Shown: positions 1-64,000 of the stretch, in pieces | How positions within the stretch are numbered: the stretch's first letter is position 1 | Layout: each line of letters starts with the position of its first letter | Assembly: GCA_015055515.1 (NCBI GenBank) | Contig: SVIC01000002.1 | Coordinates: forward strand, 1 to 64,000 | Length of the DNA stretch: 64,000 nucleotides | Origin: Clostridiales bacterium | Lineage (GTDB): Bacteria > Bacillota > Clostridia > Christensenellales > UBA1242 | Direction of reading: 5' to 3' | Made by a program: the position numbers and the translations under genes | Notes under the pieces: model-generated | Seen by the model: the letters and a program-made list of their open reading frames with translations, nothing else | Database searches by the model: none | Told to the model about the DNA's origin: nothing

Positions 1-309
1 ATGCCATATTATCTATATAGACAGAAGAATATGTTAGGTAATCTAGAGAATATTGGATTTTTTAAGAATAAAAAAATGTGTGAATTTAATATCAACAGCA
101 TGGAAGAGACGCTGTCTGTCATTGCTTGTGGTGCAAACGCAATAAGCAAATGTATTGATTACAAAGCAAATAAGATTATGAGACATGCAAATGTAAAGAA
201 TATTGAAGAATATATAAGTAGATTGTCTGAAATGATGACAAAGAAATTTAATTTATTTGATATTTGTTATAAAAAAGACAACAATTTTGGTACAAAGCCT
301 TTACAATAA
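1..309 (+). CDS. hemZ: C-terminal part of a HemZ-like coproporphyrinogen dehydrogenase (truncated by window start)
   Basis: PYYLYRQKNMLGNLENIGF...ANVKNIEEYISRLSEMM resembles the HemZ C-terminus; frame is open at the window edge. Confidence 0.7.
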   Translation: MPYYLYRQKNMLGNLENIGFFKNKKMCEFNINSMEETLSVIACGANAISKCIDYKANKIMRHANVKNIEEYISRLSEMMTKKFNLFDICYKKDNNFGTKPLQ

Positions 310-337
310 ATAATATTTATGTTATATTATAGCGTGA

Positions 338-387
338 CCTTTTGCTAAGGGTTTGGATTTCCTTTCAACCAACCACTTGGTTTAAGG
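338..387 (+). promoter_or_regulatory. structured 5' leader of rpsO (possible S15 autoregulatory leader)
   Basis: Two hairpins: CCTT-TTGCT-AAGG (338-350) and CCTTtcAACCAA-CCAC-TTGGTTtAAGG (361-387), directly upstream of the rpsO RBS. Confidence 0.45.
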
Positions 388-415
388 CGAATAGATTAAT
401 AGGGAGGAATTAATA

Positions 416-679
416 ATGATTAACAAAGAGAAAAAGCAAAGCATTATTAAAGAATATGCTAGACAAGAAGGCGATACTGGTTCTTGCGAAGTTCAAATCG
501 CAGTACTTTCTGCTAGAATCGCAGAATTGACTGAGCATTTGAAGGTTAATAGAAATGATGAACATTCTCGTCGTGGCTTAATTAGACTTGTAAGCAGAAG
601 AAAGAAGTTAATTAAGTACATGGAAAGAGTTAACCTAGAAGGTGCTAGAGAATTAAAAGCTAAATTAGGAATTAGATAA
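416..679 (+). CDS. rpsO: 30S ribosomal protein S15
   Basis: 87 aa, [25 protein letters not shown]...[20 protein letters not shown]. Confidence 0.98.
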
Positions 680-693
680 ATCAAAATTTTTTA

Positions 694-747
694 GACGGTT
701 GAATTAATTATGTACTTTCAGTATATAATAATTAACCGTCTTCATTT
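694..747 (+). terminator. Rho-independent terminator after rpsO
   Basis: GACGGTT...AACCGTC stem followed by a T-rich tract. Confidence 0.7.
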
Positions 748-766
748 TTAATTAAAAGGAGAAACA

Positions 767-2854
767 ATGGACAATTTTAAGACATTTGAAACAGAGATTG
801 GTGGCAAAAAAGTTAGTGTAGAGATTGGTAAATATGCGTTTCAAGCTAATGGTCATTGCATAGTAAAATGCGGTGATACAATGGTAATGTGTAATGTGTG
901 TATGTCAAAATCACCTAGACCTGGTCAAGATTTCTTCCCACTAAGTGTAGATTTTGACGAGAAATTATATGCAGTAGGGAAAATTCCAGGTGGATTTAAG
1001 AAGCGTGAGGGTAGACCTACCGATCAGGCAATACTTACTAGTAGGTTGATTGATAGACCTCTTAGACCGTTATTTCCAAAGGGGTTCTTTAACGATGTTA
1101 CGGTTATAGCAACACCACTAAGCATTGATTATAACATTGCACCTGAGCCACTAGCTATGTTTGCTAGTTCGATTGCATTAACTATCAGTGACATTCCATT
1201 TGCAGGACCTACTGGTAGTGTAGAAGTGGGCTTGGTTGATGGTGAATATATCATCAATCCTAATACAGAGCAAAAAGAGAAGAGTTTGATCGACTTGAAG
1301 GTTGCTGGTACCAAAGATGCTATTCTTATGGTAGAAGCTGGTGCAAAGGAAGTAACTGAGGAAGTAATGCTAAAAGGCATTATGTATGCACATGAAGAGA
1401 TCAAGAAGCAGGTTGCATTCCAGGAAAAGATTGCAGAGGAGCTAGGTGTTAAAAAGGCTGAAAATATTGACTATTATGTGATCGATGCTCAACTTGAGGC
1501 AGACGTAAAAGAGTATGGTCATCCAATTATGGAAAAAGTTATGGAGAACTTCGATCGTCATGTAAGAGATGCTGCAGAGGAAGAGGCAAATGCAGAGATT
1601 TTGGAGCATTTTGCAGAGATCTATCCTGATAGTGAGCGTCAGATCTTGGATGTATTATACAAAGTTAAGAAAGAGATAATGAGGACAAAGATCCTTACTA
1701 CTGGTGTAAGGCCAGATGGAAGAAAACTAGAAGAAATTAGACCAATTTGGTGCGAAGTTGGGTTGTTGCCTAGAGTACATGGTTCTGCTGTATTTACTAG
1801 AGGTGAGACACAAGCATTATCTACTTGTACATTAGGTAGTCTTAGAGATACTCAGATTCTAGATGGTATTGATGAGGAAGATGAGAAGAGATATATGCAT
1901 CATTACAACTTCCCAGGTTATTCAACAGGAGAGGCTAAATCATTAAAATCTGCTGGTAGACGTGAGATTGGTCACGGGGCATTAGCAGAAAGAGCTTTGC
2001 TTCCTGTGCTACCTAGCGAAGAGGATTTCCCATATGCGATAAGAACTGTTAGTGATATTCTTAGCAGTAATGGTTCTACTAGCCAAGCAAGTGTGTGTGG
2101 TAGCACATTAGCTCTTATGGATGCTGGTGTTCCTATTAAGGCTCCTGTTGCGGGCGTTGCTATGGGACTTATTAAGGACACAGATTCGGACAAAGTAGCA
2201 ATACTTACAGATATTCAAGGTCTAGAAGACTTCTTAGGAGACATGGACTTCAAGGTTGCAGGTACCAAAGATGGTATTACTGCGATCCAGATGGATATTA
2301 AGATTAAGGGTATTGATGAAAAGATATTAAAAGAAGCATTGGAGCGTGCAAGACAGGGAAGACTATTTATACTAGACAAAATGACTTCTGTTATTGCTGA
2401 GCCAAGAGCAGAGCTTAGCCCATATGCTCCTAAAATCATATCATTTAGCATTAATCCAGATAAGATTAAGGATGTTATAGGATCTGGTGGCAAGATGATT
2501 AATAAGATTATTGAGGAGACTGGTGTAAAGATTGATATAGAAGATGATGGTATGGTATCAATTGCTGGTATTGATCCAGAAATGAGTCAGAGAGCAAAAG
2601 AAATTATCTTGTCAATCACTGAGGACATAGAAGTAGGCAAGACATATACAGGAACAGTTGAGAGAATTATGCAATTCGGTGCTTTTGTTAACTTAGGCTA
2701 TGGCAAAGAGGGTATGATCCACATTTCAAAGCTTTCTTCTAAGAGAGTTGAAAAGGTGGAAGATGTAGTAAAAGTAGGAGATAAGGTAGAAGTCTCTGTA
2801 TTGAAGAATGAAAAGGGCAAGATAGACCTAAAATTAATTGGTGTATTTGCATAG
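767..2854 (+). CDS. pnp: polyribonucleotide nucleotidyltransferase (PNPase)
   Basis: RNase PH domains (FFPLSVDFDEKLYAVGKIPGGFKKREGRP), KH (IGSGGKMINKII) and S1 domains. Confidence 0.98.
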   Translation: MDNFKTFETEIGGKKVSVEIGKYAFQANGHCIVKCGDTMVMCNVCMSKSPRPGQDFFPLSVDFDEKLYAVGKIPGGFKKREGRPTDQAILTSRLIDRPLRPLFPKGFFNDVTVIATPLSIDYNIAPEPLAMFASSIALTISDIPFAGPTGSVEVGLVDGEYIINPNTEQKEKSLIDLKVAGTKDAILMVEAGAKEVTEEVMLKGIMYAHEEIKKQVAFQEKIAEELGVKKAENIDYYVIDAQLEADVKEYGHPIMEKVMENFDRHVRDAAEEEANAEILEHFAEIYPDSERQILDVLYKVKKEIMRTKILTTGVRPDGRKLEEIRPIWCEVGLLPRVHGSAVFTRGETQALSTCTLGSLRDTQILDGIDEEDEKRYMHHYNFPGYSTGEAKSLKSAGRREIGHGALAERALLPVLPSEEDFPYAIRTVSDILSSNGSTSQASVCGSTLALMDAGVPIKAPVAGVAMGLIKDTDSDKVAILTDIQGLEDFLGDMDFKVAGTKDGITAIQMDIKIKGIDEKILKEALERARQGRLFILDKMTSVIAEPRAELSPYAPKIISFSINPDKIKDVIGSGGKMINKIIEETGVKIDIEDDGMVSIAGIDPEMSQRAKEIILSITEDIEVGKTYTGTVERIMQFGAFVNLGYGKEGMIHISKLSSKRVEKVEDVVKVGDKVEVSVLKNEKGKIDLKLIGVFA

Positions 2855-2885
2855 AAAAAACTGCTAATTATTAGCAGTTTTTTTG
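2855..2885 (+). terminator. Rho-independent terminator after pnp
   Basis: CTGCTAA-TTA-TTAGCAG followed by T tract. Confidence 0.85.
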
Positions 2886-2904
2886 TAGTTTATTATCGGG
2901 AAAT

Positions 2905-2927
2905 ATAAAAAAGACACAATGGTGTCT
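2905..2927 (-). terminator. terminator of the SRP RNA gene
   Basis: On the minus strand AGACAC-CATT-GTGTCT followed by TTTTT. Confidence 0.7.
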
Positions 2928-2944
2928 GTTAATTTTTATAAAAA

Positions 2945-3218
2945 AACCGTGCGATTGGCTTCGAAATCGTAACACATAGAAATTATATATTATAGACTCA
3001 TCTAAAGCTACCTTATGGCACATAACCAAATCCACTTAATGATGCTTCCTTCCGGACCTGACATGGTTCGTGGCAGGCTATTGCATAAGACCTTAAAATC
3101 AACACCTATAGTATATAATATTCTACATGCACTAGACACCCCTCAGCCAACCATTCAGTCCTGCGTATAGTTGGTTTCAGGTAACAGGGCACAACTAACT
3201 CCCCACCTAGCACGGTAT
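2945..3218 (-). ncRNA. ffs: signal recognition particle RNA, large bacterial (Alu-containing) type
   Basis: Minus strand reads ACCGTGCTAGGTGGGGAGTTAG..GGTGTTGATT..CAGGTCCGGAAGGAAGCATCATTAAGTGG..TGTGCCATAAGG..GCACGGT, matching the Bacillus-type SRP RNA layout including the conserved GTCAGGTCCGGAAGGAAGCA domain IV. Confidence 0.94.
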
Positions 3219-3337
3219 AAATATATTAACATAAAAATATAATAATAGCAAGTATATTTGTATTCACTAGTTAAATAACTTGTAAAATATTGTTACATTT
3301 GATATACTAATTTATATTAATTAATATTGGAGTATAA

Positions 3338-4066
3338 ATGGAAAAAGAGAGTAGAGCAAGAAGATTTATTAATTGTTATAATATTATAGATCAAGCACTG
3401 CGTGTGCAAGGTGATATGTCTAAGTCTATTAGTTATACCGAGGCTGTAAGAAAGTCTGCTAGAACTAATGGTATTGTAAAAAAATATGAGGATGTGCTGG
3501 TAGATTATGGTAGGCTAAGAAATGCAATAGTTCATTCTGCAGACACTACCAAATTAATAGCAGAGCCAAATGAAGAGGTTGTGGAAGAATTTGAGAAGAT
3601 ATGTTCTTTAATTTGTTCACCTCCTCTGGCAGTAGATACTATTTGCAATAAAAAGTTTGCTAGTTTGGAACATAATGTAAAGTTGCATGATGTTATGCAA
3701 TTTATGTATCAAAGTGGTTATAGTAGTATTCCTATTTACAAGGATAGCATGCTAATTGGTGTTGCTAATGCTACTAAGATAACTAGGCTTTTGGGCAAGA
3801 AGTTGTATCAGAAGGAAGATATTAATAAGTATATTACAAGTACAACAATTGAAGAAGCTTTAAAAGATTTGTTTGAGAATAATTACTATACAATAGCCAA
3901 CGAGAAAACAACATTGGATAAAATCCTTAATTTGTTCTCGGAAAATAGAAAATTATTGTTAATAATTATTACAAAAAATGGCAGTCTGCTTGAACAACCA
4001 ATAGGCATTGTTACAGCAGGTGATATAATGGAAATAAATAAAATACTGGATAATTTTGGTGCATAA
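3338..4066 (+). CDS. CBS-domain-containing protein
   Basis: C-terminal half with two CBS-like repeats (DVMQFMYQSGYSSIPIYKDSMLIGVANATKIT; IGIVTAGDIMEI). Confidence 0.7.
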   Translation: MEKESRARRFINCYNIIDQALRVQGDMSKSISYTEAVRKSARTNGIVKKYEDVLVDYGRLRNAIVHSADTTKLIAEPNEEVVEEFEKICSLICSPPLAVDTICNKKFASLEHNVKLHDVMQFMYQSGYSSIPIYKDSMLIGVANATKITRLLGKKLYQKEDINKYITSTTIEEALKDLFENNYYTIANEKTTLDKILNLFSENRKLLLIIITKNGSLLEQPIGIVTAGDIMEINKILDNFGA

Positions 4067-4107
4067 AAATAAATAATATAAAAATTATCAAAAATTCAAA
4101 AAACTTG

Positions 4108-4136
4108 TTGCATTTAGTGTAATAATTTGATATAAT
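4108..4136 (+). promoter_or_regulatory. sigmaA-type promoter of rpmB
   Basis: TTGCAT - 17 bp - TATAAT. Confidence 0.7.
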
Positions 4137-4180
4137 AAATCGCGTTGAATTACAAATGACCTATGGGGGTGGATATTAAT

Positions 4181-4372
4181 ATGGCAAAAGAATGTTGTAT
4201 ATGCGGTAAGTCAAAGGTGGCAGGAAATCAAGTAAGCCACTCACATATTGCCACTAAGAGAAGTTGGGAAGCAAATCTTCAGAAGAAGAATGTTGATATT
4301 GATGGCAAGTTGACTAAGAAGTATATTTGCACAAGATGTCTAAAGACTTTGAAGAAAAGCGAAAATAATTAA
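4181..4372 (+). CDS. rpmB: 50S ribosomal protein L28 (Cys-containing, zinc-type)
   Basis: MAKECCICGKSKVAGNQVSHSHIATKRSWEANLQ...YICTRCLKTLKK; start placed after GGGGGTGG RBS rather than at 4163. Confidence 0.95.
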   Translation: MAKECCICGKSKVAGNQVSHSHIATKRSWEANLQKKNVDIDGKLTKKYICTRCLKTLKKSENN

Positions 4373-4378
4373 TTGTTA

Positions 4379-4407
4379 AGAGTTGTCCATGGACAACTCT
4401 TTTTGTT
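4379..4407 (+). terminator. Rho-independent terminator after rpmB
   Basis: AGAGTTGTCCATGGACAACTCT palindrome + TTTTG. Confidence 0.85.
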
Positions 4408-4586
4408 TTCTACAATATCTTGTTATTATTTATATTCATTTGCTTAAAAACGGAAAAATATGTATAATATATGAATAGTTATAATATAAATGTATGCAAA
4501 TGAATTAAATATTAATTGTTAAGATAATTTTGTTTATAATCATATTTCTTTATTAATTGTAAGAAAGCAATATCATAGGAGGGGAA

Positions 4587-5261
4587 ATGCTAGATTTTAT
4601 AGAAATGGGCTTGGGTGTAAAAGAGGTAATTGTGCTAACAATAAGTATGACCCTTGTTTTATTAATTTCATTTAGTCTTCATGAATATGCACATGCCTTG
4701 ATTGCTTATAAAAATGGTGATATGACCGCAAAGTCATTGGGAAGGCTAACTGTTAATCCGTTAGCTCATATTGATCCTATTGGTTTTGTTTGTTGTATGT
4801 TGTTTAACTTTGGATGGGCAAAGCCTGTACCTATTAACCCATTACATTTTAGAAATTATAAAAAAGGTATTGTAGCAACATCAATAGCAGGTGTAATTAC
4901 TAATTTAATCTTAGCGTTCATTGGATGTGGATTGTATTTTGCATATGTTTTATTTCTACAGCCATTAATTGTAAACCAGTATTTGTCAATACTATTAGGC
5001 TCTTTTTTATATTTTTTGTTTAATATTAACATTTGCCTAATGGTATTTAACTTATTACCTATTCCTCCACTGGATGGCTTTAATGTAATAAATGCTGTGA
5101 CAAAATACGGTAATAAATTCGTTCAATTTATGGAAAGATATGGAACAATTATATTGCTAATGATCTTAATATTTGGATCAAATATACTGGGTTGGCTGAT
5201 ATCTTATGTTGCTTTGCCGATTGAGTTGTTGTGGTCTTGGATCTTTGGTTTGTTTTTGTAG
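4587..5261 (+). CDS. site-2 protease family (M50) membrane metalloprotease
   Basis: HEYAH zinc motif in a TM segment, NLLPIPPLDGFNV motif. Confidence 0.88.
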   Translation: MLDFIEMGLGVKEVIVLTISMTLVLLISFSLHEYAHALIAYKNGDMTAKSLGRLTVNPLAHIDPIGFVCCMLFNFGWAKPVPINPLHFRNYKKGIVATSIAGVITNLILAFIGCGLYFAYVLFLQPLIVNQYLSILLGSFLYFLFNINICLMVFNLLPIPPLDGFNVINAVTKYGNKFVQFMERYGTIILLMILIFGSNILGWLISYVALPIELLWSWIFGLFL

Positions 5262-5269
5262 GGTGAGGT

Positions 5270-6046
5270 ATGGAAGAGAAAATAGAAAATGTTATATTGG
5301 TAAATGATGAACAAACGGGTGATAGTGCACTTCAATTCCAATTTGCTGGACAGGTTGGGCCTATTGGACTACTTGTATATCTAGTAAAGAAGAACAAGCT
5401 TGAAATAGAAGAGGTGAGGTTGGCAGATATTACCGATCAATATCTGAAGATGATAGAGGGTATTGAAAAGCTAGATTTAGAGGTTGCTAGTGAATTTATA
5501 GTTGTTGCTACAGAGTTAATAGAAATCAAAAGTAAAACATTGTTGCCATCAACAAAAGATATAGAAGATGACGAAGAAGATCCGGAATATCTGATCAAAC
5601 TACGAATGAAAGAATATGAAATGATGCAGGAAATGAGTGGCAAGTTACGAGAAATTGAAAATACAGAAGTCTTCTATAAATCCCCCGAGCCAGAAGCAGG
5701 CAAGTATAGAGTAAAGATTAAGGATATGCAACTTGATGCACTGCTTGATGCTTTTACAAGGTTCATGCTTAAAAATGTGAAAAAAGAAGCAGAGGCTACT
5801 GAAACTAAACAAGTAGTAAAAGAAAGATTTACTGTAGAGCAAAAGATAGCTAATATAAAAGATGCATTATTAATTAATAAAACAATAAAATTTAGTCAAC
5901 TAATGTCTCAAAGCACATCAAAAAATGAGATAGTAACAACATTTATGGCTCTACTAGAATTGTTAAAATTACAGAATATTAAAGTCAAGCAGAGTGATTT
6001 GTTTGAGGATATTGATATTATAAGGAATGAAGAAGATAATGGATAA
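5270..6046 (+). CDS. scpA: segregation and condensation protein A
   Basis: ScpA-like N-terminus (GPIGLLVYLVKKNKLEIEEVRLADITDQYL) and synteny with scpB. Confidence 0.93.
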   Translation: MEEKIENVILVNDEQTGDSALQFQFAGQVGPIGLLVYLVKKNKLEIEEVRLADITDQYLKMIEGIEKLDLEVASEFIVVATELIEIKSKTLLPSTKDIEDDEEDPEYLIKLRMKEYEMMQEMSGKLREIENTEVFYKSPEPEAGKYRVKIKDMQLDALLDAFTRFMLKNVKKEAEATETKQVVKERFTVEQKIANIKDALLINKTIKFSQLMSQSTSKNEIVTTFMALLELLKLQNIKVKQSDLFEDIDIIRNEEDNG

Positions 6047-6752
6047 TTTGAAAGAAATTATAGAAGGAATATTGTTTGTATCCGGTGATGGAGTTGCGTT
6101 CTCTGACATCGCAGAGAAATTAAATGTAGAGATAGAAGAAGTTGCATCTGCAGTGGATGAGTTGAAAAAAGATCGGGAAGAAACGCAATCGGGTATCCAA
6201 GTAGTAGTATTTAATAATAAGGCACAGTTATCATCAAATAAGGCGTATGTAAATGAAATTGCAGAGGTATTAAATCCTATAAGAGAAAGAGCGCTAACAA
6301 AGACAGTATTGGAAGTCTTGTCAATAATTGCTTATAAACAGCCAATTACACGTATGGAGATAGAGGCAATAAGGGAATCGAAGAACTGTGATTATGCAGT
6401 GAACGCTCTTCTAGAAAACGACCTTATATGCGTTGTTGGAAGAAAGGATACAGTAGGAAAACCATTAGAATTTGGAACGACAGATAATTTCTTAAAGAAG
6501 TTTGGATTAACAAGTATTGGGGATTTGCCTGAGTATGAAGAACTACTGGAAAGAATACAAATCATTAAGGAGTCTTATAAGAAAGAAGATAGTAGTCTAT
6601 TTAATTTTAATAACATGCCAGAGGATATAGCAAATCAAGACAAGATTGACGAAGAGGCAGAGATAGATGAGGAAGATATACTTAATAATTTAACAACGTT
6701 AGACAGCGAAGAAGAAATATATGATTTCGATGATGATGCTACTTTTGTATAA
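6039..6752 (+). CDS. scpB: segregation and condensation protein B
   Basis: LKEIIEGILFVSGDGV...VLSIIAYKQPITRMEIEAIR...EFGTTDNFLKKFGL; overlaps scpA end. Confidence 0.93.
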   Translation: MDNLKEIIEGILFVSGDGVAFSDIAEKLNVEIEEVASAVDELKKDREETQSGIQVVVFNNKAQLSSNKAYVNEIAEVLNPIRERALTKTVLEVLSIIAYKQPITRMEIEAIRESKNCDYAVNALLENDLICVVGRKDTVGKPLEFGTTDNFLKKFGLTSIGDLPEYEELLERIQIIKESYKKEDSSLFNFNNMPEDIANQDKIDEEAEIDEEDILNNLTTLDSEEEIYDFDDDATFV

Positions 6753-6786
6753 GAAATTATAATTATATAAATATATGCATAAAATA

Positions 6787-6811
6787 AAATGGCTATTGTA
6801 GCCATTTTTTT
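6787..6811 (+). terminator. Rho-independent terminator after scpB
   Basis: AAATGGCTATTGTAGCCATTTTTTT. Confidence 0.8.
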
Positions 6812-6852
6812 AATAAATATATCATTCAAATATAAAATTTATATTAAAAGTG

Positions 6853-6881
6853 TTGCAAAAAGTAGAACTATTAAGTATAAT
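6853..6881 (+). promoter_or_regulatory. sigmaA-type promoter of the asp23/fakA-like operon
   Basis: TTGCAA - 17 bp - TATAAT. Confidence 0.65.
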
Positions 6882-6974
6882 CTATATGTAGTTGTGAGAT
6901 GGTTTTTTGTATTTGTTGATTTATCAACAAAACCGTATTTCAATTATTAATAATGATAATTCTTAGGGGGTTAT

Positions 6975-7322
6975 ATGGCAGTAAAGACATCGAATGCGTA
7001 TGGAAAAATAACAATAGATGATAATGCTATTGCTTGCGTTACAGGGCATATTGCTAGAGAGTGCTATGGTGTTATCGATTTGGCCAGCCAAGGTTTCAAG
7101 GGGTCTTTCAAATCTGTTAAGAAGAAATCATTATCTAATGGTGTAAAGATCAAGACTATTGGTAATAGAATATATATCGATCTTGATGTTATATTGAAGT
7201 TTGGTGTATCTATCTCAACCGTTACAGATAATCTAAAGAGTTCAATTAAGTATGGTGTAGAGAGTTTTACAGGAATGATAATTGACTCTGTGAATATAAA
7301 TGTTGTTGGTGTTAGGGTATAA
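6975..7322 (+). CDS. Asp23/YloU family envelope stress-like protein
   Basis: GKITIDDNAIACVTGHIARECYGVIDLA; position upstream of the DAK-type gene (yloU-yloV order). Confidence 0.87.
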   Translation: MAVKTSNAYGKITIDDNAIACVTGHIARECYGVIDLASQGFKGSFKSVKKKSLSNGVKIKTIGNRIYIDLDVILKFGVSISTVTDNLKSSIKYGVESFTGMIIDSVNINVVGVRV

Positions 7323-7363
7323 CCTTTTTAGCCAATATCGATTGAAATCCAAGGAGCAATTAA

Positions 7364-9016
7364 ATGCAAAAGAGTATAAATAGTGTAATGTTTAGGAAAA
7401 TGCTGAATGCCAGCGCAAAGATCCTAGATGAGAATAAAAAATTAGTAGATTCATTGAACGTATTCCCAGTTCCAGATGGAGATACAGGAACTAACATGAA
7501 TCTTACATATAATAGTGCAATTAAAGAAGTAAATAATTGTTTAGACAATTCATTTGCAGCAATAAGTGAAAGTTTGTCAAAAGGCGCATTAAGAGGCGCA
7601 AGAGGTAACTCTGGTGTTATATTGTCACAGATATTAAAAGGTATGAGTTCTGTATTAGCAAAGGCAGAAGAATCAGTTACAACTAAGGTTTTTGCGAAGG
7701 CTTTGGTAGAAGGTAGTAATGTTGCATATAAAGCTGTTACAAAGCCTAAAGAAGGTACTATTCTAACAGTTATACGAACAATGGCGGAATCTGCTACTAA
7801 GACAGCTAAAAAAGTAAGTGACTTCGAAGAATTCTTCTCAATTGTTCTGCAAGATGCAGAATTCATATTACAGCAGACCCCAGAAATGCTTCCTGTATTA
7901 AAGAAAGCTGGTGTGGTTGATGCTGGTGGTCGTGGATTGATTGTAATATTTACAGGAATGCAGAGAATTCTAAGTGGCGATGAAGAACTTGATCTTACAA
8001 TAGAAGAGATGATAAATAATGTCGCAGAAGCATCAAATTCTAATGAAGTATATGTTAATTTGGAGAATTTGGCAGAGATAGAGTTTGCTTATTGTACTGA
8101 ATTTATGGTGTCTCATATGAAGAAGAAGACTACCGAGAGTGATATAGACAAGCTTCGTGAGAACTTAATGAACATTGGTGACAGTGTTGTATGTGTAGGT
8201 GATTTGCAACTTGTTAAAGTACACGTTCATACCAATGAGCCTAATTTAGCACTAGGATATGCTCTAGACTTAGGTGAGATAATTAATATCAAGATTGAGA
8301 ACATGGTAGAGCAAAATAGAGAGTTAAAGAGAATGCGTAATCAGCAACAAGAGAACTTAAAAGAATTTGGAATTGTTGCTGTGGCTCCTGGCGAAGGCAT
8401 TGCTAATGTATTTAGTGATTTGTTAGTTGATAACATTATAGAAGGTGGTCAAACAATGAATCCAAGTGCTGATGATATAGCCAAGGCTGTAGACAAAGTA
8501 CCTGCAAGAAATGTATTCGTTTTACCAAATAATAAGAATATAATTCTTGCTGCAGAGCAGGCTAAGAATTTAACTAATAAATTCATATATGTTATTCCAA
8601 CTACTTCTGTTCCAGAAGGTATATCTGCAGTATTGGGATTTAACTTAGAGGGAACGTTAGAGGAAAATATGGAAGCTATGATGAGTGGAAAAGACTCTGT
8701 TCAGTCGGCTTCTGTAACATATGCGGTTAGAACAACACATGTGGATGGGTTTGACCTAAATCAAGGCGATATTATTGGTTTAGACAACAAGTCTATTATT
8801 GCAAAGGGTTCTCTTGTAAAAGATACTACATTGCAATTATTGGATAAAATGGTTACTCCTGATAGTGTTAATATTACTTTGTTCTATGGCAAAGACATTA
8901 ACGAAGAAGAAGCACAGACCTTGGTATCTGAGGTTGAGGCAAAATACGATCAATGTGATGTAACTTTGCTACCAGGTGGACAACCAGTATATTATTATAT
9001 TATTTCTATTGAATAA
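7364..9016 (+). CDS. DAK-type dihydroxyacetone/fatty acid kinase family protein (YloV/FakA-like)
   Basis: NVFPVPDGDTGTNM, SKGALRGARGNSGVILSQIL. Confidence 0.9.
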   Translation: MQKSINSVMFRKMLNASAKILDENKKLVDSLNVFPVPDGDTGTNMNLTYNSAIKEVNNCLDNSFAAISESLSKGALRGARGNSGVILSQILKGMSSVLAKAEESVTTKVFAKALVEGSNVAYKAVTKPKEGTILTVIRTMAESATKTAKKVSDFEEFFSIVLQDAEFILQQTPEMLPVLKKAGVVDAGGRGLIVIFTGMQRILSGDEELDLTIEEMINNVAEASNSNEVYVNLENLAEIEFAYCTEFMVSHMKKKTTESDIDKLRENLMNIGDSVVCVGDLQLVKVHVHTNEPNLALGYALDLGEIINIKIENMVEQNRELKRMRNQQQENLKEFGIVAVAPGEGIANVFSDLLVDNIIEGGQTMNPSADDIAKAVDKVPARNVFVLPNNKNIILAAEQAKNLTNKFIYVIPTTSVPEGISAVLGFNLEGTLEENMEAMMSGKDSVQSASVTYAVRTTHVDGFDLNQGDIIGLDNKSIIAKGSLVKDTTLQLLDKMVTPDSVNITLFYGKDINEEEAQTLVSEVEAKYDQCDVTLLPGGQPVYYYIISIE

Positions 9017-9040
9017 AATCAAAATTAGTATTAATATTGA

Positions 9041-9083
9041 CAAAAAGTAACAAATATCAATATATGATGTTTGTTACTTTTTT
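9041..9083 (+). terminator. Rho-independent terminator
   Basis: AAAAAGTAACAAA...TTTGTTACTTTTTTT. Confidence 0.8.
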
Positions 9084-9116
9084 TGTATAATCTATAAAAG
9101 TATAGGAGGTAAAGAC

Positions 9117-9425
9117 ATGCAGATATCTAGCAGTGCAATAGACAACACACTATATATTAAAATGTATGGAGAGCTGGATGAATATACAGCTGGGTACACA
9201 AGAGATAAGTTAGATGAATTATTTACAGTCAACAAATATTGTAAAATTGTTATTGATATGTCTAATTTAACATTTATGGACAGTACTGGAATAGGTGTAT
9301 TAATAGGCAGATATAAGAGGGTAAAGGAATATAATAAACAGATTTATATTCAAAATCCAAATAATCAAATTGAAAAAATATTTAAGATGAGTGGCATATA
9401 CGAAATAATGCCAAAGATAAGTTAG
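9117..9425 (+). CDS. spoIIAA: anti-sigma F factor antagonist SpoIIAA (STAS domain)
   Basis: MSNLTFMDSTGIGVLIGRYKR phosphorylatable-Ser STAS motif; followed by spoIIAB and sigF. Confidence 0.92.
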   Translation: MQISSSAIDNTLYIKMYGELDEYTAGYTRDKLDELFTVNKYCKIVIDMSNLTFMDSTGIGVLIGRYKRVKEYNKQIYIQNPNNQIEKIFKMSGIYEIMPKIS

Positions 9426-9430
9426 GAGTA

Positions 9431-9883
9431 TTGATTATGTATAATAATGAAATGTTATTAAAATTCAAAGCAACTAGTGAAAATGAATCTTTTGCTAGAA
9501 TATGCATATCGGCATTTGTTGCCTCAGCAAATCCTACAATGGATGAGATTGGTGATATTAAGACGGCGGTGAGCGAAGCGGTAACTAATTGTGTTGTTCA
9601 TGCTTATGATAATGAAGTAGGCGATATAGAGATGTATGCGTGTATAAATGGAGATAATATCTATATATCAATCACAGATAAAGGAATAGGTATTGAAGAT
9701 ATTAACAAAGCAAAAGAACCATTCTATACATCGAAGCCATCTAAGGAACGTAGTGGAATGGGGTTCACTGTAATGGAAAGCTTTATGGATGAAGTAAAGA
9801 TATCATCGCAAAAAGGTAAAGGTACTAAAGTAGAAATGTATAAATCATTAGGTAAAGATCAAAATATTGCTTGTGGGGTATAA
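9431..9883 (+). CDS. spoIIAB: anti-sigma F factor SpoIIAB (GHKL kinase)
   Basis: TAVSEAVTNCVVHAYDN...ISITDKGIGIEDINKA...ERSGMGFTVMESFMD. Confidence 0.94.
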   Translation: MIMYNNEMLLKFKATSENESFARICISAFVASANPTMDEIGDIKTAVSEAVTNCVVHAYDNEVGDIEMYACINGDNIYISITDKGIGIEDINKAKEPFYTSKPSKERSGMGFTVMESFMDEVKISSQKGKGTKVEMYKSLGKDQNIACGV

Positions 9884-9884
9884 T

Positions 9885-10613
9885 ATGTATGATTACAAGG
9901 ATATTTTGGATTTAGTAAAACTTGCACAAAATGGTGATAATGACGCAAAAGAAAATCTATTATTACAAAATTCACCATTGATTAAAAGTGTTATCAAGAG
10001 ATATATTGACAAGGGTATTGAGTATGATGATTTGTATCAATTAGGAAGTCTTGGATTTTTGAAGGCAATTAATAATTTTGATGAGTCACATGATGTAAAA
10101 TTTAGCACATATGCAGTACCAATGATTGCAGGAGAAGTAAAAAGATACTTAAGAGATAATGGCATAATTAAAGTGTCAAGAAGTGTAAAATCATTAAATA
10201 TACAGATAAATAAGTTTATTAGTAATTATTTGGAAGAAAACAACACTTCACCAAATATAGATATAATTGCGTCTAATTTTGATATAACTCCGCAAGAAGT
10301 TATATTTGCAATGGAAAGTAGCAGAAAACCCTTATCATTGTTTTCTGTCATAAACGATGACACTGATAACAAAAATACATGCATTATTGACAAAATTGCC
10401 AATGATGATGCTGAAAATGAAATTGATAAAATGTTACTATTTAAGGAGTTGAAATCATTAACAAATAGAGACAGAAAGATTATATTATTAAGATATTTTA
10501 GAGATATGACTCAGAAAGAAATTGCAGATGTATTGGGTGTCTCTCAAGTGCAAGTGAGTAGGTTAGAAAGTAAAATTCTTAATAAATTGAGAGATAAAAT
10601 AAAAAGTAACTAA
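9885..10613 (+). CDS. sigF: RNA polymerase sporulation sigma factor SigF
   Basis: Sigma-70 regions 2-4 (DDLYQLGSLGFLKAINNFD..FSTYAVPMIAGEVKRYLRDNG; MTQKEIADVLGVSQVQVSRLE) in the spoIIA operon. Confidence 0.94.
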   Translation: MYDYKDILDLVKLAQNGDNDAKENLLLQNSPLIKSVIKRYIDKGIEYDDLYQLGSLGFLKAINNFDESHDVKFSTYAVPMIAGEVKRYLRDNGIIKVSRSVKSLNIQINKFISNYLEENNTSPNIDIIASNFDITPQEVIFAMESSRKPLSLFSVINDDTDNKNTCIIDKIANDDAENEIDKMLLFKELKSLTNRDRKIILLRYFRDMTQKEIADVLGVSQVQVSRLESKILNKLRDKIKSN

Positions 10614-10638
10614 GAATGGGTTTAGTTACTTTTTGTTT
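10601..10638. terminator. bidirectional terminator between sigF and the convergent gene
   Basis: AAAAAGTAACTAA-GAATGGG-TTTAGTTACTTTTT. Confidence 0.8.
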
Positions 10639-11462
10639 TTTTCGGTGTAGTTTGTGTATAATTTGTTTTCTTTCTTATATCCCACAAATGTATCGAGATT
10701 AACTTGGTGAATACTATTGAAGATATTTTGTTCTATCATTGGATTGGTTTGTTTCAAATTCTTTATTAATTGTTTTATTTCATAACGCTTTGATGCGTTC
10801 TCATCAATTTTATTTTTCTCTGTCAATTTGCATGCGCATGCAATGAATTCTAGGCTGTTGTATTTAACCCATGCAGTAATATCTTCTTCTAGTACACTAT
10901 ATAGAGGTCTAATTAATTTCATACCTTCGAAATTGGTGCTATTTAGAATAGGTAACATCGCTTGCAACTGTGAGCCATAGAACATTGCTATGAGTGTAGT
11001 TTCAATTACATCATTCATGTGGTGGCCGAGAGCAATCTTATTGCAACCTAAATCTTTTGCATATTTATATAGACAGCCTCTTCTCATTCTTGCACATAAA
11101 TAGCAAGCGTTCTTATCTGTTGCTTCTGCTACATCGAATATATTGCTATTATATATCTTAATAGGAATATCTAGTAGTTTTGCATTTGCTGTTATTTTTT
11201 CTCTAATATGCTCCTTATATCCAGGGTCCATTACTATAAATTCTAACTCAAAAGGAACATCTGAGAATGATTGAAGGTTCTGCATTAATTTTGCTAGCAA
11301 AAATGAATCTTTTCCACCAGATATGCATACAGCTATCTTATCGTTCTCTTCTATTAGATTGTATTTTTTGATAGATCTAATAAAAGGGGCCCATAATTTT
11401 TGCCGAAATTTTGTAATTATACTCCTCTCGACCATTTTGCTTTTAGTTAATTCTCTTTTCAT
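10626..11462 (-). CDS. TtcA/TilS-family ATP-PP-loop tRNA thiolase-like protein
   Basis: SGGKDSFLLAKLM PP-loop, CYLCARMRRGCLYKYAKDLGCNKIALGHHMNDVIETTL. Confidence 0.85.
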   Translation of the reverse strand: MKRELTKSKMVERSIITKFRQKLWAPFIRSIKKYNLIEENDKIAVCISGGKDSFLLAKLMQNLQSFSDVPFELEFIVMDPGYKEHIREKITANAKLLDIPIKIYNSNIFDVAEATDKNACYLCARMRRGCLYKYAKDLGCNKIALGHHMNDVIETTLIAMFYGSQLQAMLPILNSTNFEGMKLIRPLYSVLEEDITAWVKYNSLEFIACACKLTEKNKIDENASKRYEIKQLIKNLKQTNPMIEQNIFNSIHQVNLDTFVGYKKENKLYTNYTEKNKK

Positions 11463-12166
11463 TTGTTATCCTTTATTATTTTCAGTATTACATGTTGTGC
11501 TATTAGCATTCCAGCGATTATAGGTGTATATACTATGCTAGCAGGGGAATGCTTTGTACTATTATCTGGTACAATTATATTATTTCTTTCTTCTGTTGAA
11601 TATAAAACATCCAAGTTATTTATATTATTTTCCTTGCACAATTTTCTCATTATTTTTGCTAATTTGCATGTTTTTGTAGAATATATATCACATATTTCAA
11701 ATTTTGTTGCATCAAGCTTGTTGCCTGTACCCATACAGGATATTATAGGTATATTTAGTTCTTGACATTTTTTAATAATATCTATTTTGGCTGTAATTGT
11801 ATCTATTGCATCAATAACATAGTCATACTTGGAAAAATCAATGCAATTGGCATTATCTGGAAGATAAAATAAATTATATTCGACTATATTTATTTTTGGA
11901 TTAATTGCCATTGCTCTTTCTTTTGCAACGATTGTTTTCTTCTTTCCAATATTCTCATAATTTGCAATAATTTGGCGATTTAAGTTTGTTATATTTATCG
12001 TATCATTGTCTACAATATCAATATTCTCTATTCCAACTCGTACCAATGCTTCTAAGACACTTCCACCAACTCCGCCTAAGCCAAATATCAAAATGTGGCT
12101 ATTTTTAAGCTTTGTCATATTGTCTTTACCTATCAACAACTCTGTTCTGTCGTAAAAATTTTCCAT
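11459..12166 (-). CDS. tcdA: tRNA threonylcarbamoyladenosine dehydratase-like (ThiF/E1 family)
   Basis: MENFYDRTELLIGKDNMTKLKNSHILIFGLGGVGGSVLEALVRVGI; internal start with AGAGGATACAAGTATG RBS context preferred over 12211. Confidence 0.85.
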   Translation of the reverse strand: MENFYDRTELLIGKDNMTKLKNSHILIFGLGGVGGSVLEALVRVGIENIDIVDNDTINITNLNRQIIANYENIGKKKTIVAKERAMAINPKINIVEYNLFYLPDNANCIDFSKYDYVIDAIDTITAKIDIIKKCQELNIPIISCMGTGNKLDATKFEICDIYSTKTCKLAKIMRKLCKENNINNLDVLYSTEERNNIIVPDNSTKHSPASIVYTPIIAGMLIAQHVILKIIKDNK

Positions 12167-12192
12167 ACTTGTATCCTCTTGGTATAAGTATA

Positions 12193-12239
12193 CAAAAAAA
12201 AGAAAGTTCAAGTCAAGACCTTATACTTTCTTTTTTTAT
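12193..12239 (-). terminator. terminator of the lipoprotein/small-ORF transcript
   Basis: Minus strand AAAAAAAGAAAGT...ACTTTCTTTTTTT imperfect long stem. Confidence 0.55.
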
Positions 12240-12241
12240 AA

Positions 12242-12352
12242 CTATACATTATCTTCTTCATCAGATATATAGTCTATACTAGTTTCCTCTAATTGATCGT
12301 ATCTTTTGCGATAATATTCATTCTTTAGCAATTCCTTTAGATCATAATTCAT
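12242..12352 (-). CDS. 36-aa small protein MNYDLKELLKNEYYRKRYDQLEETSIDYISDEEDNV
   Basis: Complete ATG-to-TAG ORF with AGAGG-like RBS immediately after the lipoprotein stop codon; not in the supplied ORF track because of size. Confidence 0.55.
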   Translation of the reverse strand: MNYDLKELLKNEYYRKRYDQLEETSIDYISDEEDNV

Positions 12353-12363
12353 GTATTTACCTC

Positions 12364-14313
12364 TTATAAATTATTTATGCCGTTATCGATAGTTCCCTGG
12401 TTAATACTATCTATTAATGTATTATATTCATAAGTATTAACGTTATTATGTTTTCCGTTATTATTTAATAGATTAGTATCTCTATTATATAGATCTCCGT
12501 TTTCATCATATACATATCTATTTGTATTAGTGATGTTGCCATCTGTATTCAGATTGTTTTCGTTAATAATACCATTTCTATTGTTATGAAAACCAGTAGT
12601 TGAATTGTCTATAACGTTATTATTATATGATTCATTATTATAAATAATATCAGAATTGTTAATATTGTCATTGGAATTTGTAGTGTTAGTCTCTACTATA
12701 TTTGAGTCATTGTTTGTGGTATCTAAATCCTCATTATAGGTATCAATATTAGATTCTAAATTATCATCTGTCTCATCTTGATCTACTTCCATATCATCTT
12801 CGTTTGTGCCATCTAGTACGTCCTCGTTGTCATTTTCGCTTGCATTGTCTTCTACTATTACATTATCACTGTCGTCTGGTAAAACTTCATTATATTGATT
12901 TTCAGTTGAATTATCTATAATTTCATCATTTATAACATCATTATTAGTGTCTTCTACTACAATTTCATCAGATGTATTTTCATCTATGTTAGTATCAACT
13001 TTAGTTTCATCCTGGTTGGTATTATTAATACCATCTGTTAGGATAGTACGCAATTGTTCTAATGTAGATAGGGCAATTTGATGATAATTAATCCTTGTAT
13101 CTAGATGATTAAGGATTCTTAAATAATTACTATTCATCACATCAATGCTATTTGCGATACCTAAATTATTACTATTATTAATGTTGTTAATCTCATTATT
13201 CAATTCGCCATTAACACTTTTTATATACTTTGTAGTCCTTTCAATGTCATGTAAATAATTTTTTATTGCTTGTACATGATGTGTTGCTGGAATCAAATCC
13301 ATTTTTGAATATCTTGTACTTATATTTTTTGTATCATTAATCGAAGACAAGACCGAATTTTTTTGTTCATTTAATTTATTATTTGCTTCAATAACATCTG
13401 CTGTCATGGCATATAATTTCTGGATTTTGATCATATAAGAATTGATATTTTCTGAAGTTGTCTTTGCTTTATCACTAGAAATAAATCTAGTTTGATAAGT
13501 ATTTTCTGGGGATATATTTTGCTCTTCGTAATAATAGTACATTTTTGGTTGTATATCGTTTTTATCAATTTCTTCTTCGTTATCGATTAAGAATTCTTCA
13601 TCAATATTAATATTCTCATCATCAACAACATAATCAGTTGTAGAAATTTTATTTGCGCTTAGATTTTGTTCTAATGGGTTAATATATTTGTCACCACAAT
13701 CAGTATTAGCATTATTAAATGAATTATAGTCTAAATTAGAGCAATCTCCATTTACGCATGAGAATTGGCAATTGTTGCATTTGCCCATATTGTCTATTTG
13801 TAAACTTTTGTTACAGTTGGTGCAAGTACCATTCTCATCGCAAATAATCGAGTTATTGCAATTGTTGCAAGTATTATTTTTGCAGTCGCCGTATGATTCG
13901 CCACAAATATAACAATTACCGTTGCTATCACACTTCAAGTTGTCTATTAGTTTGTCTACAAGAATATCTTGGATAAGATTGTCGGTATCGACAGTTCCTT
14001 CGTGTATATAGTCAGTAGTTGCAATACTTCTGCTAATAACTCCAGAGTCATTACTTTCCTCATTTTTATTATAATTAGTAACACTTGGATTTGGAACGAT
14101 ATAGGATACAGTTGCACTATTAGGGTATATATCCGGATTAGCTAGATAGTCGTTACTTATAGTGTCAAGCTTTGTAACTGTGGTAGATAATCTGTCCAAT
14201 CTTGCATTCACATCCTTACTTAGTGTCTCACAAGTAGCTGTTGATTCTGTACAGCCAGTTAGGCAACCAGCTATAAATAAAATTGATAGAATAAAAGATA
14301 ATAATTTTTTCAT
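12364..14313 (-). CDS. secreted lipoprotein with Cys-knuckle repeats and Asn/Asp-rich C-terminal tail
   Basis: Signal peptide plus lipobox (LFIAGCLTGC), residues 128-191 rich in CxxC motifs, long N/D-rich low complexity tail. Confidence 0.8.
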   Translation of the reverse strand: MKKLLSFILSILFIAGCLTGCTESTATCETLSKDVNARLDRLSTTVTKLDTISNDYLANPDIYPNSATVSYIVPNPSVTNYNKNEESNDSGVISRSIATTDYIHEGTVDTDNLIQDILVDKLIDNLKCDSNGNCYICGESYGDCKNNTCNNCNNSIICDENGTCTNCNKSLQIDNMGKCNNCQFSCVNGDCSNLDYNSFNNANTDCGDKYINPLEQNLSANKISTTDYVVDDENINIDEEFLIDNEEEIDKNDIQPKMYYYYEEQNISPENTYQTRFISSDKAKTTSENINSYMIKIQKLYAMTADVIEANNKLNEQKNSVLSSINDTKNISTRYSKMDLIPATHHVQAIKNYLHDIERTTKYIKSVNGELNNEINNINNSNNLGIANSIDVMNSNYLRILNHLDTRINYHQIALSTLEQLRTILTDGINNTNQDETKVDTNIDENTSDEIVVEDTNNDVINDEIIDNSTENQYNEVLPDDSDNVIVEDNASENDNEDVLDGTNEDDMEVDQDETDDNLESNIDTYNEDLDTTNNDSNIVETNTTNSNDNINNSDIIYNNESYNNNVIDNSTTGFHNNRNGIINENNLNTDGNITNTNRYVYDENGDLYNRDTNLLNNNGKHNNVNTYEYNTLIDSINQGTIDNGINNL

Positions 14314-14431
14314 TTTAATCCTCCTAGAATTTAAGAGTAGTGTGTGATATTTTACTTAAATTATTTATCATTTTCGTGTTTTTTGATTAAAATATTTTTT
14401 TTAGTCAAAAATCTAATCAATGAGGTGCAGT

Positions 14432-14878
14432 ATGGATCAGGACAAATTAAATGAAAAATATAATCAATATGTGCAAGCAAAAATACCTAAAACAAAGAAT
14501 TTTCCATCATTATTTAATTCATTCTGGGTAGGTGGTCTTATATGCTGTATAGGTCAAGGATTGCAAGATGGTCTCATGGCATTATTTCCTACAATGAGCC
14601 TAGAAGTTGCAGGAACATGGATGCTAATAATATTAATTGTTCTGGCTAGTTTTCTTACAGGCATAGGAATATTTGATAGAATAGGTGTATTCGCAGGTGG
14701 TGGTACAATTGTTCCTATAACTGGATTTTCCAATTCGATAACAAGCCCTGCTTTGGAATTTAAGAAGGAAGGGATAATATTTGGTCTGTGTGTTAAGATG
14801 TTTACTGTAGCTGGTCCAGTCATTGTAAATGGCATAGCGGTATCTATAATCATTGGTATAATATATCTTTTAATATAG
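14432..14878 (+). CDS. spoVAC: stage V sporulation protein AC
   Basis: NSFWVGGLICCIGQGLQDG...GGGTIVPITGFSNSITSPALEFKKEG. Confidence 0.94.
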   Translation: MDQDKLNEKYNQYVQAKIPKTKNFPSLFNSFWVGGLICCIGQGLQDGLMALFPTMSLEVAGTWMLIILIVLASFLTGIGIFDRIGVFAGGGTIVPITGFSNSITSPALEFKKEGIIFGLCVKMFTVAGPVIVNGIAVSIIIGIIYLLI

Positions 14879-14887
14879 GGAGTTAAG

Positions 14888-15901
14888 ATGTCTAAAAAAG
14901 TAGGATCACATACAATCGTTTTTACCAACAAACCATCTATTATAGGATATAGTGCAACTGCTGGTATCAAAGAGGGTTGTGGTAATTTCAAAGATTATTA
15001 CGATGTAATACTAGAAGATGATTTGTTTGGAGAAAAAACATTCGAGCATGCAGAAAGAAAGATATTTATTGAAACAATAAAAAATTCTATATCTAATAGT
15101 GGATTAAAGATAAAAGATATTGAGATCTTAGTAAGTGGCGATCTACTAAATCAAATAATTTCCTCTAGTTTTTCAGCCAGAGAACTTGGTTTGCCATATC
15201 TGGGGTTATACGGTGCATGTAGTACTATGGCAGAGTCGTTGGCAGTAGGTGCATGTCTTGTTGATGGTAAGTATATGAAAAATGTAGCTTGTTGCACAGG
15301 TAGTCACTTCAGCAGTGCTGAGAGACAGTATAGATTTCCACTAGAGTTAGGAAATCAAAGGCCTCCAACTAGCCAATGGACTGTAACAGGAGCAGGCTGT
15401 ACTATTGTATCAAATAAGAAAAGTAAAATTAAGATAGCTAGTGCTACCTTTGGCGAAGTGGTAGACTATGGTATTAATGATGTAAATAATATGGGTGCAG
15501 CAATGGCACCTGCAGCATCTTCGACACTGGTGCATCATTTCGTTGATACGAATACAAAGCCAGAAGATTATGATCTAATTGTAACAGGAGATCTTGGTAA
15601 GTTAGGTAGTGAGATATTAATAGATCTAATGGAAAGAGAAGGTTATGATCTAGGGAACGTATATAATGATTGTGGTCAAATGATGTTCCATGATAAGCAA
15701 AAATCATATCAAGGAGCATCTGGAGCAGGATGTAGTGCTATTGTGTTAAACTCTTATATTCTAAAGAAAATGGAAAAAGGTGAATATAGTAGAGTATTGT
15801 TTTGCGCAACTGGTGCACTTCTTAGTACTTTGTCTTCACAGCAAGGGGACACAATTCCTGGTATATGTCATCTTGTAGAATTAATAAGGAGCGAAGAATA
15901 A
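14888..15901 (+). CDS. spoVAD: stage V sporulation protein AD (thiolase-like)
   Basis: LGLYGACSTMAESLAVGACLVDG...TGDLGKLGSEIL...YQGASGAGCSAIVLNSY. Confidence 0.95.
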   Translation: MSKKVGSHTIVFTNKPSIIGYSATAGIKEGCGNFKDYYDVILEDDLFGEKTFEHAERKIFIETIKNSISNSGLKIKDIEILVSGDLLNQIISSSFSARELGLPYLGLYGACSTMAESLAVGACLVDGKYMKNVACCTGSHFSSAERQYRFPLELGNQRPPTSQWTVTGAGCTIVSNKKSKIKIASATFGEVVDYGINDVNNMGAAMAPAASSTLVHHFVDTNTKPEDYDLIVTGDLGKLGSEILIDLMEREGYDLGNVYNDCGQMMFHDKQKSYQGASGAGCSAIVLNSYILKKMEKGEYSRVLFCATGALLSTLSSQQGDTIPGICHLVELIRSEE

Positions 15902-16266
15902 TGTTATTAATGTATCTTAAAGTATTCTTGGTTGGTGGTCTAATATGTACAATAGGTCAATTACTTATAATTAAGACAAATATTACTAGTTCAAGAATTT
16001 TAGTGCTGTTTGTAGTAATTGGTGCAATTCTGGAGGGGTTGAATTTGTATCAGCCTATTGTTGATTTCGCTGGTGCGGGCGCAACTGTTCCTATTGTCGG
16101 CTTTGGTAGAAGTCTTGCAAAAGGAGTAATAGAGGCCATTCGCGATCAAGGTGTATTAGGTATTCTTACAGGTGGCCTGACTGCAACTGCTGGTGGGATT
16201 GCTGCTGCGGTAATTAGTGCATATATTATGGCTTTAATATTTAGTAGTAGAACAAAAAAATATTAA
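15901..16266 (+). CDS. spoVAE: stage V sporulation protein AE (AEb-type)
   Basis: MYLKVFLVGGLICTIGQLLI...GAGATVPIVGFGRSLAKG; start at 15901 overlaps the spoVAD stop. Confidence 0.93.
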   Translation: MLLMYLKVFLVGGLICTIGQLLIIKTNITSSRILVLFVVIGAILEGLNLYQPIVDFAGAGATVPIVGFGRSLAKGVIEAIRDQGVLGILTGGLTATAGGIAAAVISAYIMALIFSSRTKKY

Positions 16267-16334
16267 ATTAATGGGCATTTTGCCTATTACATATATTATG
16301 AATAATATTATATATAATTAAATAAATATATAAT

Positions 16335-16979
16335 ATGAAAAAAGGAAAAAAGAAGATAGTTGTCTTAGTATTGACAACGATATTTGTTATTTTAATTGTT
16401 TATTTCTTTGTTTCCATTAATCATATGATATTTGATAGTACAAAATTAACGCTAGACACAGTAGCAAAAAAGGCTATCAATGCAGGGCTATCCGAGGCAA
16501 TAAGAAATCGTGCCATATATGATGAACTGGTTAGTATTACGCATGGTGACGATGGTAAGATATCTCTTATTCAAATTAAATCATATGAAGCAAATAATAT
16601 ATGTAATATGGTGGTAGATGGTACAGAGAAAAACTTAAAATTATTAGGAAATGAGGGGGTTGTGTTAACAACTGGTATGTTAAGCAACATTCCTATTTTA
16701 GGTGCTTTTGGTGGCAAGATAAATCTTAAATTTCAACAAATTGGTACTGCGTATTGTAATTATTTTTCGAAGTTTGTATCTGCTGGTATTAATCAAAACA
16801 TCCACAGATTATATGTTGAGGTAAGGGCTAGCATTGGCATTGTTTTTCCTTTCCATACAGAAAAAGTGGATGTTGTTCAGCAATTATTATTGTGTGAGAA
16901 TGTAATAATTGGTGAGGTGCCTTATACATATCTGCAGTCTACTGAATTAGACCCGCTTCTTAACCTTATTCCTTCTTAA
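16335..16979 (+). CDS. yunB: sporulation protein YunB-like
   Basis: N-terminal TM, AINAGLSEAI...G..SLIQIKSYEANNI...IPILGAFGGKINLKFQQIGTAYC...VFPFHTEKVDV. Confidence 0.8.
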   Translation: MKKGKKKIVVLVLTTIFVILIVYFFVSINHMIFDSTKLTLDTVAKKAINAGLSEAIRNRAIYDELVSITHGDDGKISLIQIKSYEANNICNMVVDGTEKNLKLLGNEGVVLTTGMLSNIPILGAFGGKINLKFQQIGTAYCNYFSKFVSAGINQNIHRLYVEVRASIGIVFPFHTEKVDVVQQLLLCENVIIGEVPYTYLQSTELDPLLNLIPS

Positions 16980-17078
16980 TTATTTATTGTGAGTTTTTGG
17001 ATATATATTATTATGTAAATAATTGTAATTTTACATTTTTTATGCTAGAATAAACTAGATATTTTTTACTTAGGAGAA

Positions 17079-19703
17079 ATGCATTATATGATTTTTGATC
17101 GTAATAAGATGTCTCCAATGATGAGGCAGTATGTAGATACAAAAGAAGAATATAAGGACTGTATACTACTATATAGGTTGGGCGATTTCTATGAATTATT
17201 TTTTGATGATGCTGTAACTTGTAGTAGGGTACTATCTCTTACTTTAACATCAAAGGAAGCTGGTTCTGGTCAGAAGGCTCCTATGTGTGGTGTACCGGCA
17301 AAAGCAATAGATACCTATGTGCAAAAGTTAATTGAAGAAGGGTACAAGGTTGCAATATGCGAGCAAACCGATGAGATGGGCACAGACAAGGTATTAAAAA
17401 GGGACATTACTAGAATAATTACCCCTGGTACAGTAGTGGAATCTACCATATTAGATGGTGGGAGTAATAATTATCTTGCATCACTATATGCCGAAGGTAA
17501 TAAGGTGGGCGTGAGCTATATAGACATATCCACTGGTGAATTCTATCTATCCGAATTAGAGGATGATATATATTTGAAGCTAAATGATTTATTATCTGTC
17601 ATAAAGCCAAAGGAGATCATTGCAAATACTGAGAGTCAGATGTATGAAGAATCACTGCCTGTTGTCAAATCTTCGATAGTGCCAGCCTTTTCATATAACG
17701 TGGGTGTAGATTATGATTTGTCAAAAGCAAAAGATATATTGTTGAAGCAGTTGAATGCATCATCATTAAAGCAATTTAACTGTTCTAATAAATATCTAGC
17801 AATAACAAGTGCTGGTGCACTTTTGCAATATGTATACCATACACAAAGAAGGGACTTGTCACATATTAATAGTATTAATATTGTGGACCTGAGCAAATAT
17901 GTTCAAATAGATGCTAATTCTAGAAGGAATTTGGAACTAACTGAAAATAGTAGAGATGGTGGAAAAAAAGGCTCTCTTTGTTGGGTTTTAGACAAAACCA
18001 AAACGAATATGGGTAAGAGAACTCTTAAGCATTTTGTTGAAAATCCTTTGGTATCAGAAGCTGATATTAATTATAGACTTAATGGTGTAGAAGAATTCGT
18101 TAAGAATATTGTAGCAAGGGAACAAATCAAGGATTTGCTTAACCATATATATGATATCGAGAGATTAACTGGTAAGATTAGTTATAATAATTTAACACCA
18201 AAAGATTGTTTGGCTCTAAGTAAAAGCTTGAAGAATATTCCACAGATTTGTTCAGTTCTAAGCACATTTAATTCTAAAATAATAAAAGATTTAATGCTAG
18301 ACTTATATGATTATTCCGATATTGTAGATATGATTGATAGAGCAATATATGAAGATTGCACCAACAATGTAAAAGAAGGTGGCTTTATCAAGCGTGGCTT
18401 CAATGCAGAATTAGATGAAATAATATCATTACAACAGAATTCTTCACAATTATTGAATGAGTTAGAGTCTGCAGAGAAATCAATTAGCGGTATTCAGAAG
18501 TTGAAGGTTGGGTATAATCGTGTATTTGGATATTATATAGAAGTGCCAAAAAGTGCGCTAGATAGTGTTCCTTTTAGATACATTAGAAAACAGACACTGG
18601 CTAATTGTGAGAGATTTATTACAGAAGAGCTTAAAGCGTTGGAAGAAAAAATCTTAAGTGCGAATGATAAGAAATTGATATTGGAATTGGAACTGTTTAC
18701 AGACATAAGAAATATACTGTTAACAAAGGTGAAAAATCTACAAAGTACATCTAAAGCAATAGGAATCCTTGATACACTGGTATCCTTTGCAACGGTATCC
18801 GTAGAGAGAAACTATGTTAAGCCAATATTACAGAAAAGTAATACAAAGTTGGAAATTATAGGTGGTAGGCATCCAGTTGTGGAGATTGCATTAAAGAATG
18901 ACTTTGTTCCCAATGACACTATTATGAATAACGAAGACTCAAGAACAATGCTGATAACTGGACCAAATATGGCAGGCAAGAGTACCTATATGAGACAGGT
19001 TGCACTTATTACCATAATGGCACAAATTGGTTGTTTTGTGCCTGCGAAATCTGCAAAAATTTCTATTATGGATAGGATTTTTACTAGAATTGGTGCGAGC
19101 GATAATCTGATGTTTGGTCAGAGTACATTTATGGTCGAGATGTTAGAAGTAAGCAATATTTTACATAATGCAACTAATAATAGCCTTATACTGCTGGATG
19201 AAATAGGCAGGGGAACAAGTACTTTTGATGGCTTGAGTATTGCGTGGGCGATAATGGAGTATATTGCTAACAATTTCTATTGTAAAACATTATTTTCTAC
19301 ACATTTTCATGAGTTAACTGATTTAGAAGGGATACTTGACGGTGTCAAGAACTATAAAGTTCAGGTAAAGGAATATGATAATAGTATTATATTCCTTAGA
19401 AAAATTGTTAGAGGCAGTGCTAATCAAAGTTTCGGAATACAAGTTGCTGCGCTTGCAGAGTTGCCAGAAGTGGTTATAGAAAAAGCTAACAAGATTCTTC
19501 ATAGCCTTGAACAACATGATCTTAATAAGAATCTTATTAATGATACCTTAGAAGTGAATAGTAATGATAATGTAGAAATGGAACACCGCAGAAAAATGAA
19601 TGAGGTTTGTTCTATATTAAATGATCTAGATGTCAATCAGTTAACACCTCTTAGTGCATTTGATATATTGGTGCAGTTAAAAAATACGATAAAAAAGGAT
19701 TAA
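17079..19703 (+). CDS. mutS: DNA mismatch repair protein MutS
   Basis: KMSPMMRQYVDTKEEYKDCILLYRLGDFYELFFDDA; TGPNMAGKSTYMRQVALI Walker A; LDEIGRGTSTFDGLSIAWA. Confidence 0.98.
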   Translation: MHYMIFDRNKMSPMMRQYVDTKEEYKDCILLYRLGDFYELFFDDAVTCSRVLSLTLTSKEAGSGQKAPMCGVPAKAIDTYVQKLIEEGYKVAICEQTDEMGTDKVLKRDITRIITPGTVVESTILDGGSNNYLASLYAEGNKVGVSYIDISTGEFYLSELEDDIYLKLNDLLSVIKPKEIIANTESQMYEESLPVVKSSIVPAFSYNVGVDYDLSKAKDILLKQLNASSLKQFNCSNKYLAITSAGALLQYVYHTQRRDLSHINSINIVDLSKYVQIDANSRRNLELTENSRDGGKKGSLCWVLDKTKTNMGKRTLKHFVENPLVSEADINYRLNGVEEFVKNIVAREQIKDLLNHIYDIERLTGKISYNNLTPKDCLALSKSLKNIPQICSVLSTFNSKIIKDLMLDLYDYSDIVDMIDRAIYEDCTNNVKEGGFIKRGFNAELDEIISLQQNSSQLLNELESAEKSISGIQKLKVGYNRVFGYYIEVPKSALDSVPFRYIRKQTLANCERFITEELKALEEKILSANDKKLILELELFTDIRNILLTKVKNLQSTSKAIGILDTLVSFATVSVERNYVKPILQKSNTKLEIIGGRHPVVEIALKNDFVPNDTIMNNEDSRTMLITGPNMAGKSTYMRQVALITIMAQIGCFVPAKSAKISIMDRIFTRIGASDNLMFGQSTFMVEMLEVSNILHNATNNSLILLDEIGRGTSTFDGLSIAWAIMEYIANNFYCKTLFSTHFHELTDLEGILDGVKNYKVQVKEYDNSIIFLRKIVRGSANQSFGIQVAALAELPEVVIEKANKILHSLEQHDLNKNLINDTLEVNSNDNVEMEHRRKMNEVCSILNDLDVNQLTPLSAFDILVQLKNTIKKD

Positions 19704-19706
19704 CGA

Positions 19707-21653
19707 ATGCCAAAGATTAATATTTTAGATAAATCGGTATATAGTTTAATAGCGGCTGGTGAGGTAATAGAAAAACCAGCCAGTGTTGTAAAAGAATTGT
19801 TGGAGAACTCTATTGATGCTGGATCGCATAATATTGAACTTGAGATTAAAGGCGGTGGTATAGATTATGTTAGAGTTACCGATGATGGTTGTGGAATAGC
19901 GAAGGAAGATATGTCCGTAGCTTTCATGCCACATACAACCAGCAAGATACTTAATGCAGAAGATTTATATAATATATCTACACTGGGTTTTAGAGGAGAG
20001 GCGTTATCTACAATTACTGCTGTTAGTAAAGTAACGATGATATCAAAAACAGCCGACTCTGATAGTGGTAATATTCTAAAAATCAATGCTGGGGAAATAA
20101 TAAAATTAGAGCCGATAGGGGCGTCTGATGGTACAACTATCATAGTTGAAGATTTGTTCTATAATATACCGGCAAGAAAGAAGTTCTTAAGAAAAGCAAA
20201 ACAAGAAGAAAATGATATTACAAATATAGTATCTAGAATAATATTGTCACATCCTGATGTGTGTATAAAATATGTAGCGGATGACAAGATAATATATTCA
20301 TCATCTGGAACTGGTCTATTTGATTCAATTTATTCTATTTATGGGAAGAGCATAGTAGGTAATATATATCCGATTAATTTTGAAACTGATATATTTAAGG
20401 TAGCAGGATATATTGGTGGAATTAATTACACTAAACCAAATAGAACTTATCAAACGCTAATTGTAAATGGTAGATATGTAATTAATCAGCAAATAGCCAC
20501 TGCAATATATAAAGCATATGAAAGTTATATGATGAAAAATAACTTTCCATTCTTTGTATTAAATATGACAATAGACAATAACCTAGTAGATGTGAACGTG
20601 CATCCTAATAAGCTAGATATAAAGTTTTCATGTGGTAATAAAATTTTTGAAACATTCTTGGTAGAAATATCAAAGGCAATTCTTGATAATATAAATATCG
20701 ATAATGTGGTATTAACTAATGATGAAAGCAAGGATATTCAACCTGAAATAAATTTAGAAAATTTGCAAAAGTTGGATGAGAATCTTGGGGTTAGTTATAA
20801 ACCTAAAGAAGATAATAAACAAGAAACTGGGCCAATATTAAGACCACAAGAGGTTACAATAAGTGACAACCCAACCAACGTACTTATGGACTATAACTAT
20901 AAAACGAGAGGAGAGGGTAATATATTTGCCAAGCCAGAAAATGATATAGTTCTGCATTCTCCAAGTGCTCTTGAAGTTGCAATGCAAGAAACAAAAGAAA
21001 AATTTAACAATGCTACGCAATCAGCAATGTTTGACACAGACATAGTCAATAATGACAAAATAATAAATGTTAATGACAATAACACTAGGGTTGTTGGAAT
21101 TTTATTTGACACTTATATAATAATTGAAGAAGGTGATCATATTTATTTTATAGATCAACATGCTGGTCATGAGAGGGTTCTATTTGATAAATATATACAA
21201 GAGTATAATAATTCTAGTGTATATACTCAACCGATGTTAATACCTTATATATTAGATGTAAATCCAACAGAGGCAAGTTATATTGATGAAAATATCGAGA
21301 CTTTTAGCAAGCTTGGCTTTGTAATAGATCTATTTGGTAAAAACAAATATAGAGTGTCTGAGATTCCTGGGTCTCTTCCGACTATCAGTATTAAATCATT
21401 CTTTGATGAGGTACTGTCTAATATTAATAACGCAAGGTTAACATTAACCAGTAGTGATATTGTGCGCGACTATATAGCTAAGACTGCATGTAAACATGCT
21501 ATAAAAGCCAACGATAAATTAGATATTTCACAAATAGAATATTTGATTAAATTGCTAGATACTACACCAGTTCTACTTTGTCCGCATGGTAGACCGATAG
21601 TGTTAAAAATAACAAAAAAAGAAATAGAGAAATGGTTCAAGAGAATAGTATAA
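19707..21653 (+). CDS. mutL: DNA mismatch repair protein MutL
   Basis: IAAGEVIEKPASVVKELLENSIDAG, GFRGEALSTI; C-terminal DQHAGHERVLF and CPHGRP. Confidence 0.97.
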   Translation: MPKINILDKSVYSLIAAGEVIEKPASVVKELLENSIDAGSHNIELEIKGGGIDYVRVTDDGCGIAKEDMSVAFMPHTTSKILNAEDLYNISTLGFRGEALSTITAVSKVTMISKTADSDSGNILKINAGEIIKLEPIGASDGTTIIVEDLFYNIPARKKFLRKAKQEENDITNIVSRIILSHPDVCIKYVADDKIIYSSSGTGLFDSIYSIYGKSIVGNIYPINFETDIFKVAGYIGGINYTKPNRTYQTLIVNGRYVINQQIATAIYKAYESYMMKNNFPFFVLNMTIDNNLVDVNVHPNKLDIKFSCGNKIFETFLVEISKAILDNINIDNVVLTNDESKDIQPEINLENLQKLDENLGVSYKPKEDNKQETGPILRPQEVTISDNPTNVLMDYNYKTRGEGNIFAKPENDIVLHSPSALEVAMQETKEKFNNATQSAMFDTDIVNNDKIINVNDNNTRVVGILFDTYIIIEEGDHIYFIDQHAGHERVLFDKYIQEYNNSSVYTQPMLIPYILDVNPTEASYIDENIETFSKLGFVIDLFGKNKYRVSEIPGSLPTISIKSFFDEVLSNINNARLTLTSSDIVRDYIAKTACKHAIKANDKLDISQIEYLIKLLDTTPVLLCPHGRPIVLKITKKEIEKWFKRIV

Positions 21654-22594
21654 AATATAATTGTATAATAATTTTAGGTCCAACAGCTTGTGGCAAAACT
21701 TCAATTTCGATTGAATTGGCAAAGGAACTAAATACTGAAATTATTAGTGCTGACAGCATGCAAATATATAAAGATCTTAATATTGGCTCTGCAAAAGTAA
21801 CGCAACAAGAAGCTCAAGGTATACAGCATCATATGATAGATATTATTCCATCCGATGCTACTTTTTCTGTATCTGAATACAAGATATTAGCAGAAAAAAT
21901 TGCAAGTAGAATGATTGAAGAATCTAAAATACCTATTATTGCTGGTGGTACAGGGTTTTACTTAACAGCATTGATAGAGAATAATATCTATGGGTTATGT
22001 GAGGGTGATAACAGTATTAGACAGAAATATATTCAGATCGCAAGTGAGAAGGGTAATATTTATGTACATAATATATTAAATAAAATAGACCCTGTATCAG
22101 CACAAAAATTACATCCAAACGATATTAAAAGAGTGATAAGAGCTATTGAAATATATGAAGTTACTGGCAAAACAAAAACGGAATTAGAACTGGAAAATAA
22201 AAAACAAATATCTAATTCCATATTGCATCCTTTGATTATTGGATTGAATTTATCGACTAGAGAGAAATTGTATTCCAAGATAGACAAAAGAGTAGATATT
22301 ATGTTTGAAGAAGGGCTCCTAGATGAAGTAAAACATTTAATCTGTGATAAAGGCCTGACTATTAACAATCAATCTATGCAGGGGATTGGATACAAAGAAT
22401 TTTTTGATTATTTTTCTGGCAATGCAACTATAGATGAAACGAAATCAAAAATATGCCTAAATACAAGACACTATGCAAAAAGACAGCTTACTTATTTTAA
22501 TAAATTTAATATAGAGAAGTGGTATAATACAGATGAAATAAGTGTAGATGACATAGTATTAGATATTTGCAATATGTATTTTAATAAAAAATAG
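21632..22594 (+). CDS. miaA: tRNA dimethylallyltransferase
   Basis: IIILGPTACGKTSISIELAKELNTEIISADSMQIYKDLNIGSAKVT; mutS-mutL-miaA synteny. Confidence 0.96.
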   Translation: MVQENSIKYNCIIILGPTACGKTSISIELAKELNTEIISADSMQIYKDLNIGSAKVTQQEAQGIQHHMIDIIPSDATFSVSEYKILAEKIASRMIEESKIPIIAGGTGFYLTALIENNIYGLCEGDNSIRQKYIQIASEKGNIYVHNILNKIDPVSAQKLHPNDIKRVIRAIEIYEVTGKTKTELELENKKQISNSILHPLIIGLNLSTREKLYSKIDKRVDIMFEEGLLDEVKHLICDKGLTINNQSMQGIGYKEFFDYFSGNATIDETKSKICLNTRHYAKRQLTYFNKFNIEKWYNTDEISVDDIVLDICNMYFNKK

Positions 22595-22619
22595 ACTATG
22601 AGTTATTAGTCTATTTTTT
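22586..22619. terminator. bidirectional terminator between miaA and convergent gene
   Basis: AAAAAATAGACTA...TAGTCTATTTTTT. Confidence 0.75.
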
Positions 22620-23030
22620 ATTAATTAATTCTAATTTGTTGTGTATTATAATTGGATCAAAACCGATTAATTCATCTTTTAACATTCCATCTGGTAAATC
22701 ATTAACGAAATAAATCAGTTTGTTTAATCGGAAAGCATCATATATTTCTAGAAATGTTGCGCCACCAATATAATTTTTGATGCCGTTCTTTTCAAAATTA
22801 AGCACTAATACAGCATCTACGCCTTTTATTACTTCTTCGCTATGTTTTATCATGCTGGCCTTCCATTTTGCGTGATCAGAAGTTCCTCTGTATTTGGCTT
22901 CAGTCTCTGGGCAATTCCAGCAGTTTGGTAAATATATAGTATGACCTAGATTTTCAAGAGATTGCTTATAATAATCTAATTTATCATAAAAAGACTTACT
23001 GCATATTAGAAATATTTTCATTGTTATCAC
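22611..23030 (-). CDS. small Rossmann-like protein, possibly nucleoside 2-deoxyribosyltransferase-like
   Basis: MKIFLICSKSFYDKLDYYKQSLENLGHTIYLPN...IKGVDAVLVLNFEKNGIKNYIGGATFLEIYDAFRLNKLIYFVND. Confidence 0.5.
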   Translation of the reverse strand: MITMKIFLICSKSFYDKLDYYKQSLENLGHTIYLPNCWNCPETEAKYRGTSDHAKWKASMIKHSEEVIKGVDAVLVLNFEKNGIKNYIGGATFLEIYDAFRLNKLIYFVNDLPDGMLKDELIGFDPIIIHNKLELINKK

Positions 23031-23119
23031 CTTATTATTTTATTATAGATTTATTATATCACACATTCATATTTTTTCTAAACATATTAATGAAAAGGAT
23101 AATATTCAACATTAAAAAT

Positions 23120-23142
23120 AAAACGACCATAAAGGTCGTTTT
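23120..23142 (-). terminator. terminator downstream of tRNA-Trp
   Basis: AAAACGACC-ATAAA-GGTCGTTTT. Confidence 0.75.
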
Positions 23143-23150
23143 ATAATCTT

Positions 23151-23224
23151 TGGCAGGGGTGGAAGGAATCGAACCCTCCTCAGGAGTTTTGGAGACTCTT
23201 ATTCTACCGATGAACTACACCCCT
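23151..23224 (-). tRNA. trnW: tRNA-Trp (CCA anticodon), CCA 3' end encoded
   Basis: Minus strand AGGGGTGTAGTTCATCGGTAGAATAAGAGTCTCCAAAACTCCTGAGGAGGGTTCGATTCCTTCCACCCCTGCCA folds as a cloverleaf with a 7-bp acceptor, loop CTCCAAA and GGTTCGATTCC T arm. Confidence 0.96.
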
Positions 23225-23347
23225 AAATTCAGTACTGCTATAGTATACCTAAGATAAATATATTTGTCAATTATTTCATAAAAGATATTTTTTTATTTTT
23301 GTTTCTGTTATATAATTTGGTACAATATAACTATATATTAATGTAAT

Positions 23348-23818
23348 TTGGGGTTTTATATAATGAAAGATATTATACTATATACAGACGGGGCGTGCTC
23401 TGGAAATCCTGGAGTAGGGGGTTATGGCTATATATTATTCTATAAAGATAAATATAAAGAGTTTTCAGGCGTAGATCCAGAGACAACAAATAACAAAATG
23501 GAGATTACTGCTGTAATTAAGGGGTTGAATCAAATAAAAGAACCTTGTAATGTTACAGTATATACTGATAGTGCATATACAATGAACGCATTTGAAGAGA
23601 AGTGGATCGATGCTTGGATTGCTAAAGGTTGGAAGACTGCTAATAACAAGCCAGTTAAGAACGTTGAATTATGGCAAGAATTGATTAAAGCAATGTCGAG
23701 GCACAATTCTGTACAATGGGTTAAGGTAAAGGGGCATTCAGACAACAAATATAATAACAGATGTGATGAATTGGCAAGAAGCGAAATAGAAAAATGGTCA
23801 AAAAAAGAGTATATTTAA
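23348..23818 (+). CDS. rnhA: ribonuclease HI
   Basis: DIILYTDGACSGNPGVGGYGYIL...TNNKMEITAVIKGL...YTDSAYTMNAFE...WVKVKGHSDNKYNNRCDELA. Confidence 0.95.
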   Translation: MGFYIMKDIILYTDGACSGNPGVGGYGYILFYKDKYKEFSGVDPETTNNKMEITAVIKGLNQIKEPCNVTVYTDSAYTMNAFEEKWIDAWIAKGWKTANNKPVKNVELWQELIKAMSRHNSVQWVKVKGHSDNKYNNRCDELARSEIEKWSKKEYI

Positions 23819-23833
23819 TAATATACTCTTTTT
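23802..23833. terminator. bidirectional terminator overlapping the rnhA stop codon
   Basis: AAAAAGAGTATAT-TTAATA-ATATACTCTTTTT perfect stem. Confidence 0.8.
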
Positions 23834-25871
23834 AATATGATTTTTTCTTAAATACAGTAACATTTATAATGTTAATTATAATTATTGTTAATAGTGTAAT
23901 GATTAGGCTCAAATAGAAACTCTGACTAGAATAAGAAGTATAATCAAATAATCTATGTAATATATTGTCAGAAGTGTAAGTTGTTGCATAGAAATATTTA
24001 TTTAAGTTGAAGTTATTAGATGGGAATATAGCCATTATTGGTGAAACAATCTTGGATAATAATCCACAACCAAGTAATGTAATAATAGATGTTGTTATTG
24101 TAATTGACAAGCTCTTGCATGCTATGGATATAAGGTATATTATCGTAGCATATGCAACTACCTCTATAATATTACAGATCAAATTTATTAATATTGCTAC
24201 TATTGGTTGTATAGTAATAATAGTTGTAGCATTGAATACTGTTATTATATTTCCAACTTCTTCTCCAAACATTATTATACCAACAAAGCCCGATGTTATA
24301 GTTGATATTATAAGAGTAAGAACTATTAATGATAAAGTAGTAAAGTATTTTGCAAAGTATATTGATTGTCTAGAATTTGGAGACATAAGAATATATCTCA
24401 ATCTACCATTTCTATTTCCTCCACTGATTGAGTAACATATAAGGATAGCAGAGACAATAGTTATAATTATAGAAGTTATTTTCATTGCAAACACGACATA
24501 ATCATATGCTGTTATACTATCATTTACTTGATAATTAAATTGGTAATTATTAATAATATCTGTAGGATATGTGTTATTGGTAATATAGTACTTCGATAAT
24601 GTAACTTGGCATTGAGACTCGTATATTTGATTGTCATCTAAATATTTTTGGTAAATATCATATTCATTAGAACATTGAATCGTAAGTGTATTGTTAATCA
24701 AATTTATAATAGAATCTGATAGGACGCTCTGTTTTGTTATAAGTTCCTTCATTGACTTTGAATTTTTATTTGAATATGCAGATTCTATTAATTCGTTATT
24801 AATCTGTGTGTTTTCGGATAGTTTATCTACATAATCGTTCAATTCATGCAGTCTTTCGGTAGTAATTGAAACTATTTTGAAATTATTGTCGAACGATTCT
24901 ATGTGATTTAAGAAATTGGTTTCCTTTATCTCCGCTATGATGGTTCGATGTTCAGATCTTGATGTTGTATAAGTATTGGATATTTCTAAGACTTGGGATA
25001 CAAATTTTGCAACATTGTCTTTTAACTCGTTCTTAACCACAACTATATTAAATTCGCTATTAATAATAGCATTTAACATAATATTATAAGAATTTAGCTT
25101 GTTATAAAAATTAGATAATTTGTTATTTGCTTCATATGAATTAAAGAATTGAGTAGCTGTACTTGTAACGTAATTTTGATAATTGTTAAATGAGTTTAGA
25201 ATTTCATCGTATTTTTGATTTAGTGTATATTGCAAGAAATTAAGAGAAATATTTTTACAATTTTGTAATGTTTTAGTAAAAGTTTCACTATTTAGTAGGG
25301 TATATATTCTATTACCATAATCATTTCCACCATTATTTATATAACTGGTAATAGTTGCTAATGTCTGATTAATTTTGCCGAATTCAATATTTTGCATATA
25401 TTCTGATTGGTTTTTTAGTAGTTGTACATACTGAATATCATACATTCCATTGAAGTTGGTTAATTGTTCGTTAAATTGTTCAAGTGAGTCTTTTAGTAGA
25501 TTTGCTTTTTCATTAATAAGGGCTGTATTTCCGCCATATTTAATTGTCTCTAGATTATTAAAATCTACCAATATTTTATCATATAGAGTGTTGATTTTTT
25601 CTTCTCTTTCCTTAATAAGATTGTAATAAGATATTACGCTTAGTGACATATCTGTTCTGTTATTTAGTTGGGGCAAAATATTATCACTATATATAGAATT
25701 TAGTTCTTCTATTGTGTAGTCTTGCATGTCTAATGATGTTTTATTGTTTGGTTGTGTAGGGGAGTAAGCAAAAGCCAACACTATATTTAATAATATTATA
25801 ATGAGCAATATTATAATGTATATAGGATTTCTTTTTTTAGTATTAAACTCAAATTTTAATAATTTTGACAC
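23832..25871 (-). CDS. ABC-2-type transporter permease with large extracytoplasmic insert
   Basis: One N-terminal TM, ~400-residue N/Q/Y-rich soluble region, then multiple C-terminal TMs; translationally adjacent to an ABC ATPase. Confidence 0.75.
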   Translation of the reverse strand: MSKLLKFEFNTKKRNPIYIIILLIIILLNIVLAFAYSPTQPNNKTSLDMQDYTIEELNSIYSDNILPQLNNRTDMSLSVISYYNLIKEREEKINTLYDKILVDFNNLETIKYGGNTALINEKANLLKDSLEQFNEQLTNFNGMYDIQYVQLLKNQSEYMQNIEFGKINQTLATITSYINNGGNDYGNRIYTLLNSETFTKTLQNCKNISLNFLQYTLNQKYDEILNSFNNYQNYVTSTATQFFNSYEANNKLSNFYNKLNSYNIMLNAIINSEFNIVVVKNELKDNVAKFVSQVLEISNTYTTSRSEHRTIIAEIKETNFLNHIESFDNNFKIVSITTERLHELNDYVDKLSENTQINNELIESAYSNKNSKSMKELITKQSVLSDSIINLINNTLTIQCSNEYDIYQKYLDDNQIYESQCQVTLSKYYITNNTYPTDIINNYQFNYQVNDSITAYDYVVFAMKITSIIITIVSAILICYSISGGNRNGRLRYILMSPNSRQSIYFAKYFTTLSLIVLTLIISTITSGFVGIIMFGEEVGNIITVFNATTIITIQPIVAILINLICNIIEVVAYATIIYLISIACKSLSITITTSIITLLGCGLLSKIVSPIMAIFPSNNFNLNKYFYATTYTSDNILHRLFDYTSYSSQSFYLSLIITLLTIIIINIINVTVFKKKSY

Positions 25872-25873
25872 TT

Positions 25874-26821
25874 CTAATTATATTCTCCAATCCATGATTT
25901 ATTGATAGCTTTTTGTTGAAGTACTTCTTCGAATAATTGTTGTAATGATTTTGTTACAACATCTGTTTTGAACACGGTAATTTTATAACTCTTTAATCTG
26001 TCTAGGATTTTATCTTTATTATCTGCTGAAATATACGCAAGAATTCTACTGCCACATAGTTGAACTCTGCATTTGAATTCATTATATATAATTTTTCCAG
26101 CATAATTAGGATAATCTACAGTAAATGCCAACTTAGAGTCTCTTATAGAATCCATTTTTAATGATTCCATGCTTCTTGTCTCTAATATTGTGCCGTTATT
26201 GATGATTGCAATATTGGTACATATATCTTCCATATGTCCAAGCATCTGACTTGATATTATGAATGTAATCTTATATTTATTTGCTAAATGTTTTATCAAA
26301 TCTTGCATATCTTTTAATTCTTTGGCATTCAAACCCGCAAATGGATCATCCAATATTATTAATTTGGGATCTGTCGCTATTGCTGTTGCTATACATAGTT
26401 TTTGTCTTTCGGCCAATGAGTAAGTTCTGGCTTTTACTTTTAATAAATGCTCTATTCCTACTATCTGTGCAGCATTTACAATTACGCTATCAGCATATTT
26501 TTCATGCAGACCAGCAAGTAGTCGCATATTCTTAAGACCATTTAAGTAGTTATATAATTTAGGTAATGTAATAAACCCACTTATATTTTTTACTGCTTCA
26601 ATATAGTTTTCTTTATAACTAATATCATTAACCTTAATGGTTCCTTTGTCTGGAATAAGAGATCCGGTTATTGCTCTAAGGATTGCAGATTTGCCTGAAT
26701 TAATTGGGCCAAGAAGTCCAAAAATTTCTCCTTCATACACATTGAAAGAGACATTATTAATCGCAACTTGGTGACCAAATGTTTTTGTTAAATTTTCTAC
26801 AGATAAAATTGGAACTGACAA
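25874..26821 (-). CDS. ABC transporter ATP-binding protein
   Basis: GPINSGKSAIL Walker A, YSLAERQKLCIATAIATDPKLIILDDPFAGL signature/Walker B. Confidence 0.93.
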   Translation of the reverse strand: MSVPILSVENLTKTFGHQVAINNVSFNVYEGEIFGLLGPINSGKSAILRAITGSLIPDKGTIKVNDISYKENYIEAVKNISGFITLPKLYNYLNGLKNMRLLAGLHEKYADSVIVNAAQIVGIEHLLKVKARTYSLAERQKLCIATAIATDPKLIILDDPFAGLNAKELKDMQDLIKHLANKYKITFIISSQMLGHMEDICTNIAIINNGTILETRSMESLKMDSIRDSKLAFTVDYPNYAGKIIYNEFKCRVQLCGSRILAYISADNKDKILDRLKSYKITVFKTDVVTKSLQQLFEEVLQQKAINKSWIGEYN

Positions 26822-26925
26822 AATTGCACCACCTTAACTTATATATTAAATTCTATCATAATGATATAAAATTGTAAAATCATATTTATTGTAATTTAAT
26901 AATATAAATATTTGAAAGGGGGATA

Positions 26926-27777
26926 GTGAGTATGCTTAAAAAATTTATTAAATTAATATTATCGCTGATTCCTGTTTTTATGCTTATAATAGGACTTTTT
27001 TGTAATAGTATTCTGTACCTCGATACAAATATTAAAGTTGTTATTTCTTTTATTATAATATTGTTTTCATGCATATATTTGGTATATTCTGGTAAGCTGC
27101 CATTAGTTTTAAGAAAAGTAATAATTGTCATCGCATATGTATTTTCTTTTGGTCTAATATTATATTCTTTATTAGATCATTATGATATGCTTAAATATTT
27201 TACATCTATTACAGCGATAAAAGAGTTAATACTTGCTACAGGCGGTAAGGGAGTCTTTGTATTTTTCTTGATACAAGTGGCACAAGTAGTATTTTTACCA
27301 ATTCCTGCGATTGCGTTAATAATTGTTGGTATACTTGTATTTGGACCAATAAAGACAATGGTTTTATGTATATTGGGGGTATTAATAGGATCATATATTG
27401 CTTTTATGATAGGTAAAACATTTGGATATAAATTCATATCATGGATAATTGGCCAAAATAAAGTAGATAAATGTGCCAATTTATTAAAAAATAATGGTAA
27501 ATATTTATTATCAATAGTATTTATTTTTCCATTTTTTCCAGATGATTTGTTCTGTATGGTTGCAGGAATGTCTTCTATGACTTTTAAGGAGTTTTTTATT
27601 ATTGCGACTTCTATTAGACCAATAACAATTGTTGTTCTTTGCCTATTTGGAGGTGAGGCCTTCATGTCCTCAAACATATATTTATTAATAATCTTTATAG
27701 CGATAATTATTGTAGGAATATTTTTATTTATTAAGTTGAAAAAGAATAAGAGAATAAAAGCATTATTAAAAAATTGA
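26926..27777 (+). CDS. VTT/TVP38 (DedA-like, SNARE-associated) membrane protein
   Basis: Multiple TMs with FFPDDLFCMVAGMSSMTFKEFFIIAT and GPIKTMVLCILGVLIGSYIAFMIGKTFGYK. Confidence 0.82.
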   Translation: MSMLKKFIKLILSLIPVFMLIIGLFCNSILYLDTNIKVVISFIIILFSCIYLVYSGKLPLVLRKVIIVIAYVFSFGLILYSLLDHYDMLKYFTSITAIKELILATGGKGVFVFFLIQVAQVVFLPIPAIALIIVGILVFGPIKTMVLCILGVLIGSYIAFMIGKTFGYKFISWIIGQNKVDKCANLLKNNGKYLLSIVFIFPFFPDDLFCMVAGMSSMTFKEFFIIATSIRPITIVVLCLFGGEAFMSSNIYLLIIFIAIIIVGIFLFIKLKKNKRIKALLKN

Positions 27778-27828
27778 TAAATTTCGATATGTTGCAGTAA
27801 CATGATTTTTAATATATTAACGAAATAA

Positions 27829-27858
27829 AATAAACACCTTGAAATAAAGGTGTTTATT
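27829..27858. terminator. bidirectional terminator
   Basis: AATAAACACCTT-GAAATA-AAGGTGTTTATT. Confidence 0.75.
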
Positions 27859-27868
27859 GTGAGTGCAA

Positions 27869-29770
27869 TTAATATAATTTTTTATTCATAGTTATAATTT
27901 TATATATTATAGGGCCAAGAACTAGGTTAAATGCTAGCACACATGGAACAATAAGTTTAGTATAGAAATATTCTATATTGGTTGCGTCTAAGCCTAGGAA
28001 TGAATTGATTGCATATGTAAGGGTGCATAATACCAAGAAACTAAGCACACCCAAAATTAAGGAATAGCCGAATTTGAATGTATTGAGTTTTCTCTTATTT
28101 GGATTAAAGAATATTGGTAATATTAGAATTAGGCTAATGGCTATAACTAGAACATATGCAAAAATAAATATTGTATTATCTGTGGTTGTAAATAGGGTGT
28201 TGCCTTTCAGTATTATTAGTAGTGATGTTAGTTCAACAAGCATTACAATAAGTAGGCTTATGCCTAGGAAGAATTTTGCTTTATTTGATTTGATGTAGCT
28301 TCTTTGATTAATATCAATATCGCTTATATCGTTCTTATATCTTACATGTGCATTATATTCTGAAATCTTGATATTATTATCGTTATCCTCTTCCAATACG
28401 CTTTCATCTTCATCTTCTTGTCTGTCATATTTGAAGTAATATGAATCATCTTCATCTTCTTCAAAATTAGCATATTGACTATCTACGAAAGATTGTTCGT
28501 TTGAATACTCAGAATTTTCTTCTTCTGCTAATTGGGGTTTAACCATTCTGCTATCTGCAATATTATCGAACTTTTCTAAGAATTTTTTATTTCTTTCTGC
28601 AATTTCTTCTTCTGTCATTGTATCGAATTGATCAATATTGTTGTGAGTTTCAGCTTTAGTAGTTGTCTTAGTTTTTGATCCTTTTCTCATGATCTCATCA
28701 AAATCAGAGGAATTGAACATATTTGATTGTTCTACGCTATTAATAGTTCTGTTATTGGTTTGTTGTATAGCATTAGTATTTATATATTTCTTAGTAATAC
28801 CATTCTCATCAACAAAATAAGTTGGCTGTGCTTCGTTAAATGTATATTGTGTTTGTCTGTTGCTATATTCATTAGGGGAGTGGTTGCCATAAAGAATGTT
28901 CATTGAGTTCTGCTTTTTCTGTTCGCGTTCATACAATGTTTCGTCTTGTACTATTCTATTATTTTCTATTGTAGATGCCTTAATAGAATTATATACATTG
29001 TTTATTTCTCTACTTAAGTTGTTCGTGTATTTAATAGTATCATTATTTGTAGTTTCTTGAATATATTTGTCGATTTCATTATCTTCGATATTATCTAATT
29101 CTTCTATACTTGTATATTCATTATCGCTATCGGTTTGTTCTTCTTCTATATACAAACTATCATCTTTTACATCGGGCTCTTCGATATCGTTCTCTTCGTA
29201 TTCTTCAGGTTCATAGTCTGGTATATCATCCATTATATCTTCTTGTGGTTCTTCTATCTCATCATCTGTTGTGTAAGCATCATCTTCATCTGCCAGTAAT
29301 GAGTTGATTCTATCATTTACATCGAAATTATAATTTGAATATGAATAGGAAGAGATATTATCATTATCATCTGTTTCGCTTGAATCAATGTTGTATTCTT
29401 CATTATCATCTACGTTATCAACTTCTTCTACGTTATTATTGAATTCATAATCATCATTTAGAAATTCATAACTACTACGCTTATTCAATACATTGGATTC
29501 ATAATATTTTCTTCCAGCATCTGTAAGTGTATAATAATGTCTTCTGCCACCAATCTCAGAATCAGCCCACGATGATGTTACATAACCCTTATTTTCGAAT
29601 CTAGTAAGACTGCTATAAAGGCTAGGTTGTTTTAATACTATTTTACCATCTGTCTTATTCTCTACTTCTTTTATAATCTCATAGCCATATTTACTGCCAG
29701 AGTAAAGGGTCTCCAATATAATATTGTTTACCGATCCTCTAGAAGCATTTCTTCTTGTTCTTTTTGCCAT
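27869..29770 (-). CDS. PadR-like wing-helix domain fused to a long acidic linker and a ~4-TM C-terminal domain
   Basis: N-terminus NNIILETLYSGSKYGYEIIKEVENKT...PSLYSSLTRFENKGYVTSSW...GGRRHYYTLTDAGRKYY is PadR-like; residues ~110-480 D/E/N rich; four hydrophobic helices at the end. Confidence 0.8.
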   Translation of the reverse strand: MAKRTRRNASRGSVNNIILETLYSGSKYGYEIIKEVENKTDGKIVLKQPSLYSSLTRFENKGYVTSSWADSEIGGRRHYYTLTDAGRKYYESNVLNKRSSYEFLNDDYEFNNNVEEVDNVDDNEEYNIDSSETDDNDNISSYSYSNYNFDVNDRINSLLADEDDAYTTDDEIEEPQEDIMDDIPDYEPEEYEENDIEEPDVKDDSLYIEEEQTDSDNEYTSIEELDNIEDNEIDKYIQETTNNDTIKYTNNLSREINNVYNSIKASTIENNRIVQDETLYEREQKKQNSMNILYGNHSPNEYSNRQTQYTFNEAQPTYFVDENGITKKYINTNAIQQTNNRTINSVEQSNMFNSSDFDEIMRKGSKTKTTTKAETHNNIDQFDTMTEEEIAERNKKFLEKFDNIADSRMVKPQLAEEENSEYSNEQSFVDSQYANFEEDEDDSYYFKYDRQEDEDESVLEEDNDNNIKISEYNAHVRYKNDISDIDINQRSYIKSNKAKFFLGISLLIVMLVELTSLLIILKGNTLFTTTDNTIFIFAYVLVIAISLILILPIFFNPNKRKLNTFKFGYSLILGVLSFLVLCTLTYAINSFLGLDATNIEYFYTKLIVPCVLAFNLVLGPIIYKIITMNKKLY

Positions 29771-29969
29771 TGTTTAATTTACTCCAAAATAAAATTGTTT
29801 ATTTGTCGCCAAAAAAAATATTTTGTATATTTTATCTAATTTATATAAGTATATAAAAAAATAATCGCGATAGTCAAATGAAATACTATGCAAACTATTT
29901 TTTTTATATTATAATACTATGCATAGAGTAAAATATGGCTTATTATGACAGAAAGAGGGGAGGTTAGTA

Positions 29970-30635
29970 ATGAGACCAGATTGTATAATTAGGACCAATA
30001 GACGCAGTATGTCTTTGTCGGTTAGCAAAGATGGAAAAGTCATTGTGCGAGCACCTAGAAAATTAGATATTAATAAAATATTTGAATTTGTGAACGAAAA
30101 AGAATCTTGGATTAATAAACACTTGAACGCAATCAAAAATACCTCTCTGGTCAATCATGATATAAAAGAATATAACGTATTTTTATTTCTTGGAAATAAA
30201 TATAAATTAAGACAGGTGGCCGGAATAAAACAGATTGAATTTTGTAGTAACGAAATTATTTATCCTACTAATTGGGATAAGGAAATTCTGATTGCTAAAA
30301 TGAAGAAAAAATATCGCCAGTTAGCCTCTTCAATACTAAATGATAGGATTGAGTATTTTGCAAAGTTAATGCAATTAGATTATAATACTTTTGCTGTAAG
30401 AGATTATAAGGCAAGGTGGGGATGTTGTTCTAAGAAATTAGATATTGTAATTAATTATAAGGCAATTATGTTGCCACATGTATTAATAGATTATATTCTT
30501 ATTCATGAGTTAAGTCATATTATTGAGTTTAATCATTCTTCATCTTTTTATAAGATAATAGAAAGTGTAATGCCTGACTGGAAAAAGAATAGGAAGAAAT
30601 TAAAGGATTATGATTTTCTTTTAGGATTGTTTTAG
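29970..30635 (+). CDS. YgjP-like (DUF45/M48-type) metal-dependent hydrolase
   Basis: RDYKARWGCCSKK.DIVINYKAIMLPHVLIDYILIHELSHIIEFNHSSSFYKII, HExxH motif. Confidence 0.9.
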   Translation: MRPDCIIRTNRRSMSLSVSKDGKVIVRAPRKLDINKIFEFVNEKESWINKHLNAIKNTSLVNHDIKEYNVFLFLGNKYKLRQVAGIKQIEFCSNEIIYPTNWDKEILIAKMKKKYRQLASSILNDRIEYFAKLMQLDYNTFAVRDYKARWGCCSKKLDIVINYKAIMLPHVLIDYILIHELSHIIEFNHSSSFYKIIESVMPDWKKNRKKLKDYDFLLGLF

Positions 30636-30856
30636 ATAAATAATTAATAACCAACTGTAATTATTTATTTTATATAATATAGGTACTATGCAAACTGTAC
30701 TGCACATATAACTATAACTTTTTATAAAAAAGCGAAACATTATGAAAATTTATTTTTTACTAAATAATATTAGGGTAATAGTACAGTATAAGGGTAATGG
30801 CTTAATATAGGACTATTTTATTAATTACTGATATAAAACAGTTAAAATAGATGCTT

Positions 30857-30882
30857 AAAAACTATTCGCAAAAGAATAGTTT
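30857..30882. repeat. perfect inverted repeat (hairpin) in intergenic region
   Basis: AAAACTATTC-GCAAAA-GAATAGTTTT. Confidence 0.85.
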
Positions 30883-31030
30883 TGCGAAATAATAGCGGGT
30901 TTTAGCCATAAATATGCATAAGATCATAATATTATATAAAATTATTAATGCAAAAACTGCAACTTTGGCTATTTATGGTCGCTTTTGCGTAATATGCAAA
31001 GAGTTTGAATAGTACAAAAAATGCATAATA

Positions 31031-31966
31031 CTATGCATTTAATTTGTTAAAATATTTTTCCAAAGTCTTAATAATATCTCTGGCATCGTATAATGTGAAT
31101 TTACTATTATATGATAAAAAAGCCAGCGAATCATTATCTAACATTTTATAATCTTGTAATGGAAAATTTCTCATATAATTAATTATATTACGTAATGAAA
31201 TTATGTTGAATTTTTCTTTATATAATGAATCTGGTATATTATATAACATTGTTTCAATAAGATCAAAATTTACATAATTTATTTTTTTCTCAACTTTAAT
31301 TATATTTTTTATAGTTAATATATAGTCAATGAAATTATTATGAGTCTTAAGGTTTTTATAAGCGAAATTGTTTAATCCTGTATTTATATATCTAATACTC
31401 CCCTCTTCATAATTTTTTGCATAGTACTTAATTGCATAGTTTCCTTCTAAGTCTCTTATTGTTTGAGAAATAATTATTTTGAAATTGTATATAACATTCT
31501 CATTTACTGGATTAATATTTTTAATGTCTTTTTCTTTTTTTGATTTTTTTGTATTTTCAGTAATAGTATAGTTATTAATATCTGTTGCCAAATATCTATA
31601 ATTAATTGCATATTTTGATTGCCATAATAATGTTGTATTTTTAGATTTTTGAACAAGTAGATTAAATATATCATTTTTAATTTCATCTAAATGTATTTTA
31701 TTGGTCTCTTTTTTAGATATTGCAACCAAATTTTCTGTGTTCTTTAATGTAACATATAATACATTTGGACCTTCATTGTCAATATTTGTTCCAAGGCTGT
31801 ATTCATCATAATAGTTCGCATATATATTTTCATGCACAGACAGACTAGGAAATTTGTTTTGAAAATATTCATCAAATACTTCTATTACAATATTTTTGAA
31901 TTGATTTCTTATATTTACAATGTCTGTGTTATCAATATGAGAGTGCTCTATAATATTAATATTCAT
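31031..31966 (-). CDS. hypothetical protein; weak resemblance to a degenerate nucleotidyltransferase-superfamily protein
   Basis: Long ORF with independent terminator-like repeat at its 3' end; YANYYDEYSLGTNIDNEGPNVLYV resembles an NTase GS...DxD loop lacking the Asp residues; FDLIETMLYNIPDSLY and YDARDIIKTLEKYF resemble C-terminal NTase helices. Confidence 0.4.
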   Translation of the reverse strand: MNINIIEHSHIDNTDIVNIRNQFKNIVIEVFDEYFQNKFPSLSVHENIYANYYDEYSLGTNIDNEGPNVLYVTLKNTENLVAISKKETNKIHLDEIKNDIFNLLVQKSKNTTLLWQSKYAINYRYLATDINNYTITENTKKSKKEKDIKNINPVNENVIYNFKIIISQTIRDLEGNYAIKYYAKNYEEGSIRYINTGLNNFAYKNLKTHNNFIDYILTIKNIIKVEKKINYVNFDLIETMLYNIPDSLYKEKFNIISLRNIINYMRNFPLQDYKMLDNDSLAFLSYNSKFTLYDARDIIKTLEKYFNKLNA

Positions 31967-32086
31967 ATGATCCCCTGCTGATTTCTTTACTTTTTTTAGA
32001 AAATATTATATATTAATTATAATCTTAGTATAGCAAATATTTTGCAAAAGTAAAACAACATAAAAGCATAATTTGAGAAGTGAAAA

Positions 32087-33133
32087 GTGGAAAATTATTT
32101 TATTGAGCGTGATTTTAATAATTTAGATAAAATAGACAAATTATTGGAGGGTATGCCACCCTTCTGTCTTGAATTTTTACGTGGAATAGAACAACGCACA
32201 TCTGTTCTGACTAGATTGGGATATTTAAGAGACTTGAAAATGTTTTTTGAGTATTTAATTAATAATACGAAAGAGTTTTGTGGCAAAAGATTATCTGAAC
32301 TTACAATTAGTGATCTAAATAATGTTACGCAGACACATATTGAGATGTTTCTATCTTATCTTAGAATGTATAAGAATAAGAATTCTTATGTTAAGAATGG
32401 AGAATGCTCAGTTTCACGAAAATTAAGTAGCATTAGAAGTTTGTTAAAGTATTTTTATAAGAAGAATTCTATAGATAATAATGTAGCATCAAAAGTAGAT
32501 ACACCTAAATTACATGAAAAGCCTATTACAAGGCTAGAAGTAGATGAAGTTGTAAAGATATTGAATTTATCAGAAGATGGATATAGCCTTACTCAAATGC
32601 AACAAGGATTCCATAAACACACAAAAGAGCGAGATTATGCAATATTATCTCTATTCTTAGGTACAGGTATACGTATATCGGAGTGTGTAGGACTGAATGT
32701 TGAAGATATTGATTTTACGCAAAATGCTTTTAATATAACTAGAAAAGGCGGAAGCAAGGTAACACTATATTTTAATAATGAAGTCGCTGATGCCCTATTG
32801 CAATATTTAGATGTGCGTAGTAAGATTAAAAATCTTCCTGAAGGCGAAAATGCGTTATTTTTAAGTTTACAAAATAAAAGAATTAATGTTCGAACTGTGC
32901 AAATATTAGTAAAAAAATATGCGCAAATAATAAATCCATTAAAGAAAATTACACCACATAAGTTGCGTAGTACCTTTGGTACTAATCTGTATAGAGAAAC
33001 AAATGATATATATGTAGTTGCATCGGTACTAGGTCATAAAGATATAAATGTTACTAGAAAACATTATGCCGCTATCACTGATGATATTAAGAGAGATGCT
33101 TTGACAAGAAATGTTAAATTGAGAGAAGATTAA
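32087..33133 (+). CDS. XerC/XerD-like tyrosine recombinase
   Basis: Catalytic R (GTGIRISECVGL), K (RKGGSKV), HKLR, GHKDINVTRKHY all present; GTG start. Confidence 0.92.
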   Translation: MENYFIERDFNNLDKIDKLLEGMPPFCLEFLRGIEQRTSVLTRLGYLRDLKMFFEYLINNTKEFCGKRLSELTISDLNNVTQTHIEMFLSYLRMYKNKNSYVKNGECSVSRKLSSIRSLLKYFYKKNSIDNNVASKVDTPKLHEKPITRLEVDEVVKILNLSEDGYSLTQMQQGFHKHTKERDYAILSLFLGTGIRISECVGLNVEDIDFTQNAFNITRKGGSKVTLYFNNEVADALLQYLDVRSKIKNLPEGENALFLSLQNKRINVRTVQILVKKYAQIINPLKKITPHKLRSTFGTNLYRETNDIYVVASVLGHKDINVTRKHYAAITDDIKRDALTRNVKLRED

Positions 33134-33150
33134 AAATCATAAAAAATTTA

Positions 33151-33188
33151 GAACAAATGTTTGACATATGATTTGCTATGTGGTATAT
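33151..33188 (+). promoter_or_regulatory. lexA promoter with overlapping LexA (SOS/Cheo-like) box
   Basis: GAACAAATGTTT overlapping TTGACA - 17 bp - TATATT. Confidence 0.75.
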
Positions 33189-33219
33189 TATTAATACAAT
33201 TAAATATTCGAGGAAAATT

Positions 33220-33828
33220 ATGAAGCAAAATAAAGAAGAACAATTGTTGCGTTTTATAAAAGACTATATTAAAGATAATTGTTATCCCCCTACTGTAAGA
33301 GAAATGTGCCACGCAATTAAAGTAAGTAGTACTAGTACAATATCTTATTATTTAGATAAGTTAGAGAAAAGTAACGCAATAAAGAAAAATCCAAATAAGA
33401 ATCGTGCATTAGAAGTTGTTGAAGAAGAATTAACTCCAGTAAAAACATCTGATGATATGATAGCAATACCTGTATTAGGAACTATAGCTGCAGGTGCACC
33501 AATATTAGCAGTAGAGAATTGTGAAGAATATTTCTATACATCCCCTAATATGTTCCGTGGAGAAGGATTATTTATGTTAAATATTCATGGAGATAGTATG
33601 ATAAACGCTGGTATTCTAGATGGTGACCAAGTCGTGATTAGACAGCAATCTACGGCAAGTAATGGTGAGATTGTAGCTGCGATGATCGATGGTAGTGCTA
33701 CTCTTAAAAGGTTTTATAAAGAGAACGGAAGATATAGATTACAGCCCGAAAATGATACAATGGAGCCTATTTATGCCGATAATGTAGAAGTTATAGGAAA
33801 GTTGGTTGGATTGGTTAGAAAGTTCTAA
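33220..33828 (+). CDS. lexA: LexA repressor
   Basis: MKQNKEEQLLRFIKDYIKDNCYPPTVREMCHAIKVSSTSTISYYLDKLE; cleavage AAGAP, GDSMI catalytic Ser; start moved from 33178 to 33220 because the upstream ATG lies inside the promoter. Confidence 0.96.
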   Translation: MKQNKEEQLLRFIKDYIKDNCYPPTVREMCHAIKVSSTSTISYYLDKLEKSNAIKKNPNKNRALEVVEEELTPVKTSDDMIAIPVLGTIAAGAPILAVENCEEYFYTSPNMFRGEGLFMLNIHGDSMINAGILDGDQVVIRQQSTASNGEIVAAMIDGSATLKRFYKENGRYRLQPENDTMEPIYADNVEVIGKLVGLVRKF

Positions 33829-33829
33829 A

Positions 33830-33860
33830 AAAAAGTGAAATGATTATCATTTCACTTTTT
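33830..33860. terminator. bidirectional terminator between lexA and rny
   Basis: AAAAAGTGAAATGA-TTA-TCATTTCACTTTTT. Confidence 0.85.
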
Positions 33861-35457
33861 ATTTTGCATAGTCAACGCTTCTGGTTTCTCTTATTACATT
33901 TACTTTGATTTGACCTGGATATTCCATTTCTTTTTCTACTTTTCTAGCAATATCTTTTGCAAGGAATACAGCTTCTTCATCGTTAATCATTTCTGGCTTA
34001 ACAATTATTCTGATTTCACGACCAGCTTGAATTGCAAAACTCTTCTCAACGCCTTTGAAATTATTAGCAATTTCTTCTAATTGTTGCAATCTCTTAATAT
34101 ATGATTCAAGAGACTCTCTTCTTGCACCAGGCCTTGAACTGCTAATAGCATCTGCGGTTTGAACAATAATTGCTTCTAATGATTCATATTCTACACCACC
34201 ATGATGTGCTGCAATACAATGGATAACTTCTTTAGATTCTTTGAATTTAGTTGCTAGATCAACACCAATGCTAATGTGTGTGCCTTCTACTTCATGATCC
34301 ACCGCTTTACCGATATCATGTAATAGACCGCCCCTTCTACATATCTTTTCATTAGCTCCTACTTCTACAGCTATTAAACCTGCAAGATATGATACTTCCA
34401 ATGAATGTTTTAAGCAATTTTGACCATAACTAGTACGGTATTTCAACCTTCCTAATATCTTCACAAGTTCAGGATGTAGACCATGGATTCCTGCATCGAA
34501 TACAGCGGCTTCACCTTCCTCTTTGATAGTATTCTCAATATCCCTAGTTACCTTCTCTACCATTTCTTCTATTCTAGCAGGATGAATTCTACCATCCAGT
34601 ATCAATTTTTCCAATGATAGTCTAGCAATTTCTCTTCTTACAGGATCGAAGCAACTAATTACCACTGCCTCTGGTGTATCATCTATAATCAAGTCTACGC
34701 CAGTAGCATTCTCCAATGCTCTAATATTTCTACCTTCTCTACCAATAATTCTACCTTTTAATTCTTCATTAGGTAAATCTACAGATGTAACAGTTGCTTC
34801 ACTAGTATGATCAACTGCTGTTTTTTGTATAGCAAGAGTAACTATTTCTTTTGCTTTCTTCATAGCATCTTCTTTAGCGTTACTTTCTATATTTCTAATT
34901 AATATAGCAGCATCTTTCTTTGCTTCTTGCTCAAATCTGTTAATTAACTCTTGCTTTGCTTCTTCTTTAGAAAGTTTTGCAACACGCTCAAGTTCTTGAG
35001 TCATTTTCTTGGTTATTTCATCTTGTTCAACAGCTTTTTTAACTAATGACTCTTCTTTTATTTTTAACTCTTCTTTAATTTTTTCTATATTTTCTAATTT
35101 CTTGTCTATTGATTCTTCCTTGCTGTTTAGGAAATCCTCTCTAGCAATCAATCTGTTTTCAGTCTTTTGGACTTCAGATCTTCTTTCTTTTATTTCTTCG
35201 TCACATTCTGCTTTTAATTTGTGTACTTCCTCTTTCGCTTCTAAGATTATCTCTTTTTTCATATTGTTTGCATCAGATTCTGCTAATTTAATAATCTCGT
35301 CTGCTTTTTGTTTATTCTTAGAGAATGAACCTTTTGATACATTTTTCAAAATGAAATATGTAGCAGGTATTGCAACTGCACAAGTAATCACAACAGATAT
35401 TATTGCAGTTGTAAAACTAAACGCAGATAACGAAAATATTTGCGCAATATTTTGCAT
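33859..35457 (-). CDS. rny: ribonuclease Y
   Basis: N-terminal TM, coiled coil, KH ([15 protein letters not shown]) and HD ([10 protein letters not shown]...[12 protein letters not shown]) domains. Confidence 0.97.
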
Positions 35458-35556
35458 GTTATCTCCTTTTAATTATAAAAATATATTTCAATAATCATAA
35501 TTTAATAAATTTTTTGCAGTGTTAAGAAACACTACTTATAATTGTAATATGAGATT

Positions 35557-35603
35557 AAAAAAAAGTCAAACATTTCTATATAATATACAGAATTGTTTGA
35601 CTT
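35557..35603 (-). terminator. terminator after thiI
   Basis: Minus strand AAGTCAAACA...TGTTTGACTTTTTTTT. Confidence 0.75.
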
Positions 35604-35609
35604 ATGATA

Positions 35610-36773
35610 TTACAAGTTCTTTGTTTCGACAATTTCTATAGTTGCAATTGCTTCATTTACTAACTTCTCTATATCAAGCCTAGATTCTTCTTTTTCTACT
35701 TTTTCTAATTTTGGTTTTATTATAGGATACTTTGGAAGAAATACTGTACAACAATCTTCATAAGGAAGTATAGATGTTTCGAAGAAATTTCTCTCTTTTG
35801 ATATTGTTGTAATTTCCTCCTTATCCATTGCAATTAATGGCCTTAGAATAGGAACTACATCTGATACAATGTTAGTAGAAGTTATGCTTTCAATAGTTTG
35901 GCTGGCAACTTGTCCAAGACTTTCACCCGTAATTATTGCCTTTAAGTTATTTTCATTTGCTATTCTTTCAGCTATCCTTACCATAATTCTACGCATAATA
36001 GTAATCATGTATTCTGGCTTACAATGTTTATGAATTGCCTCTTGCACTTTTGTAAAAGAGCAAATATATAATTTAATATTTCCAGTATATTCACTTAATA
36101 ACTGCGCTAGTTTTATAACCTTTTCTTTTGCCATTTCACTAGTATAAGGAATAGATTGGAAATGCAAAGCACTTATTGACATACCCCTCTTTGCCATCAT
36201 ATACCCTGCTACTGGAGAATCTATTCCCCCAGAAAGTAGTAATAACCCACCGCTACTAGTTCCCACAGGCATACCACCAACACCATTTATAGTGTCGTAG
36301 AATACAAAAGTTCTGTTCTGTTCTCTTATATCTACATTTACTTCTATGTCATAGTTGTGTAAATCAACCTTAATATTTGGATTGTTATTTAATATAATTT
36401 CACCCAATCTTTTAGAAAATTCTGTAGAATTGATTGGAAAGTTCTTGTCCGCCCTTTTTACTGTAACTCTGAAAGAATTATTATTCAATCTGATGGTACT
36501 TATATAATCTTCTATATTCTCTATGCTTGTCTCAAAATATGTGGCTGGACTTACTGAATGAACACCAAATACATTTTTAACGTTATTTAATAGTTTCTTT
36601 TCATGTTTCTTGTCATAATTAGTTATTAATATTCGTCCACTAATTTTTTGAATATTGCAAGGAAATTGTTTGGTATTTTCAATTATATTATTTAATAGAG
36701 ATTTTTCAAAATAACTCTTGTTTTTTCCTTTTAGAAATATTTCACTATATCTAACTAATATTGCATTTTGCAT
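35610..36773 (-). CDS. thiI: tRNA 4-thiouridine synthase ThiI
   Basis: LLLLSGGIDSPVAGYMMAKRGM PP-loop, ITGESLGQVASQT, THUMP N-terminus. Confidence 0.96.
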   Translation of the reverse strand: MQNAILVRYSEIFLKGKNKSYFEKSLLNNIIENTKQFPCNIQKISGRILITNYDKKHEKKLLNNVKNVFGVHSVSPATYFETSIENIEDYISTIRLNNNSFRVTVKRADKNFPINSTEFSKRLGEIILNNNPNIKVDLHNYDIEVNVDIREQNRTFVFYDTINGVGGMPVGTSSGGLLLLSGGIDSPVAGYMMAKRGMSISALHFQSIPYTSEMAKEKVIKLAQLLSEYTGNIKLYICSFTKVQEAIHKHCKPEYMITIMRRIMVRIAERIANENNLKAIITGESLGQVASQTIESITSTNIVSDVVPILRPLIAMDKEEITTISKERNFFETSILPYEDCCTVFLPKYPIIKPKLEKVEKEESRLDIEKLVNEAIATIEIVETKNL

Positions 36774-36779
36774 ATCTTT

Positions 36780-37916
36780 TCACCTGTTTGTATTTTTTTT
36801 ATATTCGTTGATTGCTAATTTTAATTCCTTAATAAAGTTATCAATATCATCGGTACTAGTATCATGATTAATACTTACTCTCAAAGCACCTTCTATATAT
36901 TCCTGCTCAACGCCCATATTTGATAATATTCTATTACCTTTCTTATGGCTTGAACAAGCTGATCCGTTACCAATAATAATATCTTTTTGTTCCAACATTC
37001 GCAAAATTGTTTCTGCTCTTAAGTGTGGCAGAGAGAAAGATATTATATATGGAGAGCAATTATTATCACTATTTATTCTAATGTTATCTATTAATTCTAA
37101 GTTGTCTTTTATATAATGTGCCTTTTTTACTGCACTATTGTAGTTATCATGTAGATTATCACTTGCTATTTTACATGCAGTAACAAAAGAAAAGATTCCT
37201 GGAGTGTTTTCTGTACCACTACGCAAATTCATTTCTTGACCACCACCAATCATTAGCGGATTAATGTTAACACCCTTTTTAATATAAAGTGCACCTACCC
37301 CTTTTGGTCCAAATATCTTATGAGAACTAATGGTATATAGATCAACACCCAATTCATCTACATCTACATCTATTTTACCAAACGCCTGTACTCCATCGGA
37401 ATGGAATATAATCTTTTGATTTTTCTCTCGTATAATAGAATTAATTTCAGATATTGGATTAATTGCACCAGTTTCATTATTTACATGCATTATAGATACA
37501 AAATTTACATCATCTGTTAATTTGCTTTTGAAGTCATTTATATCAATAGTGCCATTATCATTTAATCCAACAAATTTTACATTATAACCATTATCTAGTA
37601 AATTTTTGGCTACATTATAGACAGATGGATGCTCAGATATACCTATTAATGCCGTCTTATTCTTATATTTAATAAAAGAGTTGAGTACCATGTTATTAGC
37701 CTCTGTTGCTCCACTAGTAAATATAATGTTGTCAAATTTATCTGCATTAATAATAGAAAGAATTGTTTGTCTTGCATTTTCCAACTCTTTCTGTATACTT
37801 GCCCCCTTCATATACAGTGCGCTAGGATTAAAGTATTTGTCGGTAGAATATTGGTTATAAGTTTGCAGTGCTAAATTCGAAATTTTAGTTGTGCTTGCAT
37901 TATCTAAAAATATCAT
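36780..37916 (-). CDS. cysteine desulfurase (NifS/IscS-like)
   Basis: MIFLDNASTTK, FTSGATEANN, SSHKIFGPKGVGALYIKKG; adjacent to thiI. Confidence 0.96.
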   Translation of the reverse strand: MIFLDNASTTKISNLALQTYNQYSTDKYFNPSALYMKGASIQKELENARQTILSIINADKFDNIIFTSGATEANNMVLNSFIKYKNKTALIGISEHPSVYNVAKNLLDNGYNVKFVGLNDNGTIDINDFKSKLTDDVNFVSIMHVNNETGAINPISEINSIIREKNQKIIFHSDGVQAFGKIDVDVDELGVDLYTISSHKIFGPKGVGALYIKKGVNINPLMIGGGQEMNLRSGTENTPGIFSFVTACKIASDNLHDNYNSAVKKAHYIKDNLELIDNIRINSDNNCSPYIISFSLPHLRAETILRMLEQKDIIIGNGSACSSHKKGNRILSNMGVEQEYIEGALRVSINHDTSTDDIDNFIKELKLAINEYKKNTNR

Positions 37917-37928
37917 CTTGACTCTCTC

Positions 37929-39254
37929 TTACTTTATTTTTGCATATAATTTACCGTTCTTATATTCGGTAATTTCTGCAGTATAGAAATTATTAATATT
38001 TAATGTTTTATTACAGTTAACTATAGTTATAGATTTTCCACTATCTGTTGTTGCATAGTATTCATTTTTAGTTGCATTGTAATCATTGATGATAATATTA
38101 TAATCATCACCAATGCTATTCTTATTTTTCTCTTTGATTATCTCTTTTGACAATGACAACAATCTATTTACTCTGTCACGCTTTGTTGCAATATCGTGAT
38201 GACCTGGCATACTCGCTGCAACAGTTCCTTCCCTTTTAGAATACATGAAGGCAAATACTCCATCATATCTCACGTCATTAATTAGATTGTATGTGTCTAA
38301 GAACTCTTCTTCCGTTTCACCTGGAAATCCTACAATGATATCTGTAGAAATGTAACAATTTGGAATCTTAGTTCTAATTAATTTAATTAGGTCAAGATAA
38401 TGTTCTCTTGTATATCTTCTATTCATACTATTTAATATTCTATTATTACCAGATTGTATAGGAAGATGAATAACTTTTGCTATCTTATCTTCGCTTGCTA
38501 TTACATCTATTACTTCTTCTGTTAGATCTTTTGGATGACTAGTCATGAATTTAAGTCTAAAATCACCATCTAGATGTGATATTTCTCTTAATAATCTCGC
38601 AAAAGTGGTTTTTCCATCATTAATATCGTTGCCATAGCTATTTACATTTTGACCTAGTAGTGTAATGTATTTATATCCCTCATCTATAGCATTTTTACAC
38701 TCTAAGATAATATCTTCGAATGCCCTACTTCTCTCTCTTCCTCTGACATAAGGTACTATACAATATGTACAGAAATTATTACATCCATAACTAATATTGA
38801 TCCATGCGTTGTTTTTTGAAGTTCTATATGTGTCTACATGCTCATCCAAATATTTAGCTTCATCCCAGATTTCACATATATATTTTCTATCTTTTTCAAA
38901 TCTAATCAAGTATTCCTTAAATTCATTAAGGTTATGTGTACCAAATATTATATTAACAAAAGGAAATTTTTTCTTGATTGTTTCTGGTCTGGACTTTACT
39001 TGAGCCATACAACCACATATAGCCACTATTAAATTAGGTTTTCTCTTTTTCAACCCTTTTAATGCTCCTATATGTGCATATATTTTCTGCTCAGCACCAT
39101 CTCTAATACAACATGTATTGAATACAATCACATTCGCTTTTTCTTCATCATCTGTTGGCTTAAAACCAAGAGAAATTAGCATTCCTGCCAATTTTTCGCT
39201 TTCGTGAATATTCATCTGACAACCATAAGTTTTTATCAAATAGTACTTATCCAT
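37929..39254 (-). CDS. miaB: tRNA-2-methylthio-N6-dimethylallyladenosine synthase MiaB
   Basis: TYGCQMNIHESEKLAG, radical SAM CNNFCTYCIVPYVRGRERSR. Confidence 0.96.
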   Translation of the reverse strand: MDKYYLIKTYGCQMNIHESEKLAGMLISLGFKPTDDEEKANVIVFNTCCIRDGAEQKIYAHIGALKGLKKRKPNLIVAICGCMAQVKSRPETIKKKFPFVNIIFGTHNLNEFKEYLIRFEKDRKYICEIWDEAKYLDEHVDTYRTSKNNAWINISYGCNNFCTYCIVPYVRGRERSRAFEDIILECKNAIDEGYKYITLLGQNVNSYGNDINDGKTTFARLLREISHLDGDFRLKFMTSHPKDLTEEVIDVIASEDKIAKVIHLPIQSGNNRILNSMNRRYTREHYLDLIKLIRTKIPNCYISTDIIVGFPGETEEEFLDTYNLINDVRYDGVFAFMYSKREGTVAASMPGHHDIATKRDRVNRLLSLSKEIIKEKNKNSIGDDYNIIINDYNATKNEYYATTDSGKSITIVNCNKTLNINNFYTAEITEYKNGKLYAKIK

Positions 39255-39370
39255 ACCCTTATCCTTTTGTTTAGCATTTGCGAATATTATTATATCAAAT
39301 ATTAATTATATTTTCAACACTTTAGTACATAATAAAAACATATTAATACACATATTGTATAGGGGTAAAA

Positions 39371-41638
39371 ATGAAAAAAGTTATTAAATCATTTGTTGTA
39401 TTGCTTTTGTTTGTATTATGTGCATCTTTGATATTTGCCTTTATATATACTTCAACTATAATAGATGGTGTTAAGTTATCTCCATTGGACAAATATTCAT
39501 TAACTAATAATTATGTATCAGCATCAATATATAATAATGACAATGAATTAATAACAAAAAATAATGACTACATAAAAATCTCAGAAATTAATGAGGACAC
39601 AATAAATGCATTTATTAGCATAGAAGACAAAGATTTCTATAATCATAATGGAATAAATTATAAGAGAATAATTAAAGCTATGCTAAGTAATATAAGCAGT
39701 GGTTGTTTTACGCAGGGAGCCAGTACCATAAGTCAGCAATTGGTAAAAAATACACAATTATCGAATGAAAAAACAATTGAGCGAAAGATTAAAGAATTGT
39801 ATATTACCCAAGAGTTAGAAAAAGAGTACAGTAAAGATGAAATACTTGAAATGTACCTCAATGTGATTTATTTTGGCAATTCATCATATGGAATACAGAA
39901 TGCGGCACTTAACTATTTTGGAAAAGATGTAAAAGATTTATCATTGTCTGAAAGTGCGGTGCTGGCAGGATTGATAAAATCCCCTGGTTTATATTCCCCA
40001 TATAATAATATGGAAAAATGCATAAAAAGGAGAAATCTAGTATTAAGTGAAATGCTGGAAGATGGAGTAATATCAGATACCGCCTATAATAGTGCAATTA
40101 ATGAAAAAATACTCTTATCAAGTTCTAACAAAATATTAGAGAATAATTCTTATCGATATGATTACATACAACAAGCATTATATGAAGCATCGCAAATTCT
40201 TAATATAAGTATAGATAAGATTATTGAAAATGAATATCTAATATATACTTATCTAGATGATGAGATTCAGCAATCTGTATTTGATATTATTAATAATGAT
40301 AATTACAAAATATGCAATGTAAATAATAATTTATCGCAAGGTTTAATAACAGTAATAGATAATAAAACTAACCGAGTAATTGCATTTGCTAGCAATACAG
40401 AATATGATGTTACTAATATGCATAGACAACCGGGATCGGCAATAAAACCCATTATGGTATATGCACCTGCTATAGAAGAAGGACTAATTAATCCTGCAAC
40501 AAAAATACTAGATGAGCCCATAAATATTGATGGATATTCACCTCAAAACCTAGGTAATACTTATAATGGCTATACATCTATAAGAGATTGTGTTGCATAT
40601 AGTCTTAATATACCCGCGGTAAAAATAATGAACGAAATGGGTATAGAGAAGTCAAAGGAATATGGTAATAAGTTTGGAATAAGTTTTAGTGAAGAAGACA
40701 AAGGCTATGCTTTAGCACTAGGTGGTTTTCATAAAGGCATAACACTTGATGCTCTTACAAATGCTTATGCAGTATTTGCTAATGAAGGAATGTATAGTAC
40801 TCATACATTCATTAAATGCATAAAAAACAAATATGGCGTTATTGTATATTCTGATATGCGCGAAAAAGAACGCGTTATTGGCGAAGATACTGCATATTTA
40901 ATGACCTCAATCTTACAGGACGGAATAAATTATGGAACTAGTAAAAGGCTAAAATATTTACCATATGATATCGCTGGAAAAACTGGTACAGTAGCAGTGC
41001 CCGGAACTAACAATAATAGCGATGCTATAAGTATTGCATACACCACAGATTATTCAGTAGGTTGCTGGATCGGTAATTATACTTTAGATAAATATAACAA
41101 TTTAGATAGTTCTAATAATGGTGGAACATATGCTACTTCTGCTGTAAAAAATGTATTTGAGATTCTACATAAAGATAGTAGTCCATTGAATTTCGAAAAG
41201 CCAGACAGTGTCAAAGCTTGTAAAATTAATAATGTTATCTACCAAAGGGACAACCAGATATGTCTAGCGCAAGACAGCTGTGATGACAGATATACTGTAG
41301 AAGACTATTTTAGCACAAGGTATATGCCTGAAAAGACTCATGTGGATGATTATGTATGTATAATAAAACTCTCTCAAGATAATAATTATATATCATTTAC
41401 CCCCAACAAATATTATAATTATCAATTAGTTGAAATAATGGATAACGATGAAAATGTTATATATAATATAGAGGGTTCGAGCGATATATCTGAATTAAAA
41501 GTTAGCAATAATGCCACCTATTATATGAAATATAAATCTAAAGAAGAGAAGAAGTACAGAGTAAGTAACAAGATAGACAGGCACTCCACTCCTACTAAAA
41601 ATTTTAGAAAAGATTATAATTGGCTATTTAGTATGTAA
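39371..41638 (+). CDS. class A penicillin-binding protein (PBP1A-like)
   Basis: Glycosyltransferase EDKDFYNHNGIN...QGASTISQQLVKN; transpeptidase KTGT and SxN motifs. Confidence 0.94.
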   Translation: MKKVIKSFVVLLLFVLCASLIFAFIYTSTIIDGVKLSPLDKYSLTNNYVSASIYNNDNELITKNNDYIKISEINEDTINAFISIEDKDFYNHNGINYKRIIKAMLSNISSGCFTQGASTISQQLVKNTQLSNEKTIERKIKELYITQELEKEYSKDEILEMYLNVIYFGNSSYGIQNAALNYFGKDVKDLSLSESAVLAGLIKSPGLYSPYNNMEKCIKRRNLVLSEMLEDGVISDTAYNSAINEKILLSSSNKILENNSYRYDYIQQALYEASQILNISIDKIIENEYLIYTYLDDEIQQSVFDIINNDNYKICNVNNNLSQGLITVIDNKTNRVIAFASNTEYDVTNMHRQPGSAIKPIMVYAPAIEEGLINPATKILDEPINIDGYSPQNLGNTYNGYTSIRDCVAYSLNIPAVKIMNEMGIEKSKEYGNKFGISFSEEDKGYALALGGFHKGITLDALTNAYAVFANEGMYSTHTFIKCIKNKYGVIVYSDMREKERVIGEDTAYLMTSILQDGINYGTSKRLKYLPYDIAGKTGTVAVPGTNNNSDAISIAYTTDYSVGCWIGNYTLDKYNNLDSSNNGGTYATSAVKNVFEILHKDSSPLNFEKPDSVKACKINNVIYQRDNQICLAQDSCDDRYTVEDYFSTRYMPEKTHVDDYVCIIKLSQDNNYISFTPNKYYNYQLVEIMDNDENVIYNIEGSSDISELKVSNNATYYMKYKSKEEKKYRVSNKIDRHSTPTKNFRKDYNWLFSM

Positions 41639-42331
41639 ATTATCACTTACAGTTGTGGCAACTAGATTATTTATACGATAATATTCTAATATCGCAGATA
41701 GTGCAGATACACTACATTCAGTTGGGTGCATTAATATAAAATCCCCTCCACTAACAGATTTTGTTGCTCTCTCATATATTAATTTCACATCATGATCACG
41801 CCAATCAATAGTGTCTTTTGACCACATTATAGTGATATATCCTAGATTATTACATGCATCTACAGTAGCATTGTTGAATGCACCACTTGGTGGAGCAAAT
41901 AACCTCATATCATGGCCTGTGTATACTTTAATTAAATTATGACACATTAATATTTCATCATAATTCTGGCTATAATCCATATTTGAATGATCAAGGTGCA
42001 AATATCCATGATTGCCTACTTCGTGTCCGTTTGCCATTATTTTCGATAATGTTTCCATATTTTTCTCTGCCCAAATACCGCCAATGAAGAATGTTGCTTT
42101 TGCATTGTATCTATTCAAAATATCTAGCATTTCGTTAATATGATCTGTACCCTCATATACATTTATCATAATAGAGACTTTGTTATCATTTCTATCTCCA
42201 TTATATATAACGTTGTCATTATCATAACTAAATACATATGATGTGCTAAAAGTTGTTGTGAATACGCTAAGAACAATTAATGACAATATAATTATAATAT
42301 TTGTAACTATAGATACTTTTTTCATAAACAT
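41624..42331 (-). CDS. NodB-fold polysaccharide deacetylase family protein, YlxY-like
   Basis: KVSIMINVYEGTDHINEMLDILNRYNAKATFFIGGIWAEKN...HEVGNHGYLH...RLFAPPSGAFN; TFDDG motif absent. Confidence 0.85.
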   Translation of the reverse strand: MFMKKVSIVTNIIIILSLIVLSVFTTTFSTSYVFSYDNDNVIYNGDRNDNKVSIMINVYEGTDHINEMLDILNRYNAKATFFIGGIWAEKNMETLSKIMANGHEVGNHGYLHLDHSNMDYSQNYDEILMCHNLIKVYTGHDMRLFAPPSGAFNNATVDACNNLGYITIMWSKDTIDWRDHDVKLIYERATKSVSGGDFILMHPTECSVSALSAILEYYRINNLVATTVSDNLHTK

Positions 42332-42423
42332 CCTTTATATGCAATTACTTTATATTAAATTATCTGATCAGAATTAGAAATAGTTCAATAATATATAATA
42401 TTAATTTGTTCAATAGAAAATGC

Positions 42424-42454
42424 AAAAAAGCCACCTAATTTAAGGTGACTTTTT
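42424..42454 (-). terminator. terminator of the coiled-coil gene
   Basis: AAAAAGCCACCTAATTTAAGGTGACTTTTT stem. Confidence 0.75.
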
Positions 42455-42456
42455 AA

Positions 42457-45342
42457 TTAATCTTCATTAATTATTTCTTTTATATGTTCTATATCTTCTT
42501 TTAGTAAAGATACATGTTTATTAATTAACATATAGTTCTTTTCCAGATCAGGCAACCTATTTTCATTCTGCTTCAATACTGTTTCGCAAGAACTGATACT
42601 ATCTCTTAGATCTTCTATTATCGCCATATCATTTTTTAGTTTTTCAGCTTTTTCTTGGCTGATTTTTGTGTTTTTTACACCATATAAGCTAATCTTTTGT
42701 TTTGCTACCTGCATTTCTTTCTTAGCAAGTTTATTAGTATCTCTTTCATATGCTTTTTTGATACGAAGTAATGGTAAGTATTCCTTACTTATTTTCTTTA
42801 ATTCTTTTTCTGCTTCAACCAATTCTTTTTGAAGTTTCTCTAATTTAGCTTCAAATTGCAAATTCTTCTTTGAAGATATCTTAACTGGCTTCTCTACAAC
42901 TTCTATTACTTCTACAACCTCTTCTTTTGGCTCTACTTTTTCTTCAATAACAGGTGTGGTATTTTCCTCTACATCGGTAGTAGTTTCCTCTACTATCTTC
43001 TTATATGACTTTTTAGAATATTCAATGGTTGCATTGTTATTACTATTTGCATATCTTATAGGACCATCTGAATCATTATTGCTCTTGTTTTTGCTTAATT
43101 CCTGTAGGCTTTGAGTAATTCTCTTTAGTTGTTCATTCTGAGACTTTAATACATTATTATGAGATTCTAATCTTTTAATCTCTACGTTCTTGCTAATTTC
43201 GGCATTTTCTTTTTCCATTTGATTAACATTTTGAATTATTTTAGTTAATCTGGATGTCATTTTGTTAATACCAGCATATTTATTTGCAAGAGTTTCATCA
43301 TTATTAGAAACACTAGCCTTATTATAATTATCAGTATAATAATCCAAATCGCTTTGGCTTATTTTTAATTGTTTATTTAACGATTTCAATTCGGTAGTCT
43401 GATATGAAGTGTCTTGCTTCAATTTCTTAAATTCAGATATTTCGATTTCCTTATTCTCAATAAGGATTTTTATGCTATCAATTTCAGAATTTAATTTAGT
43501 TATTAATGTTATTAACAACTTGTCATTTTCTTTTTCAAGTTCTTTAATTGAATTCTCATTTCTGGCTATCTGATCTTTAATTATTGAAATATTTCTACCT
43601 AGACTATCTGCATCATCATTAGACATATTCTTTAATTCTTTGTCTAGTTCTTTTCTCAATCTTTCTATTTCAGACTTAAGATGTTTGATTTGCTCTTTTA
43701 TCTCATCAATGCGTTGTTCAATTTGCTCTATTTCTTTTCTTTCTTCTTCACGTATACGAGATTGAATTTGCTCTAATTCTTTTTCTTTCTTGTCCCAAGC
43801 CTTTTTCATATCTTCCAATTCAAGAATTTCATTAGAGTAGTCTTTGTGCTCATCTTTTAATATGTGAATCTCTTTTTCTTTGGATTCCATTTTGTCAATG
43901 AAATCTTCTAATTCGGTAGTTAGCTTATCAATTTGCTTTTCATTCTCTTCTTTTTGAAGATCTTGTCTATTCTCTAACTCTTGTTGCTTTGTTTGCATTT
44001 CAGACTTTAATTCTTCAAGCTCTTTTATATATGCAGTTACATCCGCATTTTCTTTTCTCAATGAATCGATTTCTTCTTGTTTAGTTACAATTTCTGCTCT
44101 TGATATCTCTAATTCTCTCACTAAAGAATCTATATATTGTTGATCATCTTTTCTATGGTTCTCTTGCAACTCATATATTTGTTCTTCTTTCGCTCTTAGA
44201 TTATCTTTTAATAATTGAAGATCGGCAGACTCTTTGCTATAATCTTCATTTTGCTTTTTAAGCCTGTTGATTTCTTTTTCTTTCTTAGCAATATCTGATC
44301 TATAAGTATCTAGCGCATAAGTCAATTCATCATACAGTTTTTCATATTCAGCTATTTCTTCTTCTTGCTGAGCAACAAAATCTTTTTCTTTGTCTCTCCA
44401 CTCAGCCTTCATCTTTTCCAAATCAGCCATTTCTTTAGAATAATCATTCTCACGGCTAATTAATTCATTTATTTCTTGTTGCTTTTGTTTGATCTCATCT
44501 TTAGATTTCTCTAGATCTTCTACAAGAGCTTTAATTTCTTTTTCATTCTCTTCTTTTTGTAATCTTTGGATCTCAAGAAGTTCAGTTTCTCTTAATCTCC
44601 ACTCTCTTTTCAATTCTCTGATATCATCTTTCGTAATACCATAATATTGTTTTTTGTTTTTATTCTTCTTATTATGATTACGTGGATTTTTATATTTTTC
44701 TTTATACAATTGATCCTTTAATTTTACCAACTCTTTACGTTCTTCTTCAAACATTTCCTTTGCCAAACGCAATTCTTGTAGTTGCTTGTCAATTGCTTCA
44801 TTATTTACTTTCACATCTGCCTTAACATCATCCTCAATTATAGGCTCAGTTACAGTTTCGGTAACTACTTCTTTTTCTTCTTTTTTAGTTTCTTCTGGTT
44901 TCTTTACTTTTTGTTTAGCTTCATCATTATAGATTACTAAGGCTTCCTTTGTAACTTCATCTAAGATAGCATCATAATCTTCTTCGTTTTTCTTAGTTTC
45001 TACTTCTGCTACTTTTTTCTGTTCTTCATCAATCTTTGCCTGAAGTGCCTTCTGCTCTTCTACAGCCTTGTCAAAATCAATCTCAGTTACTTCTTCAGTA
45101 TTTTTCTCTACAGACTCAACAACCTGTTGTCTATTGTCAACGTTACTATGCACGACTATATCACCATATTCGTATGTATTTTTTGTTGCTTTCTCTTTCT
45201 TAGATTTGTTGAAATACACTCCCTCTGTAGATGAAAATGCACTAAATATAGCATCTAGCATTAGTGACAATAAAAAAGCACCAAGTAGTACTATTGTAGC
45301 AATACCTAAAATTTGTAAAATTACATATAAAACATCAGTCAT
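42457..45342 (-). CDS. membrane-anchored 961-aa coiled-coil protein with 67-aa repeats
   Basis: N-terminal TM (VILQILGIATIVLLGAFLLSLML) then charged K/E-rich coiled coil; five in-register 67-aa repeats at residues 233-567. Confidence 0.85.
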   Translation of the reverse strand: MTDVLYVILQILGIATIVLLGAFLLSLMLDAIFSAFSSTEGVYFNKSKKEKATKNTYEYGDIVVHSNVDNRQQVVESVEKNTEEVTEIDFDKAVEEQKALQAKIDEEQKKVAEVETKKNEEDYDAILDEVTKEALVIYNDEAKQKVKKPEETKKEEKEVVTETVTEPIIEDDVKADVKVNNEAIDKQLQELRLAKEMFEEERKELVKLKDQLYKEKYKNPRNHNKKNKNKKQYYGITKDDIRELKREWRLRETELLEIQRLQKEENEKEIKALVEDLEKSKDEIKQKQQEINELISRENDYSKEMADLEKMKAEWRDKEKDFVAQQEEEIAEYEKLYDELTYALDTYRSDIAKKEKEINRLKKQNEDYSKESADLQLLKDNLRAKEEQIYELQENHRKDDQQYIDSLVRELEISRAEIVTKQEEIDSLRKENADVTAYIKELEELKSEMQTKQQELENRQDLQKEENEKQIDKLTTELEDFIDKMESKEKEIHILKDEHKDYSNEILELEDMKKAWDKKEKELEQIQSRIREEERKEIEQIEQRIDEIKEQIKHLKSEIERLRKELDKELKNMSNDDADSLGRNISIIKDQIARNENSIKELEKENDKLLITLITKLNSEIDSIKILIENKEIEISEFKKLKQDTSYQTTELKSLNKQLKISQSDLDYYTDNYNKASVSNNDETLANKYAGINKMTSRLTKIIQNVNQMEKENAEISKNVEIKRLESHNNVLKSQNEQLKRITQSLQELSKNKSNNDSDGPIRYANSNNNATIEYSKKSYKKIVEETTTDVEENTTPVIEEKVEPKEEVVEVIEVVEKPVKISSKKNLQFEAKLEKLQKELVEAEKELKKISKEYLPLLRIKKAYERDTNKLAKKEMQVAKQKISLYGVKNTKISQEKAEKLKNDMAIIEDLRDSISSCETVLKQNENRLPDLEKNYMLINKHVSLLKEDIEHIKEIINED

Positions 45343-45477
45343 ATTTTACCTCTTATCTCAAAAAATAACTCTATTAATATTCTATATTAATATTAATAAT
45401 TTGTCAATACTAAATTAAAAAAACAATGCTTTATGTTCAAAATATATATAAATACTATTACATGAGGCAATTATTTG

Positions 45478-45515
45478 TTAAAAAAAGGATAGGTAAATGA
45501 AATACTTACCTATCC
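45478..45515 (-). terminator. terminator after degV-like gene
   Basis: GGATAGGTAA...TTACCTATCC with A/T tract. Confidence 0.75.
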
Positions 45516-45529
45516 AAATATGTACTTTA

Positions 45530-46393
45530 TTATTTCCTACCATGAAATGCAAGCCCTAGTGTTCCTGGACCGCAATGTGTACCAATTACTGGTCCAATAT
45601 TTTGTAGCCATATTTCTAAATCTTTGCCATATTCCTCTTCTATTTTTGCTTTTAAGAACATAGCATCTTCAATGCAATCAGCATGCAAAATTGCAAGTGG
45701 ATAATCAGCTATATTTTGCCCTTTTTGCTTTAATAAATCTAACAAAGTCATAATAGATTTCTTTCTTCCATTTACTTTTGCTACAGTATCAATCTTACCA
45801 TCTACATTGATACCAAGAACTGGCTTAATACCAAGCATTGTTCCAACTGCTGCAGATATAGCAGAAATTCTACCACCACGCTTTAAGTGCATTAGGTTAT
45901 CAACAATAAAGAATTCACATACATTATCACGGATTTCTTCTACGAACTTTATAATTTCGTCATCACTTGCACCTTTCTTATATTCAAGAGCGGCTAAATA
46001 AGCCACAATTCCTGCACCAACTGAAATATTTCTAGTATCTACGAATTTAATAGATCTTTCTGGAAATTTTTCTTTTAATGAATTAATTGCTGTTTGTAAA
46101 TGATTGAATGTTCCGCTCATTGCATTGGAGAAAGTTACATATATAATATCATTTCCCTGCTCCAAGAAAGGAGTGAATATCTCTTCATAATTCTGAGGAT
46201 TTAATGCTGATGTAATAGGCATAGATCCTTTGCGTACTTTATCATAAAAAGCTTTGAAATCAGTATTTCTGCCTAAATCATAGAAATATTCTTCATCATC
46301 TATTGTGTACGGCATGCTAATAAATTCGATGCCTAATTTGTCAACCTTGTCATACCATAATTCGCTATTGCTATCAATAAAAAATATACTCAT
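45530..46393 (-). CDS. DegV family fatty-acid-binding protein
   Basis: FFIDSNSEL...PITSALNPQNYEEIF...ISNAMSGTFNHLQ-like and GIKPVLGINVDGKI. Confidence 0.9.
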   Translation of the reverse strand: MSIFFIDSNSELWYDKVDKLGIEFISMPYTIDDEEYFYDLGRNTDFKAFYDKVRKGSMPITSALNPQNYEEIFTPFLEQGNDIIYVTFSNAMSGTFNHLQTAINSLKEKFPERSIKFVDTRNISVGAGIVAYLAALEYKKGASDDEIIKFVEEIRDNVCEFFIVDNLMHLKRGGRISAISAAVGTMLGIKPVLGINVDGKIDTVAKVNGRKKSIMTLLDLLKQKGQNIADYPLAILHADCIEDAMFLKAKIEEEYGKDLEIWLQNIGPVIGTHCGPGTLGLAFHGRK

Positions 46394-46503
46394 ATCGTTC
46401 TCTCTTTACTTCTTTTCTTCTGATAGAGGATAAACCTCTTGTTAAGAGTATACAATTACTACTTAAAAAAACCAAGAAAAGTAAAGCAATTTATAAATTT
46501 TAA

Positions 46504-47997
46504 CTATTTCATTATTGGGAATAATACTACATCTCTAATACTTGGCTGTTGATATAACATTACTAGCAGTCTATCTATACCCATACCAAGACCAGACATA
46601 GGAGGCATTGCGTGCTCCATTGCAAGCAAGAAATCCTCATCCACATCCATTGCTTCTTCATCACCCATAGCCTTTGCTTTTGCCTGCTCCTCAAGTGTAT
46701 GTCTTTGAATAATTGGATCAACTAATTCGGAATATGCTTTACATAATTCCTCACCGTTAATTAAGAATTGGAACATTTCTATAGTTCTTGGATCGGCATC
46801 ATTCGGTCTAGCTAAAGGTACAAGACATGCTGGATAATTGTATAATATTGTTGGCTCTATTATAGAAGGACGCATCTTTCTCTTATAAATATAATCGATA
46901 ATAGCACCGCAAGTCTTTAGTGAATCTATATCTTCTGGATCAAACATCTTTAGACTGTTTACTTTTGCTTTCAATGCTTCTGGAGTGTCATAGTCTAATA
47001 CATTAAATCCTAATAATTCGTTAATTGTTGCAGTATAATCTACCCTTCTTAACTCTTTATCAAGAGCAAATACTTTATCTCCTACTATTATCTCTGGCTT
47101 ACCTAGCATATAAGTAGTAAGCTCTTTAATGAAGTTAGTAAAGAAACGTATATTGTCTTCAAAGTTCCAATAACTAGCATACCATTCTACTTGAGTAAAT
47201 TCTTGTAGATGTGATGCATCCATACCTTCATTTCTGAAACACTTTGCCACCTCAAAGACTCTTGGGAATCCACCAGCAACAACCTGCTTTAGATATACTT
47301 CTGGTGCAATTCTTAGATTACACATTTTGTCTAGTGCATTATGTTTTGTCAAGAATGGCTTAGCACTAGCACCGCACACTGCTCCTTGCAATATTGGAGT
47401 TTCCACTTCTATGAATTGATTTTTCTCTAAATAACTTCGTATAAAAGATACTAATCTGCTTCTGCCAAGAAGAACCTTTCTAGACTCTTCATTTGTTACT
47501 AGATCAAGATATCTTTGTCTGTATCTTGCTTCTATATCTGTCAAGCCATGGAATTTCTCTGGCAGAGGTAACATAGCTTTTGACAACAATTCGTATGAAG
47601 TAGCCTTAATTGTGATCTCGCCAGTTTGCGTAGTATACATTTCGCCTTCTATACCTACATAGTCACCAATATCGACATATGTCTTAAAGAACTTGAATTT
47701 TTCCAAATCTATTTCATTGACACTCAAGCTTACTTGAATTTTTGCAAAAATGTCACTTAATTGAATAAACATAAATTTACCGAAAGTTCTTCTAAAAGTT
47801 AGTCTTCCTGCAACTTTTACCTTCGTGTCCATTTTCTCATCTCTTGCCTCAAGTAGCGTATGAGTAACTTCATACTTATCTGCATATGGATTAATGCCAT
47901 TTTCTTTTAACAAGTTAATCTTATTTAATCTAATATCTGTTTCTTTTGTCAAACCTATACTTGGGTTCTCTGGTAATGCCATATATTTTTTCTCCAT
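46504..47997 (-). CDS. lysS: lysyl-tRNA synthetase class II
   Basis: RYRQRYLDLV, FRNEGMDASHLQEFTQVEWYASY, MPPMSGLGMGIDRLLVML. Confidence 0.97.
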   Translation of the reverse strand: MEKKYMALPENPSIGLTKETDIRLNKINLLKENGINPYADKYEVTHTLLEARDEKMDTKVKVAGRLTFRRTFGKFMFIQLSDIFAKIQVSLSVNEIDLEKFKFFKTYVDIGDYVGIEGEMYTTQTGEITIKATSYELLSKAMLPLPEKFHGLTDIEARYRQRYLDLVTNEESRKVLLGRSRLVSFIRSYLEKNQFIEVETPILQGAVCGASAKPFLTKHNALDKMCNLRIAPEVYLKQVVAGGFPRVFEVAKCFRNEGMDASHLQEFTQVEWYASYWNFEDNIRFFTNFIKELTTYMLGKPEIIVGDKVFALDKELRRVDYTATINELLGFNVLDYDTPEALKAKVNSLKMFDPEDIDSLKTCGAIIDYIYKRKMRPSIIEPTILYNYPACLVPLARPNDADPRTIEMFQFLINGEELCKAYSELVDPIIQRHTLEEQAKAKAMGDEEAMDVDEDFLLAMEHAMPPMSGLGMGIDRLLVMLYQQPSIRDVVLFPIMK

Positions 47998-48055
47998 TGT
48001 ATTTTTTATATAATAAAAGTATATTTATTTTAGAGATGTTTGTCAACATTAATTT

Positions 48056-48619
48056 TTATTTATTTATTATTTGATCTACTAAATGATCATATACTTTCAT
48101 ATTTTGCTTGATTTTCTTTAAGTAATTTTCACTTTCCTTAAATGGAATAGTATCAAGATTTTTTCCATCTTTAGAGTATTGAGGGTTCTTTAACCAATTA
48201 TTTACATTTCCCATACCAGCATTATATGCAACAATAGCATTATCAATATTATTGTAATAATCTATTAAATACCTAATATACATACATCCGTATTTTATAT
48301 TTAACTCTACATTCTCCAAATCAGTGTAATTACTTAACATGTCATCACCGCACTTTTTTGCCATATCATTTGCCGTATTTAGTTGTAACTGCATTATGCC
48401 GATTGCATCAGCAGAAGAATGTGCGCTTGGATTAAATGCTGATTCTACATTAATAGTACTAAAAATTAATATAGGATCTAGATTGTTCTCTCTAGAGTAT
48501 TTTATGACTATTTCTTGATAATCCAACGGATAACAAATGTCTAAATAAGCATGAGCCAAACAAAATATTGAGATAACAGTTAATACTAATAAACTTACAT
48601 AAAATATTATTTTTTTCAT
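48056..48619 (-). CDS. lytic transglycosylase (Slt-type)
   Basis: VESAFNPSAHSSADAIGIMQLQLNTA...NIKYGCMYIRYLID..NIDNAIVAYNAGMGNVNNWL. Confidence 0.92.
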   Translation of the reverse strand: MKKIIFYVSLLVLTVISIFCLAHAYLDICYPLDYQEIVIKYSRENNLDPILIFSTINVESAFNPSAHSSADAIGIMQLQLNTANDMAKKCGDDMLSNYTDLENVELNIKYGCMYIRYLIDYYNNIDNAIVAYNAGMGNVNNWLKNPQYSKDGKNLDTIPFKESENYLKKIKQNMKVYDHLVDQIINK

Positions 48620-48633
48620 ACTATATTATTTGT

Positions 48634-49449
48634 TTAATCTATGGTTTCGATACCAAGCAAGGCTAAATTAATTCCTTTTGCAATAATACTTGATAGCCTA
48701 TCTACAATTAAGTCAATGTCATGAAATGTTAAAATTAATTCATCATCTATACATTTATCATTACATAGAGTTTTGGCATATATCATCAGAGGCACTCCGA
48801 TTGTAATTACATCACAGCCAAGAGTGCTTTTTGTAAATTTTTTCTTTGGATTATTTATTCCTGCACCTGGGATTATACCAACATTGGTTATCTGAATAGA
48901 TTTGCCAAGCCTGTCCATATGACCTGCACACAGAGAATCTATAATGATAAGAAGATGTGGTTTAACCCTTTTAATAATACCACTTATTATGTCAAAAGAC
49001 TCTATTCCTGTCTCACCCATTACAGATGGTGCAATTGCCGATATTTTAGGCTTAAAATTACTATTGCTTAAGATTTTTGTAATAATTATATTTTCACATA
49101 CTTTTTTACCCAGGCTATCAGATTGTATTTTCTCATTACCTAGCCCTACTACTATAATTTCAAAATTATTATCTATATTTGGTAATAATTTAGTAAGTAT
49201 TTCAGATATATTGTCTACAATAACATTATTAATAGTGTCATCAAAATATGTCGATTTTGTATCTATAAGGTAATATTCACCAATTGGCCGATTTAACTTT
49301 TTTGATTGATATTTATTGCTTATTGTAAAATGATCTATTTTTATATCATTCCTATCATTTTTATATTTGAACGGCACACTATATTTGCTCGCCTCAATTT
49401 GTTGCTGTTCTAATATTTCAGATATTATATCCGTTTTTATACCTTTCAC
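48634..49449 (-). CDS. gpr: GPR germination endopeptidase
   Basis: VVGLGNEKIQSDSLGKKVCENI...SAIAPSVMGETGIESFDII...LLIIIDSLCAGHMDRLGKSIQITNVGIIPGAGINN. Confidence 0.95.
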   Translation of the reverse strand: MKGIKTDIISEILEQQQIEASKYSVPFKYKNDRNDIKIDHFTISNKYQSKKLNRPIGEYYLIDTKSTYFDDTINNVIVDNISEILTKLLPNIDNNFEIIVVGLGNEKIQSDSLGKKVCENIIITKILSNSNFKPKISAIAPSVMGETGIESFDIISGIIKRVKPHLLIIIDSLCAGHMDRLGKSIQITNVGIIPGAGINNPKKKFTKSTLGCDVITIGVPLMIYAKTLCNDKCIDDELILTFHDIDLIVDRLSSIIAKGINLALLGIETID

Positions 49450-49534
49450 TTTCCACTCACAAATTTACTTTTTAATAATTTTCTTCATTTACAAAAATAT
49501 TAAACCATTATTTTAATAAATTAGTAAAATAATC

Positions 49535-49563
49535 TTGCTTTTTAATAATTAATATGCTAAAAT
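49535..49563 (+). promoter_or_regulatory. promoter of rpsT
   Basis: TTGCTT - 17 bp - TAAAAT. Confidence 0.6.
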
Positions 49564-49606
49564 AGTCACGATTTTTAACAACTATCACTAAATAAGGAGA
49601 AAAATT

Positions 49607-50005
49607 GTGGCAAATATTAAATCAGCGAAAAAAAGAATTAACACTTTAGCAAGAAAAAGAGAAGAAAACAAATTAGTTAAAAGTTCTCTAAGAACTCAGA
49701 TTAAGAAGTATAAAAAGGCTCTTGCTGAAAAAGATGTTACTCTTGCAGAAGCTTTGTTAAAGGAAACTATCAGCAAGATCGATGCTGCTAGAAGCAAAGG
49801 TATTCTACATAAGAACAATGCTAGTAATAAAGTTGCAAGACTATCTTCTGCTTTTGATAAACTAAAGAAAGAGACAGCTACTACTGAAGTAAAAGAAGTA
49901 AAAGCTGCCAAAGTTGAAGTTGCAGAGGTAAAGGCAGAAGAGAATACTGAAGAGAAAGCTCCAGTAAAGAGAACAAGAAAGACTACAACTAAGAAAGCAG
50001 AGTAA
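49607..50005 (+). CDS. rpsT: 30S ribosomal protein S20 with extended C-terminal tail (GTG start)
   Basis: MANIKSAKKRINTLARKREENKLVKSSLRTQIKKYKKAL...HKNNASNKVARLSSAFDKL then ~45-aa E/K/V/T tail. Confidence 0.96.
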   Translation: MANIKSAKKRINTLARKREENKLVKSSLRTQIKKYKKALAEKDVTLAEALLKETISKIDAARSKGILHKNNASNKVARLSSAFDKLKKETATTEVKEVKAAKVEVAEVKAEENTEEKAPVKRTRKTTTKKAE

Positions 50006-50016
50006 TAAAAAAAATT

Positions 50017-50045
50017 TATCACACATTTATATGTGTGATTTTTTT
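50017..50045 (+). terminator. terminator after rpsT
   Basis: ATCACACAT-TT-ATATGTGTGAT + T tract. Confidence 0.8.
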
Positions 50046-50050
50046 GTACA

Positions 50051-50078
50051 AAAAAAACCACTAAATCATTAGTGGTTG
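50051..50078 (-). terminator. terminator after yajC
   Basis: AACCACTAA-ATCA-TTAGTGGTT, with T tract on minus strand. Confidence 0.8.
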
Positions 50079-50082
50079 CATT

Positions 50083-50559
50083 TTATTCAGATTTCTTTTT
50101 TACATTTTTCTTAGCAGAAGTTGTCTTTTTTGTCTTTGGCTTTTCTTCTTTTGTCTCTACTATTTCTTCTTTTACTTCTTCTTTATTCTCTACTACTTTA
50201 TCTTCTTCTGCAAATGTAATATCATTACCCTGTGCATCAAGAATAATATCACGCTTATTGTCTATATCCATGATTGCATCAGCATGAATTTCCTGATAAG
50301 ATTTATGGTTAGCATCACCTGTTTCAATAACAAAAACTCTACCAATTGTTGTCTCTCTAACACTTAATATTTTTCCAAAAACTCCTGCAGTAGTTATAAT
50401 AGTGTCGCCTGGCTTCAACTGTCCCATCATTTCTATTCTTTTACTATTTAACTTCTTGTTTCTTAAATAAGTAGGTACAATCATAACTACAATTAATACA
50501 ACAAAAATAATTAATAGACCCCATGAAGGCATGCCAGCATTTTCTAATAATAAATTCAT
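50083..50559 (-). CDS. yajC: preprotein translocase subunit YajC with charged C-terminal extension
   Basis: TM then YLRNKKLNSKRIEMMGQLKPGDTIITTAGVFGKI; tail KEEVKEEIVETKEEKPKTKKTTSAKKNVKKKSE. Confidence 0.93.
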   Translation of the reverse strand: MNLLLENAGMPSWGLLIIFVVLIVVMIVPTYLRNKKLNSKRIEMMGQLKPGDTIITTAGVFGKILSVRETTIGRVFVIETGDANHKSYQEIHADAIMDIDNKRDIILDAQGNDITFAEEDKVVENKEEVKEEIVETKEEKPKTKKTTSAKKNVKKKSE

Positions 50560-50636
50560 ATTTTACTCCTTATAATATAATACATATATTATACCAAACA
50601 AGTATCTCTACGCAAAGAAATAATTGATATATAATG

Positions 50637-52803
<2,167 letters not shown>

Positions 52804-52823
52804 CTATATTCCTTTAAGCTATC

Positions 52824-52853
52824 AAAAAGCACAATGTATATTGTGCTCTTTTA
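52824..52853 (-). terminator. terminator after ruvB
   Basis: AAAAGCACAATGTATATTGTGCTCTTTT. Confidence 0.75.
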
Positions 52854-52892
52854 TTTTACATATTTTTTTATTAAATTACAATAGTTATTTTA

Positions 52893-53939
52893 CTATTCTT
52901 CAGTTTCAACAAACATTTTCAAATAATCTTGCTTCTGGCTAGACAATTTTCTATCAAAATGCTTATATGCATTAGGTAATGCAACTCTTCCCCTTGGTGT
53001 TCTGGCAATAAAGCCTAATTGTATCAGGTACGGCTCATATACATCTTCTATTGTGTTAGCATCTTCGCCCGTTGCAGCAGCCAGTGTCTCAAGACCCGCA
53101 GGCCCTCCATTGAATTTGTCAATAAGAGTTAGAAGAATACGCCTATCGGTAAAATCAAGTCCTAATTCATCTACTTCTAATCTAGACAAAGCCTCCTTAG
53201 TAGTCTCAAGGGTAATTGACTTTTCATTCTTAATATCTGCAAAATCTCTAACTCTTTTCAAAAACCTATTTGCTATTCTAGGAGTACCCCTACTCCTTTT
53301 GGCTAGTTCTATACTCGCATCAGGGTCAATTTGCATTCTTAATATATTAGCGGACCTTGTAATAATTGATGCTAATTCTTCTACTGTATATAACTCTAAC
53401 CTACATACAACTCCAAATCTATCTCTCAATGGTCCAGTCAACATTCCAGCCTTGGTTGTTGCTCCGATTAATGTAAATGGTTGCAGTTTCAACCTCATTG
53501 TTCTAGCACTTGGCCCCTTTCCTAATATGAAGTCTAAGGCATAATCCTCTAATGCTGGATACAGAATCTCCTCCACTGCACGAGATAACCTGTGTATTTC
53601 ATCAATAAATAGTACATCATTTTTGTTAAGATTGGTAAGGATACTTGCCAAATCAGCCACTTTTTCTATGGCTGGTCCACTGGTTATCTTAATGGATGAA
53701 CCCATTTCATTTGCAATAATATGGCTAAGTGTGGTCTTACCTAGTCCAGCAGGACCGTATAATAGCACGTGGTCTAATGCTTCGCCACGCTTTTTTGCAG
53801 CTCCGATATATACTTGTAGATTTTGCTTAATTTTCTCTTGACCCACGTATTCATCGATAGAAGTCGGCCTTAATGTATTCTCTACATCGTTATCTTCCAT
53901 ATTCTTAGTGCTTGTAACTATTCTTTCATCAAAATCCAT
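52893..53939 (-). CDS. ruvB: Holliday junction helicase RuvB
   Basis: [63 protein letters not shown]. Confidence 0.98.
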
Positions 53940-53940
53940 A

Positions 53941-54543
53941 TTAATTCATATTCCTTAATGCTTTTGTTACTAGTATTTCAGTAGTATCATCTGGGCCCGC
54001 TACAGATTTAATCAATTTCATTGCCTCTACTTTGCTCAATCCCATATCAACCATTAAGTTTGCAGCCTCTTCCATTGCAGATTCATTACCAGATGATGTA
54101 TTACTAAATTCTGTATAATTTTCTAACGTAATTCCATTTAGCGTATTTATGCTATTCTTTAGCTCTAATAAGATTCTTTCAGCAGTTTTTTTGCCAATTC
54201 CTTTAATGGAAGCAATGAGTTTTACATCTCCATACATAATTGCAGTTACTATCTCTGATGCACTAAGTGAAGATAACATCTGTATTGCTGTCTTTGCTCC
54301 TATGCCAGACACCGAAATTAGCGACAAAAAGACATCTTTCTCCTGTTTGTTGTAGAATCCAAACAACTGCATAGCGTCTTCTCGTACATGCAAATATGTG
54401 TATAATTTTGCCTCATCACCTATGCCTTGCGTTCGATCAACTGTATTTGTTGAGACAATTATTTCATACCCTATTCCATTATTATTAAGGACTATTAAGT
54501 TCTCATACTTTTCTTCTATTATTCCTGTTATAAATGAATACAT
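53941..54543 (-). CDS. ruvA: Holliday junction helicase RuvA
   Basis: [28 protein letters not shown]; HhH motifs; ruvC-ruvA-ruvB operon. Confidence 0.96.
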
Positions 54544-54550
54544 TATATAC

Positions 54551-55045
54551 CTACCTAATTTGAGTTTGACTTAGTACAGTGTTGGTTTGTGCATGAGTTA
54601 ATGCAACAGCTAATGCATCTGCGGCATCATCAGGTTTTGGAATTGATGACAGATTTAATATCGCCTTTACCATATATTGTACTTGTTTTTTTTCTGCTCT
54701 GCCATTACCTGTTAGTGCTTGTTTTATCTGTAAAGGAGTATATTCATACAAATTATCAGTATAATTAGCACTGGCTATTAATAATACACCCCTTGCTTGT
54801 GCTACTGTTATAGCAGTAGTGATATTGTTATTAAAGAACAATTCTTCTAGTGCAATAGCATCTGGCTTATACTTCTCAATTAGTTGCATAATGCCACTAT
54901 ATACCTGCTGTAATCGAACGGGAGTACGAGTATCCTTATGTGTCGTAATTACCCCATAATCGATTACTTTTATATCATTTCTTGTTTTCTCTATTACCCC
55001 AAATCCTACTATAGCAATACCTGGGTCTATACCTAATATTATCAT
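54551..55045 (-). CDS. ruvC: Holliday junction resolvase RuvC
   Basis: MIILGIDPGIAIVGFGVIE, ALEELFFNNNITTAITVAQARGVLL, KPDDAADALAVALTHA. Confidence 0.97.
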   Translation of the reverse strand: MIILGIDPGIAIVGFGVIEKTRNDIKVIDYGVITTHKDTRTPVRLQQVYSGIMQLIEKYKPDAIALEELFFNNNITTAITVAQARGVLLIASANYTDNLYEYTPLQIKQALTGNGRAEKKQVQYMVKAILNLSSIPKPDDAADALAVALTHAQTNTVLSQTQIR

Positions 55046-55078
55046 AAATCACCTATACTGAATATTATAGATATAATA

Positions 55079-55115
55079 CAAAAAAAGTCAAACAAATATC
55101 GTACATTTGTTTGAC
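55079..55115 (-). terminator. terminator after PpiC-type foldase
   Basis: Minus strand AGTCAAACAAAT-GTACGAT-ATTTGTTTGACTTTTTTT. Confidence 0.85.
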
Positions 55116-55122
55116 TAATTAA

Positions 55123-56922
55123 TTAACTCCATAGATTTTTGAATTTATAATCATCTATTTTTGGATTGGATTCACTATATAACTGATTGATAGTATGATT
55201 GAAATAATTAGTATAATAATTATCATCTTCTACCTTGTCATACAGATACTCGAATATTGTCTTATCACTAGCAGTATTCACTGTTTCATTTAATAATGTT
55301 TGATAAGTAATGCTATCAATTGAGTTGTGATTAATGAAGTTCTTTGCCATATCAGAATAGAACATGATATGAATGCCATAGCTAGATACAGCCGGTCTTA
55401 GCAATACATCGCCTCTATTATAATCACTATATAACTCCAATGCACCCTTAGTAAATTCAGCCTCCCAGTTGTCTTCTACGCCTTCATTAACATTCACTGC
55501 ATAGTAGAAGTCGGCATTCATAATACCAGGATCATCGTTGTATATATACATCATGTCTTCGAAGTTTTTAGCCTTCTGTCTTATAATCTTATCCTCATCT
55601 GCAATAGATCCAGTTATTTTATTTCCGTTAACATAATCATTAATTCTAGCAATAATATCGCTTATATAAGCTTCTTTTTCCTGGCCATCTTCTTCATAAG
55701 TAGATTTAGTATTGTATATAACACTATATAAATCTAAATTGTACTGAGCATCCAACTTCTCTATTAACTCAACATTGTCTAGACCTACAGCCTTCTTATC
55801 TTCCTCTAACTTAGTCTGCAATTGCTTGATTTCAGCCTTTTGCTCTTCTGTGAAATTAATAAGTATGTGGCTAACCAAAATATATTCGTTGTCAGAATTT
55901 GCATGATAGAATACATATTCACTATTGTACTTATCCATTGCAGTTCTATACGCATCTAGATTGTAATTGAAGTTCAAATATTGAGCATTGTATTTATTTT
56001 TATAATAATCAACAACATTATCTGTAGTTATTGTTAGAGTAGATTCGTAATAATATTGATGAATTTCTAATAGTTTTGCTTGGTATGCATCTCTAATATA
56101 ATTGGCTTCCTCATGTCTTAATACATCTTCTACTTCAATGCTTCTATTTTCTGCCTTTGCATTTTGTTGTAATAACTTAATATATTTATTAAATGCCTTT
56201 GCAGTAGTCTCTTCATCATAATTATTGGCTAATACAAAATGAGTGGCAACATTATCCTTGTTAAATAATTCTAGATCCTCTACCCTTTTAGAAATCTCTT
56301 TTGTTTCTTCATTAATAACAAGCTTAGATGTATATTCCTCTTTTTCAGCTCTGATTGGCTCTTTTGAAGGTTGCTCAACCTCACCCAACTTGTCATCTTC
56401 TTTTAAGATTTCTTCTGCATATTTATCTATTGCACTTTGCATACTATTAAATGCATTATATCTTATTTCAAGTGCATTAGGATTTGTGCTTGAATATATA
56501 TTCTCTAAAGTCTTAGACCATCTGTAATTCTCTAAGTCTACAAAGTCTACGTTCACGATTGCATTATGATAATATTTATCTGTATCATTATTATATGCGT
56601 TTTGCAACTCACTAGCAATATCATTAAATACCAAAGTTGTCTGCATATAATACTTTAACGAATCGTTAAGACAATCTTCTAAAGAAGCATAATAACCACT
56701 AGCATATCTATTATATCCATAAGTTCTAAATGTGTTATTAAGATCGGACATCGATACTTCTAATGTTTTGTCGTTATATTTATAAGTAGCAATAATCTGA
56801 TTATAATAATCGGTTTTATCTCTTACTACAAGATTACAAGCCGAGAATGTAAATACAGATAACATTAACAATAATCCAAATAGAATTATTGACATAAATT
56901 TCTTAAATGATTTAATCTTCAT
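55123..56922 (-). CDS. lipoprotein PpiC/SurA/PrsA-like peptidyl-prolyl isomerase
   Basis: Lipobox VFTFSAC; YILVSHILINF...VSSYGIHIMFYSD rotamase-like C-terminus. Confidence 0.75.
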   Translation of the reverse strand: MKIKSFKKFMSIILFGLLLMLSVFTFSACNLVVRDKTDYYNQIIATYKYNDKTLEVSMSDLNNTFRTYGYNRYASGYYASLEDCLNDSLKYYMQTTLVFNDIASELQNAYNNDTDKYYHNAIVNVDFVDLENYRWSKTLENIYSSTNPNALEIRYNAFNSMQSAIDKYAEEILKEDDKLGEVEQPSKEPIRAEKEEYTSKLVINEETKEISKRVEDLELFNKDNVATHFVLANNYDEETTAKAFNKYIKLLQQNAKAENRSIEVEDVLRHEEANYIRDAYQAKLLEIHQYYYESTLTITTDNVVDYYKNKYNAQYLNFNYNLDAYRTAMDKYNSEYVFYHANSDNEYILVSHILINFTEEQKAEIKQLQTKLEEDKKAVGLDNVELIEKLDAQYNLDLYSVIYNTKSTYEEDGQEKEAYISDIIARINDYVNGNKITGSIADEDKIIRQKAKNFEDMMYIYNDDPGIMNADFYYAVNVNEGVEDNWEAEFTKGALELYSDYNRGDVLLRPAVSSYGIHIMFYSDMAKNFINHNSIDSITYQTLLNETVNTASDKTIFEYLYDKVEDDNYYTNYFNHTINQLYSESNPKIDDYKFKNLWS

Positions 56923-57045
56923 AGCAGTTCCTTTTATTCCTTTGTCCTACAAAAGTAGCATTTTAACTATATTAGTATATAAAATAAATAAATTTAACGC
57001 AACTAATATAACTAAATTATTACCTAATTTTTAATTTTTTATATA

Positions 57046-60000
57046 TTAATTTAGTAGTTTTATTAAATAATCCAATATATTTAATCTGTCTATTCCTGTA
57101 ATATTTACTCGCAAGTTCAATGACACATCAATTTTTACATTATCATTAATAAGTGTAGAGATTGTTTTAATGTCTGCTTCATTACCAAAATCTATATGAA
57201 CATCATCTTTTCTAACAACTAACTTAGTTGCAGAATACGTATATAATTTGTTTTTGATCAATGCAAATTTGCACAAGTTGATTAAGTATTCCGGCACGAT
57301 CTCGAACAAATCTTTTAACTTATTCTGTACACTATTAAGTTCATCCAATGATGATATATTAGCGATCTTAGTATATAGAGAGATCTTCTGATTGGTTGTC
57401 ATATTGCTACTAATAGGAATAGTAGTTGGAAAATCAGTATCTATCCTTATTTCTTGATACAACTTATTGTTAGGTGTGTTATTTTCTAATTCATCAATAA
57501 CATTGTTAAGAATAGCCATATACATTGAATATCCTATCTTCAACATGTGCCCATGCTGTTGCCCGCCGAATATATTACCTACTCCACGCAACTCCATATC
57601 ACGCATTGCTATCTTGAAGCCACTACCCATAGCAGTAAACTCACTAATCGCCTTTAGTCTCTTATATGCAACATCGGTAAGATCACCTCTATACATGAAA
57701 AATGCATAAGATTCTCTGGATCCTCTGCCTACTCTTCCCTTCAATTGATATAATTGAGATAAGCCTAACTTGTCTGCATCTAGTATAATAAGAGTATTGG
57801 CATTTGGCAAATCAACTCCATTTTCAATCAAGGTTGTAGATATCAATATCTGTGTTTTACCATTATACACTTTTATAATTTTATCTTCTAATATATTTGC
57901 ACTCATTTGACCATGCGCGACATCTATAGCATATTTATTGTCTAATAACTTACTAATGTAATGTGCAACAGCATCAATGGATTCTACTTTGTTATAAATT
58001 ATTAAAACTTGTCCATTTCTAGAAATTTCTCTATCAATTGCCAATTTTATTGCATTATCATTATATTCGACTACACTTACTTGTGTAGTTATTTTATTAG
58101 ATGGAGGTGTCTGAATGGTAGAAATGTCTCTGATTCCATTAAGTGATAGATGTAGTGTCCTTGGGATTGGAGTAGCACTTAGAGTTAATACATTTATACC
58201 TGTTTTTAATTTCTTTATTTTCTCTTTATGTTCTACACCGAACTTCTGTTCTTCATCAATAACTAGTAGTCCTAGATTAGCAAAATTAATTGCTTTATTT
58301 AATAATTTGTGAGTACCTATAATAATATTAATTTTATTATCATTAAAATCATTTATTATATTTTGCACCTCACTAGCAGTCTTAAACCTATTTAAGACCG
58401 CTATATTTACTCCGTAGTTACCCATTCGCGTATTGAAAGTATTGAAATGTTGTTCACTAAGAATTGTAGTTGGGCATAGTACTGCAACTTGTTTATTACA
58501 TAATATAGTCTTAAATGCTATTCTAATAGCAACCTCTGTTTTACCAAATCCTACATCTCCACATATTAGCCTATCTATTAATTTACCAGCAACCATTTCT
58601 TTCTTTATATCACTGATTACTACTGCTTGGTCGGAAGTTAATTCATATGGGCAATTTTCTTCAAACTCAGCTTGTATTTCATCATCCGCACTATATTTGT
58701 ATCCTTGTGCCGATTGTCTGGCCTTATATATGGCAATAAGATCTTTTGCTATATCTTTAACAGAAGCTTTTACCCTATCTTTTACCTTTTTGAACTCTAC
58801 TCCGCCCAACTTATTTAGTGTTGGATTCTCTCCATCGCCTACATACTTAGTGATACTATCTACATTTTCTATTGGCAGATATAGTTTATCTTCATTCTTA
58901 TATTCCACTACAATATAATCTTTTTTTATTCCGCTAGTTAGTTGTAGTGTCTGAATGCCTTTGCACTTACCTATTCCATGAATTTTGTGCACAACATATT
59001 CATCTTCTTTAGGTAATTCTGTATCTGACAATGCATCGACGGCTGTGTTGATAATTTTAATATTTTTTGCCTTCTTGCCTACGGCATTGCTACCAATTAC
59101 TGCAATCTTGTCTTCAAATAGATTGAATGAGTTATTATATTCTTTCTTAAATATGTTTACTACACCTTTCTGTGCATCAAAAATAGTTTTACATATATTA
59201 ATATTAGTCTTATTTACAAGTCTAGCATATACAATGTCGTAGTTATCTTCTGTGATAAATAACAGTGTTGTGTATGCAATCTTATTATAGTTTTGTAAAT
59301 CTATTATTAGTGATTCATAATTTTCGCCATATTCTATATTTGGCATTGACTTAAAAGAAAATACTGCATTAGGACTAAATATTTTATTTGCATTATTAAT
59401 ATACTGAAATCCTATAATTGCTCTATTTTCCTTCGATGTTAAATTATCTATATTTAGAGGGTTTCTATGCACATCTAATAGCAATTTATTTTCTTTGCCC
59501 TCTTTTATCTTTTGATTGTATTCTTCTATTATACTTTTAGATACATCATATATTTGCTTCACATCAGAGAACACAACCAACATTTCACTATCTAATACAT
59601 CAATTAACTTAACTAATGGCTGTGAGCTAAACTGCAAAAACCATAGACTGTTATAAGTCTTATTGAACTCAAGATAATTATCATATATTTTTTTAACTAC
59701 ACCATCATTTTTAGAAAATTGTATTTTAGATAAATCAACATCTATATATGAATTAGAATATATAGATAAATTATCCATATTAGATATTGGTTGAATATAT
59801 TCATTATCCAGTTGTTGTATTTTTGCAACAACATCATAATCGAATATTATTCTATAGCCCTCTGATTTGCCCATTGGCACCAAATCGAGTATTTCACCAC
59901 GGCTTGCAAACTGACCACCACCACTAACATTAGTTACCTTCTCATAGCCCAATAAGGCCAGCTTCTTCTGCAATTCTTCTATATCTATTACTTTATCAAT

Positions 60001-60393
60001 CTCTACGTCGATTAACTGATTATTTCTTACGACATTATTAGGAACATCTAGTAGTAATATTTCAGGCGTAGCAATGTGTATATCATAACTTGGATTGGAG
60101 ATATTTTTTATAAAATTCACATACTCGATATGCGATGTAGAATAATCATTAAGAAATACGTCGGGAATACTTGTGCACGCATTTACTCTATAACTTAATG
60201 CTTCGAATTTCTTTATATATTTTTCAGCCTCATCATTTGTTGGAACAACAAAAAGTTTTGGACGATTAATCTCGTCCAAAATCCCGATTATTTCACCTTC
60301 ACTACAATTAATTACACTAATTTTTTTATTTTCATTAACTGTATTTAAGAGAATTTTAAGATTACTATTTTGCCCTAACAAATGTCTTATCAT
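57046..60393 (-). CDS. mfd: transcription-repair coupling factor
   Basis: EYVVHKIHGIGKCKGIQTL RNAP-interaction region, CGDVGFGKTEVAIRIAFK, DEEQKFGVEHKE, GRVGRGSRESYAFF. Confidence 0.97.
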   Translation of the reverse strand: MIRHLLGQNSNLKILLNTVNENKKISVINCSEGEIIGILDEINRPKLFVVPTNDEAEKYIKKFEALSYRVNACTSIPDVFLNDYSTSHIEYVNFIKNISNPSYDIHIATPEILLLDVPNNVVRNNQLIDVEIDKVIDIEELQKKLALLGYEKVTNVSGGGQFASRGEILDLVPMGKSEGYRIIFDYDVVAKIQQLDNEYIQPISNMDNLSIYSNSYIDVDLSKIQFSKNDGVVKKIYDNYLEFNKTYNSLWFLQFSSQPLVKLIDVLDSEMLVVFSDVKQIYDVSKSIIEEYNQKIKEGKENKLLLDVHRNPLNIDNLTSKENRAIIGFQYINNANKIFSPNAVFSFKSMPNIEYGENYESLIIDLQNYNKIAYTTLLFITEDNYDIVYARLVNKTNINICKTIFDAQKGVVNIFKKEYNNSFNLFEDKIAVIGSNAVGKKAKNIKIINTAVDALSDTELPKEDEYVVHKIHGIGKCKGIQTLQLTSGIKKDYIVVEYKNEDKLYLPIENVDSITKYVGDGENPTLNKLGGVEFKKVKDRVKASVKDIAKDLIAIYKARQSAQGYKYSADDEIQAEFEENCPYELTSDQAVVISDIKKEMVAGKLIDRLICGDVGFGKTEVAIRIAFKTILCNKQVAVLCPTTILSEQHFNTFNTRMGNYGVNIAVLNRFKTASEVQNIINDFNDNKINIIIGTHKLLNKAINFANLGLLVIDEEQKFGVEHKEKIKKLKTGINVLTLSATPIPRTLHLSLNGIRDISTIQTPPSNKITTQVSVVEYNDNAIKLAIDREISRNGQVLIIYNKVESIDAVAHYISKLLDNKYAIDVAHGQMSANILEDKIIKVYNGKTQILISTTLIENGVDLPNANTLIILDADKLGLSQLYQLKGRVGRGSRESYAFFMYRGDLTDVAYKRLKAISEFTAMGSGFKIAMRDMELRGVGNIFGGQQHGHMLKIGYSMYMAILNNVIDELENNTPNNKLYQEIRIDTDFPTTIPISSNMTTNQKISLYTKIANISSLDELNSVQNKLKDLFEIVPEYLINLCKFALIKNKLYTYSATKLVVRKDDVHIDFGNEADIKTISTLINDNVKIDVSLNLRVNITGIDRLNILDYLIKLLN

Positions 60394-60947
60394 TATACAC
60401 TTCTTGCTTCTATCTTGCCATCTTTTATTATAAATTCTTCTAATATATTAGCAACTTTGTCGAATGCCTCTATATAGTACATTTCTTTTTCTTTTGGTAT
60501 CCTAGACAACACATAGTCTGCCAAAGGTATGTTGTTACTTGGTCTGCCTATACCTATTCTAATACGAGAAAATTGATCACTGGCTAATTTTGCTATTATA
60601 TCCCGCATACCATTATGTGTACCTGCACTACCGCTGCCCCTGTATCGAATTACACAAGGATCTAAATCTATATCATCGTATATAACACATAGATTAGATA
60701 GGGGTAATTTCAAAGATCGAACGACCTCGCTTACACTATTACCGCTTAAGTTCATATATGTTTGAGGTTTTATTAGAATAACCTTCTTACCACAAACCAT
60801 TCCTTCTGCAACAAGAGCATTATACTTCTTCTTAGTAAATACCAGACCATTTTTCGATGCAAAAGCATCCAGTGCCATAAAACCAATATTATGGTGTGTC
60901 TTATCATACTGTTTATCGGGATTTCCTAGTCCTACTATTACAATCAT
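60393..60947 (-). CDS. pth: peptidyl-tRNA hydrolase
   Basis: VGLGNPDKQYDKTHHNIGFMALDAFA, KPQTYMNLSGNSV, GSAGTHNGMRDIIA. Confidence 0.97.
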   Translation of the reverse strand: MIVIVGLGNPDKQYDKTHHNIGFMALDAFASKNGLVFTKKKYNALVAEGMVCGKKVILIKPQTYMNLSGNSVSEVVRSLKLPLSNLCVIYDDIDLDPCVIRYRGSGSAGTHNGMRDIIAKLASDQFSRIRIGIGRPSNNIPLADYVLSRIPKEKEMYYIEAFDKVANILEEFIIKDGKIEARSV

Positions 60948-61801
60948 TTATCTTCCTCTTTCTTTAACGTATTTCTATCGGCTATTAGTGATCCTTTTTT
61001 CAATCTGTATGTATCTATAACACAATAATATCCAATAGTAGAATTGTCGCCTATCGTAGATTTTATCACATTGCAGTATGGACTGACAAGTACATTTTTA
61101 CCAATTTTTGACTTAATTATATTGCTATTTGATACACTTGATCCATCTCCTATTTTTGAGTCGGAAATTGATGAGTTGTTATGGATTAAACAATCTTTGC
61201 CTATAATAGTCTTACCTTGAATAACGCAATTATTTAATATTGTAGTTCCTCTGCCTATATCACATAATGGAGAAACAACTGTATTCATTGGGTTTTGGAA
61301 TATTACTCCTTTTGCTTGAAGAGTGTTAATAACCCTCTTTGAGAAATTCTTCTCTGCTTGTGCAATCTCTTGAGGAGTCTCTACCGAAACAAAAGCATCC
61401 TCCCCTTGCATATAGAAATTATCAAACATACAATTTGGATTAGATACATAATATCTGCTATTATAGACCGCACCAGAATGTAATTTACACGCATTTGATT
61501 GTTTTATAGACACGTATTCAATCACTTTTGCCACAATACTTTTTGTGATGTATGGAGTATTGTTATAAATTATCATAATATAATCAAAGTTGTTGCAATA
61601 AGGCAATACTTTTGATCTAAGGTCGTCTTTTGCTTTTAAGTCTATCTCAAATACAGGATTATTCGAAAACTCTCTTTTAAGCCATTCAGATATAGTTAGT
61701 CCAAGTATTTTAACTTTCTTATATTTATTGACTATAATTATCGCACAAGATACATTAATCTTATTAATACTCTTTTGTACAAGTGTCTCTACTTCGTACA
61801 T
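60944..61801 (-). CDS. GlmU-like protein: truncated/degenerate nucleotidyltransferase half plus left-handed beta-helix
   Basis: GVIFQNPMNTVVSPLCDIGRGTTILNNCVIQGKTIIGKDCLIHNNSSISDSKIGDG hexapeptide repeats; no LAAGxGTRM motif. Confidence 0.7.
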   Translation of the reverse strand: MYEVETLVQKSINKINVSCAIIIVNKYKKVKILGLTISEWLKREFSNNPVFEIDLKAKDDLRSKVLPYCNNFDYIMIIYNNTPYITKSIVAKVIEYVSIKQSNACKLHSGAVYNSRYYVSNPNCMFDNFYMQGEDAFVSVETPQEIAQAEKNFSKRVINTLQAKGVIFQNPMNTVVSPLCDIGRGTTILNNCVIQGKTIIGKDCLIHNNSSISDSKIGDGSSVSNSNIIKSKIGKNVLVSPYCNVIKSTIGDNSTIGYYCVIDTYRLKKGSLIADRNTLKKEEDK

Positions 61802-61815
61802 GACATCACCCCATA

Positions 61816-62286
61816 TTATTTATGATATGTAATATTATTAGATATTGTTGTTGCCCTATATATTTGTTCTAGTAGAACGACTCTCATTAGTTGATGCGGG
61901 AATGTAAATGAAGAGAAGCTTAATAGCATATCCGCCTTATTCTTGATCTCATCACTTAGTCCGTAACTACCACCAATAATAAAGTTAATAATAAAACTAT
62001 TTTGCGATATTTGCTCTATTTTCTTTGCAAAAGCAACACTATCTAACGATTTTCCATTGACATCCAAGACAATATTGTATCCTTTTAGATACTTTTCAAA
62101 TTTTAGACTTTCTTTCACCTTTACTTTTGCAATATCAGCAATACTTGCATTTTTTGCAATTTTTTCTTCTTCTAATTCGATGATATTTACATTATGATAC
62201 TTTGATAGTCTCTTTATATATTCGTTGCATGCTTGTGTATAGAACTTCTCTTTAATATTTCCTATACAGAGAATATTAATTTTCAT
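61816..62286 (-). CDS. rlmH: 23S rRNA (pseudouridine1915-N3)-methyltransferase
   Basis: MKINILCIGNIKEKFYTQACNEYIKRLSKYHNVNIIELEEEK; IIGGSYGLSDE; FPHQLMRVVLLEQIYRA. Confidence 0.95.
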   Translation of the reverse strand: MKINILCIGNIKEKFYTQACNEYIKRLSKYHNVNIIELEEEKIAKNASIADIAKVKVKESLKFEKYLKGYNIVLDVNGKSLDSVAFAKKIEQISQNSFIINFIIGGSYGLSDEIKNKADMLLSFSSFTFPHQLMRVVLLEQIYRATTISNNITYHK

Positions 62287-63422
62287 TACATCAACCCCCA
62301 TATAAATGTTGATACCGTAATTATAGTACCTAATAACACCGACACTATTAGAAAAATATAGTCTCTTTTGTGAGCTTTATATATTTTATCCTGCTTTGGC
62401 ATAAATATATCTATTGGATTTTTAATAGAGTTAAAATCCAGATTTAATTTCGTAGTACTCTCTACTAATTGCTTTATTTCATTTGAATCATAGACAATTG
62501 GAGCATCCGATGTAGGATTGCCTTTGTTGTAAGCAGTATTAATGGCTTGCTCTACCTTTCTTATCATGGTATTCTCATACAATTTTTTTAATAATAAATA
62601 CAGAACGAATATTAATAATATAGATCCTATTATTATAGAAAGCACTAATAAAAAGAAATTCATATTATAAATGCCAGAATAAACATTAGTAACAAAATTG
62701 TTATAAGAAGCATTGTTATCCATTAGAAATGTATTAGTTATCGATATAAAATTATTTACGAAATGCACTATTATAGCTGGCCAAATATTCTTCGAAATTA
62801 CTGAAATATAACCAATAATTACGCCCAGAATAATAGCATAAAACACTTGCACAATATTTAAGTGTATCAATCCGAACAATATTGAACTAATTATAATTGC
62901 TTTATGAAAGCCAATATGCTTTGTTCCTTGCAGGCACATTCCCCTATGCAAGAATTCTTCACAGAATGCTGGGAGCAATGCTGTAGTAAATATTTGAGTA
63001 ATATAAGCGCCCAATGTCATTGTCCCACTACCACCACCACTTCTAAATCCAAACATAGTTATAATGCCATTAAATAATGTAGAAGTCATAATAGTAACTA
63101 CGTATAATACAATACCAAGTGCAAGTGATATAATTACAGTTTTGAAATTAATTTTATAGAAATTACAGGTATTAAATAATTGTCTAGGCTTAACCTTTAA
63201 CATTACACAATATAAGATCATTGGTAGGACAAATAAGCATATAACTTCAATTAATGTAGAGTATATAATATCTATAGCATTGTCAGATAATCCATTCAGC
63301 ATTCCAAGTGCGGATGAAATACGCACTCCAACAAACGCTACGAAAGCTATAAAATATATCATATAAGTCTTGTATACAGACTTTTTATTAGGCTCTGATA
63401 TGTATTTCATATTCAACTCCAC
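62286..63422 (-). CDS. CPBP family intramembrane metalloprotease (Abi-type)
   Basis: PAFCEEFLHRGMCLQG (EExxxR) and SSILFGLIHLN motifs in a polytopic protein. Confidence 0.87.
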   Translation of the reverse strand: MELNMKYISEPNKKSVYKTYMIYFIAFVAFVGVRISSALGMLNGLSDNAIDIIYSTLIEVICLFVLPMILYCVMLKVKPRQLFNTCNFYKINFKTVIISLALGIVLYVVTIMTSTLFNGIITMFGFRSGGGSGTMTLGAYITQIFTTALLPAFCEEFLHRGMCLQGTKHIGFHKAIIISSILFGLIHLNIVQVFYAIILGVIIGYISVISKNIWPAIIVHFVNNFISITNTFLMDNNASYNNFVTNVYSGIYNMNFFLLVLSIIIGSILLIFVLYLLLKKLYENTMIRKVEQAINTAYNKGNPTSDAPIVYDSNEIKQLVESTTKLNLDFNSIKNPIDIFMPKQDKIYKAHKRDYIFLIVSVLLGTIITVSTFIWGLM

Positions 63423-64000
63423 ATACTAATTGTAGTAAATATCCAAGATATTATTGCGATCGATACACCGCAGATTGCATAAAATTTTTCTGTAAATGTG
63501 TATTCACTTAAGTGTCTCGTCTTGTTTACATTTACATTTGCTTTTGCGATATATCTAAATATAATGTATAGCAGTAACACGCCTAGAATTGACAGCAATG
63601 TTGCTACAAATATATTAGTAAAGGACCAATTTGGAACAACCATGCCACCTGATTGCATGGTAAAATAATGAGATATTAAAACAATTGCATTATTTGTTAA
63701 ATGTGTGATTATTGGATATATTATATTTCCTGTAAAATTCATCACCAACGCTAATATTATGCCAATAATAAATTGATAGAATGTCTGTTGTAATGACCCA
63801 TGCATAATAGCGAAAAGAAGTGCAGATACAATCACTGCAAATCTCGTAGAGTTTTCTGACTTAAGACCAGTAAATATTATACCTCTAAATATTAAATCCT
63901 CGAATATTGCTGGCAACAACCCAAGCATAAGTATGTTAAGGAATAGAAATCCTATGTTATCTGTTCTTACATTAATGTTATCATCTGGATTAAAGCCAAT
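63413..64000 (-). CDS. second CPBP family protein, 5' end truncated by window edge
   Basis: PAIFEDLIFRGIIFTG, SALLFAIMHGSLQQTFYQFIIG; frame stays open from 63928 to 64000. Confidence 0.82.
   Translation of the reverse strand: MGFNPDDNINVRTDNIGFLFLNILMLGLLPAIFEDLIFRGIIFTGLKSENSTRFAVIVSALLFAIMHGSLQQTFYQFIIGIILALVMNFTGNIIYPIITHLTNNAIVLISHYFTMQSGGMVVPNWSFTNIFVATLLSILGVLLLYIIFRYIAKANVNVNKTRHLSEYTFTEKFYAICGVSIAIISWIFTTISMWS

Follow-up and report, generated by a model that had tools for sequence, protein, structure and literature searches.

Eukaryotic golgins carry a membrane anchor at one end, a long coiled coil, and a binding domain elsewhere, and long repeat-bearing coiled coils are frequent among surface proteins. 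In EzrA (PF06160), a spectrin-like division regulator of Firmicutes, the repeats of about 100 amino acids form triple-helical bundles and are bent into a semicircle (PMC4243239). The bacteria of the UBA1242 group inhabit animal guts, have genomes near 1 Mb with incomplete glycolysis and with sporulation genes, and have been proposed to be partner-dependent, symbiotic or parasitic (PMC12306168). Here we describe a protein of 961 amino acids encoded in a 64,000-nucleotide stretch of DNA (hereinafter, the window) that combines a predicted membrane anchor, a repeat-bearing coiled coil and a C-terminal domain common to its relatives.

The gene, its neighborhood and its distribution

The gene and the elements that flank it are as follows.
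42457..45342 (-): whole gene, an open reading frame with an ATG start, encoding a membrane-anchored long-helix protein of 961 aa
45379..45407 (-): promoter-like site, TTGACA-17-TAGAAT, 11/12, by consensus match only
42425..42454 (-): terminator-like hairpin followed by a T-run, directly 3' of the stop codon
45487-45515: second terminator-like hairpin, at the end of the upstream degV gene

The promoter-like site, together with the flanking hairpins, suggests that the gene forms an independent transcription unit. Over its full length, the protein is 60-62% identical to its orthologs.

The profile of the C-terminal domain has matches in 223 of the 247 genomes of the window's own family, which is probably the GTDB family UBA1242 of the order Christensenellales, and in 162 of the 168 genomes of this family with completeness of 90% or more and contamination no higher than 5%. 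The protein from the window, with one transmembrane helix, matches the profile with an E value of 2.7e-54, its own sequence being part of the profile. In a survey of 297 genomes of the order, all 22 matches fall within the same family, and among 399 genomes sampled across the phylum, this profile, which may miss distant relatives, has no match beyond the window's own genome. The carriers are uncultured Clostridia, many from ruminant or other gut samples, and include 'Christensenella sp. UBA1242' and 'Candidatus Caccovivens'. A protein that almost every member of the family has kept, and that is undetected elsewhere in the sampled genomes, points to a trait peculiar to these cells.

The usual gene order in the family is secG-rnr-smpB-FAM-patatin-MBL fold, where FAM stands for the family of the 961-aa protein and the gene names are assigned from sequence. 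The clade that includes the window does not have the secG-rnr-smpB order; there, the arrangement is degV-FAM-deacetylase (a polysaccharide deacetylase), near PBP1a. The neighboring genes leave the function unfixed: secG, rnr, smpB, patatin and the MBL-fold gene do not point to a scaffold.

Several other features of the window and of the related genomes are worth recording. A germination protease gene (PF03418; 48634-49449, (-)) adjoins the gene for an SLT-domain lytic transglycosylase (48056-48619, (-)); a spore-germination gene in a reduced genome of 1.07 Mb is in line with the published account of the group (PMC12306168). The GC skew, at first positive, turns negative near 32 kb (about 28000-36000), a change of the kind that occurs at a replication terminus (or origin). 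The MreB proteins of genomes G000-G014 yield weaker profile matches, the best in each genome lying at about 1e-17 to 1e-63, than many MreB proteins from other families of this order, whose values go down to 1e-145, which suggests that MreB may be fast-evolving or unusual in this family. A 24,271-aa frame in genome G197 is an artefact, the frame extending into a masked N stretch.

The 67-residue array and its coiled-coil register

Residues 233-567 consist of five gapless units of 67 amino acids that together occupy exactly positions 43642-44646.
44446..44646 (-): unit 1, residues 233-299
44245..44445 (-): unit 2, residues 300-366
44044..44244 (-): unit 3, residues 367-433
43843..44043 (-): unit 4, residues 434-500
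43642..43842 (-): unit 5, residues 501-567

The array had been proposed in the initial annotation, and all five unit starts and ends quoted there are present. The best ungapped self-alignment of the protein is at offset 67 (BLOSUM62 score 371, residues about 214-565), followed by offset 134 (283). The highest score among 1000 plain shuffles at offsets 20-199 is 104; shuffles that keep the hydrophobic pattern score at most 204 at offset 67, and those that keep mod-7 or mod-11 positions at most 95 (60 of each). The 67-residue periodicity, on which the proposal hinged, is thus significant, and orthologs with a 67-aa periodicity of their own confirm the array independently. Because identity between the units of one protein is no more than 25-37% and Tandem Repeats Finder detects no 201-bp tandem array in the DNA, the duplication is old; the latter result also leads us to reject a recent DNA-level repeat.

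Over the five units, the hydrophobic Fourier power (residues 233-567) reaches 31.6 at a period of 67/19 = 3.526, compared with 4.5 at 3.5 and 1.7 at 3.667; by turns per 67 residues, it is 31.6 for 19, 4.7 for 18 and 11.9 for 20. The period lies between 3.5 and 3.667, as in coiled coils of the heptad/hendecad class that consist of heptads and stutters, and three relatives peak at 3.52-3.53. Taken together, 17 units from four species have strong core columns at 2, 9, 12, 16, 23, 26, 38, 41, 45, 52, 59 and 62, that is, a 3-4 heptad pattern interrupted by one 3-4-4 hendecad (stutter) at about unit residues 27-37. The arithmetic first suggested for the unit, eight heptads plus one hendecad with one stutter in each, is borne out by the period, and the stutter can now be placed. 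Charge shows no periodicity at the repeat length (power of 0.50 at 67 residues and 1.23 at 33.5, with a shuffle mean of 1.49), and a charge-banded staggered filament is accordingly unsupported.

Arrays of 67-aa units are found in three related species, with five units in G011, four in G001 and about six in G010, so that the repeat number varies between close species. In the G011 protein (L036), units 2-5 are 64-69% identical to units 2-5 of the window, and unit 1 is four residues short. The G001 protein (L035) has one unit fewer owing to a 67-residue loss that spans parts of units 1 and 2 and leaves the later register intact. The G010 protein (L025) has a unit set of its own, in which the units are spaced by 67 residues except for one spacing of 81 = 67+14. 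In the tree of the C-terminal domain, the four repeat-bearing proteins lie on one side of a branch with support of 100/100; because G010 is on a long branch, its placement depends in part on the common 67-residue unit. The unit is absent from the other members of the genus examined (about 580-690 aa). The array is a clean natural case of stalk lengthening in phase-preserving steps (67, 67+14).

Anchor, spacer and C-terminal head

Every relative has the N-terminal membrane helix and, at the C-terminus, a domain of ~135 aa; the 67-aa repeats are not conserved. The family-wide domain, the conserved part of the protein, was overlooked in the initial annotation. The remaining parts of the protein are the following.
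45235..45339 (-): N-terminal membrane helix, a predicted N-out/C-in signal anchor, residues 2-36, from hydropathy
45040..45084 (-): juxtamembrane short motif EIDFDKAVEEQKALQ, about residues 87-101
44938..44979 (-): second short motif DYDAILDEVTKEAL, residues 122-135
43081..43641 (-): further long helical stretch without the 67-aa unit, residues 568-754, with modeled helices 575-672 and 682-754
42871..43080 (-): linker, probably disordered, residues 755-824, pLDDT mostly 26-35
42460..42858 (-): C-terminal helical domain, probably a hairpin, residues 829-961, from alignments and AlphaFold2
42658..42681 (-): loop between helices 1 and 2 of the head, likely the hairpin tip, residues 888-895

By hydropathy, each of the 83 members checked has one transmembrane helix. 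No K or R precedes this helix in 58 of the 83, and mostly 4-6 follow it, a charge distribution that predicts the bulk of the protein to reside in the cytoplasm. The N-terminal transmembrane helix and the membrane anchoring of the original proposal thus stand as predictions. Motif EIDFDKAVEEQKALQ recurs in many members within an acidic linker (the pattern is found in 34 of the 83, a few of these with it elsewhere in the protein); motif DYDAILDEVTKEAL is kept across the repeat clade, and similar motifs, read by eye, occur in other members. The model of the full-length monomer is of low confidence (pLDDT 62, pTM 0.24) and consists of long helices; its helix 2-36 is likewise of low confidence.

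The spacer between the anchor and the head is 146-800 residues long among the members examined. Most short spacers have a high D/E content, often 35-42%, and little K/R, about 10%; the composition of long ones is more balanced, and they resemble coiled coils. One long member, L100 (1013 aa; L100:2493-5531, also L146 of G801), contains a 22-residue repeat (a double hendecad, with a period of 11/3 = 3.667), apparently an independent lengthening of the same spacer. Given that spacer length and make-up vary across the family, a strict ruler with one family-wide length is excluded. The interpretation in the initial annotation is supported in part: the heptad-hendecad arithmetic, the membrane anchor and the unrecognized family hold, and a regular filament or ruler as the general purpose of the protein is unsupported, because the number of units differs among close species, because most relatives lack such a repeat and many have an acidic linker, and because there is no 67-residue charge banding.

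The AlphaFold2 model of the head, built from 54 family sequences, has a pLDDT of 93.2 and a pTM of 0.73, with helices at positions 2-59, 68-97 and 102-132 of the domain; on the predicted secondary structure and model confidence, the head is likely a hairpin formed by a long helix lying against a pair of shorter helices. The invariant G60-V61 (G888-V889 of the protein) are located in the loop that joins helices 1 and 2, and a second conserved level comprises P29 of helix 1 and N98, R101 and P103 at the junction of helices 2 and 3. The head also includes a basic stretch, KKE-VAKQK. The family had gone unrecognized, and our searches agree: Pfam, NCBIfam and PDB sequence searches gave nothing over threshold, only sub-threshold coiled-coil noise, and Foldseek with the head found nothing under E 0.12, so that none supplied an explanatory match. 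The Foldseek matches of the head to Vipp1, PI3K p85, EmrA and YscO look like generic long-helix matches and were discounted. In three members (L097, L110 and L114), the head is followed by 112-264 extra residues, acidic or of low complexity, without a match in a Pfam search.

Possible functions and comparison with known systems

The explanation that we favor, with a probability of about 0.5, is that this protein acts in the cytoplasm as a tether or scaffold, with a hairpin for docking and a spacer that can be adjusted, and represents an undescribed lineage-specific family. Under this scenario, the N-terminal signal-anchor helix would hold the protein in the membrane with its body inside, as the predicted topology implies; a spacer of adjustable length and make-up would follow; and the C-terminal helical-hairpin head would probably dock on a partner, candidate contacts being the invariant G-V loop and the conserved P29/R101-P103 level. 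In this species and its three relatives, the spacer would be a long, presumably oligomeric coiled coil extended by tandem 67-residue units, and one stutter per unit would keep the hydrophobic seam in phase, so that units could be gained or lost with the rod unbroken. With ~0.15 nm of helix per residue, a unit would span ~10 nm, and a fully helical array of five would measure ~50 nm. The orthology of units 2-5 with those of G011 (64-69% identity, against 25-37% between units of one protein) speaks for this explanation. A bolder extension, which we put forward tentatively and consider less likely than not, is a near-universal lineage-specific structural protein, a membrane tether with a spacer evolving freely between acidic linkers and coiled-coil stalks that differ in periodicity, that would organize an envelope or division structure in cells where neither EzrA nor bactofilins were detected. 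The head could also be regulatory or bind nucleic acids instead of being a docking hairpin.

A special case of the tether or scaffold would be one that functions as EzrA does, in the divisome or in elongation, and binds FtsZ or its partners at the septum. The anchor-then-rod layout and the predicted topology are alike; the window's genome encodes FtsZ, a weakly matching DivIVA and a divergent MreB, and no EzrA or bactofilin was detected in it; and within the clade, the gene is located near PBP1a and the polysaccharide deacetylase. Such a role nevertheless appears rather unlikely given that this genome has no match to the EzrA profile, that a 67-aa unit with the single period of 3.526 differs from the ~100-aa triple-helical bundles of EzrA (PMC4243239), and that division genes are not among the common neighbors in the family, which are secG, rnr and smpB. 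Membership in the EzrA family itself is rejected: PF06160 has no match in the window's genome (G000) and none over the cut-off in 24 relatives, and two control genomes pass. The N-terminal transmembrane helix and cytoplasmic body of EzrA have a counterpart here, by prediction only, and its bundle repeats have none, the units being exactly 67 aa long with the 3.526 period throughout and the low-confidence model consisting of long helices. We consider it unlikely, too, that the spacer is passive, the coiled-coil expansion being linker drift and the 67-aa repeats having no function of their own. The highly variable linker length and composition (146-800 aa) and the changing unit number fit such drift, but two species keep units 2-5 in register at 64-69% identity, and almost all of the 17 units have hydrophobic residues at the strong core columns, both of which speak for constraint on the rod in this clade; dN is below dS in both region comparisons computed (two, neither of which covers the repeats).

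A membrane tether of the nucleoid or ribosomes, the head of which would bind DNA, SMC-type proteins or the translation or trans-translation machinery, is improbable. The secG-rnr-smpB-FAM order hints at an RNA or translation context and the head has its basic stretch, but the window's own clade lacks this gene order, and the weak SMC_prok_B coiled-coil likeness (E 7.5e-7, 27 bits) is generic coiled-coil scoring far under the cut-off of 567 bits, with no hinge or ATPase parts. Least credible of all is a surface-exposed fiber or adhesin with its C-terminus outside, serving contact with a partner cell. Proteins of this kind do often contain long repeat-bearing coiled coils, but the charge rule points to a C-in orientation (no K/R before the helix in 58 of 83), and no cell-wall anchoring motif was noticed in the protein. 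The proposed partner dependence of UBA1242 (PMC12306168) would suit such a role.

The family provides a range of spacer lengths with which to ask whether length or only the ends matter. Among known systems, the SMC/Rad50-type coiled coils (TIGR02168 and similar) resemble it in their long heptad/hendecad helices and weak profile scores; they differ in that here a transmembrane helix is present and neither ATPase halves (unmatched in Pfam) nor a hinge was found, the NCBIfam SMC score being 27 against 567 bits. Lamins and intermediate-filament-type rods are alike as long coiled-coil rods for which heptads, hendecads and stutters are discussed in the literature, whereas the present protein is membrane-anchored, lacks 67-aa charge banding and has no significant match to solved structures. 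Golgin-type tethers share the layout by analogy only, with no sequence relation claimed, and are anchored at the opposite end. EzrA shares the N-terminal anchor, the cytoplasmic helical rod and even the five tandem repeats; here, by contrast, the units are 67 aa of near-continuous helix with one stutter each, and the rod leads to a different C-terminal domain.
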